Source: Hyphomicrobiales bacterium
Lineage (GTDB): Bacteria; Pseudomonadota; Alphaproteobacteria; Rhizobiales; Rhizobiaceae
NCBI GenBank assembly: GCA_021775415.1
Contig: JAJFHV010000012.1
Coordinates: 1-64,000 of the forward strand
Direction of reading: 5' to 3'
DNA: 64,000 nt
Below are positions 1-64,000 of the stretch, piece after piece (the first letter of the stretch is position 1; every line of letters starts with the position of its first letter). The position numbers and the translations under genes were made by a program. The notes beneath the pieces were generated by a model, which had not been told where the DNA came from, searched no databases, and saw only the letters and a program-made list of their open reading frames with translations.

Positions 1-70
1 ACCCCTGAACCGCATGTGGACGTGAAGCGGCGTGGGAGTGGTCTACTACAGCCCACCTGACTAAAAATCT

Positions 71-138
71 CTGCGCGGGGTGCTGGTTGAGCATCACATA
101 ACTAAACTACGGAAGGTGTTTAACCAGCATCCCGCAGT
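71..138 (+). other. Long stem-loop upstream of a Cys-rich small protein gene
   Basis: A 14-base arm at 75-88 is the inverse complement of 122-135 with one G-T wobble, and a further CTGC/GCAG pairing extends it at the base after a two-base bulge. The loop is about 33 bases. There is no T-run after it, so it is not an obvious intrinsic terminator. It ends about 50 bases before the ATG of the 108-residue ORF, so it could be its leader. The function is unknown. The base pairing is seen directly; a leader role is inference. Confidence 0.45.
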
Positions 139-190
139 TTGCGAGAATGAACAGGGCACTGGTGTAATCACATCGAGTGAAGGATGATGC

Positions 191-517
191 ATGCAAAGAT
201 ACAGCACATTATTTGAGGCCGCATGCAGGGTTCAGACAAGCCTCAATGCCTGGGCTGATTGTCAGCATGAGAGGTGTCGACAACTGAAAACCTGCACCGG
301 CGGGCCACGTGGCACCTGCGCCAAAACCGGTGGATGGCCAGGCTGTACGGAGGAAGGACACGAACGACTGAAAATTGCCAAAGCCCGCAAGTTCTGGCCC
401 GGTGAGGAAAAAGCACTGGAAGGTGAAACCCGCTCCGAGTACCGCATGCGGCGGCTCAATCAGGAAGTGGAGGATGCCCGCTTCAAAATGGAAATTGCAG
501 GCTTGTTGCGTCGTTAG
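191..517 (+). CDS. Hypothetical Cys-rich small protein
   Basis: A 108-residue ORF that I do not recognise with certainty. Residues 12-52 carry six cysteines; four of them (24, 29, 35 and 43) lie in a cluster with spacings CxxxxC, CxxxxxC and CxxxxxxxC, resembling a small metal-binding knuckle. The C-terminal half is charged and probably helical. Cys-rich proteins of this size are common and uncharacterised in rhizobia. A purine-rich GAAGGATG lies just before the ATG. It ends 17 bases before the convergent ybgC stop. It is preceded by a strong stem-loop at 71-138. No signal peptide or membrane segment is seen. Confidence 0.5.
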   Translation: MQRYSTLFEAACRVQTSLNAWADCQHERCRQLKTCTGGPRGTCAKTGGWPGCTEEGHERLKIAKARKFWPGEEKALEGETRSEYRMRRLNQEVEDARFKMEIAGLLRR

Positions 518-534
518 GGGAATATTTGCTGGCC

Positions 535-987
535 CTATCCGCTTCTTTCAAGTTTTGCCCGCAAATCGTCCGGAAACCTTTTTGCGCCGCCACCGTGGTT
601 GATGAAGGCCACTTCCACATCCGCGCCGCACAGCATGACCTCCTCCCCGGATGGCTCCTTGCGCAAGACTTCCTGTCGCAGAAACGAACGTGCCCCGGTA
701 AGTTTTTGAAGGATTGTACGCACTGTCAATAAATCATCGATTACCGCCGGTGGACCATATTTCAACTCCATCCGGTGAATGGCAAAGGCACTGTCATCGC
801 CTTTCAGATCCGTATGAAATATCTTCAGGTGCCGCAGCCACTCGGTGCGCGAACGTTCCATGTATTTAAGGTAATTCGAATGATACACCACGCCGGAAAA
901 ATCGGTGTCCTCATAATAGACACGGACTTCCATTTCATGGCCATTTTCGATCAGGCTGTTGGCCAGTTCGGTTTTTTCACGCGACAT
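535..987 (-). CDS. ybgC: Acyl-CoA thioesterase, YbgC/4-hydroxybenzoyl-CoA thioesterase family
   Basis: A hotdog-fold thioesterase of about 150 residues. The signature YxxDTDxxGVVYHxxYLxxxExxR lies near the N-terminus and includes the catalytic Asp. The open frame extends upstream to 1086, but the ATG at 987 has an AAAGGTG ribosome site and gives the usual family length with no spurious N-terminal tail. In alphaproteobacteria ybgC normally leads the tolQRAB-pal operon after ruvB. Here it is separated from ruvB by a phosphoesterase gene and an opposite-strand MOSC gene, and the sequence downstream of it in the window is not tolQ. A cytoplasmic role linked to envelope lipid metabolism is inferred from the family. 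Confidence 0.9.
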   Translation of the reverse strand: MSREKTELANSLIENGHEMEVRVYYEDTDFSGVVYHSNYLKYMERSRTEWLRHLKIFHTDLKGDDSAFAIHRMELKYGPPAVIDDLLTVRTILQKLTGARSFLRQEVLRKEPSGEEVMLCGADVEVAFINHGGGAKRFPDDLRAKLERSG

Positions 988-1136
988 GTGTTGAGCACCT
1001 TTGCCAGGGACGACAGGGCTTGTTTTGCATACCCCTTCCCCGCGCGGCAAGTCCGGGTTCAAAATTTTCCACTTTCGCAATTTCAAATATTCAGTATTGA
1101 ATTGGTAACTACCTGCAGCATCTGGAGAAAACCCAA

Positions 1137-2258
1137 ATGAGCGAAATCCAACTATCCGGTATTTATCGTTTTCCGGTAAAGGGGTTTTCAGGCCACAGCC
1201 TTTTCCAGGCCGTGCTGAAGCCGGGTCACGGCATTTTACATGACCGGCGTTTTGCCATCACCAATGGCACAGCTTCAAATGGCGAGTGGATGCCGGCGCG
1301 CAGTTATTTCATCAATGCCGTCAATGATGGGATGCAGAAATTCAATATCGAGTTTATGGCGGACGAAAATCTGATCACCCTTGGCGGCAACAAGGGCCAG
1401 GAATTTTCGATTGTTCTTGATGATCCAGAAAGTCTTGAAGCGGCCAATGCGAAGATTTTAAGCTTCATCGAGCCAGTCGGCGTGAAGCACGATCTTCCTT
1501 TACCCAAAATCGTCGAACGATCAGAACAAGGTGGCCACTGGGATTTTACGGATACGCCGATATCCATCATCAATCTCAACTCGGTCAAATCAATTGAACA
1601 ACGTCTGGGCACCAAAATTGATGTCCGGCGGTTTCGCGCCAATCTGGTGATTTCAGGACTGCCTGCCTGGGAGGAATTTGGATTGCTGGGCATGAAACTC
1701 AAGATTGGCACCTCAGAACTGGAGATCATCCGCCCGGCACTGCGCTGCCCGGCAACATCCGTCGACCCGGATACCGGCGAGCGGGATTTGACTGTACCGG
1801 CCGATCTTCAGGAGCATTTCGGTCATGCATTTTGCGCCATGTACGCACGGGTATCCAAAGCGGGTACCATCAAACCAGGTGATGCGGTTTCGATAGATGG
1901 CCCTTCAGGCATGAATCATGAAGATGCCTTCAACGAGCGTGCGCCGGACTATGCGCTTTGGCCCCGCATGGCACGGATCACAAAATGTGAGGTTGGCGAA
2001 GGTGAAACCCGGTTTACGCTGGAAAGCGCGTCACCCTGGCCTCTACAAGAGGCCAAATCCGGCCAACGCATTCGTTTTCATCTTGATGGCCCCGGCTGGA
2101 CATTTGAGGAAATTTCAGACGCATCCTCTGGACAGTATGGGTTCTCGGTTGAAGATTCCCAGACTGATGATCCGCTTACCGGTTTACTGAGGCGCGGTTT
2201 TCAGCCGGGTCAAAAACTGGTGATTTCCGGACCCTATGGAAAAGGCAATGATGCCTAG
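1137..2258 (+). CDS. MOSC domain-containing protein
   Basis: A protein of 373 residues. Residues 1-100 look like the MOSC N-terminal beta-barrel (starting IYRFPVKGFSG), and residues 105-245 look like the MOSC domain. The conserved Cys lies in RPALRCPATSVDPDTGERD, which in MOSC and molybdenum cofactor sulfurase proteins binds sulfur or cofactor. The last 95 residues resemble the beginning of a ferredoxin-reductase-type FAD barrel but stop without an NAD or 2Fe-2S module, so the reductase part appears truncated. GGAGAAAA precedes the ATG. It runs against the ruv operon direction and its stop overlaps the phosphoesterase stop by 4 bases. The substrate is unknown; a molybdenum-cofactor-dependent reductase partner is one possibility. 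Confidence 0.85.
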   Translation: MSEIQLSGIYRFPVKGFSGHSLFQAVLKPGHGILHDRRFAITNGTASNGEWMPARSYFINAVNDGMQKFNIEFMADENLITLGGNKGQEFSIVLDDPESLEAANAKILSFIEPVGVKHDLPLPKIVERSEQGGHWDFTDTPISIINLNSVKSIEQRLGTKIDVRRFRANLVISGLPAWEEFGLLGMKLKIGTSELEIIRPALRCPATSVDPDTGERDLTVPADLQEHFGHAFCAMYARVSKAGTIKPGDAVSIDGPSGMNHEDAFNERAPDYALWPRMARITKCEVGEGETRFTLESASPWPLQEAKSGQRIRFHLDGPGWTFEEISDASSGQYGFSVEDSQTDDPLTGLLRRGFQPGQKLVISGPYGKGNDA

Positions 2259-3166
2259 GCGGAAACGCTTTTTCCCAGATCCAGCACCACGATTTCCGGA
2301 GGCGATCCGAAGCGCAATGGCATTATCGAGCATCCAAGCCCACCGGAAACAATCAAATTGCGACCGTCTTCGACAATGTGGCCATAGGCGTAACGATCGC
2401 CATATCTGGAAGGAACGACCGGTGAATACCCAAACAGGCGAACCTGTCCCCCATGCGTGTGGCCAGACAAGGTAAGCGACACCCGCTCCGGCACCTTGGG
2501 AAAGATATCCGGTTCATGCGCCATTAAAATTACCGGTGCATCGTCAGTTACCTTGGCAAGCGTTCCATCAAGGTCATCAACACCGCGCCAATTCTTCCAG
2601 CGGGAACTGTGCGTGAATGCAAGTTGGTCCCCAAGCCCCGTAATCCAAAATGCATGACCATTTTTTTCAAGACGAAGGGCATCATTCTCCATCACGTTGA
2701 TCCCCACTCCTTGCAACGCCTCGCCAGCAATCGTGGGTCCGCTACCGCGATTTTGCGCTTCGACATCATGCCACCAGTCATGATTACCGAGGATGGTATG
2801 AACCCCCATCGGCGCCGAGAGCCTGCCAAGTGCGGCAGACCATTCTTCGGGCGGAACATTCGCAGATTTAAACCGCATTCCGGCAATGTAGTCCCCAAGC
2901 ATCAACACGATGTCAGGTTTTAAATCATTGGTCTTTGCAACGATGTAGTTGAGCCGGGCAACACTCATCCAGGGATCGCAAGCATGAATGTCTGCCAAAA
3001 CAGCAACACGGAGCGAAAGATCATCCGGCCAGTTCGGCAATTTTGGCGAGTAGAAAGTGGTGTTGAGCCGCAACAAGGGTTCAATCGCAAAGGCGTAGCT
3101 GCCCATTGCGGCAGTTGCTAAAAAGCCGCCTCCAATTAGCTTTAAAAATCCACGGCGTGTGATCAC
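2255..3166 (-). CDS. Tat-exported metallophosphoesterase
   Basis: Calcineurin-like phosphoesterase of 303 residues. The N-terminus has a twin-arginine signal (TRRGFLK) followed by a hydrophobic stretch, so export by Tat is likely. The metal-binding motifs occur in order: [19 protein letters not shown] and [12 protein letters not shown]. The family includes YkuE/LpxG-type membrane-associated phosphoesterases that act on UDP-diacylglucosamine or similar lipids; the substrate here is not determinable. The start is GTG, overlapping the ruvB stop in a GTGA junction, so translation is probably coupled to ruvB. It is the last gene of the ruv operon in this genome. Confidence 0.9.
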
Positions 3167-4215
3167 TCCCCGTCCTCCTCGAACAGGCTGGCTTGCTGGG
3201 CAGCCAGATCACGGGGAGGATTAAGGCCCAGATGTTTCCAGGCAATTGCAGTCAAGAGGCGACCCCGTGGAGTGCGTTGCAGAAAACCCTGCTGGATAAG
3301 AAAAGGCTCGATGATATCCTCGATTGCATCGCGGGGTTCAGACAGGGCGGCGGCAATGGTTTCAATCCCTACCGGTCCGCCACCAAAATTACGGGCAATC
3401 TGGTTTAAATATCGCCGGTCAAGTTCATCAAGCCCTATTGCGTCGACTTCAAGGCGCAACAGCGCTTCATCGGCGACTTTTGCCGTGACCTCATCGGCAT
3501 TTGCAACCAGCGCGAAATCCCTGACCCGTCGTAACAGGCGCCCGGCAATGCGCGGTGTTCCGCGCGCCCGTTTGGCAATTTCTGCTGCGCCATCTTCGCT
3601 CAGTGCCAATCCCATGATCCGTGCACCACGTTTGACAATCAGTTCCAACTCGGCTGGTTCATAAAAATTGAGCCGCACCGGTATGCCAAACCGGTCACGC
3701 AGCGGCGTAGTTAAAAGTCCAAGCCTTGTGGTCGCTGCAACCAATGTAAATTTTGAAAGATCAATTTTCACCGAACGCGCAGCCGGACCTTCCCCGATAA
3801 TCAAATCAAGCTGATAATCCTCCATCGCCGGATAAAGAATTTCTTCAACCGCCGGATTAAGCCTGTGGATTTCATCGATAAACAGCACATCGCGTTCTTC
3901 CAAGTTGGTGAGTAGTGCTGCAAGGTCTCCAGCCTTTGCAATCACAGGCCCGGACGTAGAACGAAAATTAACCCCCAGCTCCCGCGCCATGATTTGTGCA
4001 AGCGTAGTCTTGCCCAGCCCCGGCGGACCGACAAACAACACATGGTCGAGTGCTTCACCACGTTGCTTTGCTGCCTCAATAAAAACCTTGAGATTGGCCC
4101 GCACCTGAGCCTGACCAATAAAATCATCCAGCGTCTGCGGGCGAAGGGAAGTATCGAGATCAACGGCCTCATCTTCCCCTTTTTTCTCCGCATCAATGAG
4201 ACGGCTATCGTTCAA
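3163..4215 (-). CDS. ruvB: Holliday junction branch migration ATPase RuvB
   Basis: AAA+ hexameric motor of 350 residues that drives branch migration of Holliday junctions with RuvA. Visible motifs are [11 protein letters not shown] at the N-terminus, Walker [12 protein letters not shown], Walker [10 protein letters not shown], sensor I AATTRLG and the arginine-finger region RDRFG. The C-terminal winged-helix domain carries FLQRTPRGR. Length is normal. It overlaps ruvA by 4 bases (ATGA) and the downstream phosphoesterase by 4 bases (GTGA), so it is in the middle of a tightly coupled operon. Confidence 0.98.
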
Positions 4216-4829
4216 CTACTCAGCTCCTTCAGCCCCAGCCGGATAAGCTCGGCGCTTTCCGCATCTTCATCAGCAGTTCGTAATGCTGCAGATATTGCAC
4301 CGGCAGCCTGTTGAGAGGAGTAACCCAAATTCGTCAATGCGGAAACCGCATCGGTTACAGCGCTTGGTGCAACACCATCACCAATGTCAGCGGCAAGTCC
4401 GATTTCGGCTGCAGCGGCACCTGAATACGCTGGCGCCTTGTCTTTGAGTTCACTGACAATACGCTGGGCAACCTTTGGTCCAACACCTGGAGCACGTGAC
4501 ACCATTGCCTTGTCCTGCAGCGCAATTGCGGAAGCAAGGTCGCTGGCGGAAAGCGTGGATTGAACCGCCAGTGCCACTTTTGCACCAACCCCTTGCACGC
4601 TTTGCAGCAGACGAAACCAGTCACGTTCCAGATCATTGGTAAAACCAAATAGTTTGATTTCAGTCTCCCGTACATGGGTTTCAATCGAAAGCGTCAACGC
4701 CTCTCCCATTGGAGGCAATCCACCAAGCGTACGTGAAGAACAATGCACTTCGTAACCGACACCATGCACGTCAATAATTGCTGTGTCCTCGCCAATTGAA
4801 TCTACAATACCTTTAAGCTTACCGATCAT
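4212..4829 (-). CDS. ruvA: Holliday junction branch migration protein RuvA
   Basis: A 205-residue RuvA, which binds the four-way junction as a tetramer and loads RuvB. The N-terminal OB fold begins [15 protein letters not shown]. The two helix-hairpin-helix segments are visible as [15 protein letters not shown] and [13 protein letters not shown]. The C-terminal domain III that contacts RuvB contains [12 protein letters not shown]. The start is an ATG with a GAGG ribosome site about ten bases upstream, and it overlaps the stop of the DUF3445 gene in an ATGA junction. Confidence 0.98.
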
Positions 4830-5737
4830 GCGATCAATTCCTCAAGCCTGCCAATCAGCTGTTCACGGTCTTCAATCATTACCTTGTACTCAAGTTGATC
4901 CTGGTCCAGTGAATTCAGGCTGCTGATGAATTCTTCAACAATCTTTTCTTTGTCTGCGCGTCCAACGATAGCACGCATCGGATCAATGTGAATTCGAATG
5001 GTGAAGAGGCAATCTCCGCTTTCAGGCAATTTTTGAAGCGTCTGACGCTCAACTCGCAGGTAGGACTGCGTGGCAACATTTGTTTCCGAGTGATCGAACT
5101 GCTCGCCAGAGCGATCATCGTGGTACAGATCAGCGTTGGCATAGATTGACCAGTTGAACCGCTCGACGGGTTGTTCGACCTGCAAATTGTCAAATATCCG
5201 CTCAATTATATGCGCCTTGCGCGTGCCTGGGCCTAGTCCAGGGACCGGAGCATGGACTTCCTGCAAGGGTTTGGAAAATTTTTCGAGTAATTCCCATGAT
5301 GAAGGAAATGATACGGCCCCCGCGACAAGCCGCCATCCGCTCTCGTTCCGGCGCATCAAAACCAGGTCTTCCTGAACCAGCCAGGCGGCTCGCAACAGGG
5401 GTTGTATCGACTGATCAGTAATTTCTACCGAATGCTCCGTCTCGGCAATGTTGATGGCGGAACCATCCTGCACATAAATCCCGGGATACTTCTTCAAGAG
5501 AAAATCAACGAGTAAGTCCAGCACTTCCTGTTGAGCAGCGAGAGTATCAGCTTCAGCCGCGAAAACCTTGTCCGGAATAGTGTTGTACAATCGACGCTTT
5601 TCATCAAGATAGCGATCAAGATCATCATCAATCTCGATCCAGTGCTCTATATCCAGTGGGCGCAAAGCGATCTCAAACGGCTTTGAACTCCCATCATAGG
5701 GCGTGTGTTTCAGCGGAACCTTAAAAGGAAGCGGCAA
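4826..5737 (-). CDS. DUF3445 / heme-dependent oxidative N-demethylase-like protein
   Basis: A 303-residue protein matching the DUF3445 (HODM alpha-subunit-like) pattern: an N-terminal [13 protein letters not shown], a central [13 protein letters not shown], then [19 protein letters not shown] and [14 protein letters not shown]. Characterised members carry heme in a PAS-like fold and oxidatively demethylate secondary amines. It starts with TTG, has a CGGAG ribosome site inside the ruvC coding end, overlaps ruvC by 17 bases and overlaps the ruvA start by 4 bases. It is therefore embedded and translationally coupled in ruvCAB, where it is not normally found. No reductase or ferredoxin partner gene is adjacent. 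The heme ligand cannot be confirmed by eye. Confidence 0.8.
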
Positions 5738-6230
5738 TTTTCAACTCCGCACTGACACGGGAATGGGCGTGACAGATCGCGATCGCCAGAGCGTCCGCTG
5801 CGTCATCAGAATCAAATTCAGCCTTTGGCAACAGCATACGTACCATTAGCTTGATTTGGTTTTTGTCACCATGCCCGATACCAATCACCGTTTTCTTGAC
5901 CTGGTTGGGCGCATATTCAGCTACAACCAGTCCGGCCCGCGCCGGCACCAGCAGGGCAATTCCCCGCGCTTGACCGAGTTTCAAAGTGGCTGCCGCATCC
6001 TTGTTGACGAATGTCTGCTCAACCGCTGCTTCGTCTGGAGCATTGGTGTCCAACACCTTTGCCAACCCATCATGCAACTGGCACAGCCGATGAGACAGAC
6101 CAGCCTTTGGATCGGAGTGCAGGGTTCCCGATGCCACAAATGTGAGTGAACTGCCGAGCGATTCAATCACCCCCCAGCCAGTGTTTCTAAGACCCGGATC
6201 AATCCCCAAAATTCGAATCGGTTTTGCCAT
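5721..6230 (-). CDS. ruvC: Crossover junction endodeoxyribonuclease RuvC
   Basis: A 169-residue RNase H-fold resolvase that cuts Holliday junctions. The catalytic acidic residues are recognisable in [14 protein letters not shown] (first Asp), VEQTFVNKD (Glu) and [14 protein letters not shown] (C-terminal Asp pair). The length is normal. It is the first gene of the ruvC-DUF3445-ruvA-ruvB-phosphoesterase run. The divergent TauE/SafE gene starts 178 bases away, so the promoter of the ruv operon lies in that gap. Confidence 0.97.
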
Positions 6231-6407
6231 GTCGCCACCTTACATTTCTCCAGGACAAGTTGCACGGCAAAAGTGAACAAAACAGAAACATACACAGGGG
6301 AAAATACCCTGACTCTGGCAGACTGGCACCTTGTATATGCAAAACTGGCGCATGTTATTTTGTCACTGCACGTGAGAACGTGCCTAGGTGCTTTGAAGTA
6401 AAATCAC

Positions 6408-7199
6408 ATGAGCGCAATGGGTATGGACCAAATTTCTCAGACAATTGTCTCCCTGCTTTTCGAGCAGGCGATGCAGTTTGTAATCGCAATTGTCCTTGCA
6501 ACCGGAATAGTGCGCGGTTTTTCGGGCTTTGGGTCCGGCATGATCATAGGTCCATCCGCAGCGGCGATACTGGGTCCGAAAACTGCATTGGCGATGCTGG
6601 TAATCATCGATTCGCTCCCCACTCTGACGCTTGTCTGGCCAGCCCGCAAACGCGCCGAATGGGGTGAAATTGTCCCAGTCGTCGTGGGGTATGCGATGCT
6701 GGTTCCGGCAGGCGTTTTATTTTTGAAGTCCGGCAACCCCATCCTGCTGCGCTGGTTCATCACCATCAGTATTTTGGCAGCAGTTGCAGTGCTTTGGTCG
6801 GGCTGGCGCTATAGCGGGCCGCGCTCTAAGGGTGTCTCCGTGGCAGTTGGTGGACTTGGCGGGTTTATGGGTTCGGCAGCACAACTACCCGGTCCACCTG
6901 CAATTATTTACTGGCTCGCGGGTGCTCTCGCCGCCAGCACCGTCCGTGCCAACATGATCATCTATCTGTTTTTGACTGACATCGTCGTTGCCGGTGGATA
7001 TTTTCTCGGTGGCATTTTCACCTTTGAAGCAGTCATGAGAGGCCTTGTCGCAGCACCCTTTTATCTTGTCGGTATTTTGATCGGCTCAAAACTGTTTGGC
7101 AAAACCAGCGACGCGACCTACAAGACCATCGCCTTCGTGATCATCCTGATCTCCGCAATAACCTCAATGCCGGTGCTGGACGCCTGGTTACGCGGCTGA
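6408..7199 (+). CDS. Sulfite exporter TauE/SafE family membrane protein
   Basis: A 263-residue polytopic membrane protein with about eight hydrophobic helices and the family-typical [10 protein letters not shown] near the N-terminus, then a second half-repeat around [19 protein letters not shown]. Members of the TauE/SafE family export sulfite, sulfoacetate or other organosulfur anions; the substrate here is open. It sits alone on the plus strand between ruvC and yebC and its end overlaps the yebC stop by 12 bases, so it looks like an insertion into the conserved yebC-ruvC neighbourhood. Confidence 0.85.
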
Positions 7200-7943
7200 C
7201 AGTTTTGCCATCACCTCGTCATCTATCTCAAAATTCGAGTAGACGTTTTGTACATCATCGTCTTCTTCAAGTGCGGCCAACAGCTTTATAAGGGTTGCCG
7301 CTTTTTCTTCATCAACCGGTGTGTTGTTTTGCGGTTTCCAGATCGGCTTGACGCTTTCCGCGTCCCCCAAAGCATCTTCAAGTGCGCTGGCAACTTCTCC
7401 GAATTCCTCAAACCCACACAGAATTACGTGTCCGTCTTCATCGGAGGTTACATCTTCGGCACCCGCTTCAATCGCCGCATCCATCAATTGATCAGCACTT
7501 CCAGCTGAAGTGTTGTAGGTAATTTCTCCCACCCGATCGAACATGAAGGAGACCGATCCGGTTTCCCCCAACTGCCCGCCATTCTTCGTAAATGCTGACC
7601 GCACATTCGAGGCAGATCGGTTGCGATTGTCTGTGAGTGCTTCAACAATTACCGCAACGCCACCGGGCCCATATCCCTCATAGCGGATTTCCTCGTAATC
7701 TTCGCCATCACCACCGGCACCCTTGGTAATCGCCCGCTGGATATTGTCCTTCGGCATCGATTGGCCCTTGGCGTTCTGAATTGCCAGTCTAAGCCGTGGA
7801 TTCATGTCCGGATCCGGCATACCTCCGCCCATTTTCACGGCAACGGTGATTTCCTTTGAAAGTCTTGAAAATACCTTGGATCGGATTGCATCCTGACGCC
7901 CCTTGCGGTGCATGATATTCTTGAATTTGGAATGGCCTGCCAT
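7188..7943 (-). CDS. yebC: YebC/PmpR family transcriptional regulator (TACO1 family)
   Basis: A 251-residue YebC family protein, beginning [19 protein letters not shown], with [10 protein letters not shown] and a [20 protein letters not shown] core typical of the family. Members act as DNA-binding regulators or as factors relieving ribosome stalling at proline-rich stretches; which applies here cannot be read from sequence. The position upstream of ruvC is a conserved bacterial arrangement. The end overlaps the TauE/SafE gene tail. Confidence 0.95.
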
Positions 7944-8110
7944 GGGATCTCTTGCGTTACCTGATGCTGAATTTGTTGGCGCTTATTGCCAAAGATTTCC
8001 CGCCTCGTCTAGGTCATCTGTTTTCTCACCCGAAATATCAGCCGGAAGTGGTGATTTTGCTGGTGCCAAACACGCGTTGATTCCTGCAGACCGAGAAACG
8101 GTTTGACAAT

Positions 8111-9178
8111 CTATCGCATGCTTCTTTGTACACTGGGCGTTATGCCGTAGACACTTTTATAGCATTTTGAAAAATTGGAGGCGCTGGCAAACCCGCTGAC
8201 AATTGCCACCTCCACTATCGGCAGGGCCGATTGCTGGAGGAGGTAGTGTGCCCGTTCAAGGCGAATTTCCAGATAAAAGCGTGCAGGGGAGCGATCCGTG
8301 TAGGTCATGAACCATCGCTCAATCTGGCGCCGTGAGACACCGGTAAGGTTCGCTATCTCGGCTATCTGCAAAGGCTCCGAGACATTGGCCTCCATCAGTT
8401 CCACAACTGACATCAGTCTGCGATCATGGATGTATTTCTTCCCCTTGAGCAACCGTTGGCGTTGATCTGAAACGCGTACCTTGTCTGTTATGATTTGTTC
8501 GCAAACTTGCGTTACGAGGCTTTCATCATGGTCCGCACCAATAATTGTCAGCATCATATCCAAAGTGGCCATTCCGCCCGCGCTGGTGCAAATCTTGCTG
8601 CCGATTTCGTATAATCCCGACCGGGCGTCGACATCGGGAAACCTTTCGAGAAATCCGGGCAGGTTTTCCCAATGGATAACGCATCGCTTGCCGTCCAGTA
8701 ATTTGGCCACTGCGAGCATGTGCGCACCGGTTGAAAGCCCGCCCAGCAATACACCATGACTATGACATTCCCGCAGACACGCTGACAAAGAGCTGTTTTC
8801 GTGGTTTTCAACATCAACACCGGAGCAAACCATCATCGCGCGGGGCCTGTCCAATCCATGAGCTTCCTTTCGCACGTCAGCGATGGATTTTTCAGCAATA
8901 ATTTGAATCCCGTTTGCGGCAACTACAGGATTGCCGTCAGCAGACGCGAATTGCCAACTGTAGTAATCCTCATCCAGCAGGCGATTTATCATTCGCAATG
9001 GTTCAACCGCGGCTGCCAACGGCATCATTGGAAAGTCCGGGATCAGGTAGAATATAAATCTGTTTGATTGGTGCTCGGTCACAGGAGGCTTTTCAACACA
9101 AACATGCTTTTTGCATTCAATGCCGGAACCTATTGAAAGCACTCGCATATGGCAATGATGATTATTTTTGCCGACCAT
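8111..9178 (-). CDS. GlxA/GbdR-type AraC-family transcriptional regulator
   Basis: A 355-residue regulator with an N-terminal DJ-1/PfpI-like domain (YLIPDFPMMPLAAAVEPLRMINRL through about residue 215) and a C-terminal AraC double helix-turn-helix (EIANLTGVSRRQIERWF and EVAIVSGFASASNFSKCYK). The architecture matches the GbdR/CdhR group that controls glycine betaine, choline or carnitine catabolism, but no such genes are in the window. The nucleophile region reads LLGGLSTGAHMLA with Ser-Thr instead of the usual amidotransferase Cys, as is common in regulators. The start could also be the internal ATG at 9148. No neighbour shares its strand. Confidence 0.85.
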   Translation of the reverse strand: MVGKNNHHCHMRVLSIGSGIECKKHVCVEKPPVTEHQSNRFIFYLIPDFPMMPLAAAVEPLRMINRLLDEDYYSWQFASADGNPVVAANGIQIIAEKSIADVRKEAHGLDRPRAMMVCSGVDVENHENSSLSACLRECHSHGVLLGGLSTGAHMLAVAKLLDGKRCVIHWENLPGFLERFPDVDARSGLYEIGSKICTSAGGMATLDMMLTIIGADHDESLVTQVCEQIITDKVRVSDQRQRLLKGKKYIHDRRLMSVVELMEANVSEPLQIAEIANLTGVSRRQIERWFMTYTDRSPARFYLEIRLERAHYLLQQSALPIVEVAIVSGFASASNFSKCYKSVYGITPSVQRSMR

Positions 9179-9291
9179 CCAATTCGTTCACATAATTTCA
9201 AAAGCCCACCGACAGAACCGGATTGTTATCAAGTTAAGAACAACCTTCCACATTCACTCACTCCCTGCGAAGTGGCGTCATGATCATTGGC

Positions 9292-9334
9292 GCTTGCGCC
9301 AACCGAGCCAATCGGCGAGGCGCAAGCTGTTTTT
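9292..9334 (+). terminator. Intrinsic terminator-like hairpin
   Basis: GCTTGCGCC at 9292-9300 pairs perfectly with GGCGCAAGC at 9319-9327, with an inner CCG/CGG pairing in the loop, followed by TGTTTTT. This is a good intrinsic terminator on the plus strand, although no protein gene precedes it. It could end a short RNA starting near the GlxA-type regulator promoter. Confidence 0.55.
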
Positions 9335-9484
9335 GTCCCCGCTCCGTGCCAGCAGAAGCCAATGCGACCAGCATTGGTGCCGTTGCGTGAACGGGCGCCG
9401 GTTGGATAACCGGCAAGACCAATACAAAGCACAAACTCGGGACCCGGATACCAAGAAAAAAGCCCGTGTGTGCTGGGCGCCAGG

Positions 9485-9522
9485 CCCCGCGTGGAGAGTG
9501 AAGAGCGGGGATAGATTTTTTT
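9485..9522 (+). terminator. Second terminator-like hairpin
   Basis: CCCCGC at 9485-9490 pairs with GCGGGG at 9505-9510 over a 14-base loop, followed after ATAGA by seven T. The gap before the T-run makes it weaker than the hairpin at 9292-9334. Confidence 0.35.
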
Positions 9523-9547
9523 GAAATATGTTTGTTTTACCCCCGAA

Positions 9548-9582
9548 AGCAGACATTCTGTTTGTCACGCCTCATGTCTGCT
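9548..9582. repeat. Inverted copy of a dispersed AGCAGACAT motif
   Basis: AGCAGACAT (9548-9556) is repeated in inverse orientation at 9574-9582. Further exact copies lie at 11653-11661 and 11699-11707, and an AGCGGACAT variant at 10087-10095, all in spacers of this same patch. The copies at 9541 and 11691 are preceded by an ACCCCC run. This looks like remnants of a dispersed intergenic repeat family. Confidence 0.5.
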
Positions 9583-9610
9583 TTGTGCCAGAAACGGAAG
9601 TCAAACTAGT

Positions 9611-9636
9611 GTCGCAAAACCGATGGTTTTTGCAAC
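9611..9636. repeat. 26-base palindromic repeat, upstream copy
   Basis: A hairpin-forming 26-base element (arms GTCGCAAAACC and GGTTTTTGCAAC) directly before the DUF6713-like gene. It matches the copy at 10037-10062 directly after the gene at 22 of 26 positions, in the same orientation. Confidence 0.6.
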
Positions 9637-9651
9637 GAAAGGTATGTAATC

Positions 9652-10029
9652 ATGATAGAATCTAAAATTGGATTTCCAATGGCCTCCATATTCTATTTTG
9701 CCATGTTCGCGCTTTTCGTCACCCATGAATTGGATGCAGTGAAGAGACACGAATGGCGGATTTTACCGATAATCTCATTCCTGAAGGAGGGAATTGGAGA
9801 ACAGGTATTTATCTGGATACACGTCCCTCTCCTTGTCGGACTGTTCTACTTCGGAGCGCTCGATTCAAGTACAACCACGGCCAAGGGGCTTTCAACATTC
9901 GCAATAATTCACGTCGCCCTGCATTGGATTTTTCGCAACCACCCTAAACATGAGTTCAACGATTTTGGTTCTTGGGCGCTGATCATTGGTGCGGGTTTGT
10001 TTGGTGCGGCTCACCTATTGGCAATTTGA
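9652..10029 (+). CDS. Small four-helix membrane protein, DUF6713-like
   Basis: A 125-residue protein with about four hydrophobic segments (residues 10-24, 50-68, 82-95 and 105-124). The motif THELDAVKRHEWRI at about residues 24-37 resembles DUF6713 family proteins, whose function is unknown. A conserved-looking HVALHWIFRNHPKHEF loop follows helix three; its several His could bind a metal or heme, but this is speculation. AAAGGT precedes the ATG. The gene is flanked immediately on both sides by near-identical 26-base hairpins (9611-9636 and 10037-10062), giving it the appearance of a single-gene cassette. Confidence 0.7.
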   Translation: MIESKIGFPMASIFYFAMFALFVTHELDAVKRHEWRILPIISFLKEGIGEQVFIWIHVPLLVGLFYFGALDSSTTTAKGLSTFAIIHVALHWIFRNHPKHEFNDFGSWALIIGAGLFGAAHLLAI

Positions 10030-10036
10030 CGGGGTT

Positions 10037-10062
10037 GTCGCAAATCCGACGATTTTTGCGAC
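10037..10062. repeat. 26-base palindromic repeat, downstream copy
   Basis: Arms GTCGCAAA and TTTGCGAC pair over a ten-base loop starting 8 bases after the stop codon of the DUF6713-like gene. It is a near copy, in direct orientation, of 9611-9636. No T-run follows, so it is not a classical terminator. Confidence 0.6.
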
Positions 10063-10186
10063 AGTCGAGGTCTGCCCAGAGCCCTTAGCGGACATCTGCC
10101 TTCACTAACTTTACGTAGGTTATGACCCTTCTATCCACAAGCAATATCATACTCCAGGTATTTTGCCGCAAATTCGCCACAACACT

Positions 10187-10213
10187 AAATAGTAGATAGG
10201 AAATCTACTATTT
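10187..10213. other. Perfect 11-base inverted repeat in the spacer before the TAXI receptor gene
   Basis: AAATAGTAGAT (10187-10197) and ATCTACTATTT (10203-10213) pair perfectly around five bases. The arms are AT-rich with no T-run after them. It could be an operator or a leader hairpin for the receptor gene starting at 10347. The remainder of the 10030-10346 spacer shows only the hairpin at 10037 and the repeat variant at 10087. Confidence 0.45.
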
Positions 10214-10346
10214 GGAATTGCGCCAAAAGTTCTGGCGACAAATAAATTTTTTACCCCCGGTAAGTTTTCAACCCACAGGTGCTTATTGTTTGGAGTCCGT
10301 CATAAATAATTTTTTCACAAGTCTGGCAGCTACATGGGAAGGCGTA

Positions 10347-11579
10347 ATGAATGGAAAACCCGTGAATGCTGGAGCCGTCGCCAAACATTCGAATTTCATT
10401 CCGATTTTCAACATGATTTCAAAACAAGGGCACGTGTTCGCGATTATAATTTTTGTTATCTCGCTCTCAGTAGTGAGCGCTCGAGGGCAGGAATTTCAAA
10501 GGAGTATCATGACTGGCAGCCTGAGTGGCACCTATATCCAGATCGGGCGTGATCTTGCGTCTGTATCAGCTGGATGTGGCCCCACTCTTGGAGTTAATAA
10601 AAGTGCTGGATCGCTCGAAAATCTTGTTGGGATAATGAAGCAACGAAATACCCAGTTCGGTATTGTGCAAAGTGACATGCTTGAATACGTCCGTACCTAC
10701 GCTATCGATGATCCGGATCTACAGCGATATGTATCCAGGCTGCAGGTCATGTTTCCTCTGTACAATGAAGAGGTACAAATCCTGACAAACCGGGGGGTAA
10801 CTAGCCTTTCAGATCTATCCGGAAAAAAAGTTGCTGTTGGTAGGGCGGACAGTGGAACATTTCTGACAGCATCGATTATTCTTGATATTTTACGGGTAGA
10901 CGACGCGATACGGATCAAAATTGGTCCGGCCGATGCTTTGCCCATGCTGTTGAACGGCGAGATTGACGCTGTATTTAATGTCTCTGGCGTGCCGACAAAG
11001 CTGTTTTCTGACCCAACCATCGATGGTTCAAAATTTCATCTTCTGGATATCTTGGAGCCTGAACTTCTGGCGACATACACCGCAACCAAAATACCTGGCG
11101 GCACGTATCCCTTCCAGCCGGAGCAAGCAAATGTAGTTGCAGTCAGAGCGGTGTTGATGACGTATGACTACAAGCCGGGCGGGAATAAATACAATCGACA
11201 AAGCTGCAAGGCGGTCTCAGACCTATCAAGTATAATATTGACGAATCTTGAAAGTTTGAAAAAATTTGGCCATCAGAAATGGAAAGATGTCGATCTTTCA
11301 CAATTGCCACCATATTGGAAGGTCGGTGATTGCGTGAAAGCTGGTATGGCGGTGAACTACAAGCTCTCCTGTGGATCGGTAAATAGCACCTTTGCCAAGT
11401 CTGGTGAAACCACCAAACCGAAGGCAACAATCACAGTAACTGCTGGGGCCGTCAGGAAAGTTTTTGAAGTCGATACTTATCCCGAAATTCCCACGCCCTA
11501 CTCCACTGCCAAAAACCAAAATTTCGACGGTTCAATACAAGAATACCTCAAACTGTTAAAAGAATTCGAGGTGAGATAG
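10347..11579 (+). CDS. TAXI-family TRAP transporter substrate-binding protein (orphan)
   Basis: A periplasmic solute receptor of about 410 residues. The ATG at 10347 was chosen because GGAAGG lies just upstream; the frame is open from 10212. A hydrophobic signal segment (FAIIIFVISLSVVSARGQ) is followed by the TAXI-type start TGSLSGTYIQIGRDLA, then LTNRGVTSLSDLSGKKVAVGR and LLNGEIDAVFNVSGVP. TAXI receptors normally sit with a fused DctQM permease; none is in the window, so this one is an orphan. The C-terminus is about 80 residues longer than usual and contains two extra Cys (DCVKAG, LSCGS). The ligand is unknown. Confidence 0.85.
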   Translation: MNGKPVNAGAVAKHSNFIPIFNMISKQGHVFAIIIFVISLSVVSARGQEFQRSIMTGSLSGTYIQIGRDLASVSAGCGPTLGVNKSAGSLENLVGIMKQRNTQFGIVQSDMLEYVRTYAIDDPDLQRYVSRLQVMFPLYNEEVQILTNRGVTSLSDLSGKKVAVGRADSGTFLTASIILDILRVDDAIRIKIGPADALPMLLNGEIDAVFNVSGVPTKLFSDPTIDGSKFHLLDILEPELLATYTATKIPGGTYPFQPEQANVVAVRAVLMTYDYKPGGNKYNRQSCKAVSDLSSIILTNLESLKKFGHQKWKDVDLSQLPPYWKVGDCVKAGMAVNYKLSCGSVNSTFAKSGETTKPKATITVTAGAVRKVFEVDTYPEIPTPYSTAKNQNFDGSIQEYLKLLKEFEVR

Positions 11580-11903
11580 CCCTTGTTCACTGTATTCGAC
11601 GAGGCTTGGCGACGGGAGAACCATTGCGTATTGCACGTCCGCTTTGGTCACAAGCAGACATAAAACCATCGTTATATGACTTCCGCTCTACCCCCAACAG
11701 CAGACATCTGGGCGCGGTTCCCAAACCAGCCAATCGCTACAACCCCGTTCAGCTCGTATATACCACCTCAACTCAGTTCGGAGATTGATTTGTTATAACA
11801 AAAATCATTCCACTAGTCTCATATAACAAAACAATATTGCAGATGATTGTAATATCTGATTACACTGTGATAACAAAAAGTTTTGCGAAAGAGACACACA
11901 GGC
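11580..11903. promoter_or_regulatory. AT-rich spacer with a palindrome and repeated ATAACAAAA boxes
   Basis: No gene is seen. TTTGTTATAACAAA at 11789-11802 is a perfect 14-base palindrome. The half-site ATAACAAAA recurs at about 11823 and 11869, all just upstream of the MORN-repeat gene, and the last copy ends 25 bases before its ATG. Such spaced copies look like sites for one dimeric regulator. Two AGCAGACAT repeat copies lie at 11653 and 11699. Regulator identity is unknown. Confidence 0.45.
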
Positions 11904-12866
11904 ATGAACAAAACTCCAATCTGCTTGGTCCTGTTACTGCTGGCGCTGGTGTCCACTGAATATGGTGTTGCGCACGCCCAATCATCATTCGAAATTAGAC
12001 TGATACAGGAAAGGCTTGCGGGTTATGATCCAGGTGAAGCGAACGGGGAACTGGGCAATAAAACCCGCGCCGCCATCATTGCGTATCAAAAAGACTGGCT
12101 GCTTCCCGCAACGGGCGAAGTTGGCACTGAGTTGATGGCAAGGCTGACGCTTCTGCATCCCGCCACCAAACCGCATTGGCATATGGTCCAAAATCAGGAT
12201 TGTGAGATATGGAACAATTTCCCGCGACCGCGCGAAGCAATCACCTGGTCCGGGAACTGTATCAATGGCAAGATAGCAGGTACCGGCAAAGCGGTATGGA
12301 ATTTCGTCGAGCACGGAAATGCCCGCCAATCAACCTACGACGGTGAATACAACAGCGGTAAGCGAAACGGGCGGGGGATTTTTATCTCTGCCAACGGGTA
12401 TCGATATGAAGGGGAATATCGCGACGACAAAAAACACGGGCAAGGGGCAGAATCCTGGGAAGACGGAAGTCGCTACAAGGGCGCTTACAACGATGGCAAG
12501 CAACAAGGACAGGGGGTCTATTCGTGGCCGGACGGAAGCAGGTATGTCGGTGGTTACCTAGATGGAAAGAGACACGGGCAGGGATTTGTAACCTGGGCCA
12601 ATGGCGGTAGCTACGATGGAAATTACGAACGCGGGGCACACCACGGTAAAGGCATTGAAATCTGGTCAAACGGCGACCGTTATGAAGGAAATTATTTCAA
12701 GGGCAGACAGCATGGCCATGGAACCCTTATTTGGGCAAGCGGCGATCTGTACACCGGACCTTTTGCGCAGGGTAAGAGACATGGCGTTGGCAATTGCACA
12801 CCAGCGAAGGAAGAAACATTCAAGTGCCATTGGAATGACGGCAAACTGATTGCCAGGACAGAGTAA
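11904..12866 (+). CDS. Secreted MORN-repeat protein with peptidoglycan-binding-like domain
   Basis: A 320-residue protein. A signal peptide (MNKTPICLVLLLLALVSTEY to HAQ) is followed by a putative peptidoglycan-binding-1-like helical segment (IRLIQERLAGYDPGEANGEL to about residue 80). Then come about seven MORN repeats of 23 residues with the YxGxYxxGKxHGxG pattern from residue 135 to 305. MORN repeats form extended beta-hairpins that bind lipids or proteins. The ATG at 11904 is preferred over an upstream TTG because it starts the signal peptide and has GAAAGAGA upstream. The protein is probably periplasmic or outer-membrane associated; the partner is unknown. Confidence 0.85.
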   Translation: MNKTPICLVLLLLALVSTEYGVAHAQSSFEIRLIQERLAGYDPGEANGELGNKTRAAIIAYQKDWLLPATGEVGTELMARLTLLHPATKPHWHMVQNQDCEIWNNFPRPREAITWSGNCINGKIAGTGKAVWNFVEHGNARQSTYDGEYNSGKRNGRGIFISANGYRYEGEYRDDKKHGQGAESWEDGSRYKGAYNDGKQQGQGVYSWPDGSRYVGGYLDGKRHGQGFVTWANGGSYDGNYERGAHHGKGIEIWSNGDRYEGNYFKGRQHGHGTLIWASGDLYTGPFAQGKRHGVGNCTPAKEETFKCHWNDGKLIARTE

Positions 12867-12891
12867 CCGGAACGACACTCACGCTGGGAAG

Positions 12892-13545
12892 TCAACTGAA
12901 CCAGTCAAACACCGGCTTTAACCGGCTAAACTCAGTGGCGCAATTTTTAGCTAAATCCGGCTTGGTGATGATATCATTCTTCATGTCGCTCCATAGCGCC
13001 AAGCCTTTGCGGCGCAAGAGTGCTTCGCGTGGATGGTCCTTGGCAAATCCACTTGGTACGCGCTTTAGCGGCGGCTCATTGAGCCGCGCACCGGTTGCCA
13101 AGAGGGTGTCGACTATCTTTGCAAGCTTTTCTCCGTCCGCTCCATAAACCCGGCGACGGTATTCATCAAGGCCCGCATCGTCAAACCTGAATACTCCGGC
13201 GCCCAGAGTCAGTTTTTCCGGCGCGAGACCGAAAAACCAGCCGGGTGCAGCCCCGGTTTTTTCGTTTGGAAAAAACGAGATATGCAAATGCGCATTGTAA
13301 GGGGTTTTGTCTTTTGAAAACCGGATATCCCGATGGATGCGAAACACTTTCGATCGGTGCGTAACTCCGGTGAGTTCATGCAATTGCCCACACATGCTTG
13401 AACAAAAGGCCTGGGCCGGAAACTTTATCGTCTGCTCATAAATCTTCTTGTTCGCGGCAAACCACTCACGGTTGTTGTTGGCCTTCAAATCTTTCAGGAA
13501 TTTCAAAGTCTCCGCAGGAAAACCGGTGAATTCAAAACCATCCAT
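12892..13545 (-). CDS. DUF2461 domain-containing protein
   Basis: A 217-residue protein with the DUF2461 (TIGR02453) pattern: TLKFLKDLKANNNREWFAANK, then RIHRDIRFSKDKTPYNAHLHISF and a C-terminal FAKDHPREALLRRKGLALW. The family is widespread and has no established function. It lies 36 bases downstream of the YmdB-like phosphoesterase gene on the same strand and is probably co-transcribed with it. Confidence 0.9.
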   Translation of the reverse strand: MDGFEFTGFPAETLKFLKDLKANNNREWFAANKKIYEQTIKFPAQAFCSSMCGQLHELTGVTHRSKVFRIHRDIRFSKDKTPYNAHLHISFFPNEKTGAAPGWFFGLAPEKLTLGAGVFRFDDAGLDEYRRRVYGADGEKLAKIVDTLLATGARLNEPPLKRVPSGFAKDHPREALLRRKGLALWSDMKNDIITKPDLAKNCATEFSRLKPVFDWFS

Positions 13546-13581
13546 TTACAGTTCCTCCAACTGTTTACCGGTAGGACGCGT

Positions 13582-14403
13582 TTAATCCTGCCAGGGCATC
13601 GCGTTATCAAGCCGCGGTCCGATCCGTAGAGGCATGATGGCGGTCGCAAGACCGGTACTGTCATCGATATCGATCCCGACCCCACTGAGCGTTGCCGGAC
13701 CATTGGCCGGTTCAAAGCGGCCTTTTGAGATTTTTGTGACAAACCGGTTGAGCGGTTCTTCAAAATCCATGCCCAGTGACGAATTATAGTCTCCACACAT
13801 CCCCGCATCCGAAATATAGGCCGTGCCCCCATCCAGAATATGATAGTCCGCTGTTGGCACATGGGTATGTGTTCCCACCACCGCAGAAACACGCCCATCG
13901 ACGAAATGGGTAAAACACAATTTTTCCGATGTTGCCTCGGCATGAAAGTCTATGAAGACGGCATCAACCGTTTTGCCAAGTTCAACCCCATCAAGCTGAG
14001 GCTCGATACAGGCAAACGGATCATCCAGTTCGGGGTGAATAAAGACACGCCCCATGATGTTCATCACCATGATGCGGGCTCCGTTCCTGGCCTCAAAAAT
14101 GTTGGCACCCTTGCCTGGCGTTCCCGGGGGGAAATTCAAAGGTCGCAAGAACTGATCCTCGCGTGCGGCAAATGACAATGCCTCGCGCTGATCCCACACA
14201 TGATTACCGGTTGTGACCACATCCGCACCGGCGGCCAGGGTTCGTTTGAATATCTCTTCCGTAATCCCGAAACCACCCGCAGCGTTCTCGCCATTGACGA
14301 CCACAAAGTCGGTTTTCAAATCCTCGATCAGTCCGGGAAGTTGGTCATACACCGCCTCACGTCCGGATTTCCCCACCATGTCGCCCAGAAACAATAATCG
14401 CAT
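13582..14403 (-). CDS. YmdB-like metallophosphoesterase (TIGR00282 family)
   Basis: A 273-residue member of the TIGR00282 family. Motifs are MRLLFLGDMVGKSGREAV, VVNGENAAGGFGI, TGNHVWDQREAL and GTHTHVPTADYHIL with metal-binding Asp, Asn, His. Bacillus YmdB is a cyclic-nucleotide phosphodiesterase affecting biofilm and motility decisions; that role is known for the family, not shown here. The ATG at 14403 is chosen over an upstream TTG because it starts directly at the conserved MRLLFLGD and lies 2 bases after the 5-FCL stop. Confidence 0.9.
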   Translation of the reverse strand: MRLLFLGDMVGKSGREAVYDQLPGLIEDLKTDFVVVNGENAAGGFGITEEIFKRTLAAGADVVTTGNHVWDQREALSFAAREDQFLRPLNFPPGTPGKGANIFEARNGARIMVMNIMGRVFIHPELDDPFACIEPQLDGVELGKTVDAVFIDFHAEATSEKLCFTHFVDGRVSAVVGTHTHVPTADYHILDGGTAYISDAGMCGDYNSSLGMDFEEPLNRFVTKISKGRFEPANGPATLSGVGIDIDDSTGLATAIMPLRIGPRLDNAMPWQD

Positions 14404-14405
14404 CG

Positions 14406-15005
14406 TTACTCCGTACTTTCCGATGGCCAATAGCCGGTTTCTGTAATCACAGCCTCAAGTGGCTGATCATGGGGCTCAACCGGAACCTGGTCAATCCGTT
14501 GACAATCAAACGCCATACCGATCAGCCGCGGTTTCTTGCATTTGTCGATCAGCCGCGCAATTGCCCGGTCATAATGACCGGCACCATACCCGATACGCCC
14601 GCCAACCAGATCGAACACAGACATTGGCATGATTAGCAATTCCGGGTCCAGAACTTCGGCATCTTCAGATGGGCCGCGAGTACCAAACCCGGTATCAATC
14701 AGTTCTGATCCCCGCACCAATTCACGAAAGCAAATTGTTTCGCGGTTCAACACGACGGGCAAGCAAAGGCGCGCACCGCGTTGACGAAATACATCCATCA
14801 GCGGGCGCGGATCAATTTCGGAACGGATTGGAAAAAAACCGGAGACGATTATCCCAGGTTCAACGGTTATGGCATTGGCACCATGATCCGTCGCATCAAG
14901 ACTCATTTCAATTCGGCTATCCGGCAAAAGTGCATCGCGACGTTCGAGTGCCGCCGAGCGAAGTAACTTTTTTTGTTCCTGAAAATCCATTGCAATCAAT
15001 TTCAT
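14406..15005 (-). CDS. 5-formyltetrahydrofolate cyclo-ligase
   Basis: A 199-residue enzyme that converts 5-formyl-THF to 5,10-methenyl-THF using ATP. The conserved GRIGYGAGHYDRAI motif and the C-terminal LIGMAFDCQRI are present. It starts at ATG 15005 or, less likely, at the internal ATG 14990. It lies just downstream of the 6S RNA gene, the classical ssrS-ygfA arrangement, and upstream of the YmdB-like gene. Confidence 0.95.
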   Translation of the reverse strand: MKLIAMDFQEQKKLLRSAALERRDALLPDSRIEMSLDATDHGANAITVEPGIIVSGFFPIRSEIDPRPLMDVFRQRGARLCLPVVLNRETICFRELVRGSELIDTGFGTRGPSEDAEVLDPELLIMPMSVFDLVGGRIGYGAGHYDRAIARLIDKCKKPRLIGMAFDCQRIDQVPVEPHDQPLEAVITETGYWPSESTE

Positions 15006-15031
15006 GAATAAAAGCGAGCCACCTCAGCCGC

Positions 15032-15172
15032 CAGACATTTGACGATCCCGGGAACCTACTAGGTAGGTGGGCGCCGTAATGACCAAGCCCACGAGCGAGA
15101 TCAGGGACAGCTCCCTTAAAGATCGATAAGGCCCCGGGGATAGTTAGTCTGTCGAACCAGGCAGCCCGCCAA
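15032..15172 (-). ncRNA. ssrS: 6S RNA
   Basis: The minus strand between zapA and the 5-FCL gene contains the alphaproteobacterial 6S RNA signature GGTCATTACGGCGCCCACCT, followed by a 3' arm GGTTCCCGGG that pairs with a 5' arm CCCGGGGCC, giving the long closing stem around a large central bubble. A TATATG lies about 12 bases upstream of the likely 5' end. 6S RNA binds the housekeeping RNA polymerase holoenzyme in stationary phase. The ends are approximate. A secreted hydrolase gene has been inserted on the opposite strand between zapA and the RNA. Confidence 0.85.
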
Positions 15173-15303
15173 ACCCACATATAGGTACAGGCGAATTTTT
15201 TGGCCAGTAGTTTTATGGAATTTCGTGCGGTTAATTTTGAAACATTGTTGACCGGGAAAACTAAATGGGTTTGTTTTGGGCAGTGGATATTTAGGAGAAG
15301 TGT

Positions 15304-16101
15304 GTGGTTTTCTGGACAATCAAGTGCTTTGCGAGGACGCTGATACCGGCAGGCATGATGGTGCATTCCGTTTTAGCTGCAGAACAAGTCAGCTTCACGG
15401 CATCATCGCCATATAACGGCAAGGAAGTTGTGCTGACTGGCGAGTTGTACAAACCGGTTGGCACAGGGAAATTTCCGGCTGTCATCTTGATGCATGGTTG
15501 TAGTGGACTTGGTAAGGCTGTGCGGTCTGCTCTGCAAATGCATGCACACATTCTCACCAGTAATGGCTTTGCAGCACTTATCCTCGACAGTTTTGGCCCG
15601 AGGAGGAACGATGGTGGATGGGTCTGCGAGAAGATCAGCCGCCTTTCCAGTGCACAAGCCTATCGCACCAGGGATGCAATTGACGCACAAAAATACCTCG
15701 CCTCAAGATCGGATATCGATATCAGAAACATATTTGCGATGGGTCAAAGCAATGGCGGCAGTGTTGCTCTTTTCATCGCACGAAGAGGTAAATCGGCAGG
15801 ATTTCGCGCGGTAACCGCATTTTACCCATGGTGCGGTGCGCTCATTAGCAACAAATCATCAACTCCCGTACTAATCCTGTCTGGCGAGCGTGATGACTGG
15901 ACACCACCCAGGCTCTGCAAGGAGAAAAGCAACCCTGCAGGTGGTGTAACCGTCAAAGTTTACCCAAATGCGGTGCATTCCTTTGATCTCAATATTCCGG
16001 TGACAACTTATTTGGGGCACAAGGTAGGGCTGGATGTAGCTGCTGCGTCAGATAGCCGTCGCCTGATGGTGAAGTTCTTCAAACAGCATTTGGTGCAGTA
16101 A
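15304..16101 (+). CDS. Secreted dienelactone hydrolase-family alpha/beta hydrolase
   Basis: A 265-residue alpha/beta hydrolase. The N-terminal 25 residues form a signal peptide ending VLAA-EQ. The nucleophile elbow is GQSNGG, the acid is likely the Asp in GERDDWTPP and the His is in NAVHSFDLN, giving a complete triad. The oxyanion region is MHGCSGLG. The start is GTG with AGGAG six bases upstream. The substrate is unknown. It sits alone on the plus strand between 6S RNA and zapA, interrupting a usually compact locus. Confidence 0.85.
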   Translation: MVFWTIKCFARTLIPAGMMVHSVLAAEQVSFTASSPYNGKEVVLTGELYKPVGTGKFPAVILMHGCSGLGKAVRSALQMHAHILTSNGFAALILDSFGPRRNDGGWVCEKISRLSSAQAYRTRDAIDAQKYLASRSDIDIRNIFAMGQSNGGSVALFIARRGKSAGFRAVTAFYPWCGALISNKSSTPVLILSGERDDWTPPRLCKEKSNPAGGVTVKVYPNAVHSFDLNIPVTTYLGHKVGLDVAAASDSRRLMVKFFKQHLVQ

Positions 16102-16114
16102 TGTTCTGGAAAAA

Positions 16115-16474
16115 TTATGCGCTTGAAAGCCGCTTGCCCAATTTTTCAATTTTCTCAGCCGCTTCAACAATGTGACGGGCAACTTCCGACTGCTCGCTGT
16201 CAAAATCACGCGAAGCACCATCCCGGTTTTGCAGGGCGTCTTTCAGATCTGCTTCAAGGCGGGCCACCTTGTTTTTAAGTTCGCCCAACTCATCGATTAC
16301 CATTACGCCTGCCATAACAGTCAACCGCTGGTCGCCAATTTCCCCGAATGATCCCTTGAGGTGCTCCACATATTGATCAAACTTTGAAGCCAGCTCAATG
16401 AGATGCGCTTCCTGGCCTTCATCACAGGCCATGCGGTAGGTTTTGCCGTTAATCGTTACGCTTACTGACGGCAC
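16115..16474 (-). CDS. zapA: Cell division protein ZapA
   Basis: A 119-residue ZapA family protein. The N-terminal SVTINGKTYRMACDEGQEAHL and the following coiled coil (LGELKNKVARLEADLKDAL) match the family. ZapA bundles FtsZ filaments at the division ring. It is 36 bases downstream of the DUF4164 gene on the same strand and belongs to the zapA-6S-5FCL neighbourhood. Confidence 0.9.
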   Translation of the reverse strand: MPSVSVTINGKTYRMACDEGQEAHLIELASKFDQYVEHLKGSFGEIGDQRLTVMAGVMVIDELGELKNKVARLEADLKDALQNRDGASRDFDSEQSEVARHIVEAAEKIEKLGKRLSSA

Positions 16475-16510
16475 GTTTGCATTCTCCCCTATTTAAAATC
16501 GCATCAACAT

Positions 16511-16795
16511 TTACGCATCCTGCTTCTTTTCAAGGACCGTACGAATTGATTCCATCGCGTCCACAAGTCGACGCGAAACTTCTTTGTTGGTGTGTTCAAG
16601 CCGCTGGGCCCGTTCCTCTGCAGAATCAAGCGATTCTGCAAGACGAGTCCGGTCCGCTCCCATACGCTGGACCTCCGCTTCCACATCGCCGAGCGCAGAT
16701 TCGCGCTCAAGCCTAGCTTCCACGGAGCCTTCAAGGGACACTACAGCCTTGTTCAGTCGCTCAACTGCGGCTGTTACTTGGTTGCTTTCAGACAT
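16511..16795 (-). CDS. DUF4164 coiled-coil protein
   Basis: A 94-residue, almost entirely coiled-coil protein with heptad-like Leu/Val spacing from residue 8 to 88. It matches DUF4164 proteins found next to zapA in rhizobia and is plausibly a ZapB-like divisome accessory factor, although this is inferred from position and structure only. It is the likely first gene of the zapA unit. Confidence 0.8.
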   Translation of the reverse strand: MSESNQVTAAVERLNKAVVSLEGSVEARLERESALGDVEAEVQRMGADRTRLAESLDSAEERAQRLEHTNKEVSRRLVDAMESIRTVLEKKQDA

Positions 16796-17221
16796 CTACT
16801 CACTCACAAACCCGGAAAAAGCGGCCGCACCGCACCCTCCAATACCACACAGCCCCCAAAGTCCCAGATGGTAATAGCCCTTACCCAACCGCGAATCACC
16901 TATAGGTCAAACGGTTAGCAAAAAAACATTAGACTTCACACGAAGAAGCAGTCAACTCATCGCGGTCAAAAAACCAATTCTACGCACCAACCTGTGGATT
17001 GATGACCAGTTCGTGTACCGCAACAATTGGGCGATCCATTGACTCTGACGCGCCAACTGCTAAGAGCCTGTCCAGGAAAAAACGGTGAATACCGACCTCG
17101 GTAATGAGCTTCTTATGCGTCAGCAAAACATCCGGAAGATAGACCGAATTTGTAAATCTGAGACCAAGGGTCAGGACCCACTATTACACCGCTTCCTATT
17201 GAGATTATCCAGCGAGAATAC
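16796..17221. other. Intergenic region between the zapA unit and tkt
   Basis: A 426-base divergent spacer. No ORF, tRNA-like cloverleaf, strong hairpin or repeat is evident. It must hold the promoters of the DUF4164-zapA unit and of tkt. A TTGACT at about 17039 could be a -35 box, but no matching -10 stands out. Confidence 0.4.
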
Positions 17222-19207
17222 ATGACCAAAACAAACAATTACTCCGATATGGCGAACGCCATTCGCTTCCTGTCCATGGATGCGGTTCAAGAGGCGAATT
17301 CGGGACATCCCGGCCTACCAATGGGTGCTGCAGACATTGCGACTGTGCTGTTCACGCAGTTCATGAATTTCGACCCCAAAAATCCAGACTGGCCGGACCG
17401 CGACCGCTTCGTTCTTTCTGCCGGGCACGGTTCGATGTTGCTTTATTCCCTCCTGTATTTGCTTGGCTATGAAGACATCGACATCAAGCAGATCAAGAAT
17501 TTCCGTCAACTCGGGTCCAACACCGCAGGCCATCCCGAATATGGTCACGCAGCCGGGATTGAAACAACAACCGGGCCATTGGGCCAGGGTTTTGCCAATG
17601 CTGTTGGCATGGCAATTGCCGAGCGCAAGCTGAATGCAGAATTCGGCGATGACATTGTCGACCATCGCACCTATTGCCTGGTGGGTGATGGCTGCTTGAT
17701 GGAGGGAATCAGCCAGGAAGCGCTTAGCCTTGCCGGACATCTCAAGCTCAACAAGCTGACTGTATTGTGGGACGACAACGCAATTTCCATTGATGGTGCG
17801 ATTTCACTTTCAGATTCCACCAATCAAATTGCACGCTTCAAGGCTTCAGGCTGGAACACCCTTAAGATTGATGGCCATAACCCGCAAGAAATAGCTGCCG
17901 CGATCAAAACCGCAGGTGAAAGCGACAAACCCACCATGATCGCGTGCAAAACCAAAATTGGTTTTGGTTCGCCCAATAAATCGGGTACCGCCGGTGCGCA
18001 TGGAGCGCCATTGGGGGAAGACGAAATCAAACTCACCCGCAAAGCACTGGGCTGGGATGAAAAACCCTTCAAGATACCTGAAGATGTTTTGGATGCCTGG
18101 CGTATTGCCGGTCTCAATTCATGCAAGGAAAAGAAAGCCTGGGAAAAACGGTTCAGTGAGCTCGATCCCGAAATCCGTGGTGAATTTGAGCGCCGCATCC
18201 GTGGCGACATGCCCGCAGCACTTGAAACTGCAATTCAGGAAATGAAGAAACAACTGGCCAAGGATCAGCCGAAAATGGCGACCCGCCAGTCCTCACAAGC
18301 GGTACTTGAAGTTATCAATGGCGTGGTGCCGGAGACCATCGGGGGGTCAGCCGATCTGACCGGCTCCAACAATACCAAAACTAGCCAGACAGAAGTTTTT
18401 TCAGCTGAGGATTACTCAGGCCGCTACATCCATTACGGCATCCGTGAACATGGCATGGCGGCAGCGATGAACGGCATGGCGCTACATGGCGGCTTGCTGC
18501 CCTACTCCGGCGGTTTCTTGATATTCTCCGACTATTGCCGCCCGTCGATCCGGCTTGCCGCCTTGATGGGTATCCGGGTGGTTCATGTACTCACTCATGA
18601 TTCCATTGGTCTTGGCGAAGATGGCCCAACCCACCAACCGGTTGAACATCTCGCATCCTTGAGAGCGATTCCGAACCTGATGGTCTTTCGCCCTGCAGAC
18701 ACGGTCGAAACTGCCGAGTGCTGGCAAATTGCGGTTGAAGCGGCAAACACTCCCAGTGCGATTGCACTTACCCGGCAGGGTTTGCCAACCGTACGCACGG
18801 AGTATTCACAGGACAATTTGTGTCGTTGCGGTGCATACGAATTAAGTCCGGCTTCAAAAGATGCGCAAGTCTCGATCTTTGCCTCTGGCTCAGAAATTGA
18901 AATTGCGATTGCCGCTCAGGCACAACTCGAAGACGAAGGTGTCGCAACCCGCGTGGTGTCGGTGCCCTGTTTTGAGCTGTTTGAAACCCAAAGTGCCGGA
19001 TATCAACAATCGATTATCGGAGATGCACCGGTGAAGATAGGTGTGGAGGCTGCCATCCGACAGGGATGGGACCGGCTTATCGGCAATGATGGCGCATTCA
19101 TCGGCATGAGCAGTTTTGGTGCATCCGCCCCTGCCGGTGACCTATACAAGCATTTTGGCATCACTGCAGAAGCTGTAGTAAAGGCTGCAAAAAAGAAATT
19201 GAAATGA
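17222..19207 (+). CDS. tkt: Transketolase
   Basis: A 661-residue thiamine diphosphate enzyme of the pentose phosphate pathway. Visible are [21 protein letters not shown], the ThDP/Mg motif [13 protein letters not shown] with DNAISIDG, the pyrimidine-domain [19 protein letters not shown] and [20 protein letters not shown]. The length is standard. It is followed 43 bases later by gap on the same strand, forming the start of a central carbon cluster (tkt-gap-pgk) typical of rhizobia. Confidence 0.97.
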
Positions 19208-19250
19208 AACTGGGCTAACGCTCGGTCTGTTATGACACGGAGATAATGTA

Positions 19251-20255
19251 ATGGCTGTAAAAGTAGCAATCAACGGATTTGGCCGTATTGGCCGGAATGT
19301 ATTGCGGGCGATAATTGAATCTGGTCGCAAGGACATCGAGGTTGTTGCAATCAATGACTTGGGCCCTGTGGAAACCAATGCCCACCTCCTCCAGTACGAC
19401 AGTGTGCACGGAAAGTTCCCGGTCAAGGTCAAGACAACGAAGAACACCATCAATGTCGGCCGCGGCCCAATCCGCGTGACCGCAATCCGCGATCCAAAGG
19501 AACTTCCCTGGGATGATGTGGACGTAGCACTGGAATGTACTGGCTTTTTTGCCAGTAAGGATGGTGCAAGTCAGCATCTGGAAAATGGCTCAAAGCGCGT
19601 GTTGATTTCTGCGCCTGGTGGTTCGGACATTCCGACAATCGTTTATGGCGTCAACCACAAGACATTGAAGAAAAAAGACCTGATCGTTTCAAACGCCTCC
19701 TGCACGACCAACTGCCTTGCGCCGGTTGCCTATGTTTTGGATAAGGCGTTCGGCATTGAAAAAGGCTACATGACCACCATCCATTCCTACACGGGTGACC
19801 AGCCAACGCTCGATACAATGCACAAGGATTTGTACCGCGCCCGTGCTGCAGCAATGTCAATGATCCCGACAACCACTGGTGCTGCAAAAGCCGTCGGTCT
19901 CGTCCTGCCAAAACTTGCAGGCAAACTGGATGGTTCCTCCATCCGGGTTCCAACAGCCAATGTTTCAGTAGTTGATTTGAAGATTGTGACGAAAAAGAAA
20001 AACATCACCGCTGAACAAATCAACGATGCCATGAAAGCAGCGTCGAAAGGTGAGCTTAAGGGAATTCTTGACTACGTTACCGAGCCGTTGGTTTCATCTG
20101 ACTTCAACCATGACCCGCATTCATCGAACTTCTGTGAGGACCAGACCAAGGTGCTGGACGGTAATCTTGCCCGCATCCTTACCTGGTACGACAATGAATG
20201 GGGCTTCTCCAACCGCATGTCCGACACAGCGGTGGTAATCGGGAAACTGATTTAA
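19251..20255 (+). CDS. gap: Glyceraldehyde-3-phosphate dehydrogenase, type I
   Basis: A 334-residue GAPDH. The Rossmann start VAINGFGRIGRNVLRA and the active-site SNASCTTNCLAP with catalytic Cys are present, as is the C-terminal WYDNEWGFSNRM. Acts in glycolysis or gluconeogenesis on glyceraldehyde-3-phosphate. ACGGAGATAATG precedes the ATG. Downstream, 8 bases after the stop, begins a small membrane protein gene. Confidence 0.97.
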   Translation: MAVKVAINGFGRIGRNVLRAIIESGRKDIEVVAINDLGPVETNAHLLQYDSVHGKFPVKVKTTKNTINVGRGPIRVTAIRDPKELPWDDVDVALECTGFFASKDGASQHLENGSKRVLISAPGGSDIPTIVYGVNHKTLKKKDLIVSNASCTTNCLAPVAYVLDKAFGIEKGYMTTIHSYTGDQPTLDTMHKDLYRARAAAMSMIPTTTGAAKAVGLVLPKLAGKLDGSSIRVPTANVSVVDLKIVTKKKNITAEQINDAMKAASKGELKGILDYVTEPLVSSDFNHDPHSSNFCEDQTKVLDGNLARILTWYDNEWGFSNRMSDTAVVIGKLI

Positions 20256-20263
20256 CCGGTAAA

Positions 20264-20461
20264 ATGCAAAACCCGGTTCTGATTTTTCTGGCCATTGCGA
20301 TTATCATCGTCGCAATGGCCATTTTTTTGACACGCATATTCAAGAAAACCATTCAGCGCGACAAAGCCCTGGATGACACCAATGGTAATCCGGATGACGC
20401 ACGTGGCAATGCTACCTGGGTCGGTATACACAAGGCAGAAGATGACCCTCTGGATCATTGA
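20264..20461 (+). CDS. Small single-pass membrane protein
   Basis: A 65-residue protein starting MQNPVLIFLAIAIIIVAMAIF, a strong transmembrane segment, followed by a basic stretch (RIFKKTIQRDK) and a hydrophilic acidic tail. No family is recognised. It starts 8 bases after the gap stop with GGTAAA upstream, so it is probably translated from the gap transcript. It ends 20 bases before the convergent PNPOx-like gene. Confidence 0.6.
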   Translation: MQNPVLIFLAIAIIIVAMAIFLTRIFKKTIQRDKALDDTNGNPDDARGNATWVGIHKAEDDPLDH

Positions 20462-20481
20462 GGGTCGTTGCCAAGTCACCT

Positions 20482-21039
20482 CTAACTCGTTTCCTCAAGA
20501 ATACCGGTCGGATCGCCATCAATGCTCATGGTGTTCTTCTTGTTCCAGAACTCATCGACTCCATCGGCTCCCATTTCGGCGTACCACGGAACAAGGTCCG
20601 TCTCCGCTCGGGTACGAACCAGGGCCATTTCCGGCACCCCTGAACCACATGATGTGGTCACCAAATCGATCTCGAGTTTGAAAATGTTCCGGGCACCCGC
20701 ATAATCTGGAAACATTGCATACAACTCGTCCCACTCCTGATGGCGTGGATAAATCACTTTCGCACTGCCATAGACTCGCAGGATCAAATGGTCGCCTTCA
20801 AATGCACAAAACATCAGCGTCATTCTTGGGTGTTGCAAAAGATGCGCAGCAGTCTCGTTTCCGCTGCCTGTTACGCTGAGCCAGACAATCTCGTCATCCT
20901 TGGTAATCTTCAAAGAGTCCAACCCCTTGGGTGAGACATTCACCCGTCCATCAGGTGCCGCGGTAGCGACAAAAAACACCGTTTGCGCTTCGATAAACTC
21001 CCTGAACGACCGGTTTAGTTTTGTGGTCTGAATACCCAT
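20482..21039 (-). CDS. Pyridoxamine 5'-phosphate oxidase-like FMN-binding protein
   Basis: A 185-residue split-barrel protein. The N-terminal half has TVFFVATAAPDGRVNVSPKGLDSLKI and VWLSVTGSGNETAAHLLQHPRMTLMFCAFEG, typical of PNPOx-like flavin or F420 oxidoreductases. Its substrate is unknown; these are not the PdxH enzyme. It lies divergently from pgk and convergently to the small membrane protein gene. The rest of the chain (SCGSGVPEMALVRTR) is as in homologues. Confidence 0.85.
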   Translation of the reverse strand: MGIQTTKLNRSFREFIEAQTVFFVATAAPDGRVNVSPKGLDSLKITKDDEIVWLSVTGSGNETAAHLLQHPRMTLMFCAFEGDHLILRVYGSAKVIYPRHQEWDELYAMFPDYAGARNIFKLEIDLVTTSCGSGVPEMALVRTRAETDLVPWYAEMGADGVDEFWNKKNTMSIDGDPTGILEETS

Positions 21040-21089
21040 TTCAAACTTCCATCTGTTTGCTTCAATTACATTGTGTGGTGCTATCAGAT

Positions 21090-21117
21090 CGCTACTGACA
21101 CCATCCTGTCAGTAGCG
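21090..21117. promoter_or_regulatory. Perfect inverted repeat between the PNPOx-like gene and pgk
   Basis: CGCTACTGACA (21090-21100) and TGTCAGTAGCG (21107-21117) pair without mismatch around CCATCC. It lies 51 bases from the PNPOx-like start and about 170 from pgk. The lack of a T-run and the position in a divergent promoter region favour an operator over a terminator. The regulator is unknown. Confidence 0.45.
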
Positions 21118-21288
21118 TTGATTGTTCCCCAAAATTACCTTGTTCGCACACGAGCATCCCTACCCATATTAAGGTGCGACCATTTCCACCAGCCTAAACC
21201 TTTACCCTTCGCTGCAAACCGCTACAAAGGCATTCGCGGGCGCAGTTGATTTACGCGCATCGAGAATTAGCAAATGTTGCGAGCGTGC

Positions 21289-22494
21289 ATGGCAAACTTT
21301 AAAACCCTTGATGATGTGGATGTATCCGGCAAACGGGTACTGGTACGCGTTGACCTCAACGTACCGATGAAAGACGGCCCCAAGGGACCGCAGGTGAGCG
21401 ACATCACCCGCATTGAACGCATCGCGCCAACCATTCATGAAATATCAGACAAGGGCGGTCGTGTAATTCTACTTGCACATTTTGACCGGCCAAAGGGTCA
21501 CATTGTAGCCGAAATGTCTTTGGCGAAGGTGGTTTCAACCTTGTCCGAAGTTCTTGGAAAACCGGTTGCATTTGGAACCGACTGTGTTGGCCCTATGGCA
21601 GAAGCCGCCATCATGGCAATGGAAGCCGGTGACATCCTGCTGCTGGAAAACACCCGGTTTAACGCCGGTGAAGAAACCAACAATCCGGTTTTCGCTGAAG
21701 CGCTTGCCGCCAATGGTGACTTGTTTGTCAACGATGCTTTTTCAGCCGCTCACCGGGCGCATGCTTCAACTGAAGGTATCACCCATAAACTTGAGGCCGT
21801 TGCCGGTCGAACCATGCAGGCTGAACTGGAAGCATTGGAATCAGCCCTTGGCAGCCCAAAGCATCCGGTTGTGGCTGTAGTTGGCGGCGCAAAGGTTTCA
21901 ACCAAGCTGGATCTGCTTTCGAATTTGGTGACAAAGGTCGACACATTGGTAATCGGCGGCGGCATGGCAAACACGTTTTTGGCGGCTCAGGGTATTGAAG
22001 TTGGAAAGTCACTTTGTGAGCATGATTTAGCGGACACCGCCCGCGCCATTCTCGCCGAGGCGGAAACTCAAAACTGTACCATCATCCTTCCCGTGGACGT
22101 GGTAGTGGCAAAAGAATTTGCAGCTAACGCGCCTTCCACCATTAAAACACTGGACGACATTCCTGCTGATGGCATGATCCTGGATGCGGGTCCAAACACG
22201 GTGAGTGTCATCAACCAGGTATTTGATGCTGCAGAAACACTGGTATGGAACGGGCCACTAGGCGCATTTGAAATGGAGCCGTTTGATCGTGCCACGGTGG
22301 AAACCGCACAACAGGCTGCCAAGCGCGCCAAGCGTGGCAAGTTGATTTTCGTTGCAGGCGGTGGAGACACGGTTGCAGCCATGAACCATGCAGGCGTTAG
22401 CGACGACCTGACTTACATTTCAACCGCTGGCGGTGCGTTTCTGGAATGGATGGAGGGCAAGGAACTGCCCGGAGTTGCTGCACTCAAAAAGTAG
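21289..22494 (+). CDS. pgk: Phosphoglycerate kinase
   Basis: A 401-residue Pgk starting [25 protein letters not shown], chosen over ATG 21274 because homologues begin at this point. Substrate and nucleotide motifs [39 protein letters not shown] and [12 protein letters not shown] are present. Catalyses transfer between 1,3-bisphosphoglycerate and ADP. It is the third glycolytic gene of the cluster, separated from gap by two non-glycolytic genes. Confidence 0.96.
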
Positions 22495-22568
22495 GGTTTA
22501 CTGGTCGACATTTCGCATTGTGTATTTGGTCACAGAATTTCCAATTACTTCCAGTATGAAAGCCGCAA

Positions 22569-22603
22569 GGGGCTGGCATTTGAGGTTTTCAAATGCTGGC
22601 CCT
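22569..22603 (+). other. Long intercistronic hairpin after pgk
   Basis: A 15-pair stem with three G-T wobbles (22569-22583 with 22589-22603) over a GGTTT loop, between the pgk stop and the homocysteine methyltransferase start. No T-run follows. It could be an mRNA-processing or stability element, or a weak terminator, or block access to the next ribosome site about 20 bases later. Confidence 0.5.
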
Positions 22604-22637
22604 AATCCCTTGGGGCATATCCAGGAGAATTATTCAC

Positions 22638-23576
22638 ATGAGTAAATACCGTAACAACCTGCCGCAAATGTCGAGCAAAAAGTTTTTGACCGACAGTGGC
22701 CTTGAAACAACGCTTGTCTTTCACGATGAGATCGACTTGCCGCATTTTGCAGCGTTCAAGTTGCTTACCACCACGGAAGGAAGATCGACGATAACAGAAT
22801 ACCTTCGCCGCCACGCAAAAATTGCAGCAGCACACGGCGTCGGATTCATACTTGAAAGCCCCACCTGGCGTTCAAATCCCGATTGGGCAGCGAAACTCGG
22901 ATATTCAGCAACCGAACTGGACGTGATAAACCGCGACGCAATTTCCATAATGCGCCCCATTCGGGACGAATATGAAACCGATCAAACACCGTTTGTCATG
23001 TCCGGACAAATTGGTCCGCGTGATGACGGCTACAATCCCGAAGCATTCATGACCTCAAAAGAAGCAAAAGCCTATCACTCTGCCCAGATCAAAAGCTTTG
23101 AAGCTGCGGGCGCAGACATGGTGACTGCTCTTACAATGACTTACGCCGAAGAGGCAATCGGCATTGTAAAAGCAAGCCAGGATGTCGGGATACCGGTCGC
23201 AATTTCATTCACGGTTGAAACCGATGGCCTTCTTCCATCCACCCAAAGTCTTCATGATGCAATCACACAAGTTGACAGTGAGACGGATGGTTATGCCGCC
23301 TACTTCATGATTAACTGTGCCCATCCGGACCACTTTGAAAAGATGCTGGAGGGTGATGGCACCTGGAAGAACCGTATCCTGGGTGTTCGTGCCAATGCTT
23401 CGCGTTGCAGCCATGCAGAACTGGATGAGGCGGAAGAACTGGATGATGGTAATCCGAAAGAACTGGGTTCTGATTATTCCAGGCTGGCAGCACATCTGCC
23501 TAATCTACGTGTCTACGGAGGATGTTGCGGCACTGATCACCGCCACATCGAAGCGATAGCATCCGCCTGTCTGTAA
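22638..23576 (+). CDS. Homocysteine S-methyltransferase family protein
   Basis: A 312-residue zinc methyltransferase of the MmuM/BHMT type. The zinc ligands appear as NCAHPDHF and the terminal GGCCGTD pair of cysteines. The N-terminus includes LTDSGLETTLVFHD. The methyl donor could be S-methylmethionine or betaine. AGGAGA ten bases before the ATG at 22638 decides the start; the open frame begins at 22593. It follows pgk by 143 bases with a long hairpin between. Confidence 0.9.
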   Translation: MSKYRNNLPQMSSKKFLTDSGLETTLVFHDEIDLPHFAAFKLLTTTEGRSTITEYLRRHAKIAAAHGVGFILESPTWRSNPDWAAKLGYSATELDVINRDAISIMRPIRDEYETDQTPFVMSGQIGPRDDGYNPEAFMTSKEAKAYHSAQIKSFEAAGADMVTALTMTYAEEAIGIVKASQDVGIPVAISFTVETDGLLPSTQSLHDAITQVDSETDGYAAYFMINCAHPDHFEKMLEGDGTWKNRILGVRANASRCSHAELDEAEELDDGNPKELGSDYSRLAAHLPNLRVYGGCCGTDHRHIEAIASACL

Positions 23577-23643
23577 CCGACATACGCACGCTGTGTGTCA
23601 GTCGACACAGATTTTGCCGACACATCTGGTAAAAACATTGTGA

Positions 23644-23669
23644 GACCGGCCTACTGAAAAAGGCCGGTC
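23644..23669 (+). other. GC-rich hairpin after the methyltransferase gene
   Basis: GACCGGCCT (23644-23652) pairs perfectly with AGGCCGGTC (23661-23669). No T-run follows on either strand. It lies 68 bases after the methyltransferase stop and about 30 before the small ORF start, so it may act as a transcript end or as a leader hairpin. Confidence 0.45.
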
Positions 23670-23700
23670 CCGATAACCAGATAAGAGCCAACAGGAGCGA

Positions 23701-23874
23701 ATGATGAACACGAAAATAGCACTGCATCAACTCACGCGCACCAGGGCGTCAGAACATAAATACCCGATACAGAATGGCGTTCCCACAGAGGCGATCACCA
23801 AAATCTATCGCCCGGCAAATGACTTCAAATTGTTGGAGTCCGCAGCAGCGTTTCTGTCACGCATGGGTGGCTGA
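23701..23874 (+). CDS. Predicted 57-residue small protein
   Basis: An ATG-ATG start with a strong AGGAG five bases upstream opens a 57-residue frame ending in TGA at 23872-23874. The protein is basic in its N-terminal half (HQLTRTRASEHKYP) and has a helical C-terminus (NDFKLLESAAAFLSRMGG). No family is recognised. Its end overlaps the convergent P450 gene by 18 bases. The ribosome site and the sensible composition argue that it is translated. Confidence 0.5.
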   Translation: MMNTKIALHQLTRTRASEHKYPIQNGVPTEAITKIYRPANDFKLLESAAAFLSRMGG

Positions 23875-25068
23875 GGTCTGACCGGCCTCAGCTACTTGCA
23901 AGCGTTCAAGCGCCCTCAGGCCAAACCGCTCGTGCCAACGGACTTGTTGATCCGCCAATACAAGATTGGGATAACGCCCGAACAACGCCTTCAAGGCAGC
24001 CCGCATCTCAAGCCGCGCCAGTTGATGTCCCAAGCAAAAATGAATACCAGTTCCAAATTCCATATGTCGATTGGGCTTTCGCTGAATATCAAGTTTGTCT
24101 GGATTATCAAAAACTGCCGGATCATAGTTTGCAGCAATCAGCATCGGCATCACCACATCGCCCCTCGATAGACTTACCCCCTCAATTTCGCAGTCAACTC
24201 TCACATTACGTGGTTTTGTAAACTGCACTGGGCTCACAAACCTCAAAAACTCCTCAACCGCCAGATCAATGCCCGACCAGTCGGATAGCAGTTTTTCTTT
24301 CTGCACGGGATTTTGAAGCAGCGCGAGAACGCTGCCACTGATCAGGTGGGTCGTGGTTTCATGCCCTGCCACCAACAGCAAGAACACCATCGCCAGCAAC
24401 TCATCATTGGTAAGCGGATTACCATCCGCTTCAACACTGACCAGCTCGCGGATAAGGCCTGATCCCTCCCCGGTCCTGGCCTGTTCAATCCGCGCTTCAA
24501 GGTATCGCGTCATCGGTGAAAGCCCGTGCAATGCTCTCATCATTGACCATACACCGGTTACCCGCGTGAGACCTGAGGCCCAATGTGTAAATTGAGGCCA
24601 ATCCTCCCGTGGTAATCCGAGCAGTTCACAAATCACCGCCAACGGCAGGCGCCGCGCAAAATTGCCGACCAGTTCCCCAGCTTGTGGGCCGGAAAACAAT
24701 TCTGCAGTAAATTCTTCTGCCAAAGCATCCACCCGGGTTTCCAGGGTCATGATCTCACGCCGGTGAAATGCCTGATCCACCATGGAACGCAACCGGGTGT
24801 GGTCCGGCTCGTCCATCGACAGCATGTTACCGGCAAGACGCTTGATGGATCGTGGCATCCACCATTGCATTCCAACAACCTTGCCGTTTGCCTTGCGAAC
24901 GGTGAAGTTCTGTTGATCTTTCAATATCTGGCTGGCTGCCGCTTGGGTCGTGGTAATCCAAACCTCACCAATAATGGGCAATCTGTGCCGCACCAAGGGT
25001 GCTTCGGCCCGCAATTTTGCCAACACGGGTGCCGGATCACGCATGAATGACTGGTCAGAAAGCTCCAT
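23857..25068 (-). CDS. Cytochrome P450
   Basis: A 403-residue soluble bacterial P450. The I-helix oxygen-binding motif is VAGHETTTHL, the K-helix ExxR is in VEEFLRFVSP and the heme-thiolate loop is FGTGIHFCLGHQLARLE with the ligand Cys. All key residues are present and length is normal. No ferredoxin or ferredoxin reductase gene is adjacent, so redox partners must be elsewhere. The substrate is unknown. It is a lone minus-strand gene inside the plus-strand sugar-phosphate cluster. Confidence 0.95.
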   Translation of the reverse strand: MELSDQSFMRDPAPVLAKLRAEAPLVRHRLPIIGEVWITTTQAAASQILKDQQNFTVRKANGKVVGMQWWMPRSIKRLAGNMLSMDEPDHTRLRSMVDQAFHRREIMTLETRVDALAEEFTAELFSGPQAGELVGNFARRLPLAVICELLGLPREDWPQFTHWASGLTRVTGVWSMMRALHGLSPMTRYLEARIEQARTGEGSGLIRELVSVEADGNPLTNDELLAMVFLLLVAGHETTTHLISGSVLALLQNPVQKEKLLSDWSGIDLAVEEFLRFVSPVQFTKPRNVRVDCEIEGVSLSRGDVVMPMLIAANYDPAVFDNPDKLDIQRKPNRHMEFGTGIHFCLGHQLARLEMRAALKALFGRYPNLVLADQQVRWHERFGLRALERLQVAEAGQTSATHA

Positions 25069-25238
25069 TTCGGTGACACCTTGGCGGTTTCAGCAATTAC
25101 AATTCATCATATGAACAGAAAATTGGGCATTAAAGCGATTTGATTGCCTGAATATCGCTATGAAATATATAAATCGCGAGTAGCATTTGGTATGAAATCT
25201 CAACAATTTTCAGACGGGGATGCCCCAGGAGCAATTTG

Positions 25239-26267
25239 ATGAGTGAACGCCTCGAAGATATTGCCATCGCGATGGTGGCCGAAGGCAAGGGAATTCTTGC
25301 CGCAGATGAAAGTACTGGCACAATCAAGAAACGGTTCGACTCCATTAGTGTGGAATCAACCGAAGATGCCCGCCGCGATTATCGTGAAATGCTGTTTCGT
25401 GCAGACGATGCCATGAAAAACCATGTATCAGGCGTTATTCTTTTTGAAGAGACCCTGTTCCAGAAGGCAGCTGACGGCACTCCATTGGTTGATTTGATCA
25501 AAGCAGCAGGCGCAGTGCCTGGCATCAAGGTTGATAAAGGCGCGCAAAATCTCACCAATACTTCGGTGGAGAAAGTCACTGAAGGCCTGGACGGCTTGCG
25601 TGGCAGGCTTGCAGAGTATTACAAACAGGGTGTCCGTTTCGCCAAATGGCGCGCCGTAATCACCATCACAGACGATACCCCAAGCTGGAATTGCATAAAG
25701 GCAAACGCCCATGCACTGGCGCGCTATGCAGCACTTTGTCAGGAAGCCGGAATTGTACCGATTGTTGAACCGGAAGTGTTGATGGACGGCGAACTTTCAA
25801 ATCACACGATTGACCGCTGTTTTGAAGTCACCGAGTGGGCGCTAAAATCGCAATTCGCAGAACTTTATGACGCTGGGGTGAATCTTGAAGGCATGGTACT
25901 TAAACCCAACATGATCGTGCCTGGCCAATCCTGTCCAACCCAGGCAAGTGTTGAAGAAGTTGCAGAAAAAACCGTGCGCTGTCTGAAATCCACCGTACCG
26001 GCTTCGGTTCCTGGAATTGCATTTCTTTCGGGTGGCCAGTCCGATGAATTGGCAACTGCACATCTTTCAGCGATGAACGCCATGTACGACATGCCCTGGA
26101 ACGTGACTTTCTCATATGGCCGCGCTCTGCAGGCAGCAGCTTTGCAGGCCTGGTTGGGGAAAACAGAAAATGTTGCAGCAGCGCAGCGTGCCTTCGCTCA
26201 TCGTGCCAAAATGAATGGCATGGCGGCTGTAGGCTCCTGGAACAAGGACCTTGAAAAAGCCGCGTGA
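25239..26267 (+). CDS. fba: Class I fructose-bisphosphate aldolase
   Basis: A 342-residue class I (Schiff-base) aldolase. Visible motifs are GILAADESTGTIKKRF, the Lys in GMVLKPNMIVPG that forms the imine, and FLSGGQSDELAT. The ATG at 25239 has CAGGAG upstream and is preferred over the TTG three bases earlier. Cleaves fructose-1,6-bisphosphate; completes the local tkt-gap-pgk-fba set. A perfect intrinsic terminator follows 25 bases after the stop. Confidence 0.96.
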   Translation: MSERLEDIAIAMVAEGKGILAADESTGTIKKRFDSISVESTEDARRDYREMLFRADDAMKNHVSGVILFEETLFQKAADGTPLVDLIKAAGAVPGIKVDKGAQNLTNTSVEKVTEGLDGLRGRLAEYYKQGVRFAKWRAVITITDDTPSWNCIKANAHALARYAALCQEAGIVPIVEPEVLMDGELSNHTIDRCFEVTEWALKSQFAELYDAGVNLEGMVLKPNMIVPGQSCPTQASVEEVAEKTVRCLKSTVPASVPGIAFLSGGQSDELATAHLSAMNAMYDMPWNVTFSYGRALQAAALQAWLGKTENVAAAQRAFAHRAKMNGMAAVGSWNKDLEKAA

Positions 26268-26292
26268 ACTATGGCTGATAATTGATTACAAA

Positions 26293-26323
26293 GCCCGGAT
26301 GCCTCATCCGGGCTTTTTGTTTT
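26293..26323 (+). terminator. Intrinsic terminator of fba
   Basis: GCCCGGATG (26293-26301) pairs with CATCCGGGC (26305-26313) over a three-base loop and is followed by TTTTTGTTTT. This is a textbook rho-independent terminator and marks the end of the fba transcript. Confidence 0.9.
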
Positions 26324-26336
26324 AAACCGGAATCCG

Positions 26337-27533
26337 ATGAACAAACCTGCCAAAACCTATGACGCAATTATCCTCGGAGCAGGTGGGGCTGGACTAATGT
26401 GTGCTGCCATTGCCGGGCAACGTGGCAGGAACATTTTACTGATTGATCACGTCGATGAGCCGGGGAAGAAAATTCTGATATCCGGCGGTGGCCGGTGTAA
26501 CTTCACCAATATCAACACGCCACCAGAACGCTTTATTTCAGCTAACCGGCATTTTGCAAAATCCGCTTTGCGCCGATACACACCGGATGATTTCATTGCC
26601 TTGGTGGAGCGTTACAAAATTGCCTGGCATGAAAAGACACTTGGCCAATTGTTTTGCGATGGCTCAGCCAAACAAATCGTTTCAATGCTGCTTGAAGAAT
26701 GCGCAAAGGGTGATGTGGAGCTAAGCCTCGGGCAGACCATTGAGGATGTTTCTCATTCTGACGGAAACTATCGGGTTAATGTTGGGGGTTTAACCACGAC
26801 TGCCCCTGCCCTGGTAATTGCCACCGGCGGACAATCCACTCCAAAAATGGGTGCCACAGGTTTTGCTTATGAACTGGCACGCAAATTCAAACTCAAAATA
26901 GTTGAACCGAGACCCGCATTGGTTCCTCTCACACTGGGTGATGATGAAGCGTTGTTTCGCTCATTAAGCGGCGTTTCGGCTGACATTAGTGTGCGATGCG
27001 GCAAAACCAGGTTTCGCGAAGCCGCACTTTTCACCCACAAGGGTCTGTCCGGTCCGGCGATCCTGCAAATTTCCTCCTACTGGCGACATGGCGAGACGCT
27101 CGAGATCAACTTTCTGCCACAACACAAACCCGGTTGGTTGATCGAGATGAAGAATACCCACCCTCGCTCCGGTTTAGCTACCGCATTGTCGATGCATCTC
27201 CCAGACCGTTTGGCTGACGCGCTTACAGATCGCATTGTCAAGAAAATTAGCCTCGATGGTGAAATGGCCAATCTCACCGACCGTGCCTTGCAGGAAGTCG
27301 AGCACAAACTGGCCAACTGGCAATTTGCTCCCAGTGGCACAGAAGGATTTGCAAAAGCGGAAGTGACGATTGGCGGGATCAGTACAGATGGCCTGTCCTC
27401 ACAGACAATGGAAGCAAAGTGCGTGCCCGGCCTCTATGCCATTGGTGAAGCGGTTGATGTCACCGGCTGGTTGGGTGGGTATAATTTCCAATGGGCCTGG
27501 GCCAGCGGTTGGGCTGCCGGGCAGGCATTATAG
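26337..27533 (+). CDS. HI0933/YhiN-family flavoprotein (NAD(P)/FAD-dependent oxidoreductase)
   Basis: A 398-residue member of the HI0933 (BaiN-like) flavoprotein family. The FAD dinucleotide fold is GAGGAGLMCAAIAGQRG, followed by ISGGGRCNFTN, GGQSTPKMGATGFAYELA and the C-terminal AIGEAVDVTGWLGGYNFQWA. Function is uncertain; some homologues are gut bile-acid reductases, many are only annotated as aminoacetone-oxidase-like. It begins right after the fba terminator, so it has its own promoter or reads through. Confidence 0.85.
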   Translation: MNKPAKTYDAIILGAGGAGLMCAAIAGQRGRNILLIDHVDEPGKKILISGGGRCNFTNINTPPERFISANRHFAKSALRRYTPDDFIALVERYKIAWHEKTLGQLFCDGSAKQIVSMLLEECAKGDVELSLGQTIEDVSHSDGNYRVNVGGLTTTAPALVIATGGQSTPKMGATGFAYELARKFKLKIVEPRPALVPLTLGDDEALFRSLSGVSADISVRCGKTRFREAALFTHKGLSGPAILQISSYWRHGETLEINFLPQHKPGWLIEMKNTHPRSGLATALSMHLPDRLADALTDRIVKKISLDGEMANLTDRALQEVEHKLANWQFAPSGTEGFAKAEVTIGGISTDGLSSQTMEAKCVPGLYAIGEAVDVTGWLGGYNFQWAWASGWAAGQAL

Positions 27534-27631
27534 GTATCCTCAACCGGGCAGATTCGAAATTGGGTCGGCAAACCGGATTTGATTGAAAAATCAAAAGTGT
27601 TCGGAGATAGTGACATTGAGGGGGAGCCAAT

Positions 27632-29249
27632 TTGTACAAAGTCCAGTTATCCGAGTCTCTTTTTCCAACGCAAATTGACGATGTTGTCCGGGAAATTACC
27701 ATTGGCGAACTGCTGAGGGAAACCACGGCACAATATCCGGGTTCTCCAGCCCTTGTCGAAGTTGATATGGAGGGTATGACCGGTCGCCGCTGGAACTACA
27801 CAGAACTGCTGGCTGATAGCGAGAGATTGGCATTGGCCCTTTCATCGCGCTTTGAACAGGGCGAACGCGTAACCGTCTGGGCACCCAATATTCCTGAATG
27901 GCTTATCATGGAATATGCCTGCGCACTTTCAGGACTTGTGCTGGTCACGGCCAATCCCGCCTATCAGGCCAAGGAGTTGTGGTACGTCCTGGAACAGTCC
28001 GGCTCGGTCGCCCTGTTTCTGGTTGGCGAATATCGGAGGAACCCGATGTCAAAAATTGCGATCGAAGCTACCAAAGACCTCAAAGCAATCCGCGAGATTG
28101 TTGATATGGAAGATGAAGAGGCTTTGTTTCAAAGCGGCGATCGTGTCGCAAAACTCCCCGAAGTTAAACCCGGGGATGCAGCGCAAATCCAGTACACTTC
28201 TGGCACAACCGGTTTTCCCAAGGGAGCTGTGCTGGCGCATCGAAGCCTGCTTAACAATGCGCGGTTTTATGCAAGTCGCGCCCGGGTGCATGCCGACACT
28301 GTTTGGGTAAACATGATGCCGATGTTCCACACCGCCGGTTGCGGCATGGTTGCGCTCGGCAGTCTGCAGGCCGGGTGCCAAATGTTGATGATAAAGATTT
28401 TTGACGCCGCTGATATCTGCCGACTGATTGAGGCTGAGAAAATAACGATGCTAAACGGCGTGCCAACCATGCTCGTGGCGATGCTTGAGCACCTTGACAA
28501 AACTCCCGTCAGTATCGATTCAGTTGAAATGGTATCCTTGGGTGGTTCGATGGTTGCACCGGATTCTGGTGGAGAACATCAAAAGGGTCTTCGCAAGTGA
28601 ATACGAGACCGTTTACGGGCAAACCGAAACTTCTCCGCTTGTTACCCAGCATCACCATGACGATACACTGGAAGATGTCTGCAATACGATTGGCCAGCCA
28701 CTGCCACAAACCGGCATTTCAATCCGCAGCATAGACGAGAACAAGATAGTGCCTGTTGATACAGTTGGTGAAATTTGCGTGAAGGGCTACTGCAACATGA
28801 TCGCTTATAACGGCAATGAAAAGGCAACTGCAGATACCATTGATGCGGACGGCTGGTTACACACGGGTGATCTCGGCACGATGGATTCTCGTGGCTATTT
28901 TTGCATCACAGGACGAGTGAAAGACATGATCATTCGCGGTGGGGAAAACATGTTTCCCGCCGAAATCGAAAATGTAATGCTGGAACACCCTGCCATCGCA
29001 GAAGTGGCGGTTGTCGGATTGCCGGACAGAAAATGGGGCGAGATTATAGGATGCTTCCTGCGACCGGAAACGGGTCGAGAAGTCGACCAGCAAGAATTGC
29101 GCGCATATTGTCGTGAACATCTTTCACCGCAAAAAACCCCTGTTGTCTGGTGCAGCGTGGAAGATTTCCCACTTACAGGTTCGGGCAAAATTCGTAAATT
29201 CGTTTTGCGGGACAACTATCTGGCAGGCGACTACCCGGAGCTGACTTGA
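27632..29249 (+). pseudogene. Acyl-CoA synthetase (AMP-binding), frameshifted
   Basis: Two consecutive reading frames together give one full AMP-forming acyl-CoA synthetase of about 539 residues. The first half (27632-28600) holds the P-loop YTSGTTGFPKGA and ends GGSMVAPD; the second (frame seen from 28485 to 29249) continues LVENIKRVF, YGQTETSP, WLHTGDLGTMD, GRVKDMIIRGGENMFPAEIE and the catalytic Lys in GSGKIRKF. Skipping one T at 28564-28565 restores a continuous protein. No other lesion is present, so it is either a very recent pseudogene or a sequencing error. The start is TTG after GGGGGAG. Confidence 0.85.
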
Positions 29250-29289
29250 TCAAGCTTCCCTTTCTCCCTCTCACACGATATCGAGGCTC

Positions 29290-30066
29290 ATGGTAACGCG
29301 TCTTGATATCTTGCTGTCCTGGCTGGGCCTACTGTTCTATGTCTGGCAGGGCCTGGCCCTACGGCAGCGAATATTCCGAATGCTGCCACCAACCCAACCG
29401 ACATCGATCACCATTAAAGGGTCGGGTGGAGCTAAACAGCAGCCTCTGCGGATTTTGGTAATTGGGGATTCAACCGTTGTAGGCGTTGGTGTTGATAATT
29501 TTGACCATAGCATCGCTGGATGGTTGCCCCGTATCCTGGTCAAAGCGTTGGATAAATCTGTTTACGTCAAACCTCACGGCAACAACAGCGCGACATCCGC
29601 CCAGATACGCGATTTCGTGGTACCCCACATTGAGCGTGAACCCTTCGACTACATTTCACTCAACATCGGCACCAACGACGCCAAGAACTTTCATTCCGGG
29701 AACCGCTTCTGTCGGGATTTTGGTACACTCATCTATGCCCTGAAAAGCCGCTTCCCAGGCGCAATCATCATCTGGCCCGGTGTAACTGACCTTGCCCATA
29801 TTCCAGCTCTTCCTTTTCCACTCAACAAGATCCTTTCTGTTCGCTCGCGGATCATGTCAAGAAACGGCAAAATTCTGTGCGAGGAGCGTGGCGCTTTAGC
29901 ACCAAAATCGAAGTGGAAGCCAACTCTTGATAATTTTTCGGATGACGGATTTCATGCCAGCTCGAAAGGCTATAAGGAATGGGCTGAGGGGATTGCAGAA
30001 ATCATTGTCGAGCTTGAGGAAAACCGTACTTCCGAACGTCGCAGCCACAAGGTCAGGATTCACTAA
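29290..30066 (+). CDS. SGNH/GDSL-type hydrolase
   Basis: A 258-residue esterase-like protein. Blocks are visible in order: ILVIGDSTVVG (Ser nucleophile), the Gly-Asn region GNNSATS, NIGTNDAKN and DGFHASSKGY (Asp-His pair). A hydrophobic N-terminal segment (ILLSWLGLLFYVWQGLAL) is probably a membrane anchor. The substrate is unknown; lipases, acetylxylan esterases and peptidoglycan O-acetyl esterases share this fold. It follows the acyl-CoA synthetase by 40 bases on the same strand. Confidence 0.85.
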   Translation: MVTRLDILLSWLGLLFYVWQGLALRQRIFRMLPPTQPTSITIKGSGGAKQQPLRILVIGDSTVVGVGVDNFDHSIAGWLPRILVKALDKSVYVKPHGNNSATSAQIRDFVVPHIEREPFDYISLNIGTNDAKNFHSGNRFCRDFGTLIYALKSRFPGAIIIWPGVTDLAHIPALPFPLNKILSVRSRIMSRNGKILCEERGALAPKSKWKPTLDNFSDDGFHASSKGYKEWAEGIAEIIVELEENRTSERRSHKVRIH

Positions 30067-30380
30067 TTAAAACGATATGGTGGAGATGGATTTGTTCGAA
30101 TGACAGGCGTAAAGGCGCAGTAAACCGTCCGGTTTGCAAGCGTTTACAACGCATCAGTCGGGCAAATCCATCCCATCCGCAGGACACGCCACCATGATTG
30201 CGATCTACTGCGTCAAAAGCTTTAAGTGGGGGTAAACCCCGCTTTGCAGCCTTTTCCTTGTATAACTTGTCATGTCGGGTGCCATATCGCGTTAATTAGT
30301 GAGTTCTGACCTTAGTCCGATAGACATCAAAAACCTGTTTCGACTAGAGTTTTGCTGCCTGGCACTTATGGAGACACTTT
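30067..30380. other. Structured spacer upstream of prpE, possible RNA element
   Basis: No protein gene is seen. GATGGATTTG (30085-30094) pairs perfectly with CAAATCCATC (30163-30172), enclosing the hairpins AAACC-GTCC-GGTTT (30123-30134) and GCGTT-TAC-AACGC (30140-30152). A separate stem AAGTGGGG/CCCCGCTT (30224-30231 with 30237-30244) follows, then a T-rich TTTTCCTT. This layout of a multibranch stem and a downstream terminator-like hairpin suits a small RNA or a leader of prpE. It does not match a riboswitch or tRNA that I know. A TATAACTTG at about 30261 may be part of the prpE promoter. Confidence 0.4.
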
Positions 30381-32273
30381 ATGGCATTGGGTTATTCTGA
30401 AATTTACAATGCTTGGAAAACCGACCCCGAAAACTTTTGGGGCGATGTTGCCTCCGGGATCGACTGGTTTTCCAAATGGGACAAGGTTTTTGAACCCGAT
30501 AGCGGCGCATATGGGCGATGGTACACGGGGGCCACCTGCAACACCTGTTACAACTGTGTCGACCGACATGTACAGGCAGGCCGTGGCGACCAGGCTGCGA
30601 TTATCTACGACAGTCCGATTACCGGGGTAAAAAGCACCCTTACCTACTCTGAGTTGCTGGTTGAAGTTCAAGCACTTGCCGCCGTTCTCAAGTCAAAAGG
30701 TGTCGGCAAGGGAGACCGGGTCATCCTCTATCTACCAATGGTAGCCGAGGCTGCAATCTCGATGTTGGCATGCGCCCGCATTGGCGCGGTTCATTCGGTC
30801 GTCTTCGGAGGCTTTGCGGCAACTGAGCTTGCAACTCGTATCGACGATGCAACACCAAAGTTCATCATCTCCGCTTCCTGCGGCATCGAACCGGGCCGGA
30901 TCGTTGCCTACAAGCCTCTGCTGGATGAAGCAATCGAGATCGCCACCCACAAACCCGACGCAACCCTTATCCTGCAGAGGAAACAGCAGGATTGCGACCT
31001 GATTGAGGGTCGTGACTTTGACTATGAAACCCTGATGCAGGCAGCTCGCACAGCTGGGGATGAAGTTCTCTGCGAACCGCTGCTTGCAACCGATCCGCTC
31101 TACATTCTTTATACCTCCGGCACGACTGGCGCTCCCAAGGGAGTGGTTCGTGACAATGGCGGCCACATGGTTGCGCTTAAATGGTCGATGAAGGCAATCT
31201 ATGACATCGACCCGGGGGAAGTGTATTGGGCTGCATCAGATGTTGGCTGGGTCGTCGGTCACTCCTATATCGTTTACGCACCGCTCCTGCATGGCTGCAC
31301 GACTATTGTATTTGAAGGCAAACCGGTCGGGACACCCGATGCAGGAACATTTTGGCGTGTAATATCCGAGCACAAGGTTGCAGCACTCTTCACCGCACCG
31401 ACTGCCTTCAGGGCGATCAAGAAAGAGGACCCGACAGGCGAACTTATCAAAAACTACGATATGAGCAGTTTTCGAACACTGTTTCTGGCAGGCGAACGGG
31501 CAGACCCTGATACCCTTAAGTGGGCTGAGGACAAGCTCAAGGTTCCCGTCATCGACCACTGGTGGCAGACAGAAACCGGATGGACAATTGCCGGAAACCC
31601 AATGGGGCTTGGAATGTTGCCAATCAAACACGGCTCTCCAACCGTACCCATGCCCGGATATGATGTGCAGGTTCTAAGTGATGAGGGTGAACCGATAAAA
31701 GCCGGAGAACTTGGTAACATCGTTGTCAAACTGCCAATGCCACCAGGTTGCTTCCCGACATTGTGGAACGCCGAAGCGCGTTTCCAGGAAACCTATATGG
31801 CGGAATTTCCCGGCTACTACAAAACCGCCGATGCCGGCTTCATCGATGAAGATGGTTACCTTTTCATCATGGCAAGAACCGATGACATCATCAATGTCGC
31901 GGGACACCGCCTCTCAACCGGCGGCATGGAAGAAGTCATTGCTGGCCACCAGGATGTGGCTGAATGTGCAGTTGTGGGAATTGCGGATGCCTTAAAGGGA
32001 CAAGCACCTTGTGGCTTTGCTGTTTTAAACTCGGGGGTTGATCGTGATATTTCCGAGATCAAGAAAGAGATCGTTTCGCTGGTCCGTGAAAAAATCGGCC
32101 CGGTTGCGGCGTTTAAACTCGTGTATGTGGTGAACCGCCTGCCAAAAACCCGCTCCGGAAAAATTTTGCGGGGTACGATGCAAAAAATTGCCGATGGTGA
32201 AGCCTGGAAAATGCCTGCAACCATTGATGATCCTGCAATTCTGGATGAAATTGCCGAAGTTCTAGCCGAATAA
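30381..32273 (+). CDS. prpE: Propionyl-CoA synthetase
   Basis: A 630-residue AMP-forming acyl-CoA synthetase. The N-terminal FWGDVASGIDWF with TGATCNTCYNCVDRHV, the YLPMVAEAAISMLACARIGAVHSVVFGGFA block, the P-loop YTSGTTGAPKGVV, WWQTETGW and the catalytic Lys in KTRSGKILRGTM are all present. Length and the ACAS_N-type N-terminus fit PrpE rather than Acs (Acs is about 650 with different N-terminal residues), though acetate use is not excluded. It activates propionate for the methylmalonyl or methylcitrate route. Confidence 0.88.
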   Translation: MALGYSEIYNAWKTDPENFWGDVASGIDWFSKWDKVFEPDSGAYGRWYTGATCNTCYNCVDRHVQAGRGDQAAIIYDSPITGVKSTLTYSELLVEVQALAAVLKSKGVGKGDRVILYLPMVAEAAISMLACARIGAVHSVVFGGFAATELATRIDDATPKFIISASCGIEPGRIVAYKPLLDEAIEIATHKPDATLILQRKQQDCDLIEGRDFDYETLMQAARTAGDEVLCEPLLATDPLYILYTSGTTGAPKGVVRDNGGHMVALKWSMKAIYDIDPGEVYWAASDVGWVVGHSYIVYAPLLHGCTTIVFEGKPVGTPDAGTFWRVISEHKVAALFTAPTAFRAIKKEDPTGELIKNYDMSSFRTLFLAGERADPDTLKWAEDKLKVPVIDHWWQTETGWTIAGNPMGLGMLPIKHGSPTVPMPGYDVQVLSDEGEPIKAGELGNIVVKLPMPPGCFPTLWNAEARFQETYMAEFPGYYKTADAGFIDEDGYLFIMARTDDIINVAGHRLSTGGMEEVIAGHQDVAECAVVGIADALKGQAPCGFAVLNSGVDRDISEIKKEIVSLVREKIGPVAAFKLVYVVNRLPKTRSGKILRGTMQKIADGEAWKMPATIDDPAILDEIAEVLAE

Positions 32274-32323
32274 TTATCCGGCTAGAACGCACACTTGGAA
32301 TCATTTGGTAACGAGGCGGAGAT

Positions 32324-33160
32324 TTATGCCTCTTTTGCGTCCTTATCGCCAGCCGGTTCTTCACTGACTGACTCCTCTGCGACCGCTGGTTCAATTGCCA
32401 CTTCTTCACTCTCCGCAGATTCAGGCGCCGCTTCTTCAACTTCTGCAGGTTCGGGCGCTACTTCCTCACCCTCTGCAGGTTCATCCGCTTTGTCCTGAAA
32501 ATTAGCAAACACGTCCGCAGCGCTAACTTTGGCTTGACGATCAGGATTTGTAGAATCCAATCCGTAATTTTGGGTTTCTTCAGCAGGCTGCAGCGTATCA
32601 GATGCTGCACCTTCTTCAGGTTCAACCGGTTTCGGTGCCCATTTTTCAGCCTTTTGGACTTCTGCATCAAGACCAATCTGGGTGCAAAGACCCAAGGTTA
32701 CAGGATCCATTGGCGCAAGATTGTTTGAATTCCAGTGGGTCCGTTCACGCACAGCCTGAATGGTATTTTTGGTTGTACCCACAAGCCTGATGATCTGGGA
32801 ATCCTTTAGTTCCGGATGACTGCGCACTAACCACAGGATCGCATTTGGCCGGTCCTGCCGCTTTGAGAGCGGGGTGTATCTTGGGCCCTTACGCTTCAAC
32901 TGTGGAACTGAAACTTTTGGCTCCGCCATCTTTAGCTTGTGATTTGGATTGGCTTGCGCCTTTTCAATCTCGTCACGGGTCAACTGGCCAGTATTGATCG
33001 GGTCCATGCCCTTGATGCCCTGTGCGTTTTCATCATCCGCAATCGCCTTTACCTCAAGCGGGTGCAAAACGCAGAAATTCGCAATTTGGTCAAATGTCAG
33101 TGACGTATTATCTACAAGCCATACAGCGGTAGCTTTTGGCATGAGTGGTGCGGTTGCCAT
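32324..33160 (-). CDS. DUF1013 cell cycle regulator, TrcR-like, with an acidic repetitive tail
   Basis: A 278-residue protein starting MATAPLMPKATAVWLVDNTSL. The conserved DUF1013 core covers residues 1-195 (FDQIANFCVLHPLEVKAIADD, RPNAILWLVRSHPELKDSQI with an HTH-like GTTKNTIQAV). Caulobacter TrcR of this family binds RNA polymerase with SigA and regulates promoters. The last 60 residues are a low-complexity tail of Glu-Pro-Ala repeats (EEVAPEPAEVEEAAPESAE). GAGGAG precedes the ATG. It is divergent from the DUF1192 gene. Confidence 0.85.
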   Translation of the reverse strand: MATAPLMPKATAVWLVDNTSLTFDQIANFCVLHPLEVKAIADDENAQGIKGMDPINTGQLTRDEIEKAQANPNHKLKMAEPKVSVPQLKRKGPRYTPLSKRQDRPNAILWLVRSHPELKDSQIIRLVGTTKNTIQAVRERTHWNSNNLAPMDPVTLGLCTQIGLDAEVQKAEKWAPKPVEPEEGAASDTLQPAEETQNYGLDSTNPDRQAKVSAADVFANFQDKADEPAEGEEVAPEPAEVEEAAPESAESEEVAIEPAVAEESVSEEPAGDKDAKEA

Positions 33161-33379
33161 AATTTTCTTCTCCTCGCGCAAACGGTGTCCCTGTGCCCGC
33201 CCGGGTTCTGGGGGGCTCCCTTTCGGGAAAAGAAACCTTAATGTATTGGAATCGCCCCCTTATACCCACCGTCAATGCCGGTTGCAACGAAAACCGTTCG
33301 CGCAGCGAATCAATTTGCATTTTACCAATTGGCGCATAAACTCAATTTAAAGGGGCAAGAATTATGGGAGGGAAACATC

Positions 33380-33574
33380 ATGCACGAAGAAGAACAGCTC
33401 TCAAAACCGATGGCCACCTATGTAATCGGGCAGGATCTTTCGCTGCTGTCGGTGGATGAAATTGATGAGACAATCCAGGCGCTAAATGACGAGATCGAAC
33501 GTCTTCAAGAAGAGCGCAACAGCAAGGAAACTCATATTAGTGAGGCGGAGGCACTATTTTCCCGTAAACAGTGA
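33380..33574 (+). CDS. DUF1192 small protein
   Basis: A 64-residue protein with the DUF1192 pattern: a short acidic N-terminus, then LSLLSVDEIDETIQALNDEIERLQEERNSK as a coiled coil. GGGAGG precedes the ATG at 33380, giving the start within a longer open frame. The family is confined to alphaproteobacteria and has unknown function; its members usually sit beside rcdA or rpmE as here. Confidence 0.8.
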   Translation: MHEEEQLSKPMATYVIGQDLSLLSVDEIDETIQALNDEIERLQEERNSKETHISEAEALFSRKQ

Positions 33575-33581
33575 AAAAAAT

Positions 33582-33659
33582 ATGGTTAAAAAATCCTCGC
33601 ATTAACAATGACTTAAAGTGGTGCCGCAAAATTTCAGAGATCTGTTAACCCTCAGTTAA
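33582..33659 (+). promoter_or_regulatory. Cluster of CtrA-type binding boxes
   Basis: Three motifs fit the CtrA consensus. ATGGTTAA at 33582-33589 is the inverse of the rhizobial 8-mer TTAACCAT. TTAA-N7-TTAA occurs at 33602-33616 (spacer CAATGAC) and again at 33645-33659 (spacer CCCTCAG). Two full-length boxes with exact seven-base spacing within 60 bases are unlikely by chance. The second is placed to overlap the -35 region of a transcript beginning near 33680. Confidence 0.7.
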
Positions 33660-33679
33660 GGTTTATCGGGGATTAATGG

Positions 33680-33778
33680 CGTATCCAGACTTTCTGGATT
33701 CATTCCGGGTGGCTTACGTCACTCTGTTTGACGCCTCCCTGTTAACTCTTCAGAGCCGCTTATGCGGCTCTTTTTTTG
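33680..33778 (+). ncRNA. Candidate small RNA or leader RNA under CtrA boxes
   Basis: About 95 bases that fold as a series of hairpins: ATCCAG-ACTTT-CTGGAT at 33683-33699, then CGTCA/TGACG with an outer GGC/GCC, then an unpaired CTCCCTG stretch, then the terminator AGAGCCGC-TTAT-GCGGCTCT with T7. The unpaired CTCCCT resembles the anti-Shine-Dalgarno loops of alphaproteobacterial small RNAs. A GGATTAAT just before the segment could be the -10. It may be an independent RNA or the attenuated leader of rcdA. Ends are approximate. Confidence 0.5.
33752..33778 (+). terminator. Strong intrinsic terminator
   Basis: AGAGCCGC (33752-33759) and GCGGCTCT (33764-33771) form a perfect eight-pair stem with loop TTAT, followed by a run of T to 33777. 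It lies about 180 bases upstream of rcdA, downstream of the CtrA boxes. Confidence 0.9.
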
Positions 33779-33959
33779 CAACTCTTTGCTTTTACTATTA
33801 TATTTTCAGCAATTGGCAGGCGGTATTGCCACTCTCAATTTCCAGCCAACACACCTCGATAACCGTTAACCTTCATCGACCCCACGGCTTTACCAAAACC
33901 CTTTTCTGCATTAGGTTTTACCACTCAATTAGATGGTCTCTTTAATGAGGAAGCAGGAA

Positions 33960-34472
33960 TTGACGAACACCGTAAATCTGGCGGAGCGGTTTGCCTTATC
34001 CGAAAAATTCAAGAAGTTGTTCCAGGATGGTATGGGGCTTGTGGAGGAGTGTGCCACCTATCTTGATGGCGATGGTCGCAAGGCGGCCAAGGGATTGCCG
34101 AGAAACTCCGCAATGCTTTATGGCTCGGAATCGATGCGCCTCACTACCAGGCTGATGCAAATTGCCTCCTGGCTGCTTCTCCAACGTGCTGCAAACGAAG
34201 GCGAGATGACCCGCGACCAGTTGCTTGAAGAAAAGAAGAAAATCAAGCTGGAAGCACCCAACAATCCTATGGACAATCCTGCCTGGGAGGAATTACCACC
34301 CCAGTTTCTGGATCTGGTGTCCCGCTCGATTGCCCTGCAAAACCGGGTCATGAACCTGGATGCGGAATTGTATGGCCACAAGCCGGAAATCAGGGAAGAT
34401 ACGGGAAACCCGGTTAGTCAGCAGATTGATCTACTCTCAACCGCATTCGGTGCTACCAAACAAAGCAATTGA
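33960..34472 (+). CDS. rcdA: RcdA-like regulator of CtrA degradation (DUF1465)
   Basis: A DUF1465 family protein; the core FKKLFQDGMGLVEECATYLDGDGRKAAKGLPR followed by SESMRLTTRLMQIASWLL is diagnostic. In Caulobacter RcdA is an adaptor that helps ClpXP degrade CtrA. The open frame begins at ATG 33933 (also ATG 33945), but neither has a ribosome site; TTG 33960 has AGGAAGCAGGA right before it and gives MTNTVNLAERF as in homologues, so it was chosen (170 residues). CtrA boxes and a terminator lie upstream. Confidence 0.85.
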   Translation: MTNTVNLAERFALSEKFKKLFQDGMGLVEECATYLDGDGRKAAKGLPRNSAMLYGSESMRLTTRLMQIASWLLLQRAANEGEMTRDQLLEEKKKIKLEAPNNPMDNPAWEELPPQFLDLVSRSIALQNRVMNLDAELYGHKPEIREDTGNPVSQQIDLLSTAFGATKQSN

Positions 34473-34500
34473 TTTTATTTTCAATTTTGACATTGGAAAC

Positions 34501-34523
34501 AAAAAACCCGGCACAAGGCCGGG
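34501..34523 (-). terminator. Intrinsic terminator of rpmE
   Basis: On the minus strand CCCGGC and GCCGGG (34507-34523) form a stem over a five-base loop followed by TTTTTT (34506-34501), 25 bases after the rpmE stop. Confidence 0.85.
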
Positions 34524-34547
34524 TATATTATTCGTATTGAGCTTGGC

Positions 34548-34769
34548 TTAGATACCAAGACCTTCGTATTTTTTCTTGAACCTTGAAAGCCGGCCACCCC
34601 GGTCAATAAGATGCTGGCCGCCACCAGTCCATGCCGGGTGAGAGTTTGGATCAATGTCCAAATTCATTGTGTCGCCAGCAGCGCCCCAGGTGGAGCGGGT
34701 CTCATATTCGGTACCATCGGTCATGACTACTTTGATCATGTGATAGTCCGGATGAATTTCTTTCTTCAT
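34548..34769 (-). CDS. rpmE: 50S ribosomal protein L31
   Basis: A 73-residue L31 beginning [29 protein letters not shown]. It is the zinc-free (C-minus) type because the usual CxxC cysteines are absent. The C-terminal [10 protein letters not shown] is characteristic of alphaproteobacteria. The frame is open far upstream, but the ATG at 34769 is the only sensible start. Divergent from the ABC exporter gene, as in rhizobia. Confidence 0.95.
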
Positions 34770-34973
34770 CGTTCTGTCCTGTCTTACGTCACTATGATCA
34801 GCGACGAATTGCGCAAAAGGGTATCTTGTGTTTTGCCGTTGGGCAATGAATAACCCATGGACGCTGTCCACGGCTTTAATTTCTTGCGCCAGCCTATACA
34901 TCACCCTTTGACAGGAAACAAGGCTGGCATTGCCGGTCAAACGCAATTTGAGAAGAATTATCGGCAGTTAATC

Positions 34974-36758
34974 ATGAACCGCGATGAAATAGACAAAAAA
35001 CGCCGCTCGCTTCGCCCGCTCGCACGATTGTTTCCTTATTTGAAGGCCTATCGCGGCCACGTCGCCGCCGCACTGTTTTTTCTGCTGTTAGCCGCTGCAA
35101 CCACATTGACGCTTCCAATTGCAGTGCGCCGGGTTTTGGACAAGGGTTTTTTTGAAGGTGACCCATTACTCGTCAATAATTATTTTACCATGCTGATACT
35201 GGTTGCAGCTGTGTTGGCGATTGCCAGCTCATGCCGCTATTATTTTGTGATCTGGCTGGGAGAACGGGTGATTTCAGACATCCGCAAGGACGTTTTTGCA
35301 AATGTTACCCGATTGAGTGCTGAATTCTTTGACACTTCAAAGTCCGGCGAAATCGTCTCGCGACTTACCGCGGACACAACCCAAATCAAATCTGCAGTCG
35401 GCGCAACGGCATCCATGGCCCTGCGCAATACACTGTTGGGCATCGGTGCGCTCATCATGATGATTTACACCTCACCGCGTCTTTCCTTGATTGTGATCGG
35501 TGCGATACCCTTGATTGTGTTGCCCATTGTAGCGTTTGGCCGTGCCGTGCGACGACGCTCACGCACCGCCCAGGATACGCTTGCTGATGCGACCGCTTAT
35601 GCATCTGAATCAATCTCGGCAGTGCGTACCATGCAGGCTTTTACCAATGGTGGATATGTTCGTGACCGGTTTTCAGATGCGGTGGATTTCGCCTTTGATG
35701 CAGCAAGGCTTGCTGTCCGGACAAGGGCGCTCCTTACTGCTTTTGCAATCTTTCTGGTTTTTGCCAGTGTTGTTGCAGTTTTATGGTTTGGCGCCCGCGA
35801 TGTTTTGAACGGCACCATGACACCAGGAACGCTCGGTCAGTTCCTGCTCTATGCAGTATTTGCGGCGGGCGCGCTTGCAGCACTCTCTGAGGTTTGGGGC
35901 GAACTTTCCCAAGCCGCCGGTTCTGCAGAACGCTTGATCGAGCTGCTGTCAGAGGAACCCGCAATCACGGTGCCGAAAAATCCTGCTACCCTGACAGAAC
36001 CGATAAAGGGAAAAATTACTTTCGACAAAATTGCCTTTACCTATCCTACCCGGCCCGATCAAGTCACCATGGAAGATGTTTCTTTTTCAATCAAACCCGG
36101 TGAAACTGTCGCTATAGTTGGGCCGTCCGGTGCCGGTAAAAGCACACTCTTTTCACTTCTGCTTCGGTTTTATGATCCGCAGCACGGCACAATCACGGTT
36201 GATAGTGTGGATATAAAGAAACTCGATCCCGTAGCGCTACGCCGTAATATTGCCCTAGTGCCGCAAGAAACAATGATCTTCGCGGCCAGTGCTCGGGAAA
36301 ACATCAGCTACGGCAAACCTAAAGCCGGAATGGATGAAATCATCAAAAGCGCGAAGGCAGCCAACGCTGATGAATTTATTGTAAAAATGCCGGGAGGATA
36401 TGAGACCGAACTGGGTGAGCGTGGCGTTACCTTGTCTGGCGGTCAGCGGCAAAGACTTGCCATAGCCCGCGCCATACTGAAAGACGCCCCCATCCTGTTG
36501 CTCGACGAGGCAACCAGTGCACTGGACGCCGAGAGCGAAAAGCTGGTCCAGGATGCGCTGGACCACTTGATGCAGGGCCGCACTACGCTGATCATTGCGC
36601 ACCGGCTGGCAACCATATTAAAGGCCGACCGTATATTGGTCGTTGATAACGGTAAAATCACCGAAGAAGGTACTCACAAATCCCTGATCAAAAAGAATGG
36701 TATCTATGCCCGTCTCGCCAAACTTCAGTTTGACACTGGCGCCAAGGCACTGGACTAG
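34974..36758 (+). CDS. ABC exporter, fused permease and ATPase (MsbA-like)
   Basis: A 594-residue half-transporter. Six transmembrane helices occupy residues about 30-310. The ATPase domain has Walker A VGPSGAGKSTL, signature LSGGQRQRLAIARA, Walker B ILLLDEATSALD and the H-loop IIAHRLAT. ATG 34974 is chosen since earlier residues of the open frame do not resemble the family. Such transporters next to rpmE are conserved in Rhizobiales; a lipid or peptide export role is possible. Confidence 0.92.
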   Translation: MNRDEIDKKRRSLRPLARLFPYLKAYRGHVAAALFFLLLAAATTLTLPIAVRRVLDKGFFEGDPLLVNNYFTMLILVAAVLAIASSCRYYFVIWLGERVISDIRKDVFANVTRLSAEFFDTSKSGEIVSRLTADTTQIKSAVGATASMALRNTLLGIGALIMMIYTSPRLSLIVIGAIPLIVLPIVAFGRAVRRRSRTAQDTLADATAYASESISAVRTMQAFTNGGYVRDRFSDAVDFAFDAARLAVRTRALLTAFAIFLVFASVVAVLWFGARDVLNGTMTPGTLGQFLLYAVFAAGALAALSEVWGELSQAAGSAERLIELLSEEPAITVPKNPATLTEPIKGKITFDKIAFTYPTRPDQVTMEDVSFSIKPGETVAIVGPSGAGKSTLFSLLLRFYDPQHGTITVDSVDIKKLDPVALRRNIALVPQETMIFAASARENISYGKPKAGMDEIIKSAKAANADEFIVKMPGGYETELGERGVTLSGGQRQRLAIARAILKDAPILLLDEATSALDAESEKLVQDALDHLMQGRTTLIIAHRLATILKADRILVVDNGKITEEGTHKSLIKKNGIYARLAKLQFDTGAKALD

Positions 36759-36785
36759 ATCAACCTCATTGAAAACTTCGAGCGT

Positions 36786-37295
36786 TTATCCAGCCCCGGT
36801 CATCCCTTGAACCAACCACACGCTCGCCAATAGAAAGCAGACAGCGGCTCCACCCGAAGCAATTGCCCGAATGTAATTCCAGAAGCTCCAGACAGGGACA
36901 TAAGTCTGCCAGTAGGCATGCGTGTCTTTGGCGGTATAATCCATAACATCAAGGCGCTGGTTCATGGGAACGTTGAACAAAAGTGACACAATAAAAACGC
37001 CGAAAAAATAGACCACGCCACCAACGACAATGGGATACATCGCGGGGCCGGACACATAAAAATAGGCATATCCAATGAATACCGGCGAGACGAAGGACAT
37101 GCCCAACAGCAATACCATAAAAACTGTTTTATAGACCTTGCGATTGATGAGCTGCATCGACTGGATTCCACCGGCGGGCTCTGTTGCAGCCAGTGATTTC
37201 ATTACAAAATCTGAAAACGTCAAGAAGACTCCGGAGACCAGCCCGCAGGCAATCACCGCAATTTGGCACGCAATCAGTAACAGATGTGATGTCAT
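36786..37295 (-). CDS. DUF1772 / anthrone oxygenase-like membrane protein
   Basis: A membrane protein of about 169 residues with four hydrophobic helices and the DUF1772 hallmark VPMNQRLDVMDY, followed by YWQTYVPVWSFWNYIRA. Fungal relatives are anthrone oxygenases; bacterial members are uncharacterised. GGAGAAAAC before the ATG at 37295 decides the start. It begins 20 bases after the NAD(P)-binding protein gene on the same strand and is probably co-transcribed with it under TetR control. Confidence 0.8.
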   Translation of the reverse strand: MTSHLLLIACQIAVIACGLVSGVFLTFSDFVMKSLAATEPAGGIQSMQLINRKVYKTVFMVLLLGMSFVSPVFIGYAYFYVSGPAMYPIVVGGVVYFFGVFIVSLLFNVPMNQRLDVMDYTAKDTHAYWQTYVPVWSFWNYIRAIASGGAAVCFLLASVWLVQGMTGAG

Positions 37296-37314
37296 GGTGT
37301 TTTCTCCATAAATT

Positions 37315-37944
37315 TCAGTATGACAAACTTGGGGTGGCGCGCAGATACGTGTTGTCAGCAACTTGCTTCAACATGAAATCGGCCACATCGGCGTACGAAA
37401 TTTTTAGCTTTATTGTCTCGTCCCCGACACCGAAACCATTTTTGTATTGCCCGGTGTGTTCGCCATCCACAAAATGTGCCGGTCGAACTATTACCCAATC
37501 CAGGGAGCTGTTTTTAACATGGCTCTCTTGCAGAGAGTGGTCACAATACATCCTGCGCATAACGAGAGGCGCAAGCAGGTATCGATAGTGAAATGGTAAT
37601 GCGTCCCGGCTATCCCCGGTGCCAAACGCTGACAGACAAACAAGCCGTTTAACGCCTGCACTCTCCATCGCACGAATAATGTTATTTGTGCCCTTTGCCC
37701 GCAATCCATCCTTGTTCAACAAGGGCATGCCTACGGCACACACGACAACATCGCGTTCCTGGACCGCTTTGTTTACCGATGCGGGATCCAACACATCTCC
37801 CTGTACGACCTCCAGATTCTTGGAGGACTGATCCGATTTTCGCGGATTGCGCGAAAACGCTGCAACATCGTGCCCTTCCTTCAGGGCCTGATCCACCAGA
37901 TGACGGCCTACCTTCCCGGTAGCACCAAAGACTATCATTCTCAT
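37315..37944 (-). CDS. NAD(P)H-binding SDR/NmrA-like oxidoreductase
   Basis: A 209-residue atypical short-chain dehydrogenase. The nucleotide fold is MIVFGATGKVGRHLVDQAL, and VVCAVGMP and LVCLSAFGTGDSRD match NAD(P)H-binding NmrA-like proteins. The classical YxxxK is not evident, as in such regulators and reductases. GGAG before the ATG at 37944 decides the start. It is the first gene of a pair with the DUF1772 protein, divergent from the TetR-type gene across an operator array. Confidence 0.85.
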   Translation of the reverse strand: MRMIVFGATGKVGRHLVDQALKEGHDVAAFSRNPRKSDQSSKNLEVVQGDVLDPASVNKAVQERDVVVCAVGMPLLNKDGLRAKGTNNIIRAMESAGVKRLVCLSAFGTGDSRDALPFHYRYLLAPLVMRRMYCDHSLQESHVKNSSLDWVIVRPAHFVDGEHTGQYKNGFGVGDETIKLKISYADVADFMLKQVADNTYLRATPSLSY

Positions 37945-37960
37945 TTTTATCTCCATTAAC

Positions 37961-37990
37961 TTGACACCGTGTCAATTGACATGATGTCAA
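37961..37990. promoter_or_regulatory. Two contiguous palindromic operators
   Basis: TTGACACCGTGTCAA (37961-37975) and TTGACATGATGTCAA (37976-37990) are perfect 15-base palindromes around one central base, placed back to back between the divergent SDR and TetR genes. They fit binding by the adjacent TetR-family protein as two dimers. The 15-base period differs from the usual TetR spacing, so cooperative binding on opposite faces is possible. Confidence 0.8.
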
Positions 37991-38001
37991 ATACGGATTA
38001 C

Positions 38002-38016
38002 TTTACACCATGTCAA
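38002..38016. promoter_or_regulatory. Third operator copy over the TetR start codon
   Basis: TTTACACCATGTCAA is a two-mismatch copy of TTGACACCGTGTCAA and includes the ATG of the TetR gene at 38010. This suggests autorepression by blocking the start region; the register from the second site is a further 26 bases. Confidence 0.6.
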
Positions 38017-38597
38017 GTAAAAATTCAGAAACAAGAAATAAGATCCTGAAAGCCTGTGTTCATCTGTTGGAGACCAGCCAGGGCAAAGAAGTTCGAATGA
38101 CAGATATCGCCAGGCATGCCGGTATTTCACGGCAGGCACTATATCTGCACTTCGCCACGCGGGCAGAGCTATTGATTGCGACGACCCATTATGTTGATGA
38201 GTTGCTGGAAAGTGAAAAGCGGCTTGCGGCAAGTCGAACTGCGGAAACAGGCATTCAGCGCCTGGATGCCTACATAGAGGCTTGGGGCAGTTACATACCG
38301 GAAGTTTACGGTATCGCCGGTGCACTGCTCGCCATGAAAGACACAGACGAGGCTGCGGCCAAAGCCTGGAACGAGCGGATGGAGGACATGCGCGAAGGCT
38401 GCGAAGCAGCAATCAATGCACTGCAAAACGACAAAACGCTGTCACCCGCCTATTCTCCAGATGAAGCCACAGACATTCTCTGGACGATGTTGTCGATCCG
38501 CAACTGGGAACTGCTATGCATCGAACGTGGATGGTCACAGAAAAAATATTTGGAAAATCTCAAATCACTGGCGCGCCGTGCCTTCTTGGCCAGCTGA
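38010..38597 (+). CDS. TetR/AcrR-family transcriptional repressor
   Basis: A 195-residue regulator. The N-terminal HTH is KILKACVHLLETSQGKEVRM followed by TDIARHAGISRQALYLHFATRAELL. The C-terminal ligand domain is unassigned. It is divergent from the SDR/DUF1772 pair with tandem palindromes between, so it probably controls that pair and itself. The inducer is unknown. Confidence 0.92.
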   Translation: MSSKNSETRNKILKACVHLLETSQGKEVRMTDIARHAGISRQALYLHFATRAELLIATTHYVDELLESEKRLAASRTAETGIQRLDAYIEAWGSYIPEVYGIAGALLAMKDTDEAAAKAWNERMEDMREGCEAAINALQNDKTLSPAYSPDEATDILWTMLSIRNWELLCIERGWSQKKYLENLKSLARRAFLAS

Positions 38598-38623
38598 GTT
38601 ACCAACCAGGAGGCAAAACGGCT

Positions 38624-39655
38624 CTAGCGCTCAGTAAGCTTCAATTCAATCCGGCGGTTCCTGGCGCGCGCTTCATCCGTGTCACCCTCTTCCAATGGAT
38701 GAAATTCACCAAAGCCTGCAGCAACAAGCCGTTCAGCCGGGATACCTTCATGGATGAAAAACCGCACAACCGACATAGCCCGGGTTGAAGAAAGTTCCCA
38801 ATTGTCCCGGATACGTCCGGTGCCCGTGAGCGGAATATTATCCGTATGTCCATCCACCCGCAGCACCCAGTTGATATCGTCAGGTATTTCAGAGCCAATT
38901 TGCAAAAGCGCACTGGCAACTTTCAACATCTCTGCCTTGCCACCATCATTCAGTTCCGCACCGCCGGAGGAAAACAAAACCTCGGAAGGAAATACAAACC
39001 GGTCCCCGACAATTCGCACATCTGAGCGGCCACCAAGAATTTCACGCAACCGGCCAAAGAAATCAGAACGATAGCGATTAAGTTCCTGAACGCGCTGGGC
39101 GAGTGCAACATTGAGGCGTTTTCCCAGGTCGGCAATTTTTGTCTGGCTTTCCCGGTCCCTGGATTCAGAAACATCAAGTGCATCTTCAAGTGCTGCAATC
39201 TGGCGTCGAAGTGCAGCAATTTGCTGATTGAGCAGTTCAACCTGGGAAAGCGCCCGCTGACTGAGCTGGCGTTCTTGATCCAGCTTGGACGACAGGCTTC
39301 CAATTTTTGTCTGCGCCTCATCACCTACACCGGCATCTTCATCCAGCAATTTCTGCAACCGTGAACCCTCACTTTCGGCATCAGCCAGTGAAGCTTCCAT
39401 ATTGGCAAGCGAATCTTCGAGGTTTTGTTTGGTGGATTGCTCCAGTGCAAGCAGCGACGTCAGCTCGTCGATTTGAGAATTCAATCGGTTGAGAACAGCA
39501 TCCTTGCCGGTAATCTCCTGGCTGAGCAGAAATTGGGCAAGTACAAATACGGAAAGCAGAAACATGATGGCCAGCAGCAAAGTTGCCAGCGCATCAACGA
39601 AGCCTGGCCAGTAATTGACACTTCGCTCTCGATATCTTGATCCTACACCTGCCAT
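38624..39655 (-). CDS. MotB/OmpA-like peptidoglycan-binding protein
   Basis: A 343-residue inner-membrane protein with one N-terminal transmembrane helix (FVDALATLLLAIMFLLSVFV), a coiled-coil stalk from residue 55 to about 190, and a C-terminal OmpA domain containing VDGHTDNIP, NWELSSTRAMSVVRFF and RNRRIELKL. This is the MotB-type partner of the adjacent proton-channel protein. The stalk is much longer than in MotB. No flagellar gene is nearby, so it is a cell-envelope motor of unknown task, not flagellar. Confidence 0.88.
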   Translation of the reverse strand: MAGVGSRYRERSVNYWPGFVDALATLLLAIMFLLSVFVLAQFLLSQEITGKDAVLNRLNSQIDELTSLLALEQSTKQNLEDSLANMEASLADAESEGSRLQKLLDEDAGVGDEAQTKIGSLSSKLDQERQLSQRALSQVELLNQQIAALRRQIAALEDALDVSESRDRESQTKIADLGKRLNVALAQRVQELNRYRSDFFGRLREILGGRSDVRIVGDRFVFPSEVLFSSGGAELNDGGKAEMLKVASALLQIGSEIPDDINWVLRVDGHTDNIPLTGTGRIRDNWELSSTRAMSVVRFFIHEGIPAERLVAAGFGEFHPLEEGDTDEARARNRRIELKLTER

Positions 39656-39673
39656 CTATGTCGTACCGATCCC

Positions 39674-40663
39674 TCAGCTCTTTGAAGCCTTTTCAAAAAA
39701 AGCATTAAGCTTCTCCATGAACTTCAACAGCTCTTTTTGTTGCGCTTCCTGCTGGTTCAATTGGTCACGATTGATCTTTTGTTCGGCGCGCATGTGCTTG
39801 ACCATTTCCTGAATGCTCTCTACCAGGCTGGCAAGTGCTGCTGTAACTTTGTTGGAGTTACCCTGTCCCTGAAGGCGCTGGGTCACCAACTCAAGATGCG
39901 CCTGCATCTCCTCCGCATTTGCGCCCGGCGCAAGCGACAATTCGGAGCCCAGATCAGTGACCGAAGAAAGCCAGTTTTCAAGTTCGGTATAGAACCGTGT
40001 CTGCGCTCGCCCGGCCTGAAGGTCAAGAAATCCAAGAACCAGAGAACCGGCAAGACCAAACAGCGAGGATGAAAAAGCCGTGCCCATACCATCGAGTGGT
40101 GCCTTCAGCCCGCTCTTGAGAGCATCCAGTATATCATTGGCATCGCCCGAGTTGGGATCCAGCGATTGTATCGTGTCGCCAATCGACCCGATGGTCTGCA
40201 ACAAGCCCCAAAAGGTTCCAAGCAGTCCAAGAAACACCAGCAGCCCAATGAGATATCGCGATATGTCCCGGGTCTCATCCAGCCGGTTGCCGATTGAATC
40301 CAGTATCGAGCGCATCGAATGGGTTGAGATGGTCATGTCTTGGCCCGACTGGCCGAGCAACGCCTTCATTGGTGCCAACATCACCGGCTCACGGCTGGTT
40401 TCAAGTTCGGCATTACCCTGCCTGAAACTGTTCACCCAGGTTACTTCCGGTATCAGCCGAAATACCTGTATCAACGCCAAAAGAATACCAACAACCAAAA
40501 CACCCAAAATCAACCCGTTAAGGCCAGGATTGGTGACAAAAGCCGATGCAATTTGACGATAAAGAATGGCCCCCAAAAAGCTAACAATGATCAAAAATAT
40601 GATCATCGAGGCCAGAAAAACACCTGGATTGGATAGTTTGTGGGGGTCAAATTCCCGGGCCAA
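39674..40663 (-). CDS. MotA/TolQ/ExbB-type proton channel protein
   Basis: About 329 residues with transmembrane helices near residues 25-45, 65-85, 150-170 and 205-225, and the MotA/ExbB block FLGLLGTFWGLLQTIGSIGD and GMGTAFSSSLFGLAGSLVLGF. A TTG at 40663 is chosen because GGAGG lies six bases upstream; the frame is open from 40684. The C-terminus is a coiled coil with many Gln and Lys. It precedes the MotB-like gene by 18 bases and the two probably form one stator. Confidence 0.85.
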   Translation of the reverse strand: MAREFDPHKLSNPGVFLASMIIFLIIVSFLGAILYRQIASAFVTNPGLNGLILGVLVVGILLALIQVFRLIPEVTWVNSFRQGNAELETSREPVMLAPMKALLGQSGQDMTISTHSMRSILDSIGNRLDETRDISRYLIGLLVFLGLLGTFWGLLQTIGSIGDTIQSLDPNSGDANDILDALKSGLKAPLDGMGTAFSSSLFGLAGSLVLGFLDLQAGRAQTRFYTELENWLSSVTDLGSELSLAPGANAEEMQAHLELVTQRLQGQGNSNKVTAALASLVESIQEMVKHMRAEQKINRDQLNQQEAQQKELLKFMEKLNAFFEKASKS

Positions 40664-40767
40664 TGCGCGCCTCCGGTTTAGCAAATGTATTGGAAAATTC
40701 GCAGCAACAAATCAATTCGTCCAAAGCTATACAATATGATTGCGAAATGAAAGCGGCGGATAAATGT

Positions 40768-41568
40768 TCAGTCCGCCTGACCGCCTTTTACCACCAGTTC
40801 CAGGATTGCCCGGTGAATACGCTCATTTCCGGCAATGATGGATTTGGAGGAAAACATGTCCTTGCCGCCAGAAAAATCGGTGACGAAGCCACCCGCCTCA
40901 CGTATCAAAATCATCCCCGCAGCAAAGTCCCATGGATCGGGCCCGGACTGCCAACATCCATCCATTCGACCAGCAGCGATATAGGCAAGATCAAGCGCTG
41001 TGGACCCGGAACACCGTAGTCCGGCAGCTTCCCGCATGATCAGTTGCTCTTGTTCGAGGAAGGGTTTGTGGTTTTTCTTGCCAAGATGTGGAATGAACGT
41101 CGAAATTACACTGTCAGATAAATCCCTGCGACCGGCAACCCGCATACGCTTGTCATTGAGATATGCACCCTGCCCCCGCTCAGCGGCAAACAACTCGTCG
41201 GTTAGCGGTTGATAGATAACCCCTGCAACGATATCACCTTCCCGCTCCAGCGCAATTGACACGCAATAATGCGGAATTCCATGAAGAAAATTGGAAGTAC
41301 CATCCAACGGATCAACGATCCAGCGGTTTTGCGGGTCCCTTCCCTTGATCTCCCCACTTTCCTCCATCAAAAACCCAAAATCAGGCCGCGCCTTGCCGAG
41401 TTCCTGTCGGGCGATTTTTTCCGCCTTGTGATCCGCACTGGTCACAAAGTCGCCGGGACCTTTCGTCGAAACCTGAAGATTTTGAATTTCCCCAAAATCA
41501 CGGGTCAGGGCACGACCGGCCTTCATGGCAGCCTGGGTCATTACATTTAAAAGGGCTGAGCGTGCCAA
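40768..41568 (-). CDS. suhB: Inositol monophosphatase family protein
   Basis: A 266-residue lithium-sensitive phosphatase. Metal-site motifs FLMEESGEI, IVDPLDGTSNFLHGIPHY and PDPWDFAAGMILIREAGG are present. SuhB-type enzymes hydrolyse inositol-1-phosphate and also act in antitermination; the physiological substrate here is open. It lies 26 bases downstream of efp on the same strand, an arrangement seen in rhizobia. Confidence 0.93.
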   Translation of the reverse strand: MARSALLNVMTQAAMKAGRALTRDFGEIQNLQVSTKGPGDFVTSADHKAEKIARQELGKARPDFGFLMEESGEIKGRDPQNRWIVDPLDGTSNFLHGIPHYCVSIALEREGDIVAGVIYQPLTDELFAAERGQGAYLNDKRMRVAGRRDLSDSVISTFIPHLGKKNHKPFLEQEQLIMREAAGLRCSGSTALDLAYIAAGRMDGCWQSGPDPWDFAAGMILIREAGGFVTDFSGGKDMFSSKSIIAGNERIHRAILELVVKGGQAD

Positions 41569-41594
41569 ATTACGAACTCCGCTTGGGTTTGGAT

Positions 41595-42158
41595 TTATTC
41601 AGCGCGCCGCAGGTAGGCGACTTCATTGGTATCAACAACTATTTTTTCGCCCGCATCAATGAATTGCGGCACCATAACACGCACTCCATTTTCAAGCATC
41701 GCAGGCTTGTAGGATGAAGTTGCCGTTTGACCTTTAACAACCGGGTCAGCTTCGGAAATTTCCAGAACCACCTGATCGGGCAGGCTCACACCAATTGGCT
41801 TTTCCTCATAAAGTTCAACCTGAACCGACATGCCATCCATCAGGAATGCGGCTCTTTCGCCTACAAAATCTTTTTGCAGTTCGAGCTGCTCATAGGATTC
41901 TGTATCCATGAATACCAGAGCTTCCCCTTCTTCATAAAGGAACTGGAAGTCTTTCTGCTCAAGACGAACCTTTTCAACGGTCTCATTCGCCCGAAATCGC
42001 TCATTGTGCTTGGTACCGTCAATCAGGTTTTTAAGTTCCACCTGATTGAATGCACCACCCTTTCCGGGCTTCACCGCATTGGTTTTTACGGCAATCCAAA
42101 GTGAGTTTTTGTGCTCGATCACATTGCCGGGCTTGATCTCGTTACCATTGACTTTCAT
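41595..42158 (-). CDS. efp: Translation elongation factor P
   Basis: A 187-residue EF-P beginning [21 protein letters not shown]. The site of modification is the Lys in [15 protein letters not shown], near residue 34, which is beta-lysylated in many bacteria. C-terminal motifs include [23 protein letters not shown]. It relieves ribosome stalling at polyproline; the modifying genes epmA and epmB are not in the window. Confidence 0.97.
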
Positions 42159-42255
42159 CGAAATACCTCAGGCCCATCAGCGGACCGGTCTCCAAATTGT
42201 TTTGAACGGGGAGTTGCTGCGGATTGACCACAAAAGACCGTCATACGCAAGTCTT

Positions 42256-43155
42256 TCAGGCAACCGCTCTCAACAGACCAGCGGCACGAACCGAAACCTC
42301 AACCGACATATCGATCAAATCACTCGCATCGCCGGTAAATGTACCAGACACCGGGATAGCCTGTGCCGGTTCGCGGGCAACAGCAACCGGCACCAGGTTT
42401 TGACCACCCACCTGCCCGTTTGTTGGATCAAACTCCCGCCATCCAGCACCTGGCAAATACACCTGAACCCAGGCGTGTGTGGCGCCCGCACCGACGGTTT
42501 CGCTTTCATCACCATCCAGGGCCGGATCGTAGAGGTAGCCACTGACAAAACGTGCAGCAAGCCCGACACTGCGCACCACTTCCATCATAAACAGGGCATA
42601 ATCCCGGCAGGTCCCGGATTGCTTTTGCAAGGTTTCGACCGGATCCTGAACACCGGGCTCATGCCGTACTTCGTAGGAGAATTGTTCCTTAATGCCGGAG
42701 GTTACGGAAAGCAGGAACCGCTCTGTATCCGTCCCACCATTTTGCAGCTGCAGATATCTGCGTGTCCACTCTGTGACCAACCGCTCCGGATCGGAGTAGT
42801 GTCGTTCAATTGTGCGTCCCAAATCAGCGGTTTCGCGAACCGGATAACTGAACGGAATTGTTCTCGCATAAGGCTCAATCGCAAGATTGAGGTCTGCTGC
42901 CTGGTGCCTTTCAATTTCAATGCGTGATTCCAGAACGAGCGTGTCTGAAGGCCCTTCGAATTCCGCAATCGCGACCGAATTGCCAAACACATCGAATATC
43001 CAGCGCAACTTGGCATTTGGCTCGATTGCGATCACTGCATCGAGGACCCGCAAGTCATGGCTGTCACGGGGCCGAAACATCAAGCGATGCACACCAAACT
43101 GCACCGGCTTGCGATACCGGTAGGTTGTGCGGTGATTTACTGTCAGCTGTTGCAA
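42256..43155 (-). CDS. Transglutaminase-like protein
   Basis: A 299-residue protein starting MQQLTVNHRTTYRYRKPVQ, the typical bacterial transglutaminase N-terminal domain. The core triad is visible: Cys in QSGTCRDYALFM, His in GATHAWVQVYLPG and Asp in REFDPTNG. It is the last gene of a trio with the alpha-E and circularly permuted ATP-grasp genes. This trio is predicted from comparative genomics to make or process a peptide-like amide bond; the product is unknown. Confidence 0.9.
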   Translation of the reverse strand: MQQLTVNHRTTYRYRKPVQFGVHRLMFRPRDSHDLRVLDAVIAIEPNAKLRWIFDVFGNSVAIAEFEGPSDTLVLESRIEIERHQAADLNLAIEPYARTIPFSYPVRETADLGRTIERHYSDPERLVTEWTRRYLQLQNGGTDTERFLLSVTSGIKEQFSYEVRHEPGVQDPVETLQKQSGTCRDYALFMMEVVRSVGLAARFVSGYLYDPALDGDESETVGAGATHAWVQVYLPGAGWREFDPTNGQVGGQNLVPVAVAREPAQAIPVSGTFTGDASDLIDMSVEVSVRAAGLLRAVA

Positions 43156-43236
43156 TTTTCTGATTCTCTTCCGGTGAATGTCGGGATTCCCTTACAGGGT
43201 CTATCCAACATGGGCAAATGACATCAACAATTCAAT

Positions 43237-44217
43237 TTAAGATGCTTGTTCTTCATAATTGAAATAGGCATTCGCTATGCCATTTGAAAGGCTACCAAGC
43301 TCTGTTTGTAGCTGATCCAGAAATTTATGGAGACTATTGGAGGTAAAGTTACCCCCGGGCCCGGTACCAAGCGAAAACTCCAGAGTGCGACGAGTTTTTT
43401 CAACCGCTTCTGATGAATATCCCTGATGAATGCGTTCTACATCGCCAAGCCGTTCCGATACTCGCCCAATACACCGCGCAACGGAACGGGGAAATTCGGT
43501 GTTGTGCAGGAGAAAAGTTGCAATATCCGTTGGCGATGACCCGGCCGGATGACAGCTGCGATACGCGTGATATCCAGCCAGCGAGCGAAGCAATACATTC
43601 CAGTGAACCGAGGCAACCGGATCAGCTTCGCTTACCTGCAATCGGTCAAACCCCATGTCGAGAGTTCGCGTTGTCTGGTCACCTCGTTCTATGTATTTTC
43701 CCATTTCATAAAAACACCAGGGCTCACTGCGCAGGAACGTACCTTCGGCTATGCCCTCAAACGCCTGGCATTTTATGATGATCGATTTCAGAGCCTCGGA
43801 CAGCTTGGGGGACTGGATATCCCTGGACTTCAGCTCGCCCATCTCTGCGTGAAAGATATTCAACTGGGTCCACATTTCGGTGCTGAGCAAATGGCGAACG
43901 GATCGGGCATTTTCCCGGGCATACCTGATCGAGCAAATAATGGACGACGGATTCTCTCTATCCAGAAAGTAGAAGTTTGCAACCGATTGAGCCGTTACCT
44001 CCCCGCGAGCATCAACAAACCGCGTGCCGTCCTTGTATAAATCAAGAACACGTTGCCATTCTGAACCTTCAGGCGCATTCCGCGCATAGGTTTCCGTTGT
44101 ATGCAGCAAACGTGCCATGCTTTCAGCACGCTCTACATAGCGTCCAATCCAGAAAATGTTTTCGGCAAATCGCGCCAGCAAACTAGACAAGAACCCAGGT
44201 ATCCTTTGATCCGCCAC
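43237..44217 (-). CDS. Alpha-E domain protein (DUF403)
   Basis: A 326-residue mostly helical protein. The motif LLARFAENIFWIGRYVERAESMARLL near the N-terminus and WNVLLRSLAGYHAYR are characteristic of the alpha-E family. The open frame from GTG 44217 overlaps the ATP-grasp gene by 35 bases; a TTG at 44181, next to its stop, could be the true start since homologues begin at LLAR. The alpha-E family always accompanies circularly permuted ATP-grasp proteins and its function is unknown. Confidence 0.88.
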   Translation of the reverse strand: MADQRIPGFLSSLLARFAENIFWIGRYVERAESMARLLHTTETYARNAPEGSEWQRVLDLYKDGTRFVDARGEVTAQSVANFYFLDRENPSSIICSIRYARENARSVRHLLSTEMWTQLNIFHAEMGELKSRDIQSPKLSEALKSIIIKCQAFEGIAEGTFLRSEPWCFYEMGKYIERGDQTTRTLDMGFDRLQVSEADPVASVHWNVLLRSLAGYHAYRSCHPAGSSPTDIATFLLHNTEFPRSVARCIGRVSERLGDVERIHQGYSSEAVEKTRRTLEFSLGTGPGGNFTSNSLHKFLDQLQTELGSLSNGIANAYFNYEEQAS

Positions 44218-45658
44218 CTTGCGATGAATTGACTACAAGTGAGCCACTTTTGAGGGCAACCCGCGAAAGCCCGCCTGGCAGTACCCAGGTAGATTCGCCG
44301 GTGAGCGCAAACGGCCTCAAATCCACATGACGTGGTTCGAGCCCGCCACTTACCAGTGTCGGACAAACCGAGAGATCGACAACTGGCTGGCTGATATAGT
44401 TGGCGGGATCAGCCTTGATTTTGGCGCGCACCGCGTTCAATTCGCTTTTCGGTGCCCGCGGACCGATGACAACCCCATACCCCCCAGACTCGCCAACCGG
44501 TTTCATGACCAGGTTTTCAAGATTGTCGAGCGTCAGCGCCAGACCCTCTGGCTCACGGCAAATATTGGTCGGAACATTGTCGAGTATCGGTTCTTCGTTC
44601 AGGTAATAGCGGATAATCCTTGGCACATATGCATAGACCGCCTTGTCATCTGCCACACCGGTTCCAACCGCATTTGCGAGGTTCACATTTCCTTTCCGAT
44701 ACGCCTCAAATAATCCCGGCACCCCAAGTGCGGAATCCGGATTGAATGCAAGCGGATCCAAAAAATCATCGTCAATGCGCCGATAAATAACGTGAACTGG
44801 TGAGAGGCCACTGGTGGTTTTCATGGAAACGCGATCATTTTCGACCACGAGGTCACGCCCCTCGACCAAGGGTACACCCATTTCTCTGGCTAAAAATACA
44901 TGCTCAAAATATGCAGAATTGAATATCCCCGGCGAAAGCACCACCACCTCCGGATTATCCATGCCGTCCGGTGCCACTGTCGACAGGCTGCGCATCAGCC
45001 GTTCGCCATATTGATCAACATCGGCAATTGCAACACCATCCGCCAGATCAGGAAATGCACGCATCATGATATGCCGGTTTTCAACCACGTATGAAACACC
45101 CGACGGGGTGCGTCCATTGTCCTCAAGTACCTGAAATTTGCCCTCGCCATTGCGAACTATATCAGTTCCACAAATGTGAATGTAGGTGCCGTGCGGCAGG
45201 TCAACACCCTTCATTTCGGGGCGGTAATTTTCATTTCCCGTAACCAGATCGCGTGGAATGATCCCGTCATTTAAAATGTGGCCGTCATGATAAATGTCGT
45301 GAAGAAACAGGTTCAGTGCCGCAATGCGCTGTGTAACGCCGGATTCAATGGTTGCCCAATCCTGTTTTGAAAGAACCCTTGGGACCACATCAAAGGGTAG
45401 AATGCGATCTATCGCCATGCGGTCGGAGTAGACAGTAAATGTGATTCCAAGATTGAAGAGTTCCTGGTCCGCGTCCTTCGAGCGTTGACGTAACGCCTTT
45501 AAATCGAGGGCATTTAGCTTGTCTAAAATCGCGCGGGTGTGGGCGAGTTCACCAAGCCCGTGTAATTCACAAAAATATCCCCCCGCATCATAACCGGCAA
45601 GCAACCCCGATGCCTTATTCGTATCCCCGATAACCAACTCCGTGCTGTCGAACCCCAT
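44183..45658 (-). CDS. Circularly permuted type 2 ATP-grasp protein
   Basis: A 491-residue ATP-grasp-like ligase with rearranged subdomains. Family motifs include GGYFCELHGLG, FLHDIYHDGHIL, GTYIHICGTDIVRNG, YVVENRHIMMRAFPDL and KPVGESGGYGVVIGP near the end. ATG 45658 is chosen over a TTG at 45670. It probably catalyses ATP-dependent amide formation with the alpha-E and transglutaminase proteins that follow it. The protein ends DTWVLV and its stop overlaps the next gene. Confidence 0.9.
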   Translation of the reverse strand: MGFDSTELVIGDTNKASGLLAGYDAGGYFCELHGLGELAHTRAILDKLNALDLKALRQRSKDADQELFNLGITFTVYSDRMAIDRILPFDVVPRVLSKQDWATIESGVTQRIAALNLFLHDIYHDGHILNDGIIPRDLVTGNENYRPEMKGVDLPHGTYIHICGTDIVRNGEGKFQVLEDNGRTPSGVSYVVENRHIMMRAFPDLADGVAIADVDQYGERLMRSLSTVAPDGMDNPEVVVLSPGIFNSAYFEHVFLAREMGVPLVEGRDLVVENDRVSMKTTSGLSPVHVIYRRIDDDFLDPLAFNPDSALGVPGLFEAYRKGNVNLANAVGTGVADDKAVYAYVPRIIRYYLNEEPILDNVPTNICREPEGLALTLDNLENLVMKPVGESGGYGVVIGPRAPKSELNAVRAKIKADPANYISQPVVDLSVCPTLVSGGLEPRHVDLRPFALTGESTWVLPGGLSRVALKSGSLVVNSSQGGGSKDTWVLV

Positions 45659-45733
45659 AAGATTTGACAACCCTAGTAAAAACCGCGCTGGAAATCAAAG
45701 TTCAGGCATGGATGTGCCGTGACGGCATAAAAT

Positions 45734-47065
45734 TCAGGCTTCCTGCAAAACCAGTTTCTCCGGATCAACCTTAAGCAAGGCACGTATATCGCGCGCCGCC
45801 TTGATCTCGTAACTTTGGGCATACGCCTCATGGTTCGCCTCGATAGTGTCAAGATCGTAGAGGTAATTCACCATCATGCCGCCGGAACGGGAATGGCCTT
45901 TTTCAGACCGGTCAGCCATCCAGTTGAGCTGCATCAATGAGGCACCATTTCCCAAATGAAACCGGGCAACCGGATCTATTGGTTTACCACCCGGTTGCTT
46001 TTCATTGAGAAAATAGCGGGCAACCAAGGCCTTTAACGGTTTTTCATAACCGGCGAGATTTGCCCCATCCAGCGTTCCCTGGGTACTGCCCAGAAACATT
46101 CTGATTTTCTCAATTGTTGCATTATCTGACTGCGCATACTCATCGCTAAACCACCTGGTAAAGCCGGGAATTGGAGACAGGGTTACAAAGTTTTTGATGT
46201 TCGGCAGGTCAAGGGAAAGATCAGATGCCACTTGTTTGATGAGAAAATTTCCGAACGAAACGCCCCGAAGACCTCTCTGACAATTTGAAATGGAGTAAAA
46301 CACCGCAGTATTGGCAGTAGTTTCAACCACATGTTCACGCGTTTCGGCCAACACATCATCAATCGAGGTGGGAATACCCATGGTCAGTGCAATTTCGACA
46401 AATACCAGTGGCTCTTCAGGCATTGCCGGATGAAAGAACGCAAAACACCGTCGATCCTCGGGCTCCAGTCTGCGGCGCAAATCATCCCAGTCATTGATTG
46501 CGTGAACCGCTTCATACTCAATTATTTTTTCCAGGACGTTTGCCGGCGTTTTCCAGTCGATTGGCTTTAGAACCAAAAAACCGCGATTAAACCAGGATGA
46601 GAACAAATGTTCAAAGTCCGCGTCCACACGGGCTAACTCAGGATTTTCGCCCATTTGGCTGAGGAGGTCAGCGCGCATACGAACCAATTGTTCCGTTGCG
46701 CCGGGTACCTGGTTTACCCGGCGAAGCAATTCCAGCCGACGCGGTTCAGCAGCGTTTACAAGAGCCTTCAGGTTTTCAGGCGACCTACCGGTCAGATATT
46801 GATTTGCTGCTTCCACCACATCTTGGGGCTCAAGATCGAAATTTTCGGCAAGCTTCGCAAAAAAGGACGTTTTATCAGCCGGCTCCAGATTGGAATATTT
46901 TGCAAGTAATGCGGCTGACAGTTTTGCACCCGACACTTCTCCCTTTTCCGATAAAAGCGCCCGGCAGAGTTCATCAATGTGCCGATCATCGCGAACCGAT
47001 TTGAACATCCTTCTTTGGTCAAAGACATTGGTTAGGATTTCAGAAAAAAAAGATATGCGGCCCAT
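45734..47065 (-). CDS. Malonyl-CoA decarboxylase
   Basis: A 443-residue MCD. The helical N-terminal domain contains ELCRALLSEKGE, and the GNAT-like catalytic part has FFHPAMPEEPLVFVEIAL, FYSISNCQRGLRGVSFGNFLIKQV with the conserved Ser/His region, and HLGNGA. Converts malonyl-CoA to acetyl-CoA. A malonyl-CoA synthetase (matB) usually sits next to it but is not seen here; a malonate transporter is also missing. The ATG at 47065 is used because the upstream TTG lacks a ribosome site. Confidence 0.93.
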   Translation of the reverse strand: MGRISFFSEILTNVFDQRRMFKSVRDDRHIDELCRALLSEKGEVSGAKLSAALLAKYSNLEPADKTSFFAKLAENFDLEPQDVVEAANQYLTGRSPENLKALVNAAEPRRLELLRRVNQVPGATEQLVRMRADLLSQMGENPELARVDADFEHLFSSWFNRGFLVLKPIDWKTPANVLEKIIEYEAVHAINDWDDLRRRLEPEDRRCFAFFHPAMPEEPLVFVEIALTMGIPTSIDDVLAETREHVVETTANTAVFYSISNCQRGLRGVSFGNFLIKQVASDLSLDLPNIKNFVTLSPIPGFTRWFSDEYAQSDNATIEKIRMFLGSTQGTLDGANLAGYEKPLKALVARYFLNEKQPGGKPIDPVARFHLGNGASLMQLNWMADRSEKGHSRSGGMMVNYLYDLDTIEANHEAYAQSYEIKAARDIRALLKVDPEKLVLQEA

Positions 47066-47139
47066 CTGGTCAATCCCGTAATGAGGTGATGTCAATTTTC
47101 AATATAGGTACTTGAAAACCGGATTTCGAAAAATCGAAT

Positions 47140-48105
47140 CTATTTATATATCGGCCAACGATTGGCAAGTTGGAGAGCTTTGGCCCGGGTATCCTTGTCC
47201 AACCCAATCAGGAATTTATCAAGCACAATGTCAATGCGGCCAGCGCGTCGCGCAAGGATGTGCCATTTTGCAGCTTCCACCGGCGACCTTTCATCTCCAA
47301 ACCCCTGCACAAGTAAATGCGCAAGCCTGTTCTGAGCGATTACATTGCCGCCATTTGCAGCAATCTTGAACCATGAAACGGCAAGCTCAACATCTTTCGG
47401 TCCATCGGTGCCGTTCGCCAGCGATATGGCCAATTCAACCTGTGCCGTATCAAAACCCGTCCGCGCGGCACGAATCAGCCAGTAGCGGGCTTTCTCCGGA
47501 TCCTGAATACCTGTCGCAAGACCTTGGCCGTAAATTCGCGACAAGGAATAAAACGCGTCTCCAACACCCATTTCGGCTGATTTTTCAAACAACGGCAACG
47601 CAAGACGGTAGCCTGCACTTGTCGGTCGCTCCTGGATGATACGATGCGCCTCATTAAACATTGCAACCGAATGCCCCGCATCAGCTGCAGCCTTCATCAT
47701 CTCTCTACCCCGTTCCTGATCCTGGGGGACATCAATGCCTGACAGCAATTTGACGGCAAAAGAAAACTGCGCCTCCCGGTTCCCGGATTGAGCAGCAATT
47801 TCGTACCAGGCGGCTGCCTCTTTGGTATCCCGCCCTACCCCCAGGCCTTTCTCGTACAATTCAGCGATCAAGGTTTGAGCTGCCGCATCCCCTTTGTTGG
47901 CACGCGGCAGTGCCAGTTTAAATGCGGTTAAATACATCCCGCGTTGATAGGCACCATAAGCAAGGTCTGCTTCAGCGTTTTTGGAGACAGCTTGTTGCGC
48001 TGGATTTTCATCATCCACCTCGCTAGCTGCATTTGCAGGTGACATCGCTATCAAGCCCGCAGCGATCACGATGGTAAAACAATCAATCTTCAAGAGCGGT
48101 CTCAT
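47140..48105 (-). CDS. Sel1-repeat (TPR-like) secreted protein
   Basis: A 321-residue protein with a signal peptide (MRPLLKIDCFTIVIAAGLIA to NAAS) and five to six Sel1-like repeats, e.g. AQTLIAELYEKGLGVGRDTK and AFYSLSRIYGQGLATGIQDP. Sel1 proteins act as scaffolds, often in exopolysaccharide or cell-cycle control. Start ATG 48105 overlaps the thiE gene end by 23 bases; the frame is open much further upstream but that part is not coding. Probably periplasmic. Confidence 0.82.
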   Translation of the reverse strand: MRPLLKIDCFTIVIAAGLIAMSPANAASEVDDENPAQQAVSKNAEADLAYGAYQRGMYLTAFKLALPRANKGDAAAQTLIAELYEKGLGVGRDTKEAAAWYEIAAQSGNREAQFSFAVKLLSGIDVPQDQERGREMMKAAADAGHSVAMFNEAHRIIQERPTSAGYRLALPLFEKSAEMGVGDAFYSLSRIYGQGLATGIQDPEKARYWLIRAARTGFDTAQVELAISLANGTDGPKDVELAVSWFKIAANGGNVIAQNRLAHLLVQGFGDERSPVEAAKWHILARRAGRIDIVLDKFLIGLDKDTRAKALQLANRWPIYK

Positions 48106-48739
48106 CAAGCCGGGGAGCGTGCTCATCAAGAAGCTGATTTGCATGCCTGACCGCCGCAGCAGCGCCATCTGCGGCAGAAAAAACTGCCGTTTCAAGTCCA
48201 ACAAAATCCGCCCCGCTTGCAACACATTCAATAACACTTTCCACACAATTTCCACCCATAACCACGCACGGGATTTCAACCAGCCCGGACCACCAATTTG
48301 CCAATGCAAGATTTTTTCGGTGAGGCTCGGCCCGGATATCACCGCCGGTCTTTCCAAAGAATACAAAATGCGGATTTTGCTCACCAACCTGAAGCGCTCC
48401 GTGACGGTCCTTGAAACCGCCACATCCTACAATATTGTGTGGCGAAAACCGGGCAACCAAATCCTTCAACTCGCTGCGTTGCTTTTCCAGCATAATCCCG
48501 TCCGCGCTGGATCGCCCAAAAATTTGGGTATCATCAACGACAAGAGCAGCAGCATCCTTACCCTGGATCAACGGCACAGCCCTGTCACAAAATTCAGAAA
48601 ATCCGGTTTCAGACAACCCGCCCGGATAAAGGATGACACTTGCCACATCACCACCCGTTAGCGCTTCTTCGATAGCTTCAACGGGCCGGTCATTTGCTGA
48701 GGCAAGCAATACCAGCCGGGTGCGATCCAGCTCATTCAT
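48083..48739 (-). CDS. thiE: Thiamine phosphate synthase-like protein (ThiE)
   Basis: A 218-residue TIM-barrel protein of the ThiE/TenI group. The segments AALVVDDTQIFGRSSADGIML, VGCGGFKDRHGALQVGE and DFVGLETAVF correspond to the phosphate- and pyrophosphate-binding loops. Some catalytic residues are not obvious, so it may be a thiamine-phosphate synthase-like paralogue. AAGGGG precedes the ATG at 48739. In rhizobia this gene usually follows fba directly; here it is 22 kb away. Confidence 0.75.
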   Translation of the reverse strand: MNELDRTRLVLLASANDRPVEAIEEALTGGDVASVILYPGGLSETGFSEFCDRAVPLIQGKDAAALVVDDTQIFGRSSADGIMLEKQRSELKDLVARFSPHNIVGCGGFKDRHGALQVGEQNPHFVFFGKTGGDIRAEPHRKNLALANWWSGLVEIPCVVMGGNCVESVIECVASGADFVGLETAVFSAADGAAAAVRHANQLLDEHAPRLDETALED

Positions 48740-48791
48740 GATTTGCCCCTTGGACGAGTTCAATTCCCTCTGTCGGGCTCAAGCCCTGCGC

Positions 48792-48971
48792 TTAGGAAAG
48801 CGCAAATTCGGCTCTTAATTGTTCAATTCGGTCCTTTAGTAGAAGCTTTTGCCGCTTTAAATCAGTTATTTCACAGTCATTCACACTCGGACTTGTTTGT
48901 AAAATTTCCAGTTTGCCTTCAAGTTCCTGATGACGTTGTTCGAGGGAATGAATATGGGAATCAACCGGCAT
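48792..48971 (-). CDS. YdcH family (DUF465) small protein
   Basis: A 59-residue protein not on the usual ORF length scale. It starts MPVDSHIHSLEQRHQELEGK and ends in LKRQKLLLKDRIEQL, the DUF465 pattern of a helical hairpin. A strong GGAGG lies nine bases before the ATG. Function is unknown. It is divergent from purE and lies 53 bases upstream of thiE. Confidence 0.85.
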   Translation of the reverse strand: MPVDSHIHSLEQRHQELEGKLEILQTSPSVNDCEITDLKRQKLLLKDRIEQLRAEFALS

Positions 48972-49157
48972 GCTCTAACCTCCTTGGTATATTATGGATG
49001 AATGAGTTGACCATAAAACATCTCCATTGTCGAATTGAGTCAGGACATCGCCTTCTACAATGTTAAAACTACCCACCAAAATCTCGTAAACTTGGTTATT
49101 TTCCATCGATTACGACGTTTCAAACTGCGATAAAACCTGCTAAACTGGCTTGGTGAT

Positions 49158-49178
49158 GGCCTGTAATGGGCCTTTTTT
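49158..49178 (+). terminator. Weak terminator-like hairpin upstream of purE
   Basis: GGCC (49158-49161) pairs with GGCC (49169-49172) over a seven-base loop followed by TTTTTT. It lies between a plausible promoter (TTTCAA, 17 bases, TAAACT ending near 49147) and the purE start at 49223. A short stem makes it weak; it could attenuate purEK. Confidence 0.3.
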
Positions 49179-49222
49179 AATTGCAGGTGCAAATCTCGCC
49201 CGAATCAGTGACGGAAAAACCC

Positions 49223-49720
49223 ATGAATGCCGCCAACAACGACGTCGCCATAATTATGGGAAGCCAGTCTGACTGGGAGACCATGAAACACGCGAGTGAA
49301 ATTCTCGAGGCGCTGCAGATATCCCATGAAGCAAAAATCATCTCGGCTCACCGTACACCGGAACGCCTGTATGAATTTGCAAGAAATGCCCGCAAGGAAG
49401 GGTTCAAAATTGTCATTGCCGGAGCTGGCGGTGCTGCACACTTACCCGGCATGACAGCTTCATTGACGCCATTACCGGTTCTAGGTGTGCCGGTGGAATC
49501 AAAATCGCTTTCCGGTCAGGACAGCCTTCTCTCAATTGTTCAAATGCCTGCTGGTGTGCCGGTCGCTACACTTGCAATTGGCACCGCCGGGGCAAAAAAT
49601 GCTGCCCTTCTGGCCGCATCAATCCTTGCTCTAAGCGATGAAGATATCGCCAAGCGACTGGATGCCTGGCGGGGCAAACAGACCGCGAGCGTTGGTCTCG
49701 CTCCTTCTACCGGAGAATAA
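49223..49720 (+). CDS. purE: N5-carboxyaminoimidazole ribonucleotide mutase PurE
   Basis: A 165-residue class I PurE. The conserved [27 protein letters not shown]-type stretch (here [14 protein letters not shown]) and [15 protein letters not shown] are all present. Acts in de novo purine synthesis with PurK. The ATG at 49223 fits the family start. It is followed 4 bases later by purK. Confidence 0.96.
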
Positions 49721-49724
49721 TCTG

Positions 49725-50801
49725 TTGGCGCTCCATCCAGGCGATACAGTCGGCATTGTCGGTGGCGGCCAACTTGGGCGCATGTTGGCAATCGCCGCTG
49801 CAAGGCTTGGTTTCCAAACAGCCATTCTTGACCCGCAACCCGATTCACCGGCATTTCAGGTTACAAATCACAAGATTGTCGCGGCCTATGACGATTCCAA
49901 GGCTCTTCACCAACTCGCATCGTTAAGCGATGTAATCACCTATGAATTTGAAAATGTCCCGGTTGATGCGCTCAGTAAGCTCGGCAACGACATAAAAATT
50001 CATCCGTCTGTCCAGGCACTCGAAACCAGCCAGGACCGTCTCGTGGAAAAAAACTTCTTCCAGAAATCAGGCATTGCGACCGCACTGTTCTTTGAAGTTG
50101 ATGACGATAATTCGTTGAACACAACACTCGAACAGTGTGGTGGACAGGGAATCTTGAAAACCCGCCGGTTTGGTTATGATGGTAAGGGCCAGGTGCGGGT
50201 TTCAACCACCGATCCCAAAAGCCTGAAATCGGCATTAGAATTGGCAACATCCGCTCCTTGTATTTTGGAAGGCTTGGTTGATTTTGGATGTGAAATTTCC
50301 ATTATCGCAGCCCGTGGACACGATGGTGTCATCGCCACCTATGATCCGGCGGAAAACGTGCACCGCGACGGCATTTTGCGTACATCCACCGTCCCTGCCA
50401 ACGTGTCCACAGAAACCATCAAAAAGGCGACGAACATTGCTGGCCAGGTACTGGAAGCACTTGAATACGTAGGTGTGATCGGGATCGAGTTCTTTGTGAT
50501 GCGTGATGGAGCACTTCTCGTTAATGAATTTGCCCCGCGTGTCCACAATTCCGGGCACTGGACCGAGGCTGCTTGTGCCGTTTCGCAATTTGAACAACAC
50601 ATTCGGGCGATTGCCGGGTTACCTTTGGCCAAAACGCACCGGCTCAATGATTGTCGCATGGAAAACCTGATTGGTGATGATATGGACGAGGTGCCCGAAA
50701 TTCTGTCAAAATCAGATGCCGTATTGCACCTGTACGGCAAGAGTGAGATACGAGCGGGCCGTAAAATGGGTCATGTGACCTATCTCTGTCCGCAATCATG
50801 A
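49725..50801 (+). CDS. purK: 5-(carboxyamino)imidazole ribonucleotide synthase PurK
   Basis: A 358-residue ATP-grasp enzyme. GDTVGIVGGGQLGRMLAIAAARLG, TYEFENVPV, GILKTRRFGYDGKGQ and NEFAPRVHNSGHWTEAAC are diagnostic. The start is taken as TTG 49725 because GGAG lies in the purE end and the sequence then begins with ALHPGDTVGIVGGGQ; the frame is open back into purE. Converts AIR to N5-CAIR using bicarbonate and ATP. Confidence 0.94.
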   Translation: MALHPGDTVGIVGGGQLGRMLAIAAARLGFQTAILDPQPDSPAFQVTNHKIVAAYDDSKALHQLASLSDVITYEFENVPVDALSKLGNDIKIHPSVQALETSQDRLVEKNFFQKSGIATALFFEVDDDNSLNTTLEQCGGQGILKTRRFGYDGKGQVRVSTTDPKSLKSALELATSAPCILEGLVDFGCEISIIAARGHDGVIATYDPAENVHRDGILRTSTVPANVSTETIKKATNIAGQVLEALEYVGVIGIEFFVMRDGALLVNEFAPRVHNSGHWTEAACAVSQFEQHIRAIAGLPLAKTHRLNDCRMENLIGDDMDEVPEILSKSDAVLHLYGKSEIRAGRKMGHVTYLCPQS

Positions 50802-50883
50802 CATTTTTCACGTATATTGATGACCAATAGCAGGCTCAATGAGTGGACAAACCCCGTAAACTTTGGTATCCACCGCGCCAATC

Positions 50884-50974
50884 GGCAAAACAATGCTTTG
50901 CGGACGCAAAGAGGTTTTGCCAGTTCTTTATCCAGGGTGGGTTGACGTTGGTTCTTCCGGATGATTGATCCGGT
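50884..50974 (+). promoter_or_regulatory. Nested hairpins upstream of rpsU
   Basis: GGCAAAAC (50884-50891) pairs with GTTTTGCC (50914-50921), enclosing CTTTGC/GCAAAG (50896-50901 with 50906-50911). A second hairpin CCGGAT-GATTG-ATCCGG follows at 50958-50974. The nested arms lack a T-run, so this is a structured leader or processing site rather than a terminator for purK. It ends 54 bases before the rpsU start. Confidence 0.4.
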
Positions 50975-51028
50975 GCGAAAATGCAGTCAATCAAATTGCC
51001 CTGAAGCACATGAAACGGAATTTGGAAC

Positions 51029-51253
51029 TTGCAAGTACTTGTACGTGATAACAATGTAGACCAGGCCCTGCGCGCCCTGAAAAAGAAACTTCAGCGTGAA
51101 GGTGTATTCCGCGAAATGAAATTGCGGAATTTCTACGAGAAACCATCTGAAAAACGTGCCCGTGAAAAAGCCGAGGCAATTCGCCGTGCGCGCAAACTTG
51201 CACGCAAAAAGCTTCAACGCGAAGGTATGATCATTGGCAAGGGTCGCACTTAA
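51029..51253 (+). CDS. rpsU: 30S ribosomal protein S21
   Basis: A 74-residue S21 with [22 protein letters not shown], the conserved N-terminus, and a basic C-terminal extension. The start codon is TTG, unusual for a ribosomal protein, and no ATG in frame lies upstream. S21 assists initiation; the C-terminal [13 protein letters not shown] is typical of alphaproteobacteria. Confidence 0.95.
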
Positions 51254-51392
51254 GCACCCAATAGACGCCCTTATTTCGCCCAGTTTTAATATTGTATCCA
51301 AGGCGGAGCAAACAGGTTTCCAGCATTGATGCCGTGCTGCATCTTGGCTGAAACTTCAGGGGAATGTTATCCCTGAATAGAAGGGTTCTTGA

Positions 51393-52238
51393 ATGGGTGG
51401 ATTTTCAGACAATCCAGGCTTTGGTCAAACGCTGCGGCAGACTGGTTTTGCCGCCTTTACCCTGGTGTTCCTTGCCTCATGCCAATCACCCAACATGGAA
51501 CAAGCGGTTGATATTGATCCCGCACAAGGTTCAGATTCAAATATTCAGTCGCTAACCAGGGTCGTTGAAAACAACCCCTCGAGCCCCGAAGTCTATAACG
51601 TACGGGGTACAGCCTATGGACGCGCCGGAAAAAACCGTGAAGCCCTTGCAGATTTCAGCAAGGCAATTGAACTCAACCCCCGCTTCTATCAGGCCTATGC
51701 CAACAGGGCACTTATTTTGCGTTCAATGGGTGAACCCAACAAGGCCGTTAGCGACTATTCGCGCGCTTTGAAGATCAATCCACAATATGATGTAGCCTAT
51801 ATTGGCCGTGGCAATGTCTATCGCTTTGCCGGCAAGCCCACTCAGGCCCTGCGCGATTATGAACGCGCAATCCGCCTTGGTACCACCAACCCGCGCGCCT
51901 ATCACTCGCGAGGTCTCATTCTTCAGTCTGAAAACAAACACGATCAGGCAATTGAAGATTTTACCAGCGCGATCTCACTGTCACCGGATGCAGATGAGCC
52001 CTACAATGCCAGAGGCGTTTCTTACCTGGTAACTGGGGATGTCGAAAATGCGCTTACGGATATCAACCGTGCCCTCATAATAGATGACCGCAATGCGGAG
52101 GCCTGGACCAATCACGGCCTGGTCTATGAACGAAAGGGAGAAAATAAAAAGGCATTCAAGTCCTTTTCCCGGGCATTCAATCTAGATTCAAAATACACAC
52201 CAGCCAAAGAAGGCATGAACCGCACAAGAAACGGGTAG
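51393..52238 (+). CDS. TPR-repeat lipoprotein
   Basis: A 281-residue protein. The signal peptide ends in a lipobox (LVFLASC), so it is anchored in the outer or inner membrane. Then come about six TPR units, e.g. AYGRAGKNREALADFSKAIELN and AYANRALILRSMGEPNKAVSDY. It resembles NlpI-type lipoproteins. Function is unknown, presumably protein binding at the envelope. It is convergent with pntB, 24 bases away. Confidence 0.88.
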   Translation: MGGFSDNPGFGQTLRQTGFAAFTLVFLASCQSPNMEQAVDIDPAQGSDSNIQSLTRVVENNPSSPEVYNVRGTAYGRAGKNREALADFSKAIELNPRFYQAYANRALILRSMGEPNKAVSDYSRALKINPQYDVAYIGRGNVYRFAGKPTQALRDYERAIRLGTTNPRAYHSRGLILQSENKHDQAIEDFTSAISLSPDADEPYNARGVSYLVTGDVENALTDINRALIIDDRNAEAWTNHGLVYERKGENKKAFKSFSRAFNLDSKYTPAKEGMNRTRNG

Positions 52239-52262
52239 GTTCTGGTTATACTTCTCCGGTGA

Positions 52263-53654
52263 TCAAGCCATAGCCTTGACGATATCATCCGTCATTTTCT
52301 TGGCGTCGCCCAAAAGCATCATCGTGCCTTCCTTGTAAAACAACGTATTGTCGATACCGGCATAACCGGAACCAAGCGAGCGTTTTACAAACAGACAGGT
52401 TTTTGCCTTGTCCACATCAAGGATCGGCATTCCAAATATCGGCGACGCTGAATCATCCCGGGCAGCCGGATTGGTAACATCATTGGCACCGATCACGTAG
52501 GCCACATCGGCTTGTGCAAATTCGGAATTGATGTCTTCGAGTTCAAACACTTCATCATATGGCACATTGGCTTCAGCAAGCAGCACGTTCATGTGACCGG
52601 GCATGCGACCGGCAACCGGGTGAATTGCATACTTTACTTCCACCCCTTCTGCCTTGAGACTGTCTGCCAGTTCACGCAACGCGTGTTGAGCCTGCGCAAC
52701 TGCCATGCCGTAACCGGGTACGATGATCACTTTCCCGGCGTTTTTCATCAGGAACGCCGCATCATCTGCTGAACCCTGTTTCACACTACGCTCCACACCA
52801 TCATCGCTGGCAGCAACCGATGTTCCGCCAAAGCCGCCCAGAATGACTGATATAAATGAGCGATTCATCCCCTTGCACATGATGTAGGACAGGATTGCAC
52901 CCGATGAGCCCACCAGTGCACCGGTAATGATCAACGCCAGATTACCAAGTGTGAAGCCGATACCCGCCGCCGCCCAGCCTGAATAGGAATTGAGCATCGA
53001 TACCACGACCGGCATGTCGGCACCGCCAATAGGGATGATCAACAGCACACCCATCAACAGTGCAAGCAGTGTTATCATCCAGAAAAGGAAGGTGCTTTCG
53101 GTTTTAACAAACATAACCACCATCACCACCATCACCACTAAGAGAGCCACATTGATCACATGGCGGGCGGGTAACATGATTGGTGCACCGGACATGCGGC
53201 CGTCGAGTTTTGCAAATGCGATGACTGAGCCGGTAAAGGTAACCGCACCAATCGCAACGCCCAGCGTCATCTCGACAAGTGTTGCGGTTTTGATACTGCC
53301 ATCATGGAGAATGCCAAAAGCATCCGGCGCATAAAGGGCGCTGGCTGCAACCATGACGGCTGCAAGGCCAACCAGCGAGTGAAACGCCGCCACCAGTTGT
53401 GGCATGGCTGTCATTGCGATTTGCCGGGCAACATATGCGCCAAAGCCACCGCCAATACCAAGACCCAGAAGGATCAGCACCCAGCCACCAAATGAAGGCG
53501 CCACCAAAAACAACGTGGTGACAATGGCAATCGCCATTCCGGCTATGCCAAGCGTATTACCACGGCGTGAGGTTTCAGGATGCGAAAGGCCACGCAACGC
53601 CAGGATGAAAAGTACGCCGGATATCAGATATAAAAATGCGGTGGTGTTTTCCAT
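52263..53654 (-). CDS. pntB: NAD(P) transhydrogenase subunit beta PntB
   Basis: A 463-residue subunit with about nine membrane helices and a C-terminal NADP-binding dIII domain: VIIVPGYGMAVAQAQHALRELAD, IHPVAGRMPGHMNVLLAEANVPYDE and GANDVTNPAARDD. It uses the proton gradient to transfer hydride from NADH to NADP. It is the third gene of a pntAA-pntAB-pntB operon and is 7 bases after pntAB. Confidence 0.97.
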   Translation of the reverse strand: MENTTAFLYLISGVLFILALRGLSHPETSRRGNTLGIAGMAIAIVTTLFLVAPSFGGWVLILLGLGIGGGFGAYVARQIAMTAMPQLVAAFHSLVGLAAVMVAASALYAPDAFGILHDGSIKTATLVEMTLGVAIGAVTFTGSVIAFAKLDGRMSGAPIMLPARHVINVALLVVMVVMVVMFVKTESTFLFWMITLLALLMGVLLIIPIGGADMPVVVSMLNSYSGWAAAGIGFTLGNLALIITGALVGSSGAILSYIMCKGMNRSFISVILGGFGGTSVAASDDGVERSVKQGSADDAAFLMKNAGKVIIVPGYGMAVAQAQHALRELADSLKAEGVEVKYAIHPVAGRMPGHMNVLLAEANVPYDEVFELEDINSEFAQADVAYVIGANDVTNPAARDDSASPIFGMPILDVDKAKTCLFVKRSLGSGYAGIDNTLFYKEGTMMLLGDAKKMTDDIVKAMA

Positions 53655-53661
53655 TATCAGC

Positions 53662-54165
53662 TCACCGCTCTTTCTTTTTATACATGGCCAGCATGCGGTT
53701 GGTCACAAAGAACCCGCCAAAAATGTTTACCGAAGCAAGCACCAGCGCAATAAAGCCGAATGTTGTTGCAGCAAATCCTGCGGCATGGATACCCACCGCC
53801 AGCAACGCACCAACGACAATCACGGATGAAATCGCATTGGTGACGGACATCAACGGCGTGTGAAGGGCTGGTGTCACCGACCAAACCACGTAGTAGCCGA
53901 CAAAAATAGCCATCACAAAAATGGCAAACTGAAATACGAAGGGATCGATCGCACCACCGGTTGCAGCACTGGCAGCCGTGCCAGCCGCTTGCGATGCTTC
54001 ACCAGATTGCCCCAGAGTGGTTGCCTGCTCAAGTGCAGCATCGCGTGCCTCACGGGCAAGTTCTGCAGCAGTTTCGGCGGCCTTACGGGCCTCTTCGAAA
54101 AGCTCTCGGGCTTTTTCCGCCCATGCCTCGGCGGCACCATTTGTGTTGTTGGTTTCTTCACTCAT
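53662..54165 (-). CDS. NAD(P) transhydrogenase subunit alpha part 2 (PntAB)
   Basis: A 167-residue membrane subunit; the C-terminal 100 residues hold three helices and the motif [29 protein letters not shown]. The N-terminal 60 residues are an Ala-Glu-rich coiled coil ([26 protein letters not shown]), longer than usual. Start ATG 54165 overlaps the upstream subunit stop by 4 bases. Confidence 0.92.
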
Positions 54166-55400
54166 GTCGCGTCCTTCGTGGATTTAACGGGCTTGGACCT
54201 GGCTGTGGTCTTTGCTGGAGTTTTCTTTGCAGGTGCTTTCTTTGGCGCAGCTTTTGGTTTGGCCTCCACCTTGCCATCACCACCAAATGCTGAGTGCACA
54301 ATTTTTCCGCCATGGGTCAAAAGAGTTGCCTGAACAAGCTCATCTTTCCAGTTGACCGAAAGCTTGCCCTTTTCGGGATCAATCATGGTCTGCAGAAAGG
54401 CGAGCAGATTTTTTGCATATAGAAGCGATGCGGATGCAGCAATCCGCCCGGCCAAATTTGGATACCCGATAATTGAAACGCCACCAACCTTGGCAATGGT
54501 ACCGGATTTTGTTCCCTCAACATTACCGCCCCGCTCAACCGCCAAATCAACTACCACCGAACCGGATGTCATTGATTTTACCATGTCGGCTGAAATTAAT
54601 CTTGGCGCAGGCCTGCCCGGAATAAGGGCAGTGGTAATAACGATATCCTGTTTGGAAATATGTGAAGCAACAAGCTCGGCCTGCTTTGCCTGATACTCCT
54701 TTGACATTTCCTTTGCATAACCCGCCGCCGTTTCAGCATCACGGAATTCATCATCCTCAACCGCTACAAATTTCGCACCCAGTGATTCTACCTGTTCCTT
54801 GGCTGCTGGCCGGACATCTGTTGCTGTGACGATCGCGCCCAATCGGCGCGCAGTCGCAATTGCCTGAAGGCCTGCAACACCTGCTCCCATGACAAAACAT
54901 TTGGCTGCCGGCACAGTTCCTGCTGCAGTCATCATCAGCGGCAATGCCTGGTCAAAAACCGCTGCCGCTTCAACAACTGCCTGATATCCAGCCAGATTTG
55001 CCTGCGAGGACAAAACATCCATGGATTGCGCCCTTGTGATGCGCGGCATGAATTCCATGGCAAAGGAGGAAATCCCCGCACTGGCCATGGCTTTCACATC
55101 CGGCTCATTGCCGAACGGATCCATCATTGCCAGAACAAGCGCACCCTTTTTGTATTGTTTGGATTCTGCAGGAGTAGGACGCAAAACCTTCAAAACCACA
55201 TCCGCGGTTTTTGCAGCTTTCGCATCCCCAATCAGTGCTCCCGCCTGCTTGTAGTCATTGTCGGAAATCCTGGAATGAACGCCTGCGCCTTTTTCAATAT
55301 TTACTTGAAATCCGAGCGCCACCAGCTTTTTGACCGTATCAGCAGATACCGCAACGCGGGTTTCAGCATTGATGGTTTCCCCGGGAACAAAGAGCTTCAT
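54162..55400 (-). CDS. NAD(P) transhydrogenase subunit alpha part 1 (PntAA)
   Basis: A 412-residue NAD-binding (dI) subunit resembling alanine dehydrogenase. Visible motifs are [39 protein letters not shown] and [20 protein letters not shown]. After residue about 380 the chain adds a Lys-Ala-Pro-rich tail ([19 protein letters not shown]) resembling histone H1 tails, which is not part of dI. First gene of the operon with pntAB and pntB. Confidence 0.95.
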
Positions 55401-55563
55401 TTAATTGCCTCAACATCAATACTACAGGTTTGATATGCACCGCCCGAAAACTACGTTAATCAGTTAATACCCCAGCGTCCAAACCAATGAATTCGGGTTG
55501 GAAGAAAGTCAATTCACATTCATGAGTGCTCTAACCCAACGGGTACACAATCCAGGTAAAATT

Positions 55564-55776
55564 TTACAAGGCGAAATAGCACGCCGCCATAATGACAGCA
55601 AACAACAACGTTCCGCCTATCAATCCGCCACCACCAAAAAACCCGAAAGCCATTGAGATGAGCAACGCCGCGCAGAATACAACAGTCCAGATCGACAACG
55701 ACAAAAACACTTTGTAGGTTTTCTCATGCTCGGGGTAGTCCATCGCATTTGCTGCTTTTGCCGGTTTCTTTGCCAT
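55564..55776 (-). CDS. aa3-type cytochrome c oxidase subunit IV
   Basis: A 70-residue membrane protein matching the bacterial aa3 subunit IV family: a short N-terminal amphipathic part (AMDYPEHEKTYKVFLSL) and two hydrophobic stretches (WTVVFCAALLISMAF and IGGTLLFAVIMAACYFAL). AGGAG precedes GTG-ATG at 55779/55776. The main coxI-III genes are not in the window. Upstream of the pnt operon in many rhizobia. Confidence 0.85.
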   Translation of the reverse strand: MAKKPAKAANAMDYPEHEKTYKVFLSLSIWTVVFCAALLISMAFGFFGGGGLIGGTLLFAVIMAACYFAL

Positions 55777-55901
55777 CACTTTTGCTCCTTAAGGGATCCG
55801 CCCGGATCCCAGATCATGCTGCGAACTTAATATCCATTTTAGCGTTTGCCATCACCGTGACCAATTGTCCTTTGTGGCTTTACTCCAAAAGCGAACTTTC
55901 C

Positions 55902-56273
55902 TCACCCGCCACGCCGCAGTGAAAACTTGTTTCCATTCTCATCAACACAGTCCAGTTGGTCAGCCGAAGACTTCAAACACTCTGCAGAATTCGACTTGCC
56001 GCTGACAACACCAAACCAATTCAATCTCACTTTGGTATCGGAAAGGGCAGTATAACTTCCCTCGGAAATGACACCACCCGTATCATTTGCAACCGCCCTG
56101 AATATTCCATTATCCAGCTCGGCCGTATAAACACCGTCACTTGAGGCCCATTTACCATTGAGAATTGGCGGACCTGCAACCTCCTTGTTTGACTGGCAGG
56201 ATGCTACCATCAAAAGTGAAATTGCAGCCAATCCCAAAATGCCCCGGCGCATTACGGAACCCGTCTTGTTCAT
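55902..56273 (-). CDS. Omp10-like outer-membrane lipoprotein
   Basis: A 123-residue lipoprotein with signal peptide and lipobox (LLMVASC). The mature part resembles Brucella Omp10/AprI-Inh-like: NGKWASSDGVYTAELDNGIFRA, ISEGSYTALSDTKVRLN and the paired Cys in AECLKSSADQLDCVDENG followed by KFSLRR. Omp10 is an outer-membrane lipoprotein of Brucella needed for full virulence; function here unknown. GGAG lies before ATG 56273. Confidence 0.72.
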   Translation of the reverse strand: MNKTGSVMRRGILGLAAISLLMVASCQSNKEVAGPPILNGKWASSDGVYTAELDNGIFRAVANDTGGVISEGSYTALSDTKVRLNWFGVVSGKSNSAECLKSSADQLDCVDENGNKFSLRRGG

Positions 56274-56357
56274 TTCATCTCTCCGTAATCCCGATTCTCT
56301 ATAATGTTATGAAATCGTCATGCTGGCGGTCAAGTATTTGCCCGGTTGACTTCTATC

Positions 56358-58241
56358 TCAGCCAGCAACGTCCAATGCTTCCAGTTCATCAATCAACCCG
56401 GATATCATCGAAAGCCCTTCTTTCCAAAAATCAGGATCCCCTGCATCCAACCCAAAGGGTTCCAGAAGTTCGCTGTGATGTTTAGTGCCGCCCGCCTTTA
56501 GCAATTCAAAATACTTATTTTGAAAGCCACTCTCCGCATTTTCATACACTGCATAAAGTGAATTTACGAGGCAATCTCCAAATGCATAGGCATACACATA
56601 AAAGGGTGAGTGAATAAAGTGCGGGATATATGACCAGTAGTGACGGTAACCTTCGTCAAAACGGAACGCCGGACCCAGGCTTTCTTGCTGGACCGAAAGC
56701 CAGATATCCCCAAGCATCTCTGAAGTGAGTTCACCATTTCGCCGTTCTTTATGAACCTTTCGTTCAAACAGGTAGAACGCAATCTGGCGCACCACGGTAT
56801 TGAGCATATCCTCAACCTTTTGGGCGAGCATTATCTTGCGCTCTTCAACGGTTGAACATTTTGAAAGCAGTGATCGGAAAGTCAACATCTCACCAAATAC
56901 ACTTGCGGTTTCAGCCAGCGTTAGCGGTGTCTGGGCCATCAACGCTCCTTGACGACCGGCAAGCACCTGATGAACACCATGCCCAAGTTCATGGGCCAAC
57001 GTCATCACATCACGCGGCTTGCCAAGATAATTCAGCATTACATATGGATGCACTGACGGTATGGTCGGATGAGCAAATGCACCGGGAGACTTGCCCTTGC
57101 GGACGGGGGCATCAATCCAGTTTTTATCAAAAAAGCGTTCGGCAATTTCAGCCATTTCCGGCGCAAACCCGGAATAGGCTTCCAGCACTGTTGATCGCGC
57201 CTCACTCCACTCAAATACCCGTTCCTCGACTTTTGGCAGCGGTGCATTCCTGTCCCAATGCTCCATCACATCAAGGCCAAGCCATCCGGCCTTCATGCGG
57301 TAATAACGGTGGGAGAGTGATGGAAACGCCTGTTGAACTGCATCCACAAGTGCATCGACCACTTCACGCTCAACCCGGTTAGCCAGGTGCCGTGAATCGG
57401 AAACATCCTCAAACCCGCGCCAGCGATCTGAAATTTCCTTATCCTTGGCAAGTGTATTGGTGATCAAAGAGAAGGTTCGCTGATTTTCACCAAGCACCTT
57501 CGAGATTTCCCGTGCCGCGATTTCGCGCTTCGTTCGATCTGTATCCTGAAGGTAGTTGAATGCAGGTTCTACGCTAAGCTGCTTTCCATCGATATTGAAT
57601 TCCAAAGCTGCCATGGTTTCATCAAACAGCCGGTTCCAAGCGCTGCGACCCGTAACGGACTTTTCATGGAACAACTGCTCGATCCGGTCATCCAGCTGGT
57701 GGGGCTTGTCCATCCTGAGATCCATCAACCACGGTCGATAATAGGCAAGCGAAGCATCCTCTTTCATCGCTGCATCAAGTACACCATCATCCAACCGGTT
57801 AAGCTCCAGAGTGAAAAACAGTAGATGCGAGCTTGCGGTGGTAATTTTCTCCTGAGCATCACCAAAAAACTTGGCAATTGTCGGATCACTGGAATCGCCA
57901 GCATAAATCAATCCCGCATACGACATGATGCGGCCCATGCGCTCTTCAATGCTTTCATACTCCGCAATTGCCAGTGCCAGATCGCGCGGGTTTTTCTTTA
58001 GAATCTGTGCCAGCTTGTTAGCGTGATCCCTTTCAAATTTCTCTGACTCCATCTGACTCTGATCAAGGTCCTGAATATACTCATCGCTTTCCATGCCTGG
58101 ATAGAGGTCTGTCAGATTCCATTCTGGCAGGTCGGCGAGCGAACTTTCTGTACTACCTTCATTCGCTACGGCATGATTTGGCATGTTGATATGTCCTGCC
58201 CCGGTGGAAATTTTCATGAGAGATTGTCCAGAAGAGTTCAT
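56358..58241 (-). CDS. pepF: M3 family oligoendopeptidase F
   Basis: A 627-residue metallopeptidase of the PepF group. The active site HExxH occurs as TLAHELGHGVHQVLAG with the downstream Glu in TLAETASVFGEML. The C-terminus has YYSYIPHF-type residues (HYWSYIPHFIHSPFYVYAYAFGD). Cleaves short peptides in the cytoplasm. Three in-frame ATGs exist (58241, 58217, 58184); the last, MPNHAVANEG, has CAGGA upstream and may be the real start. Confidence 0.93.
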   Translation of the reverse strand: MNSSGQSLMKISTGAGHINMPNHAVANEGSTESSLADLPEWNLTDLYPGMESDEYIQDLDQSQMESEKFERDHANKLAQILKKNPRDLALAIAEYESIEERMGRIMSYAGLIYAGDSSDPTIAKFFGDAQEKITTASSHLLFFTLELNRLDDGVLDAAMKEDASLAYYRPWLMDLRMDKPHQLDDRIEQLFHEKSVTGRSAWNRLFDETMAALEFNIDGKQLSVEPAFNYLQDTDRTKREIAAREISKVLGENQRTFSLITNTLAKDKEISDRWRGFEDVSDSRHLANRVEREVVDALVDAVQQAFPSLSHRYYRMKAGWLGLDVMEHWDRNAPLPKVEERVFEWSEARSTVLEAYSGFAPEMAEIAERFFDKNWIDAPVRKGKSPGAFAHPTIPSVHPYVMLNYLGKPRDVMTLAHELGHGVHQVLAGRQGALMAQTPLTLAETASVFGEMLTFRSLLSKCSTVEERKIMLAQKVEDMLNTVVRQIAFYLFERKVHKERRNGELTSEMLGDIWLSVQQESLGPAFRFDEGYRHYWSYIPHFIHSPFYVYAYAFGDCLVNSLYAVYENAESGFQNKYFELLKAGGTKHHSELLEPFGLDAGDPDFWKEGLSMISGLIDELEALDVAG

Positions 58242-58421
58242 GTCCTAGATAGGTAAACCGTTTGTTGCCGGGATCAATACGTTTTTCCAGACAAATGCAC
58301 CACACATTAACCCTGCCGCTTAAGCAGCTATTTAGCGATCCATGCTAGATTGTCCAGTAATGGGACACTGTCACCTACCCAGGCTGAAAAAGCCCGGCGT
58401 GACGAAACAAACGGAAAACAC

Positions 58422-59954
58422 ATGGCCGATCAGGTATTGATAGTCGATGACGACCCGGTACAACGCCGCCTGCTTGACGCAATGCTAACCAAATTGGGCT
58501 ATAAAACCCTCAATGCGGATGGCGGTCACGCGGCGATGGACATGCTGACCGGCAGTGATGCTCACCGTATATCATTGGTAGTGCTTGATCTTGTGATGCC
58601 TGAGATGGATGGCATGGCAGTACTTGAGGAAATGGCTGCCCAAAAAATCAATCTTCCGGTAATCGTCCAAACCGCTCAAGGTGGTGTGGAAACCGCGGTA
58701 AATGCCATGCGCGCCGGCGCATCTGATTTCGTCGTCAAGCCAGCATCTCCACAGCGGCTGAAGGTTTCCCTGCAAAATGCATTGAAGCTTGGTGCGCTTG
58801 AAGGAGAATTAAAGCGGATCAACAAATCTGTGTCCGGAAATCTCTCACTCGACGAGATCATCTCGGCAAGCCCGAACATGGCACGGGTAAAGGAAATCGC
58901 CCAAAAGGCGGCACAATCAACCATTCCCGTATTGATCGAAGGCGAATCCGGCGTTGGCAAGGAAATGATTGCCCGCGCAATTCAAGGCATGAGTGAGCGG
59001 GTGTCAAAAAGCTTCGTTACTGTAAATTGTGGCGCCTTGCCGGAAAACCTCGTCGAAAGCATTCTGTTTGGCCATGAAAAAGGGGCTTTCACCGGAGCAA
59101 GCGACAAACATATCGGCAAGTTCCAGGAAGCACACAATGGTACGCTTTTTCTCGACGAAGTTGGCGAACTGACCCTTGATATGCAGGTCAAACTGCTGCG
59201 GGCAATTCAGGAAAGTGAAATTGATCCGGTCGGCTCGCGCAAACCGGTCAAAGTGAACTTCCGCTTGATTTCAGCTACAAATCGGAATTTGCTGGAAGAG
59301 GTAAAATCCGGAAACTTCCGTGAGGACCTTTATTACCGGCTGAGTGTACTTCCCCTTGTTGTACCTCCACTGCGAGACCGACACGAGGATATTCCAGCAC
59401 TTTTGCGTCACTTTGTTGCCCGCATCGCCGCTGAAGAAGGTCGAACCCATATCAAGGTGGTCGAGCCCCATGCAATCGACATGCTCTGTAGTTACGATTG
59501 GCCAGGAAACATCAGACAGCTCGAGAACGCAGTGTTTCGTGCGGTCGTTTTGTGCGATGGAGATGAACTAACCATCAATGAATTTCCGCAGATCGCGGCT
59601 CAAACGGCGCATGATTTGCCACAGACCAGTGAAATCGCTTCCCCGCCCATCTCTTTGATGGAGCCAGTTCATGGAGGCGGCGAACCCTGTGCCGCTGCTG
59701 TCGCCGAATCTGTTGAAACACCACACCCATCAGCTCAGTCACCCAACAACCTGACCTTGCTAGGCTCAGATGGTGATGTCATAAATCTTGAATATGCCGA
59801 GCGGGAAGTTATCCGCTATGCCATTGAACGCTATAATGGCCGGATGTCTGAAATAGCCCGCAAACTTGGCATCGGTCGCTCAACGCTCTATCGCAAATTG
59901 CGGGAATATGGCCTTGAAGGGGTTGATCAAAATTCCGACGCAATGATCGGTTAG
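58422..59954 (+). CDS. Sigma-54-dependent response regulator (NtrC family)
   Basis: A 510-residue regulator. The receiver domain has VLIVDDDPVQRRLL with VVLDLVMPEMDG as the phosphoacceptor Asp. The AAA+ core has GESGVGKEMIARAIQ, GHEKGAFTGA (sigma-54 contact), GTLFLDEVGELT and the C-terminal Fis-type HTH in MSEIARKLGIGRSTLYRKLREYGL. There is no histidine kinase nearby, so it is an orphan. ATG 58422 is used since the receiver begins there. It precedes the DUF882 gene in this orientation, as in other rhizobia. Confidence 0.9.
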   Translation: MADQVLIVDDDPVQRRLLDAMLTKLGYKTLNADGGHAAMDMLTGSDAHRISLVVLDLVMPEMDGMAVLEEMAAQKINLPVIVQTAQGGVETAVNAMRAGASDFVVKPASPQRLKVSLQNALKLGALEGELKRINKSVSGNLSLDEIISASPNMARVKEIAQKAAQSTIPVLIEGESGVGKEMIARAIQGMSERVSKSFVTVNCGALPENLVESILFGHEKGAFTGASDKHIGKFQEAHNGTLFLDEVGELTLDMQVKLLRAIQESEIDPVGSRKPVKVNFRLISATNRNLLEEVKSGNFREDLYYRLSVLPLVVPPLRDRHEDIPALLRHFVARIAAEEGRTHIKVVEPHAIDMLCSYDWPGNIRQLENAVFRAVVLCDGDELTINEFPQIAAQTAHDLPQTSEIASPPISLMEPVHGGGEPCAAAVAESVETPHPSAQSPNNLTLLGSDGDVINLEYAEREVIRYAIERYNGRMSEIARKLGIGRSTLYRKLREYGLEGVDQNSDAMIG

Positions 59955-60052
59955 CCACAAAGTTCCAAATCTGCTAAATCGAACGCCACGGTCTCACCGC
60001 ATTTTTTGATGATAATGGGTGTCCGTGCGGGTTTTGGTGGTTATAAGATTTG

Positions 60053-60070
60053 TTAAGGTCTGTTAACCAT
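60053..60070 (+). promoter_or_regulatory. Possible CtrA half-sites upstream of the DUF882 gene
   Basis: TTAA (60053-60056), six bases, then TTAACCAT (60063-60070), the rhizobial CtrA 8-mer. The spacer is six instead of seven, so it is a non-canonical pair. It lies about 65 bases before the DUF882 gene. Confidence 0.4.
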
Positions 60071-60134
60071 AACAGTCATATGAAAACCTGGTTTCAGGTA
60101 GTTGGATTGATCGCGAGAAGAGAACCTTTCGAAT

Positions 60135-62180
60135 TTGGGTATTTTTCCAAAATCCTTGACTTGGCGGGCAAGCCATAGATTTCCCGTTTTAATTCTGGCG
60201 AGGGCAGTAATGCTGCTGGCTGGATTTTGCCTGCTGTCGTCCGCCGCGATGGCTGAAACGCGTAGCCTTAAGCTTTATTATTTACACACCGGTGAAAAGG
60301 CCACGATAGCCTACAAAAAGGACGGTAAATATATTGATTCCGGCTTGAAAAAGATAAATTACTTCTTGCGGGACTGGCGGCGCAACGAACCGACGAAAAT
60401 GGATCCGCTGCTGCTTGATCTCGTTTGGGAGATCTACAAAGAAGCAGGATCGAAAGATTATATTCACGTGATTTCCGGCTACCGGTCACCTGCAACAAAC
60501 AAATTACTCAAAAAGCGCGGTCGGGGGGTCGCCTCCAAGAGCCAGCACATGGTTGGTAAGGCGCTCGACTTTTTCCTGCCGGATGTAAAACTGAGCAAAC
60601 TGCGAAAAATCGGCCTAATCAAGCAATTGGGTGGTGTTGGATATTATCCAACTTCTGGATCTCCCTTTGTTCACATCGATACCGGGCGGGTCCGCCACTG
60701 GCCAAGAATGTCCCGCAAGGAACTCGTGAGAGTGTTTCCGAAGGGCAAGACCCTGCATGTTCCAACGGATGGCAAGCCACTTTCTGGCTATAACCTTGCA
60801 AAAGCCAATTATGAAAAGAATATTGCCAACCGGGGCAAAATTGTCATTGCCAAAGCCGAGGAAATCAAGAAAAGACCCAATTTCTTTAAACGGCTTCTGG
60901 GTGGCGGTGGCGAGGAAGATGACCTCATTGCAAATAATACACCCGCTCCAAAACCCGTTAAGACCACCTCAGAGCCTGCAGATGTGCCGGTTCCATCCGT
61001 TTCGCCAAATTCGAATCAAAATGGTGCATCGGTTGAAATTGCCGGTCTGACCACAGAAATTTCCCCGAAGCCGAATACCGCTCTGGGAGAGATTGCAAGT
61101 TTTACAATTCCAGTACCTGAACCGCGTCCGGACTATACCGTACCTGCTGGTGACTTCCTCATTGCCGAGAATGCTGAAAACAAGCCGGAAAACGCGGAAG
61201 CTACTGAAGTTGCATTATTGAAGGAACCGGAAGTTGTGCCTGAGCCTGCACCAACCATCAAGGTTGCGGCCCTCACCCCGAACGAAATTGAGGATTTGCG
61301 CCGACAGGTTTACGCCGCACTTGAGGATACAGGCTCCGCCAAACCAATACCGGCCGAAGAAATTCAAACGGCAAGTCTTGAGCCGATAGAGCCAGGCACA
61401 AGCACGGAAGGTGTATTGGCTCTGCCCGAGCCAAATCCGCAACGCGTAGCCGAAGTGATTGATGATGCGGCTGATGAAGTGGTGCTGGCAAGCCTCGAAC
61501 CAATTGAGCCGGGTACAAACACTTCCGGAACCCTCGCTTTACCCGAACCCAACCCACAACGTGCGGTGGAGGAAACCGCTGAGACCGTACTGGCCAGTCT
61601 TGAACCGATTGAGCCCGGCACCAGCAGTTCCGGTGAAATTGCATTTCCCAGACTTAATCCAGATCGTTCACAGATTATAGAAGAACCAACCCTAGTAACT
61701 GCACTACTGCCGATAGAGCCTGAGATAAAATCGGGCAATGGACCCGCATTTCCAATTCGAAATCCAGAACGCCTGCTAGTAGCAGAAGTTGAACCAGATG
61801 AACCGGAAATTGAAGATTTACTGGTTGCCAGTATTCCGGTTCCGGAATTGAGCCCGCTCAGATCCAGCCTGGATGAGCAAGAAATCGTGTTAGCCGCACT
61901 ACCGACTGAGAAAGTCACGTTAGCTGCCCGCACCATCTCACTTGAAAAGTTCTCGATGCCAGATCTAAATGAAAACATGATCGGCAAGTGGGCGCTTGCC
62001 AGCAACGCCAGCATCGCTCAAATAGCGGATATCCGGTTACCTGCTTATGGCCGCAATGCCATTCGCGAATTACCTTCGACCGTGCTGACCCGTGGCTTTG
62101 ACCGGAGCGGCAATAACCGCGCACCAAATCGCTTCACCGGGAGTTCCGTTGAATTCCTGGCATTTTCAAAGTTTAACTGA
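60135..62180 (+). CDS. DUF882 (YcbK-like peptidase M15) protein with long repetitive tail
   Basis: A 681-residue secreted protein. An N-terminal signal (MLLAGFCLLSSAAMA region) precedes a DUF882 domain at residues about 45-220 with HVISGYRSPATN, SQHMVGKALDFFLP and HIDTGRVRHW, including the zinc-ligand His and Asp of LAS-type peptidases. The rest, from residue 250 to 600, is an Ala-Pro-Glu-rich region with 36-residue repeats of the type ASLEPIEPGT. The start is TTG 60135; ATG 60210 is an alternative. It probably modifies peptidoglycan, with the tail reaching across the periplasm. Confidence 0.85.
   Translation: MGIFPKSLTWRASHRFPVLILARAVMLLAGFCLLSSAAMAETRSLKLYYLHTGEKATIAYKKDGKYIDSGLKKINYFLRDWRRNEPTKMDPLLLDLVWEIYKEAGSKDYIHVISGYRSPATNKLLKKRGRGVASKSQHMVGKALDFFLPDVKLSKLRKIGLIKQLGGVGYYPTSGSPFVHIDTGRVRHWPRMSRKELVRVFPKGKTLHVPTDGKPLSGYNLAKANYEKNIANRGKIVIAKAEEIKKRPNFFKRLLGGGGEEDDLIANNTPAPKPVKTTSEPADVPVPSVSPNSNQNGASVEIAGLTTEISPKPNTALGEIASFTIPVPEPRPDYTVPAGDFLIAENAENKPENAEATEVALLKEPEVVPEPAPTIKVAALTPNEIEDLRRQVYAALEDTGSAKPIPAEEIQTASLEPIEPGTSTEGVLALPEPNPQRVAEVIDDAADEVVLASLEPIEPGTNTSGTLALPEPNPQRAVEETAETVLASLEPIEPGTSSSGEIAFPRLNPDRSQIIEEPTLVTALLPIEPEIKSGNGPAFPIRNPERLLVAEVEPDEPEIEDLLVASIPVPELSPLRSSLDEQEIVLAALPTEKVTLAARTISLEKFSMPDLNENMIGKWALASNASIAQIADIRLPAYGRNAIRELPSTVLTRGFDRSGNNRAPNRFTGSSVEFLAFSKFN
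61371..61862 (+). repeat. Tandem coding repeats in the DUF882 protein tail
   Basis: Three good and two degenerate copies of about 35-40 codons begin with ASLEPIEPGT and end with LPEPNPQR: at about 61371-61446, 61483-61562, 61591-61668, 61698-61772 and a last partial copy near 61826-61862. Protein similarity is stronger than DNA identity between copies, which indicates old repeats under protein-level selection. Confidence 0.7.
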
Positions 62181-62462
62181 TTACTCTTCTTCGGTCTGTT
62201 GTTCTTCCGGTTGAAAATCCGGCAACATTCCAAGCGCCTGAAGGTATAGATCACGCACCGCTTCCTGCTCCTGGCGCTCGGTCAAATCCTGTTTCCGGAT
62301 TGACACAACCTGGCGCAATACCTTGGCATCAAACCCATTGGCCTTCGCTTCTGCATAGACATCCCGGATATCATCGGAGATTGCCTTTTTTTCTTCTTCA
62401 AGTCGCTCAACCCGTTCAACGATGGATTTGAGCTGCTCTCGTGCGACCATACTGTCTGACAT
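62181..62462 (-). CDS. gapR: GapR nucleoid-associated protein (DUF2312)
   Basis: A 93-residue protein with [20 protein letters not shown] and [26 protein letters not shown], the DUF2312/UPF0335 pattern. In Caulobacter GapR binds overtwisted DNA ahead of replication and transcription and supports topoisomerase action. ATG 62462 fits homologues. The C-terminus is a Glu/Gln tail. Stop is adjacent to the DUF882 stop (convergent). Confidence 0.9.
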
Positions 62463-62517
62463 CAATTTCTCCCGAATAGCCCCGGCTTGCACCTGGGTTT
62501 GTCAATTATGTTTTTGT

Positions 62518-62814
62518 TCAATCGTGCTGCTTGCCTGATTGAAATGCCTGCTTTTGCTCGGCACTTGCTTCTGTTTGATACTTGGCCTTCCATTCTTCAG
62601 CGGGCATCCCGTAAACAATTTCCCTGGCCTGGGCTTTGTCCATTTCCAGCCCCTCGTCGATTGCAGCTTCCTGATACCATCTGGAGAGACAATTCCGGCA
62701 AAACCCCGCAAGGTTCATCAAGTCAATATTCTGGACATCGGTGCGCTCCCGCAAATGATTTACCAACCGCCGGTATGCCGCCGCTTCCAATGCCTGTTTT
62801 TGCATTTCATCCAT
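62518..62814 (-). CDS. DUF1244 domain-containing protein
   Basis: A 98-residue protein. LEAAAYRRLVNHLRERTDVQN and NLAGFCRNCLSRWYQEAA with a CxxC pair are the DUF1244 pattern. Function unknown. AGGAG lies eight bases before ATG 62814. It lies upstream of gapR on the same strand with a 55-base gap, so the two may be co-transcribed. Confidence 0.88.
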   Translation of the reverse strand: MDEMQKQALEAAAYRRLVNHLRERTDVQNIDLMNLAGFCRNCLSRWYQEAAIDEGLEMDKAQAREIVYGMPAEEWKAKYQTEASAEQKQAFQSGKQHD

Positions 62815-62919
62815 CGGTAATACTCCTGTCGCGGTAAGACTTTTTGCAAATCTCACCTGCGCCTCTTGTCATATCATTCTGTATCAATCAATCCTGTCCG
62901 CACAACATTAAATCGAGCT

Positions 62920-63849
62920 ATGAGGATTCGCCCGTTGAGCCCATCCACCGAGGCTAAAATCAAGCAAGGTGCCAACCCGAAGAATCTGGCATTTGTTCCA
63001 GCATTTGCCGCACTTGTTATTGGAGCAATTGCCATGGGAGCCTCACCGGTATTTGTTCGCGAAGCCGAAGTCGGTCCGTTTGCCAGTGCGTTTTGGCGCG
63101 TTTGTCTGGGGCTGCCTGTGCTTTATGTCTGGGCTTGGGTTGAAAACCGACGGATGGACCGCAAGATTTCATGGCAATTTACAATACCGATCTTGCTGGC
63201 TGGTCTGTTTTTCGCAGGCGATCTGATATTTTGGCATCTGGCAATTCTCAAGACAACAATGGCAAACGCAACCTTGATGGCCTGTTTGGCTCCGGTTTGG
63301 GTAGCATTGTTTTCCGGCGTAGCCATAGGCGAAAGCGTCCCCCGAAATTCTTTCATCGGCTTGGCCGTATGCCTGACCGGCGCATTCCTGCTGCTGGGAT
63401 CCAGTTATCAACTCGCACCAGAGCGGATATCTGGAGATATCTACGGGCTGATCACCTCCATCTTCTTTGGTCTTTATTTTCTGGCCGTTCGCGTTGCACG
63501 CCGAACCCATAACGGGGCAGAAATCACCCTGTTATCCACTTTCGTTACTGCCGTGATCCTGCTGGTGTTTGCGCTTTTATCAGGTGGCACCATGATCCCG
63601 GTGACGCTCGCTGGTGTTATGTCATTAATGGCTCTCGGCATGGTTTGCCATGCTGGAGGTCAAGGGCTTTTGGCACTGGCACTTGGTTCCCTGACCGCAG
63701 CATTTTCTTCACTGGTGATTTTCGTTGAGGCCATTGCCGGGGCGTATTTTGGCTGGCTGATTTACAACGAGCAACTCGGAGCATGGCAAATCGCCGGCGG
63801 GATCTTGATCCTCACAGGGGTCTGGATTGCACGGCCCCGCACTCGATAA
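62920..63849 (+). CDS. EamA/DMT-family transporter
   Basis: A 309-residue protein with ten hydrophobic helices in two EamA repeats; the second half ends in IYNEQLGAWQIAGGILILTGVW. The first repeat includes PVFVREAEVGPFASAFWRVCLGLPVL. The substrate is unknown; DMT members export amino acids or other metabolites. ATG 62920 was chosen, as the earlier ATG at 62866 gives a poor N-terminus. It is divergent from DUF1244. Confidence 0.88.
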   Translation: MRIRPLSPSTEAKIKQGANPKNLAFVPAFAALVIGAIAMGASPVFVREAEVGPFASAFWRVCLGLPVLYVWAWVENRRMDRKISWQFTIPILLAGLFFAGDLIFWHLAILKTTMANATLMACLAPVWVALFSGVAIGESVPRNSFIGLAVCLTGAFLLLGSSYQLAPERISGDIYGLITSIFFGLYFLAVRVARRTHNGAEITLLSTFVTAVILLVFALLSGGTMIPVTLAGVMSLMALGMVCHAGGQGLLALALGSLTAAFSSLVIFVEAIAGAYFGWLIYNEQLGAWQIAGGILILTGVWIARPRTR

Positions 63850-63869
63850 AACGATTTAGTTGGCATTTG

Positions 63870-63986
63870 ATGTCCCCGCTACCCGATCCAATACCTCCCA
63901 CCATCATTGACATAATCGGGCCTGTGGGTAAGAAACGGCTTGCTGATGATTTCCGGACAACTCATGCCGCCAAGCGCTTCAAATAG
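63870..63986 (+). CDS. Possible 38-residue small ORF
   Basis: An ATG at 63870, 20 bases after the transporter stop, opens a 38-residue frame (MSPLPDPIPPTIIDIIGPVG, then a basic end). GGCATTT just upstream is a poor ribosome site. No family is recognised. It may be chance; it could also be an operon-distal small protein. Confidence 0.25.
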   Translation: MSPLPDPIPPTIIDIIGPVGKKRLADDFRTTHAAKRFK

Positions 63987-64000
63987 AACAATTGTGCCCA

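Follow-up and report, generated by a model that had tools for sequence, protein, structure and literature searches.

CtrA is a central cell-cycle regulator of the alphaproteobacteria. The locus examined here raises the question of what is driven by the CtrA-type boxes that lie between a DUF1192 gene and rcdA: a small RNA in its own right, or a leader of rcdA that is attenuated by the terminator in front of that gene. We addressed this in the window, by which we mean the whole stretch of 64,000 nucleotides that was analyzed, and by comparison with related loci. The elements of the locus are as follows, in window coordinates.

33380..33574, + strand: DUF1192 gene, the upstream neighbor (PF06698, 57.8 bits)
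33582..33589, - strand: inverse TTAACCAT, which reads ATGGTTAA (direct reading; not conserved)
33602..33616, no strand: box 1, exact TTAA-N7-TTAA, TTAACAATGACTTAA (direct reading; in this genome only)
33645..33659, no strand: box 2, conserved CtrA-type box, TTAACCCTCAGTTAA (direct reading; exact TTAA-N7-TTAA)
33672..33677, + strand: -10-like hexamer ATTAAT, the best TATAAT-like hexamer
33683..33778, + strand: predicted sRNA of ~95 nt, RF02356 member, its 5' end placed by promoter spacing
33683..33699, + strand: hairpin 1 (AUCCAGA-CUU-UCUGGAU), from covariation
33707..33724, + strand: consensus hairpin 2 (here GGGUGG / UCACUC; consensus GAGUGG / CCACUC), from covariation
33725..33748, + strand: linker, containing GACGCCUCCCUGUU (33730-33743), the likely pairing seed
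33752..33778, + strand: intrinsic terminator, AGAGCCGCTTATGCGGCTCT plus a T run, with an 8-pair stem and a 4-base loop
33866..33871, + strand: TTAACC half-site between terminator and rcdA, at the position of the relatives' second box
33960..34472, + strand: rcdA (DUF1465; PF07323, 187.5 bits for the frame 33948-34472)

A previous sequence-only reading of this DNA had described two exact TTAA-N7-TTAA boxes, the inverse TTAACCAT, serial hairpins, a CTCCCT motif and a terminator, and direct reading found each of them where it had been placed. The linker reads GACGCCTCCCTGTT at 33730-33743. The start of rcdA is likely the TTG at 33960, given the GAGGAAG ahead of it. The DUF1192 gene was found 5' of the RNA in 73 of the 128 loci tested. 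Farther upstream and divergent from it, near the sRNA and rcdA, lies the gene for TrcR, a transcriptional cell-cycle regulator (PF06242, 32324-33169, - strand). The window also carries a 6S RNA (RF00013) at 15012-15170 on the - strand (73.4 bits).

The small RNA gene that had been proposed from sequence was borne out by a match to Rfam family RF02356 (BjrC1505, an alphaproteobacterial sRNA), which scored 63.6 bits against a cut-off of 50 and covered model positions 1-140, the full length. On sequence grounds, the membership of the window RNA in this family is firm. The match spans 33655-33777 and reaches into box 2 and the promoter; since the Rfam model begins 5' of where we place the start, the RNA may in reality begin earlier. 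At E<=0.001, RF02356 was present in 12/12 genomes of the genus (4 above the Rfam cut-off), in 96/121 genomes of the family (67 above) and in 245/297 genomes of the order (212 above). A class-wide draw of 240 genomes contained it in 25 (12 above cut-off), 2 of which belong to the same order, and no match was found in the 14 control genomes, Caulobacter vibrioides among them. Work by Madhugiri in 2012 reportedly found a BjrC1505-family sRNA to be expressed in Bradyrhizobium. The name BjrC1505 was met in one paper only in the literature searched, within a table of predictions, and no text tying BjrC1505 or its locus to CtrA or rcdA was found in that literature, which lay mostly outside subscription papers.

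The family as modeled appears narrower than the RNA itself, in that RNAs whose linker instead reads UUUUCUCCCUGUUUUACC receive low scores from the model or escape it. Variants with a different hairpin 2 and the linker GGTCTGATTTTTCTCCCTGTTTTACCTTGAGAGCCGC were seen at L161, L165, L172-L175 and other loci, where RF02356 misses them or gives low scores; their terminator precedes rcdA, and most of those listed have an exact box. A broader Rfam model for these variant RNAs seems warranted. Two other known RNAs resemble the window RNA. The suhB/mmgR family (RF00519) shares with it a CCUCCCU followed by a terminator, but the match reached only 20.9 bits against a gathering score of 41, so the window RNA is not a member. 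EcpR1 of Sinorhizobium meliloti is likewise a conserved Rhizobiales sRNA and is tied to cell-cycle control; unlike the window RNA, it is described as lying 3' of divK-pleD, with the loop UCCGCCGCAUCU and a stringent-response regulon (the available parts of PMC4414408). Its location at divK-pleD and its different loop ruled it out as the family of the window RNA. We also considered whether the open frame 33676-33945 encodes a small protein and rejected this as improbable, given an ATG located 5' of the start predicted for the RNA and the RNA-like covariation of the hairpins.

For comparison, we assembled 181 loci: 10 from the same genus, 49 and a further 20 from the same family by RNA match, 70 from further families within the order, 16 from the class-wide draw and 16 located through rcdA. 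The order-level loci are a selection from among the better-scoring matches listed. The 70 other-family loci represent 30 families of the order, with 10 each from two of them (f35 and f41) and mostly 1-3 from the rest. The loci found through rcdA are the 16 of 27 rcdA loci with a CTCCCT no more than 600 bases 5' of rcdA (two, in G187 and G281, are also weak RF02356 matches); the other 11 had no CTCCCT motif within 600 bases, 7 of them in genomes of at most 2.0 Mb, and an rcdA match was absent in 8 of the 35 genomes of this search. The class loci L201 and L208 were left out for want of a linker, and anchors were placed manually or under a special rule at L029, L082, L086, L087, L098, L143, L144, L160, L166, L195, L196 and L199.

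Covariation supports a conserved folded structure of the RNA across these loci. In the window, the fold of 33683-33778 reaches -34.9 kcal/mol (z -5.6), which was equaled by none of 200 shuffles, and the terminator at 33752-33778 was the sole one in a scan of 33550-33980, where 0.4 were expected. Covariation was counted in 105 nonredundant sequences of the 181 against 500 shuffles, which ignore relatedness. Hairpin 1 had 49 double changes (shuffle mean 12.4, maximum 23), hairpin 2 had 67 (mean 22.1, maximum 36) and the terminator had 19 (mean 3.2, maximum 9). Stems slid by 1-2 bases paired at 13-62%, compared to 80-96% in the true register. A third hairpin of the consensus fold, which would close the linker, was rejected, since it had just 1 double change where shuffles gave 4.7. 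The linker itself showed no covariation and little variation; CTCCCTGT was present in 176/181 loci, partly by construction, since most loci were anchored on CTCCC. The CTCCCT motif had been described as unpaired, and that part did not hold for the window RNA in isolation: its minimum-energy fold forms hairpin 1 and the terminator and lacks hairpin 2, the GGG of which pairs with the linker and partly takes up CTCCCT.

What distinguishes the boxes is how near they are to each other rather than their number. The window contains two exact TTAA-N7-TTAA boxes, both at this locus, compared to a shuffle mean of 0.66; this count alone is a weak signal, given that 17 of 100 window shuffles had two or more. 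Their closeness is the unusual feature: they lie 43 bases apart, and the 26 exact boxes of the 3.46-Mb genome would be expected to give 0.011 pairs within 60 bases. The genome has one other close pair of exact boxes, located between open frames on contig C23 (3676-3717, L214). Among the 181 loci, an exact box was found 150..50 bases 5' of the linker in 104 (including L168, where the stretch is too short for the full range), compared to about 1 in shuffled regions; the other half-site spacings from N3 to N12 each occurred in at most 7/181 loci. These 104 loci hold 105 exact boxes, 101 of which, from 101/181 loci, lie where box 2 does (-96..-83 of the linker); the count did not change with another search range. 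The remaining 4 are box 1 and three strays (L144, L160 and L183). By group, the exact box was present in 9/10 loci of the same genus, in 42/49 same-family loci, 12/20 weak matches and 8/13 rcdA-found loci of the family, in 25/70 loci and 2/3 rcdA-found loci of the other families, and in 6/16 loci outside the order. Among the loci found via rcdA and not by RNA similarity, 10/16 had it. With one mismatch allowed, 178/181 loci match, which is a weak figure since other spacings then also match often; L176, L179 and L181 had no box even so.

The sequence-only reading had treated both boxes and the inverse site as CtrA sites and had proposed that conservation be sought before rcdA in relatives. When this was done, box 2 and the hairpins proved to be kept, and box 2 appears to have an activator-like placing; box 1 and the inverse ATGGTTAA found no counterpart in the 181 loci. 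Box 1 is the sole exact box at offset -132, the nearest thing among the 9 other loci of the genus being a one-mismatch box at -128 in L079, and the inverse site occurs within -190..-110 of the linker at 1/181 loci, the window itself. Both appear so far to be private to the window genome.

If the RNA and rcdA formed one transcript, it would start at box 2, usually stop at the terminator and read through into rcdA under some condition. This attenuated-leader alternative, which the earlier reading had left standing beside the small RNA, draws on the linkage of the two: rcdA is the next gene, in the same direction, at 144/149 order-level loci found by RNA similarity (67/70 in other families, 47/49 and 20/20 in the family, 10/10 in the genus), and agrobacterial rcdA is described with several transcription start sites and possible CtrA sites rather far upstream (available parts of PMC10469942). 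We consider it very unlikely. The terminator covaries, and the single alternative pairing that the consensus fold offers shows no covariation. An exact rcdA-proximal box lies behind the terminator in 65/80 other same-family loci with rcdA (13 of the 80 found through rcdA), and outside the order, where 15 loci could be judged, rcdA is absent from 7. There, rcdA is next in 8/16 loci, one further locus (L206) being too short, so linkage to rcdA does not hold wherever the RNA occurs. Because of the intervening terminator, the box of rcdA's own and the outside-order loci without rcdA, we favor a free-standing sRNA. The rcdA-proximal site has its own distribution: between terminator and rcdA, loci of the same genus had an exact box in 2/10 and TTAACC in 10/10, those of other families had 1/70 and 30/70, and outside the family the sRNA box is kept more often than the rcdA-proximal one. 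The picture for much of the family is of two units in tandem, the sRNA and rcdA, which look separate and each have CtrA-type sites. The five next genes tested at rcdA-less loci outside the order were two for Cys/Met enzymes, two for thioesterases and one for a transporter. Outside the order, the RNA precedes a gene for a Cys/Met-metabolism PLP enzyme at L197 and L200 (Pfam) and at L207 (by eye), and a zinc-binding dehydrogenase gene stands on its other side at L197 (Pfam), L200 and L211 (by eye). This Cys/Met-enzyme/dehydrogenase setting may be an older neighborhood.

Whether the box is a CtrA site, and in which direction it would act, bears on two further alternatives. The sRNA could be real and another factor could read the conserved TTAA-N7-TTAA promoter element. 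CtrA binding here is predicted from sequence, many other-family loci have no exact box, and a [GC][CG]TTT past the box is common in the order (among loci whose box has no more than one mismatch, 104/159 in the order compared to 0/13 outside it), all of which would fit such a factor. Nevertheless, the 7-base spacing, the half-sites and the placing are those of a CtrA full site, the motif also precedes rcdA in much of the family, and CtrA ChIP-seq in S. meliloti marks the promoter region of rcdA (PMC4433202, in part), and we judge another reader of the element to be unlikely. Alternatively, CtrA could repress the sRNA from a true start farther upstream, with box 2 covering the start or the -10 element. 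The Rfam match does begin at 33655, before the predicted start, and box 1, 43 bases upstream, could serve an upstream start in the window genome. Against this, box 1 occurs at no other locus, and a -10-like hexamer stands 11-12 bases past the second TTAA of box 2 in 113/181 loci; repression seems to us quite improbable. A sigma-70 consensus scan found no promoter at the predicted place. In Caulobacter, the CtrA-activated promoter P2 of ctrA has a full site with its 5' base at -39, and full sites generally lie near the -35 region, a site at -14 accompanying repression (available parts of PMC4287350). Box 2 starts 38 bases 5' of hairpin 1, and by analogy it would be placed for activation if hairpin 1 is the start of transcription. 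CtrA control of the sRNA is a prediction that has good support from comparison.

We propose that the locus encodes a free-standing, CtrA-activated, trans-acting BjrC1505 sRNA of ~95 nt with an anti-Shine-Dalgarno mode of action, a reading that we regard as likely. Its family, the conserved structure, the terminator and the conserved box with its placing are observed, and we infer its transcription in this organism, CtrA binding, the direction of control and the mode. The RNA would start at ~33683 from its own promoter and end at the terminator at 33752-33778. Phosphorylated CtrA on box 2, over the -35 region, would activate it, and by analogy with Caulobacter its level would peak in predivisional cells. 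The CCUCCCUGUU linker could then pair with purine-rich ribosome-binding sites of the GGGAGG type and lower the translation of target mRNAs.

The target search neither named such mRNAs nor pointed to ctrA or gcrA. The complement of the linker's 14 bases, with up to 2 mismatches, was found about twice as often as a backwards-pattern control in 6 genomes (22 vs 14 in the window genome, where the sRNA gene accounts for one of the 22), an excess too weak to name targets. CcnA of Caulobacter crescentus is, like the window RNA, a putatively CtrA-activated noncoding RNA with a C-rich pairing loop; unlike it, CcnA is located at the replication origin and pairs with GGGG in the ctrA and gcrA leaders (available parts of PMC8959179). 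CcnA-like pairing was not seen in ctrA leaders (mean duplex energy -18.1 vs -18.9 shuffled, 29 genomes) or gcrA leaders (-19.1 vs -19.2, 30 genomes), with accessibility outside the model. The best ungapped match was 13.9 vs 16.2 shuffled for ctrA and 17.1 vs 16.3 for gcrA, where 11/30 cluster at +10, in the coding sequence, and GGAGG just 5' of the start was found in 0/29 ctrA and 0/30 gcrA genes. Given that these leaders show no pairing beyond that of shuffled sequence, a loop from the sRNA to CtrA degradation has gene neighborhood as its one basis.

CtrA-driven sRNAs as such are already known, given that CcnA and six Caulobacter noncoding RNAs with CtrA motifs have been described (PMC8959179 and PMC4287350, in the parts available). 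We found few descriptions of RNA targets of CtrA outside Caulobacter, and the widely conserved CtrA-type promoter of the BjrC1505 sRNA, as predicted from comparison, is newly recognized. In S. meliloti, CtrA motifs are reported upstream of rcdA (PMC3616915, in part), and ChIP-seq places CtrA on the promoter region of rcdA, where CtrA depletion had no visible effect on rcdA transcription (PMC4433202, in part). A CtrA-driven sRNA before rcdA may explain part of this peak without an rcdA response, although raw data would be needed to assign the published peak, because a second, rcdA-proximal box exists in much of the family. The conserved sRNA promoter thereby offers a testable reason for binding without an rcdA mRNA response, as a possibility, since rcdA often has that second box. 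More broadly, and with slightly less than even confidence, we suggest that BjrC1505 could be both a core and an ancient component of the CtrA regulon across the order and in some of its neighbors, a predivisional RNA arm apart from rcdA that would silence GGGAGG-type mRNAs, and that part of the rhizobial CtrA binding assigned to rcdA would drive it. The sRNA may thus represent an overlooked RNA arm of the CtrA switch.
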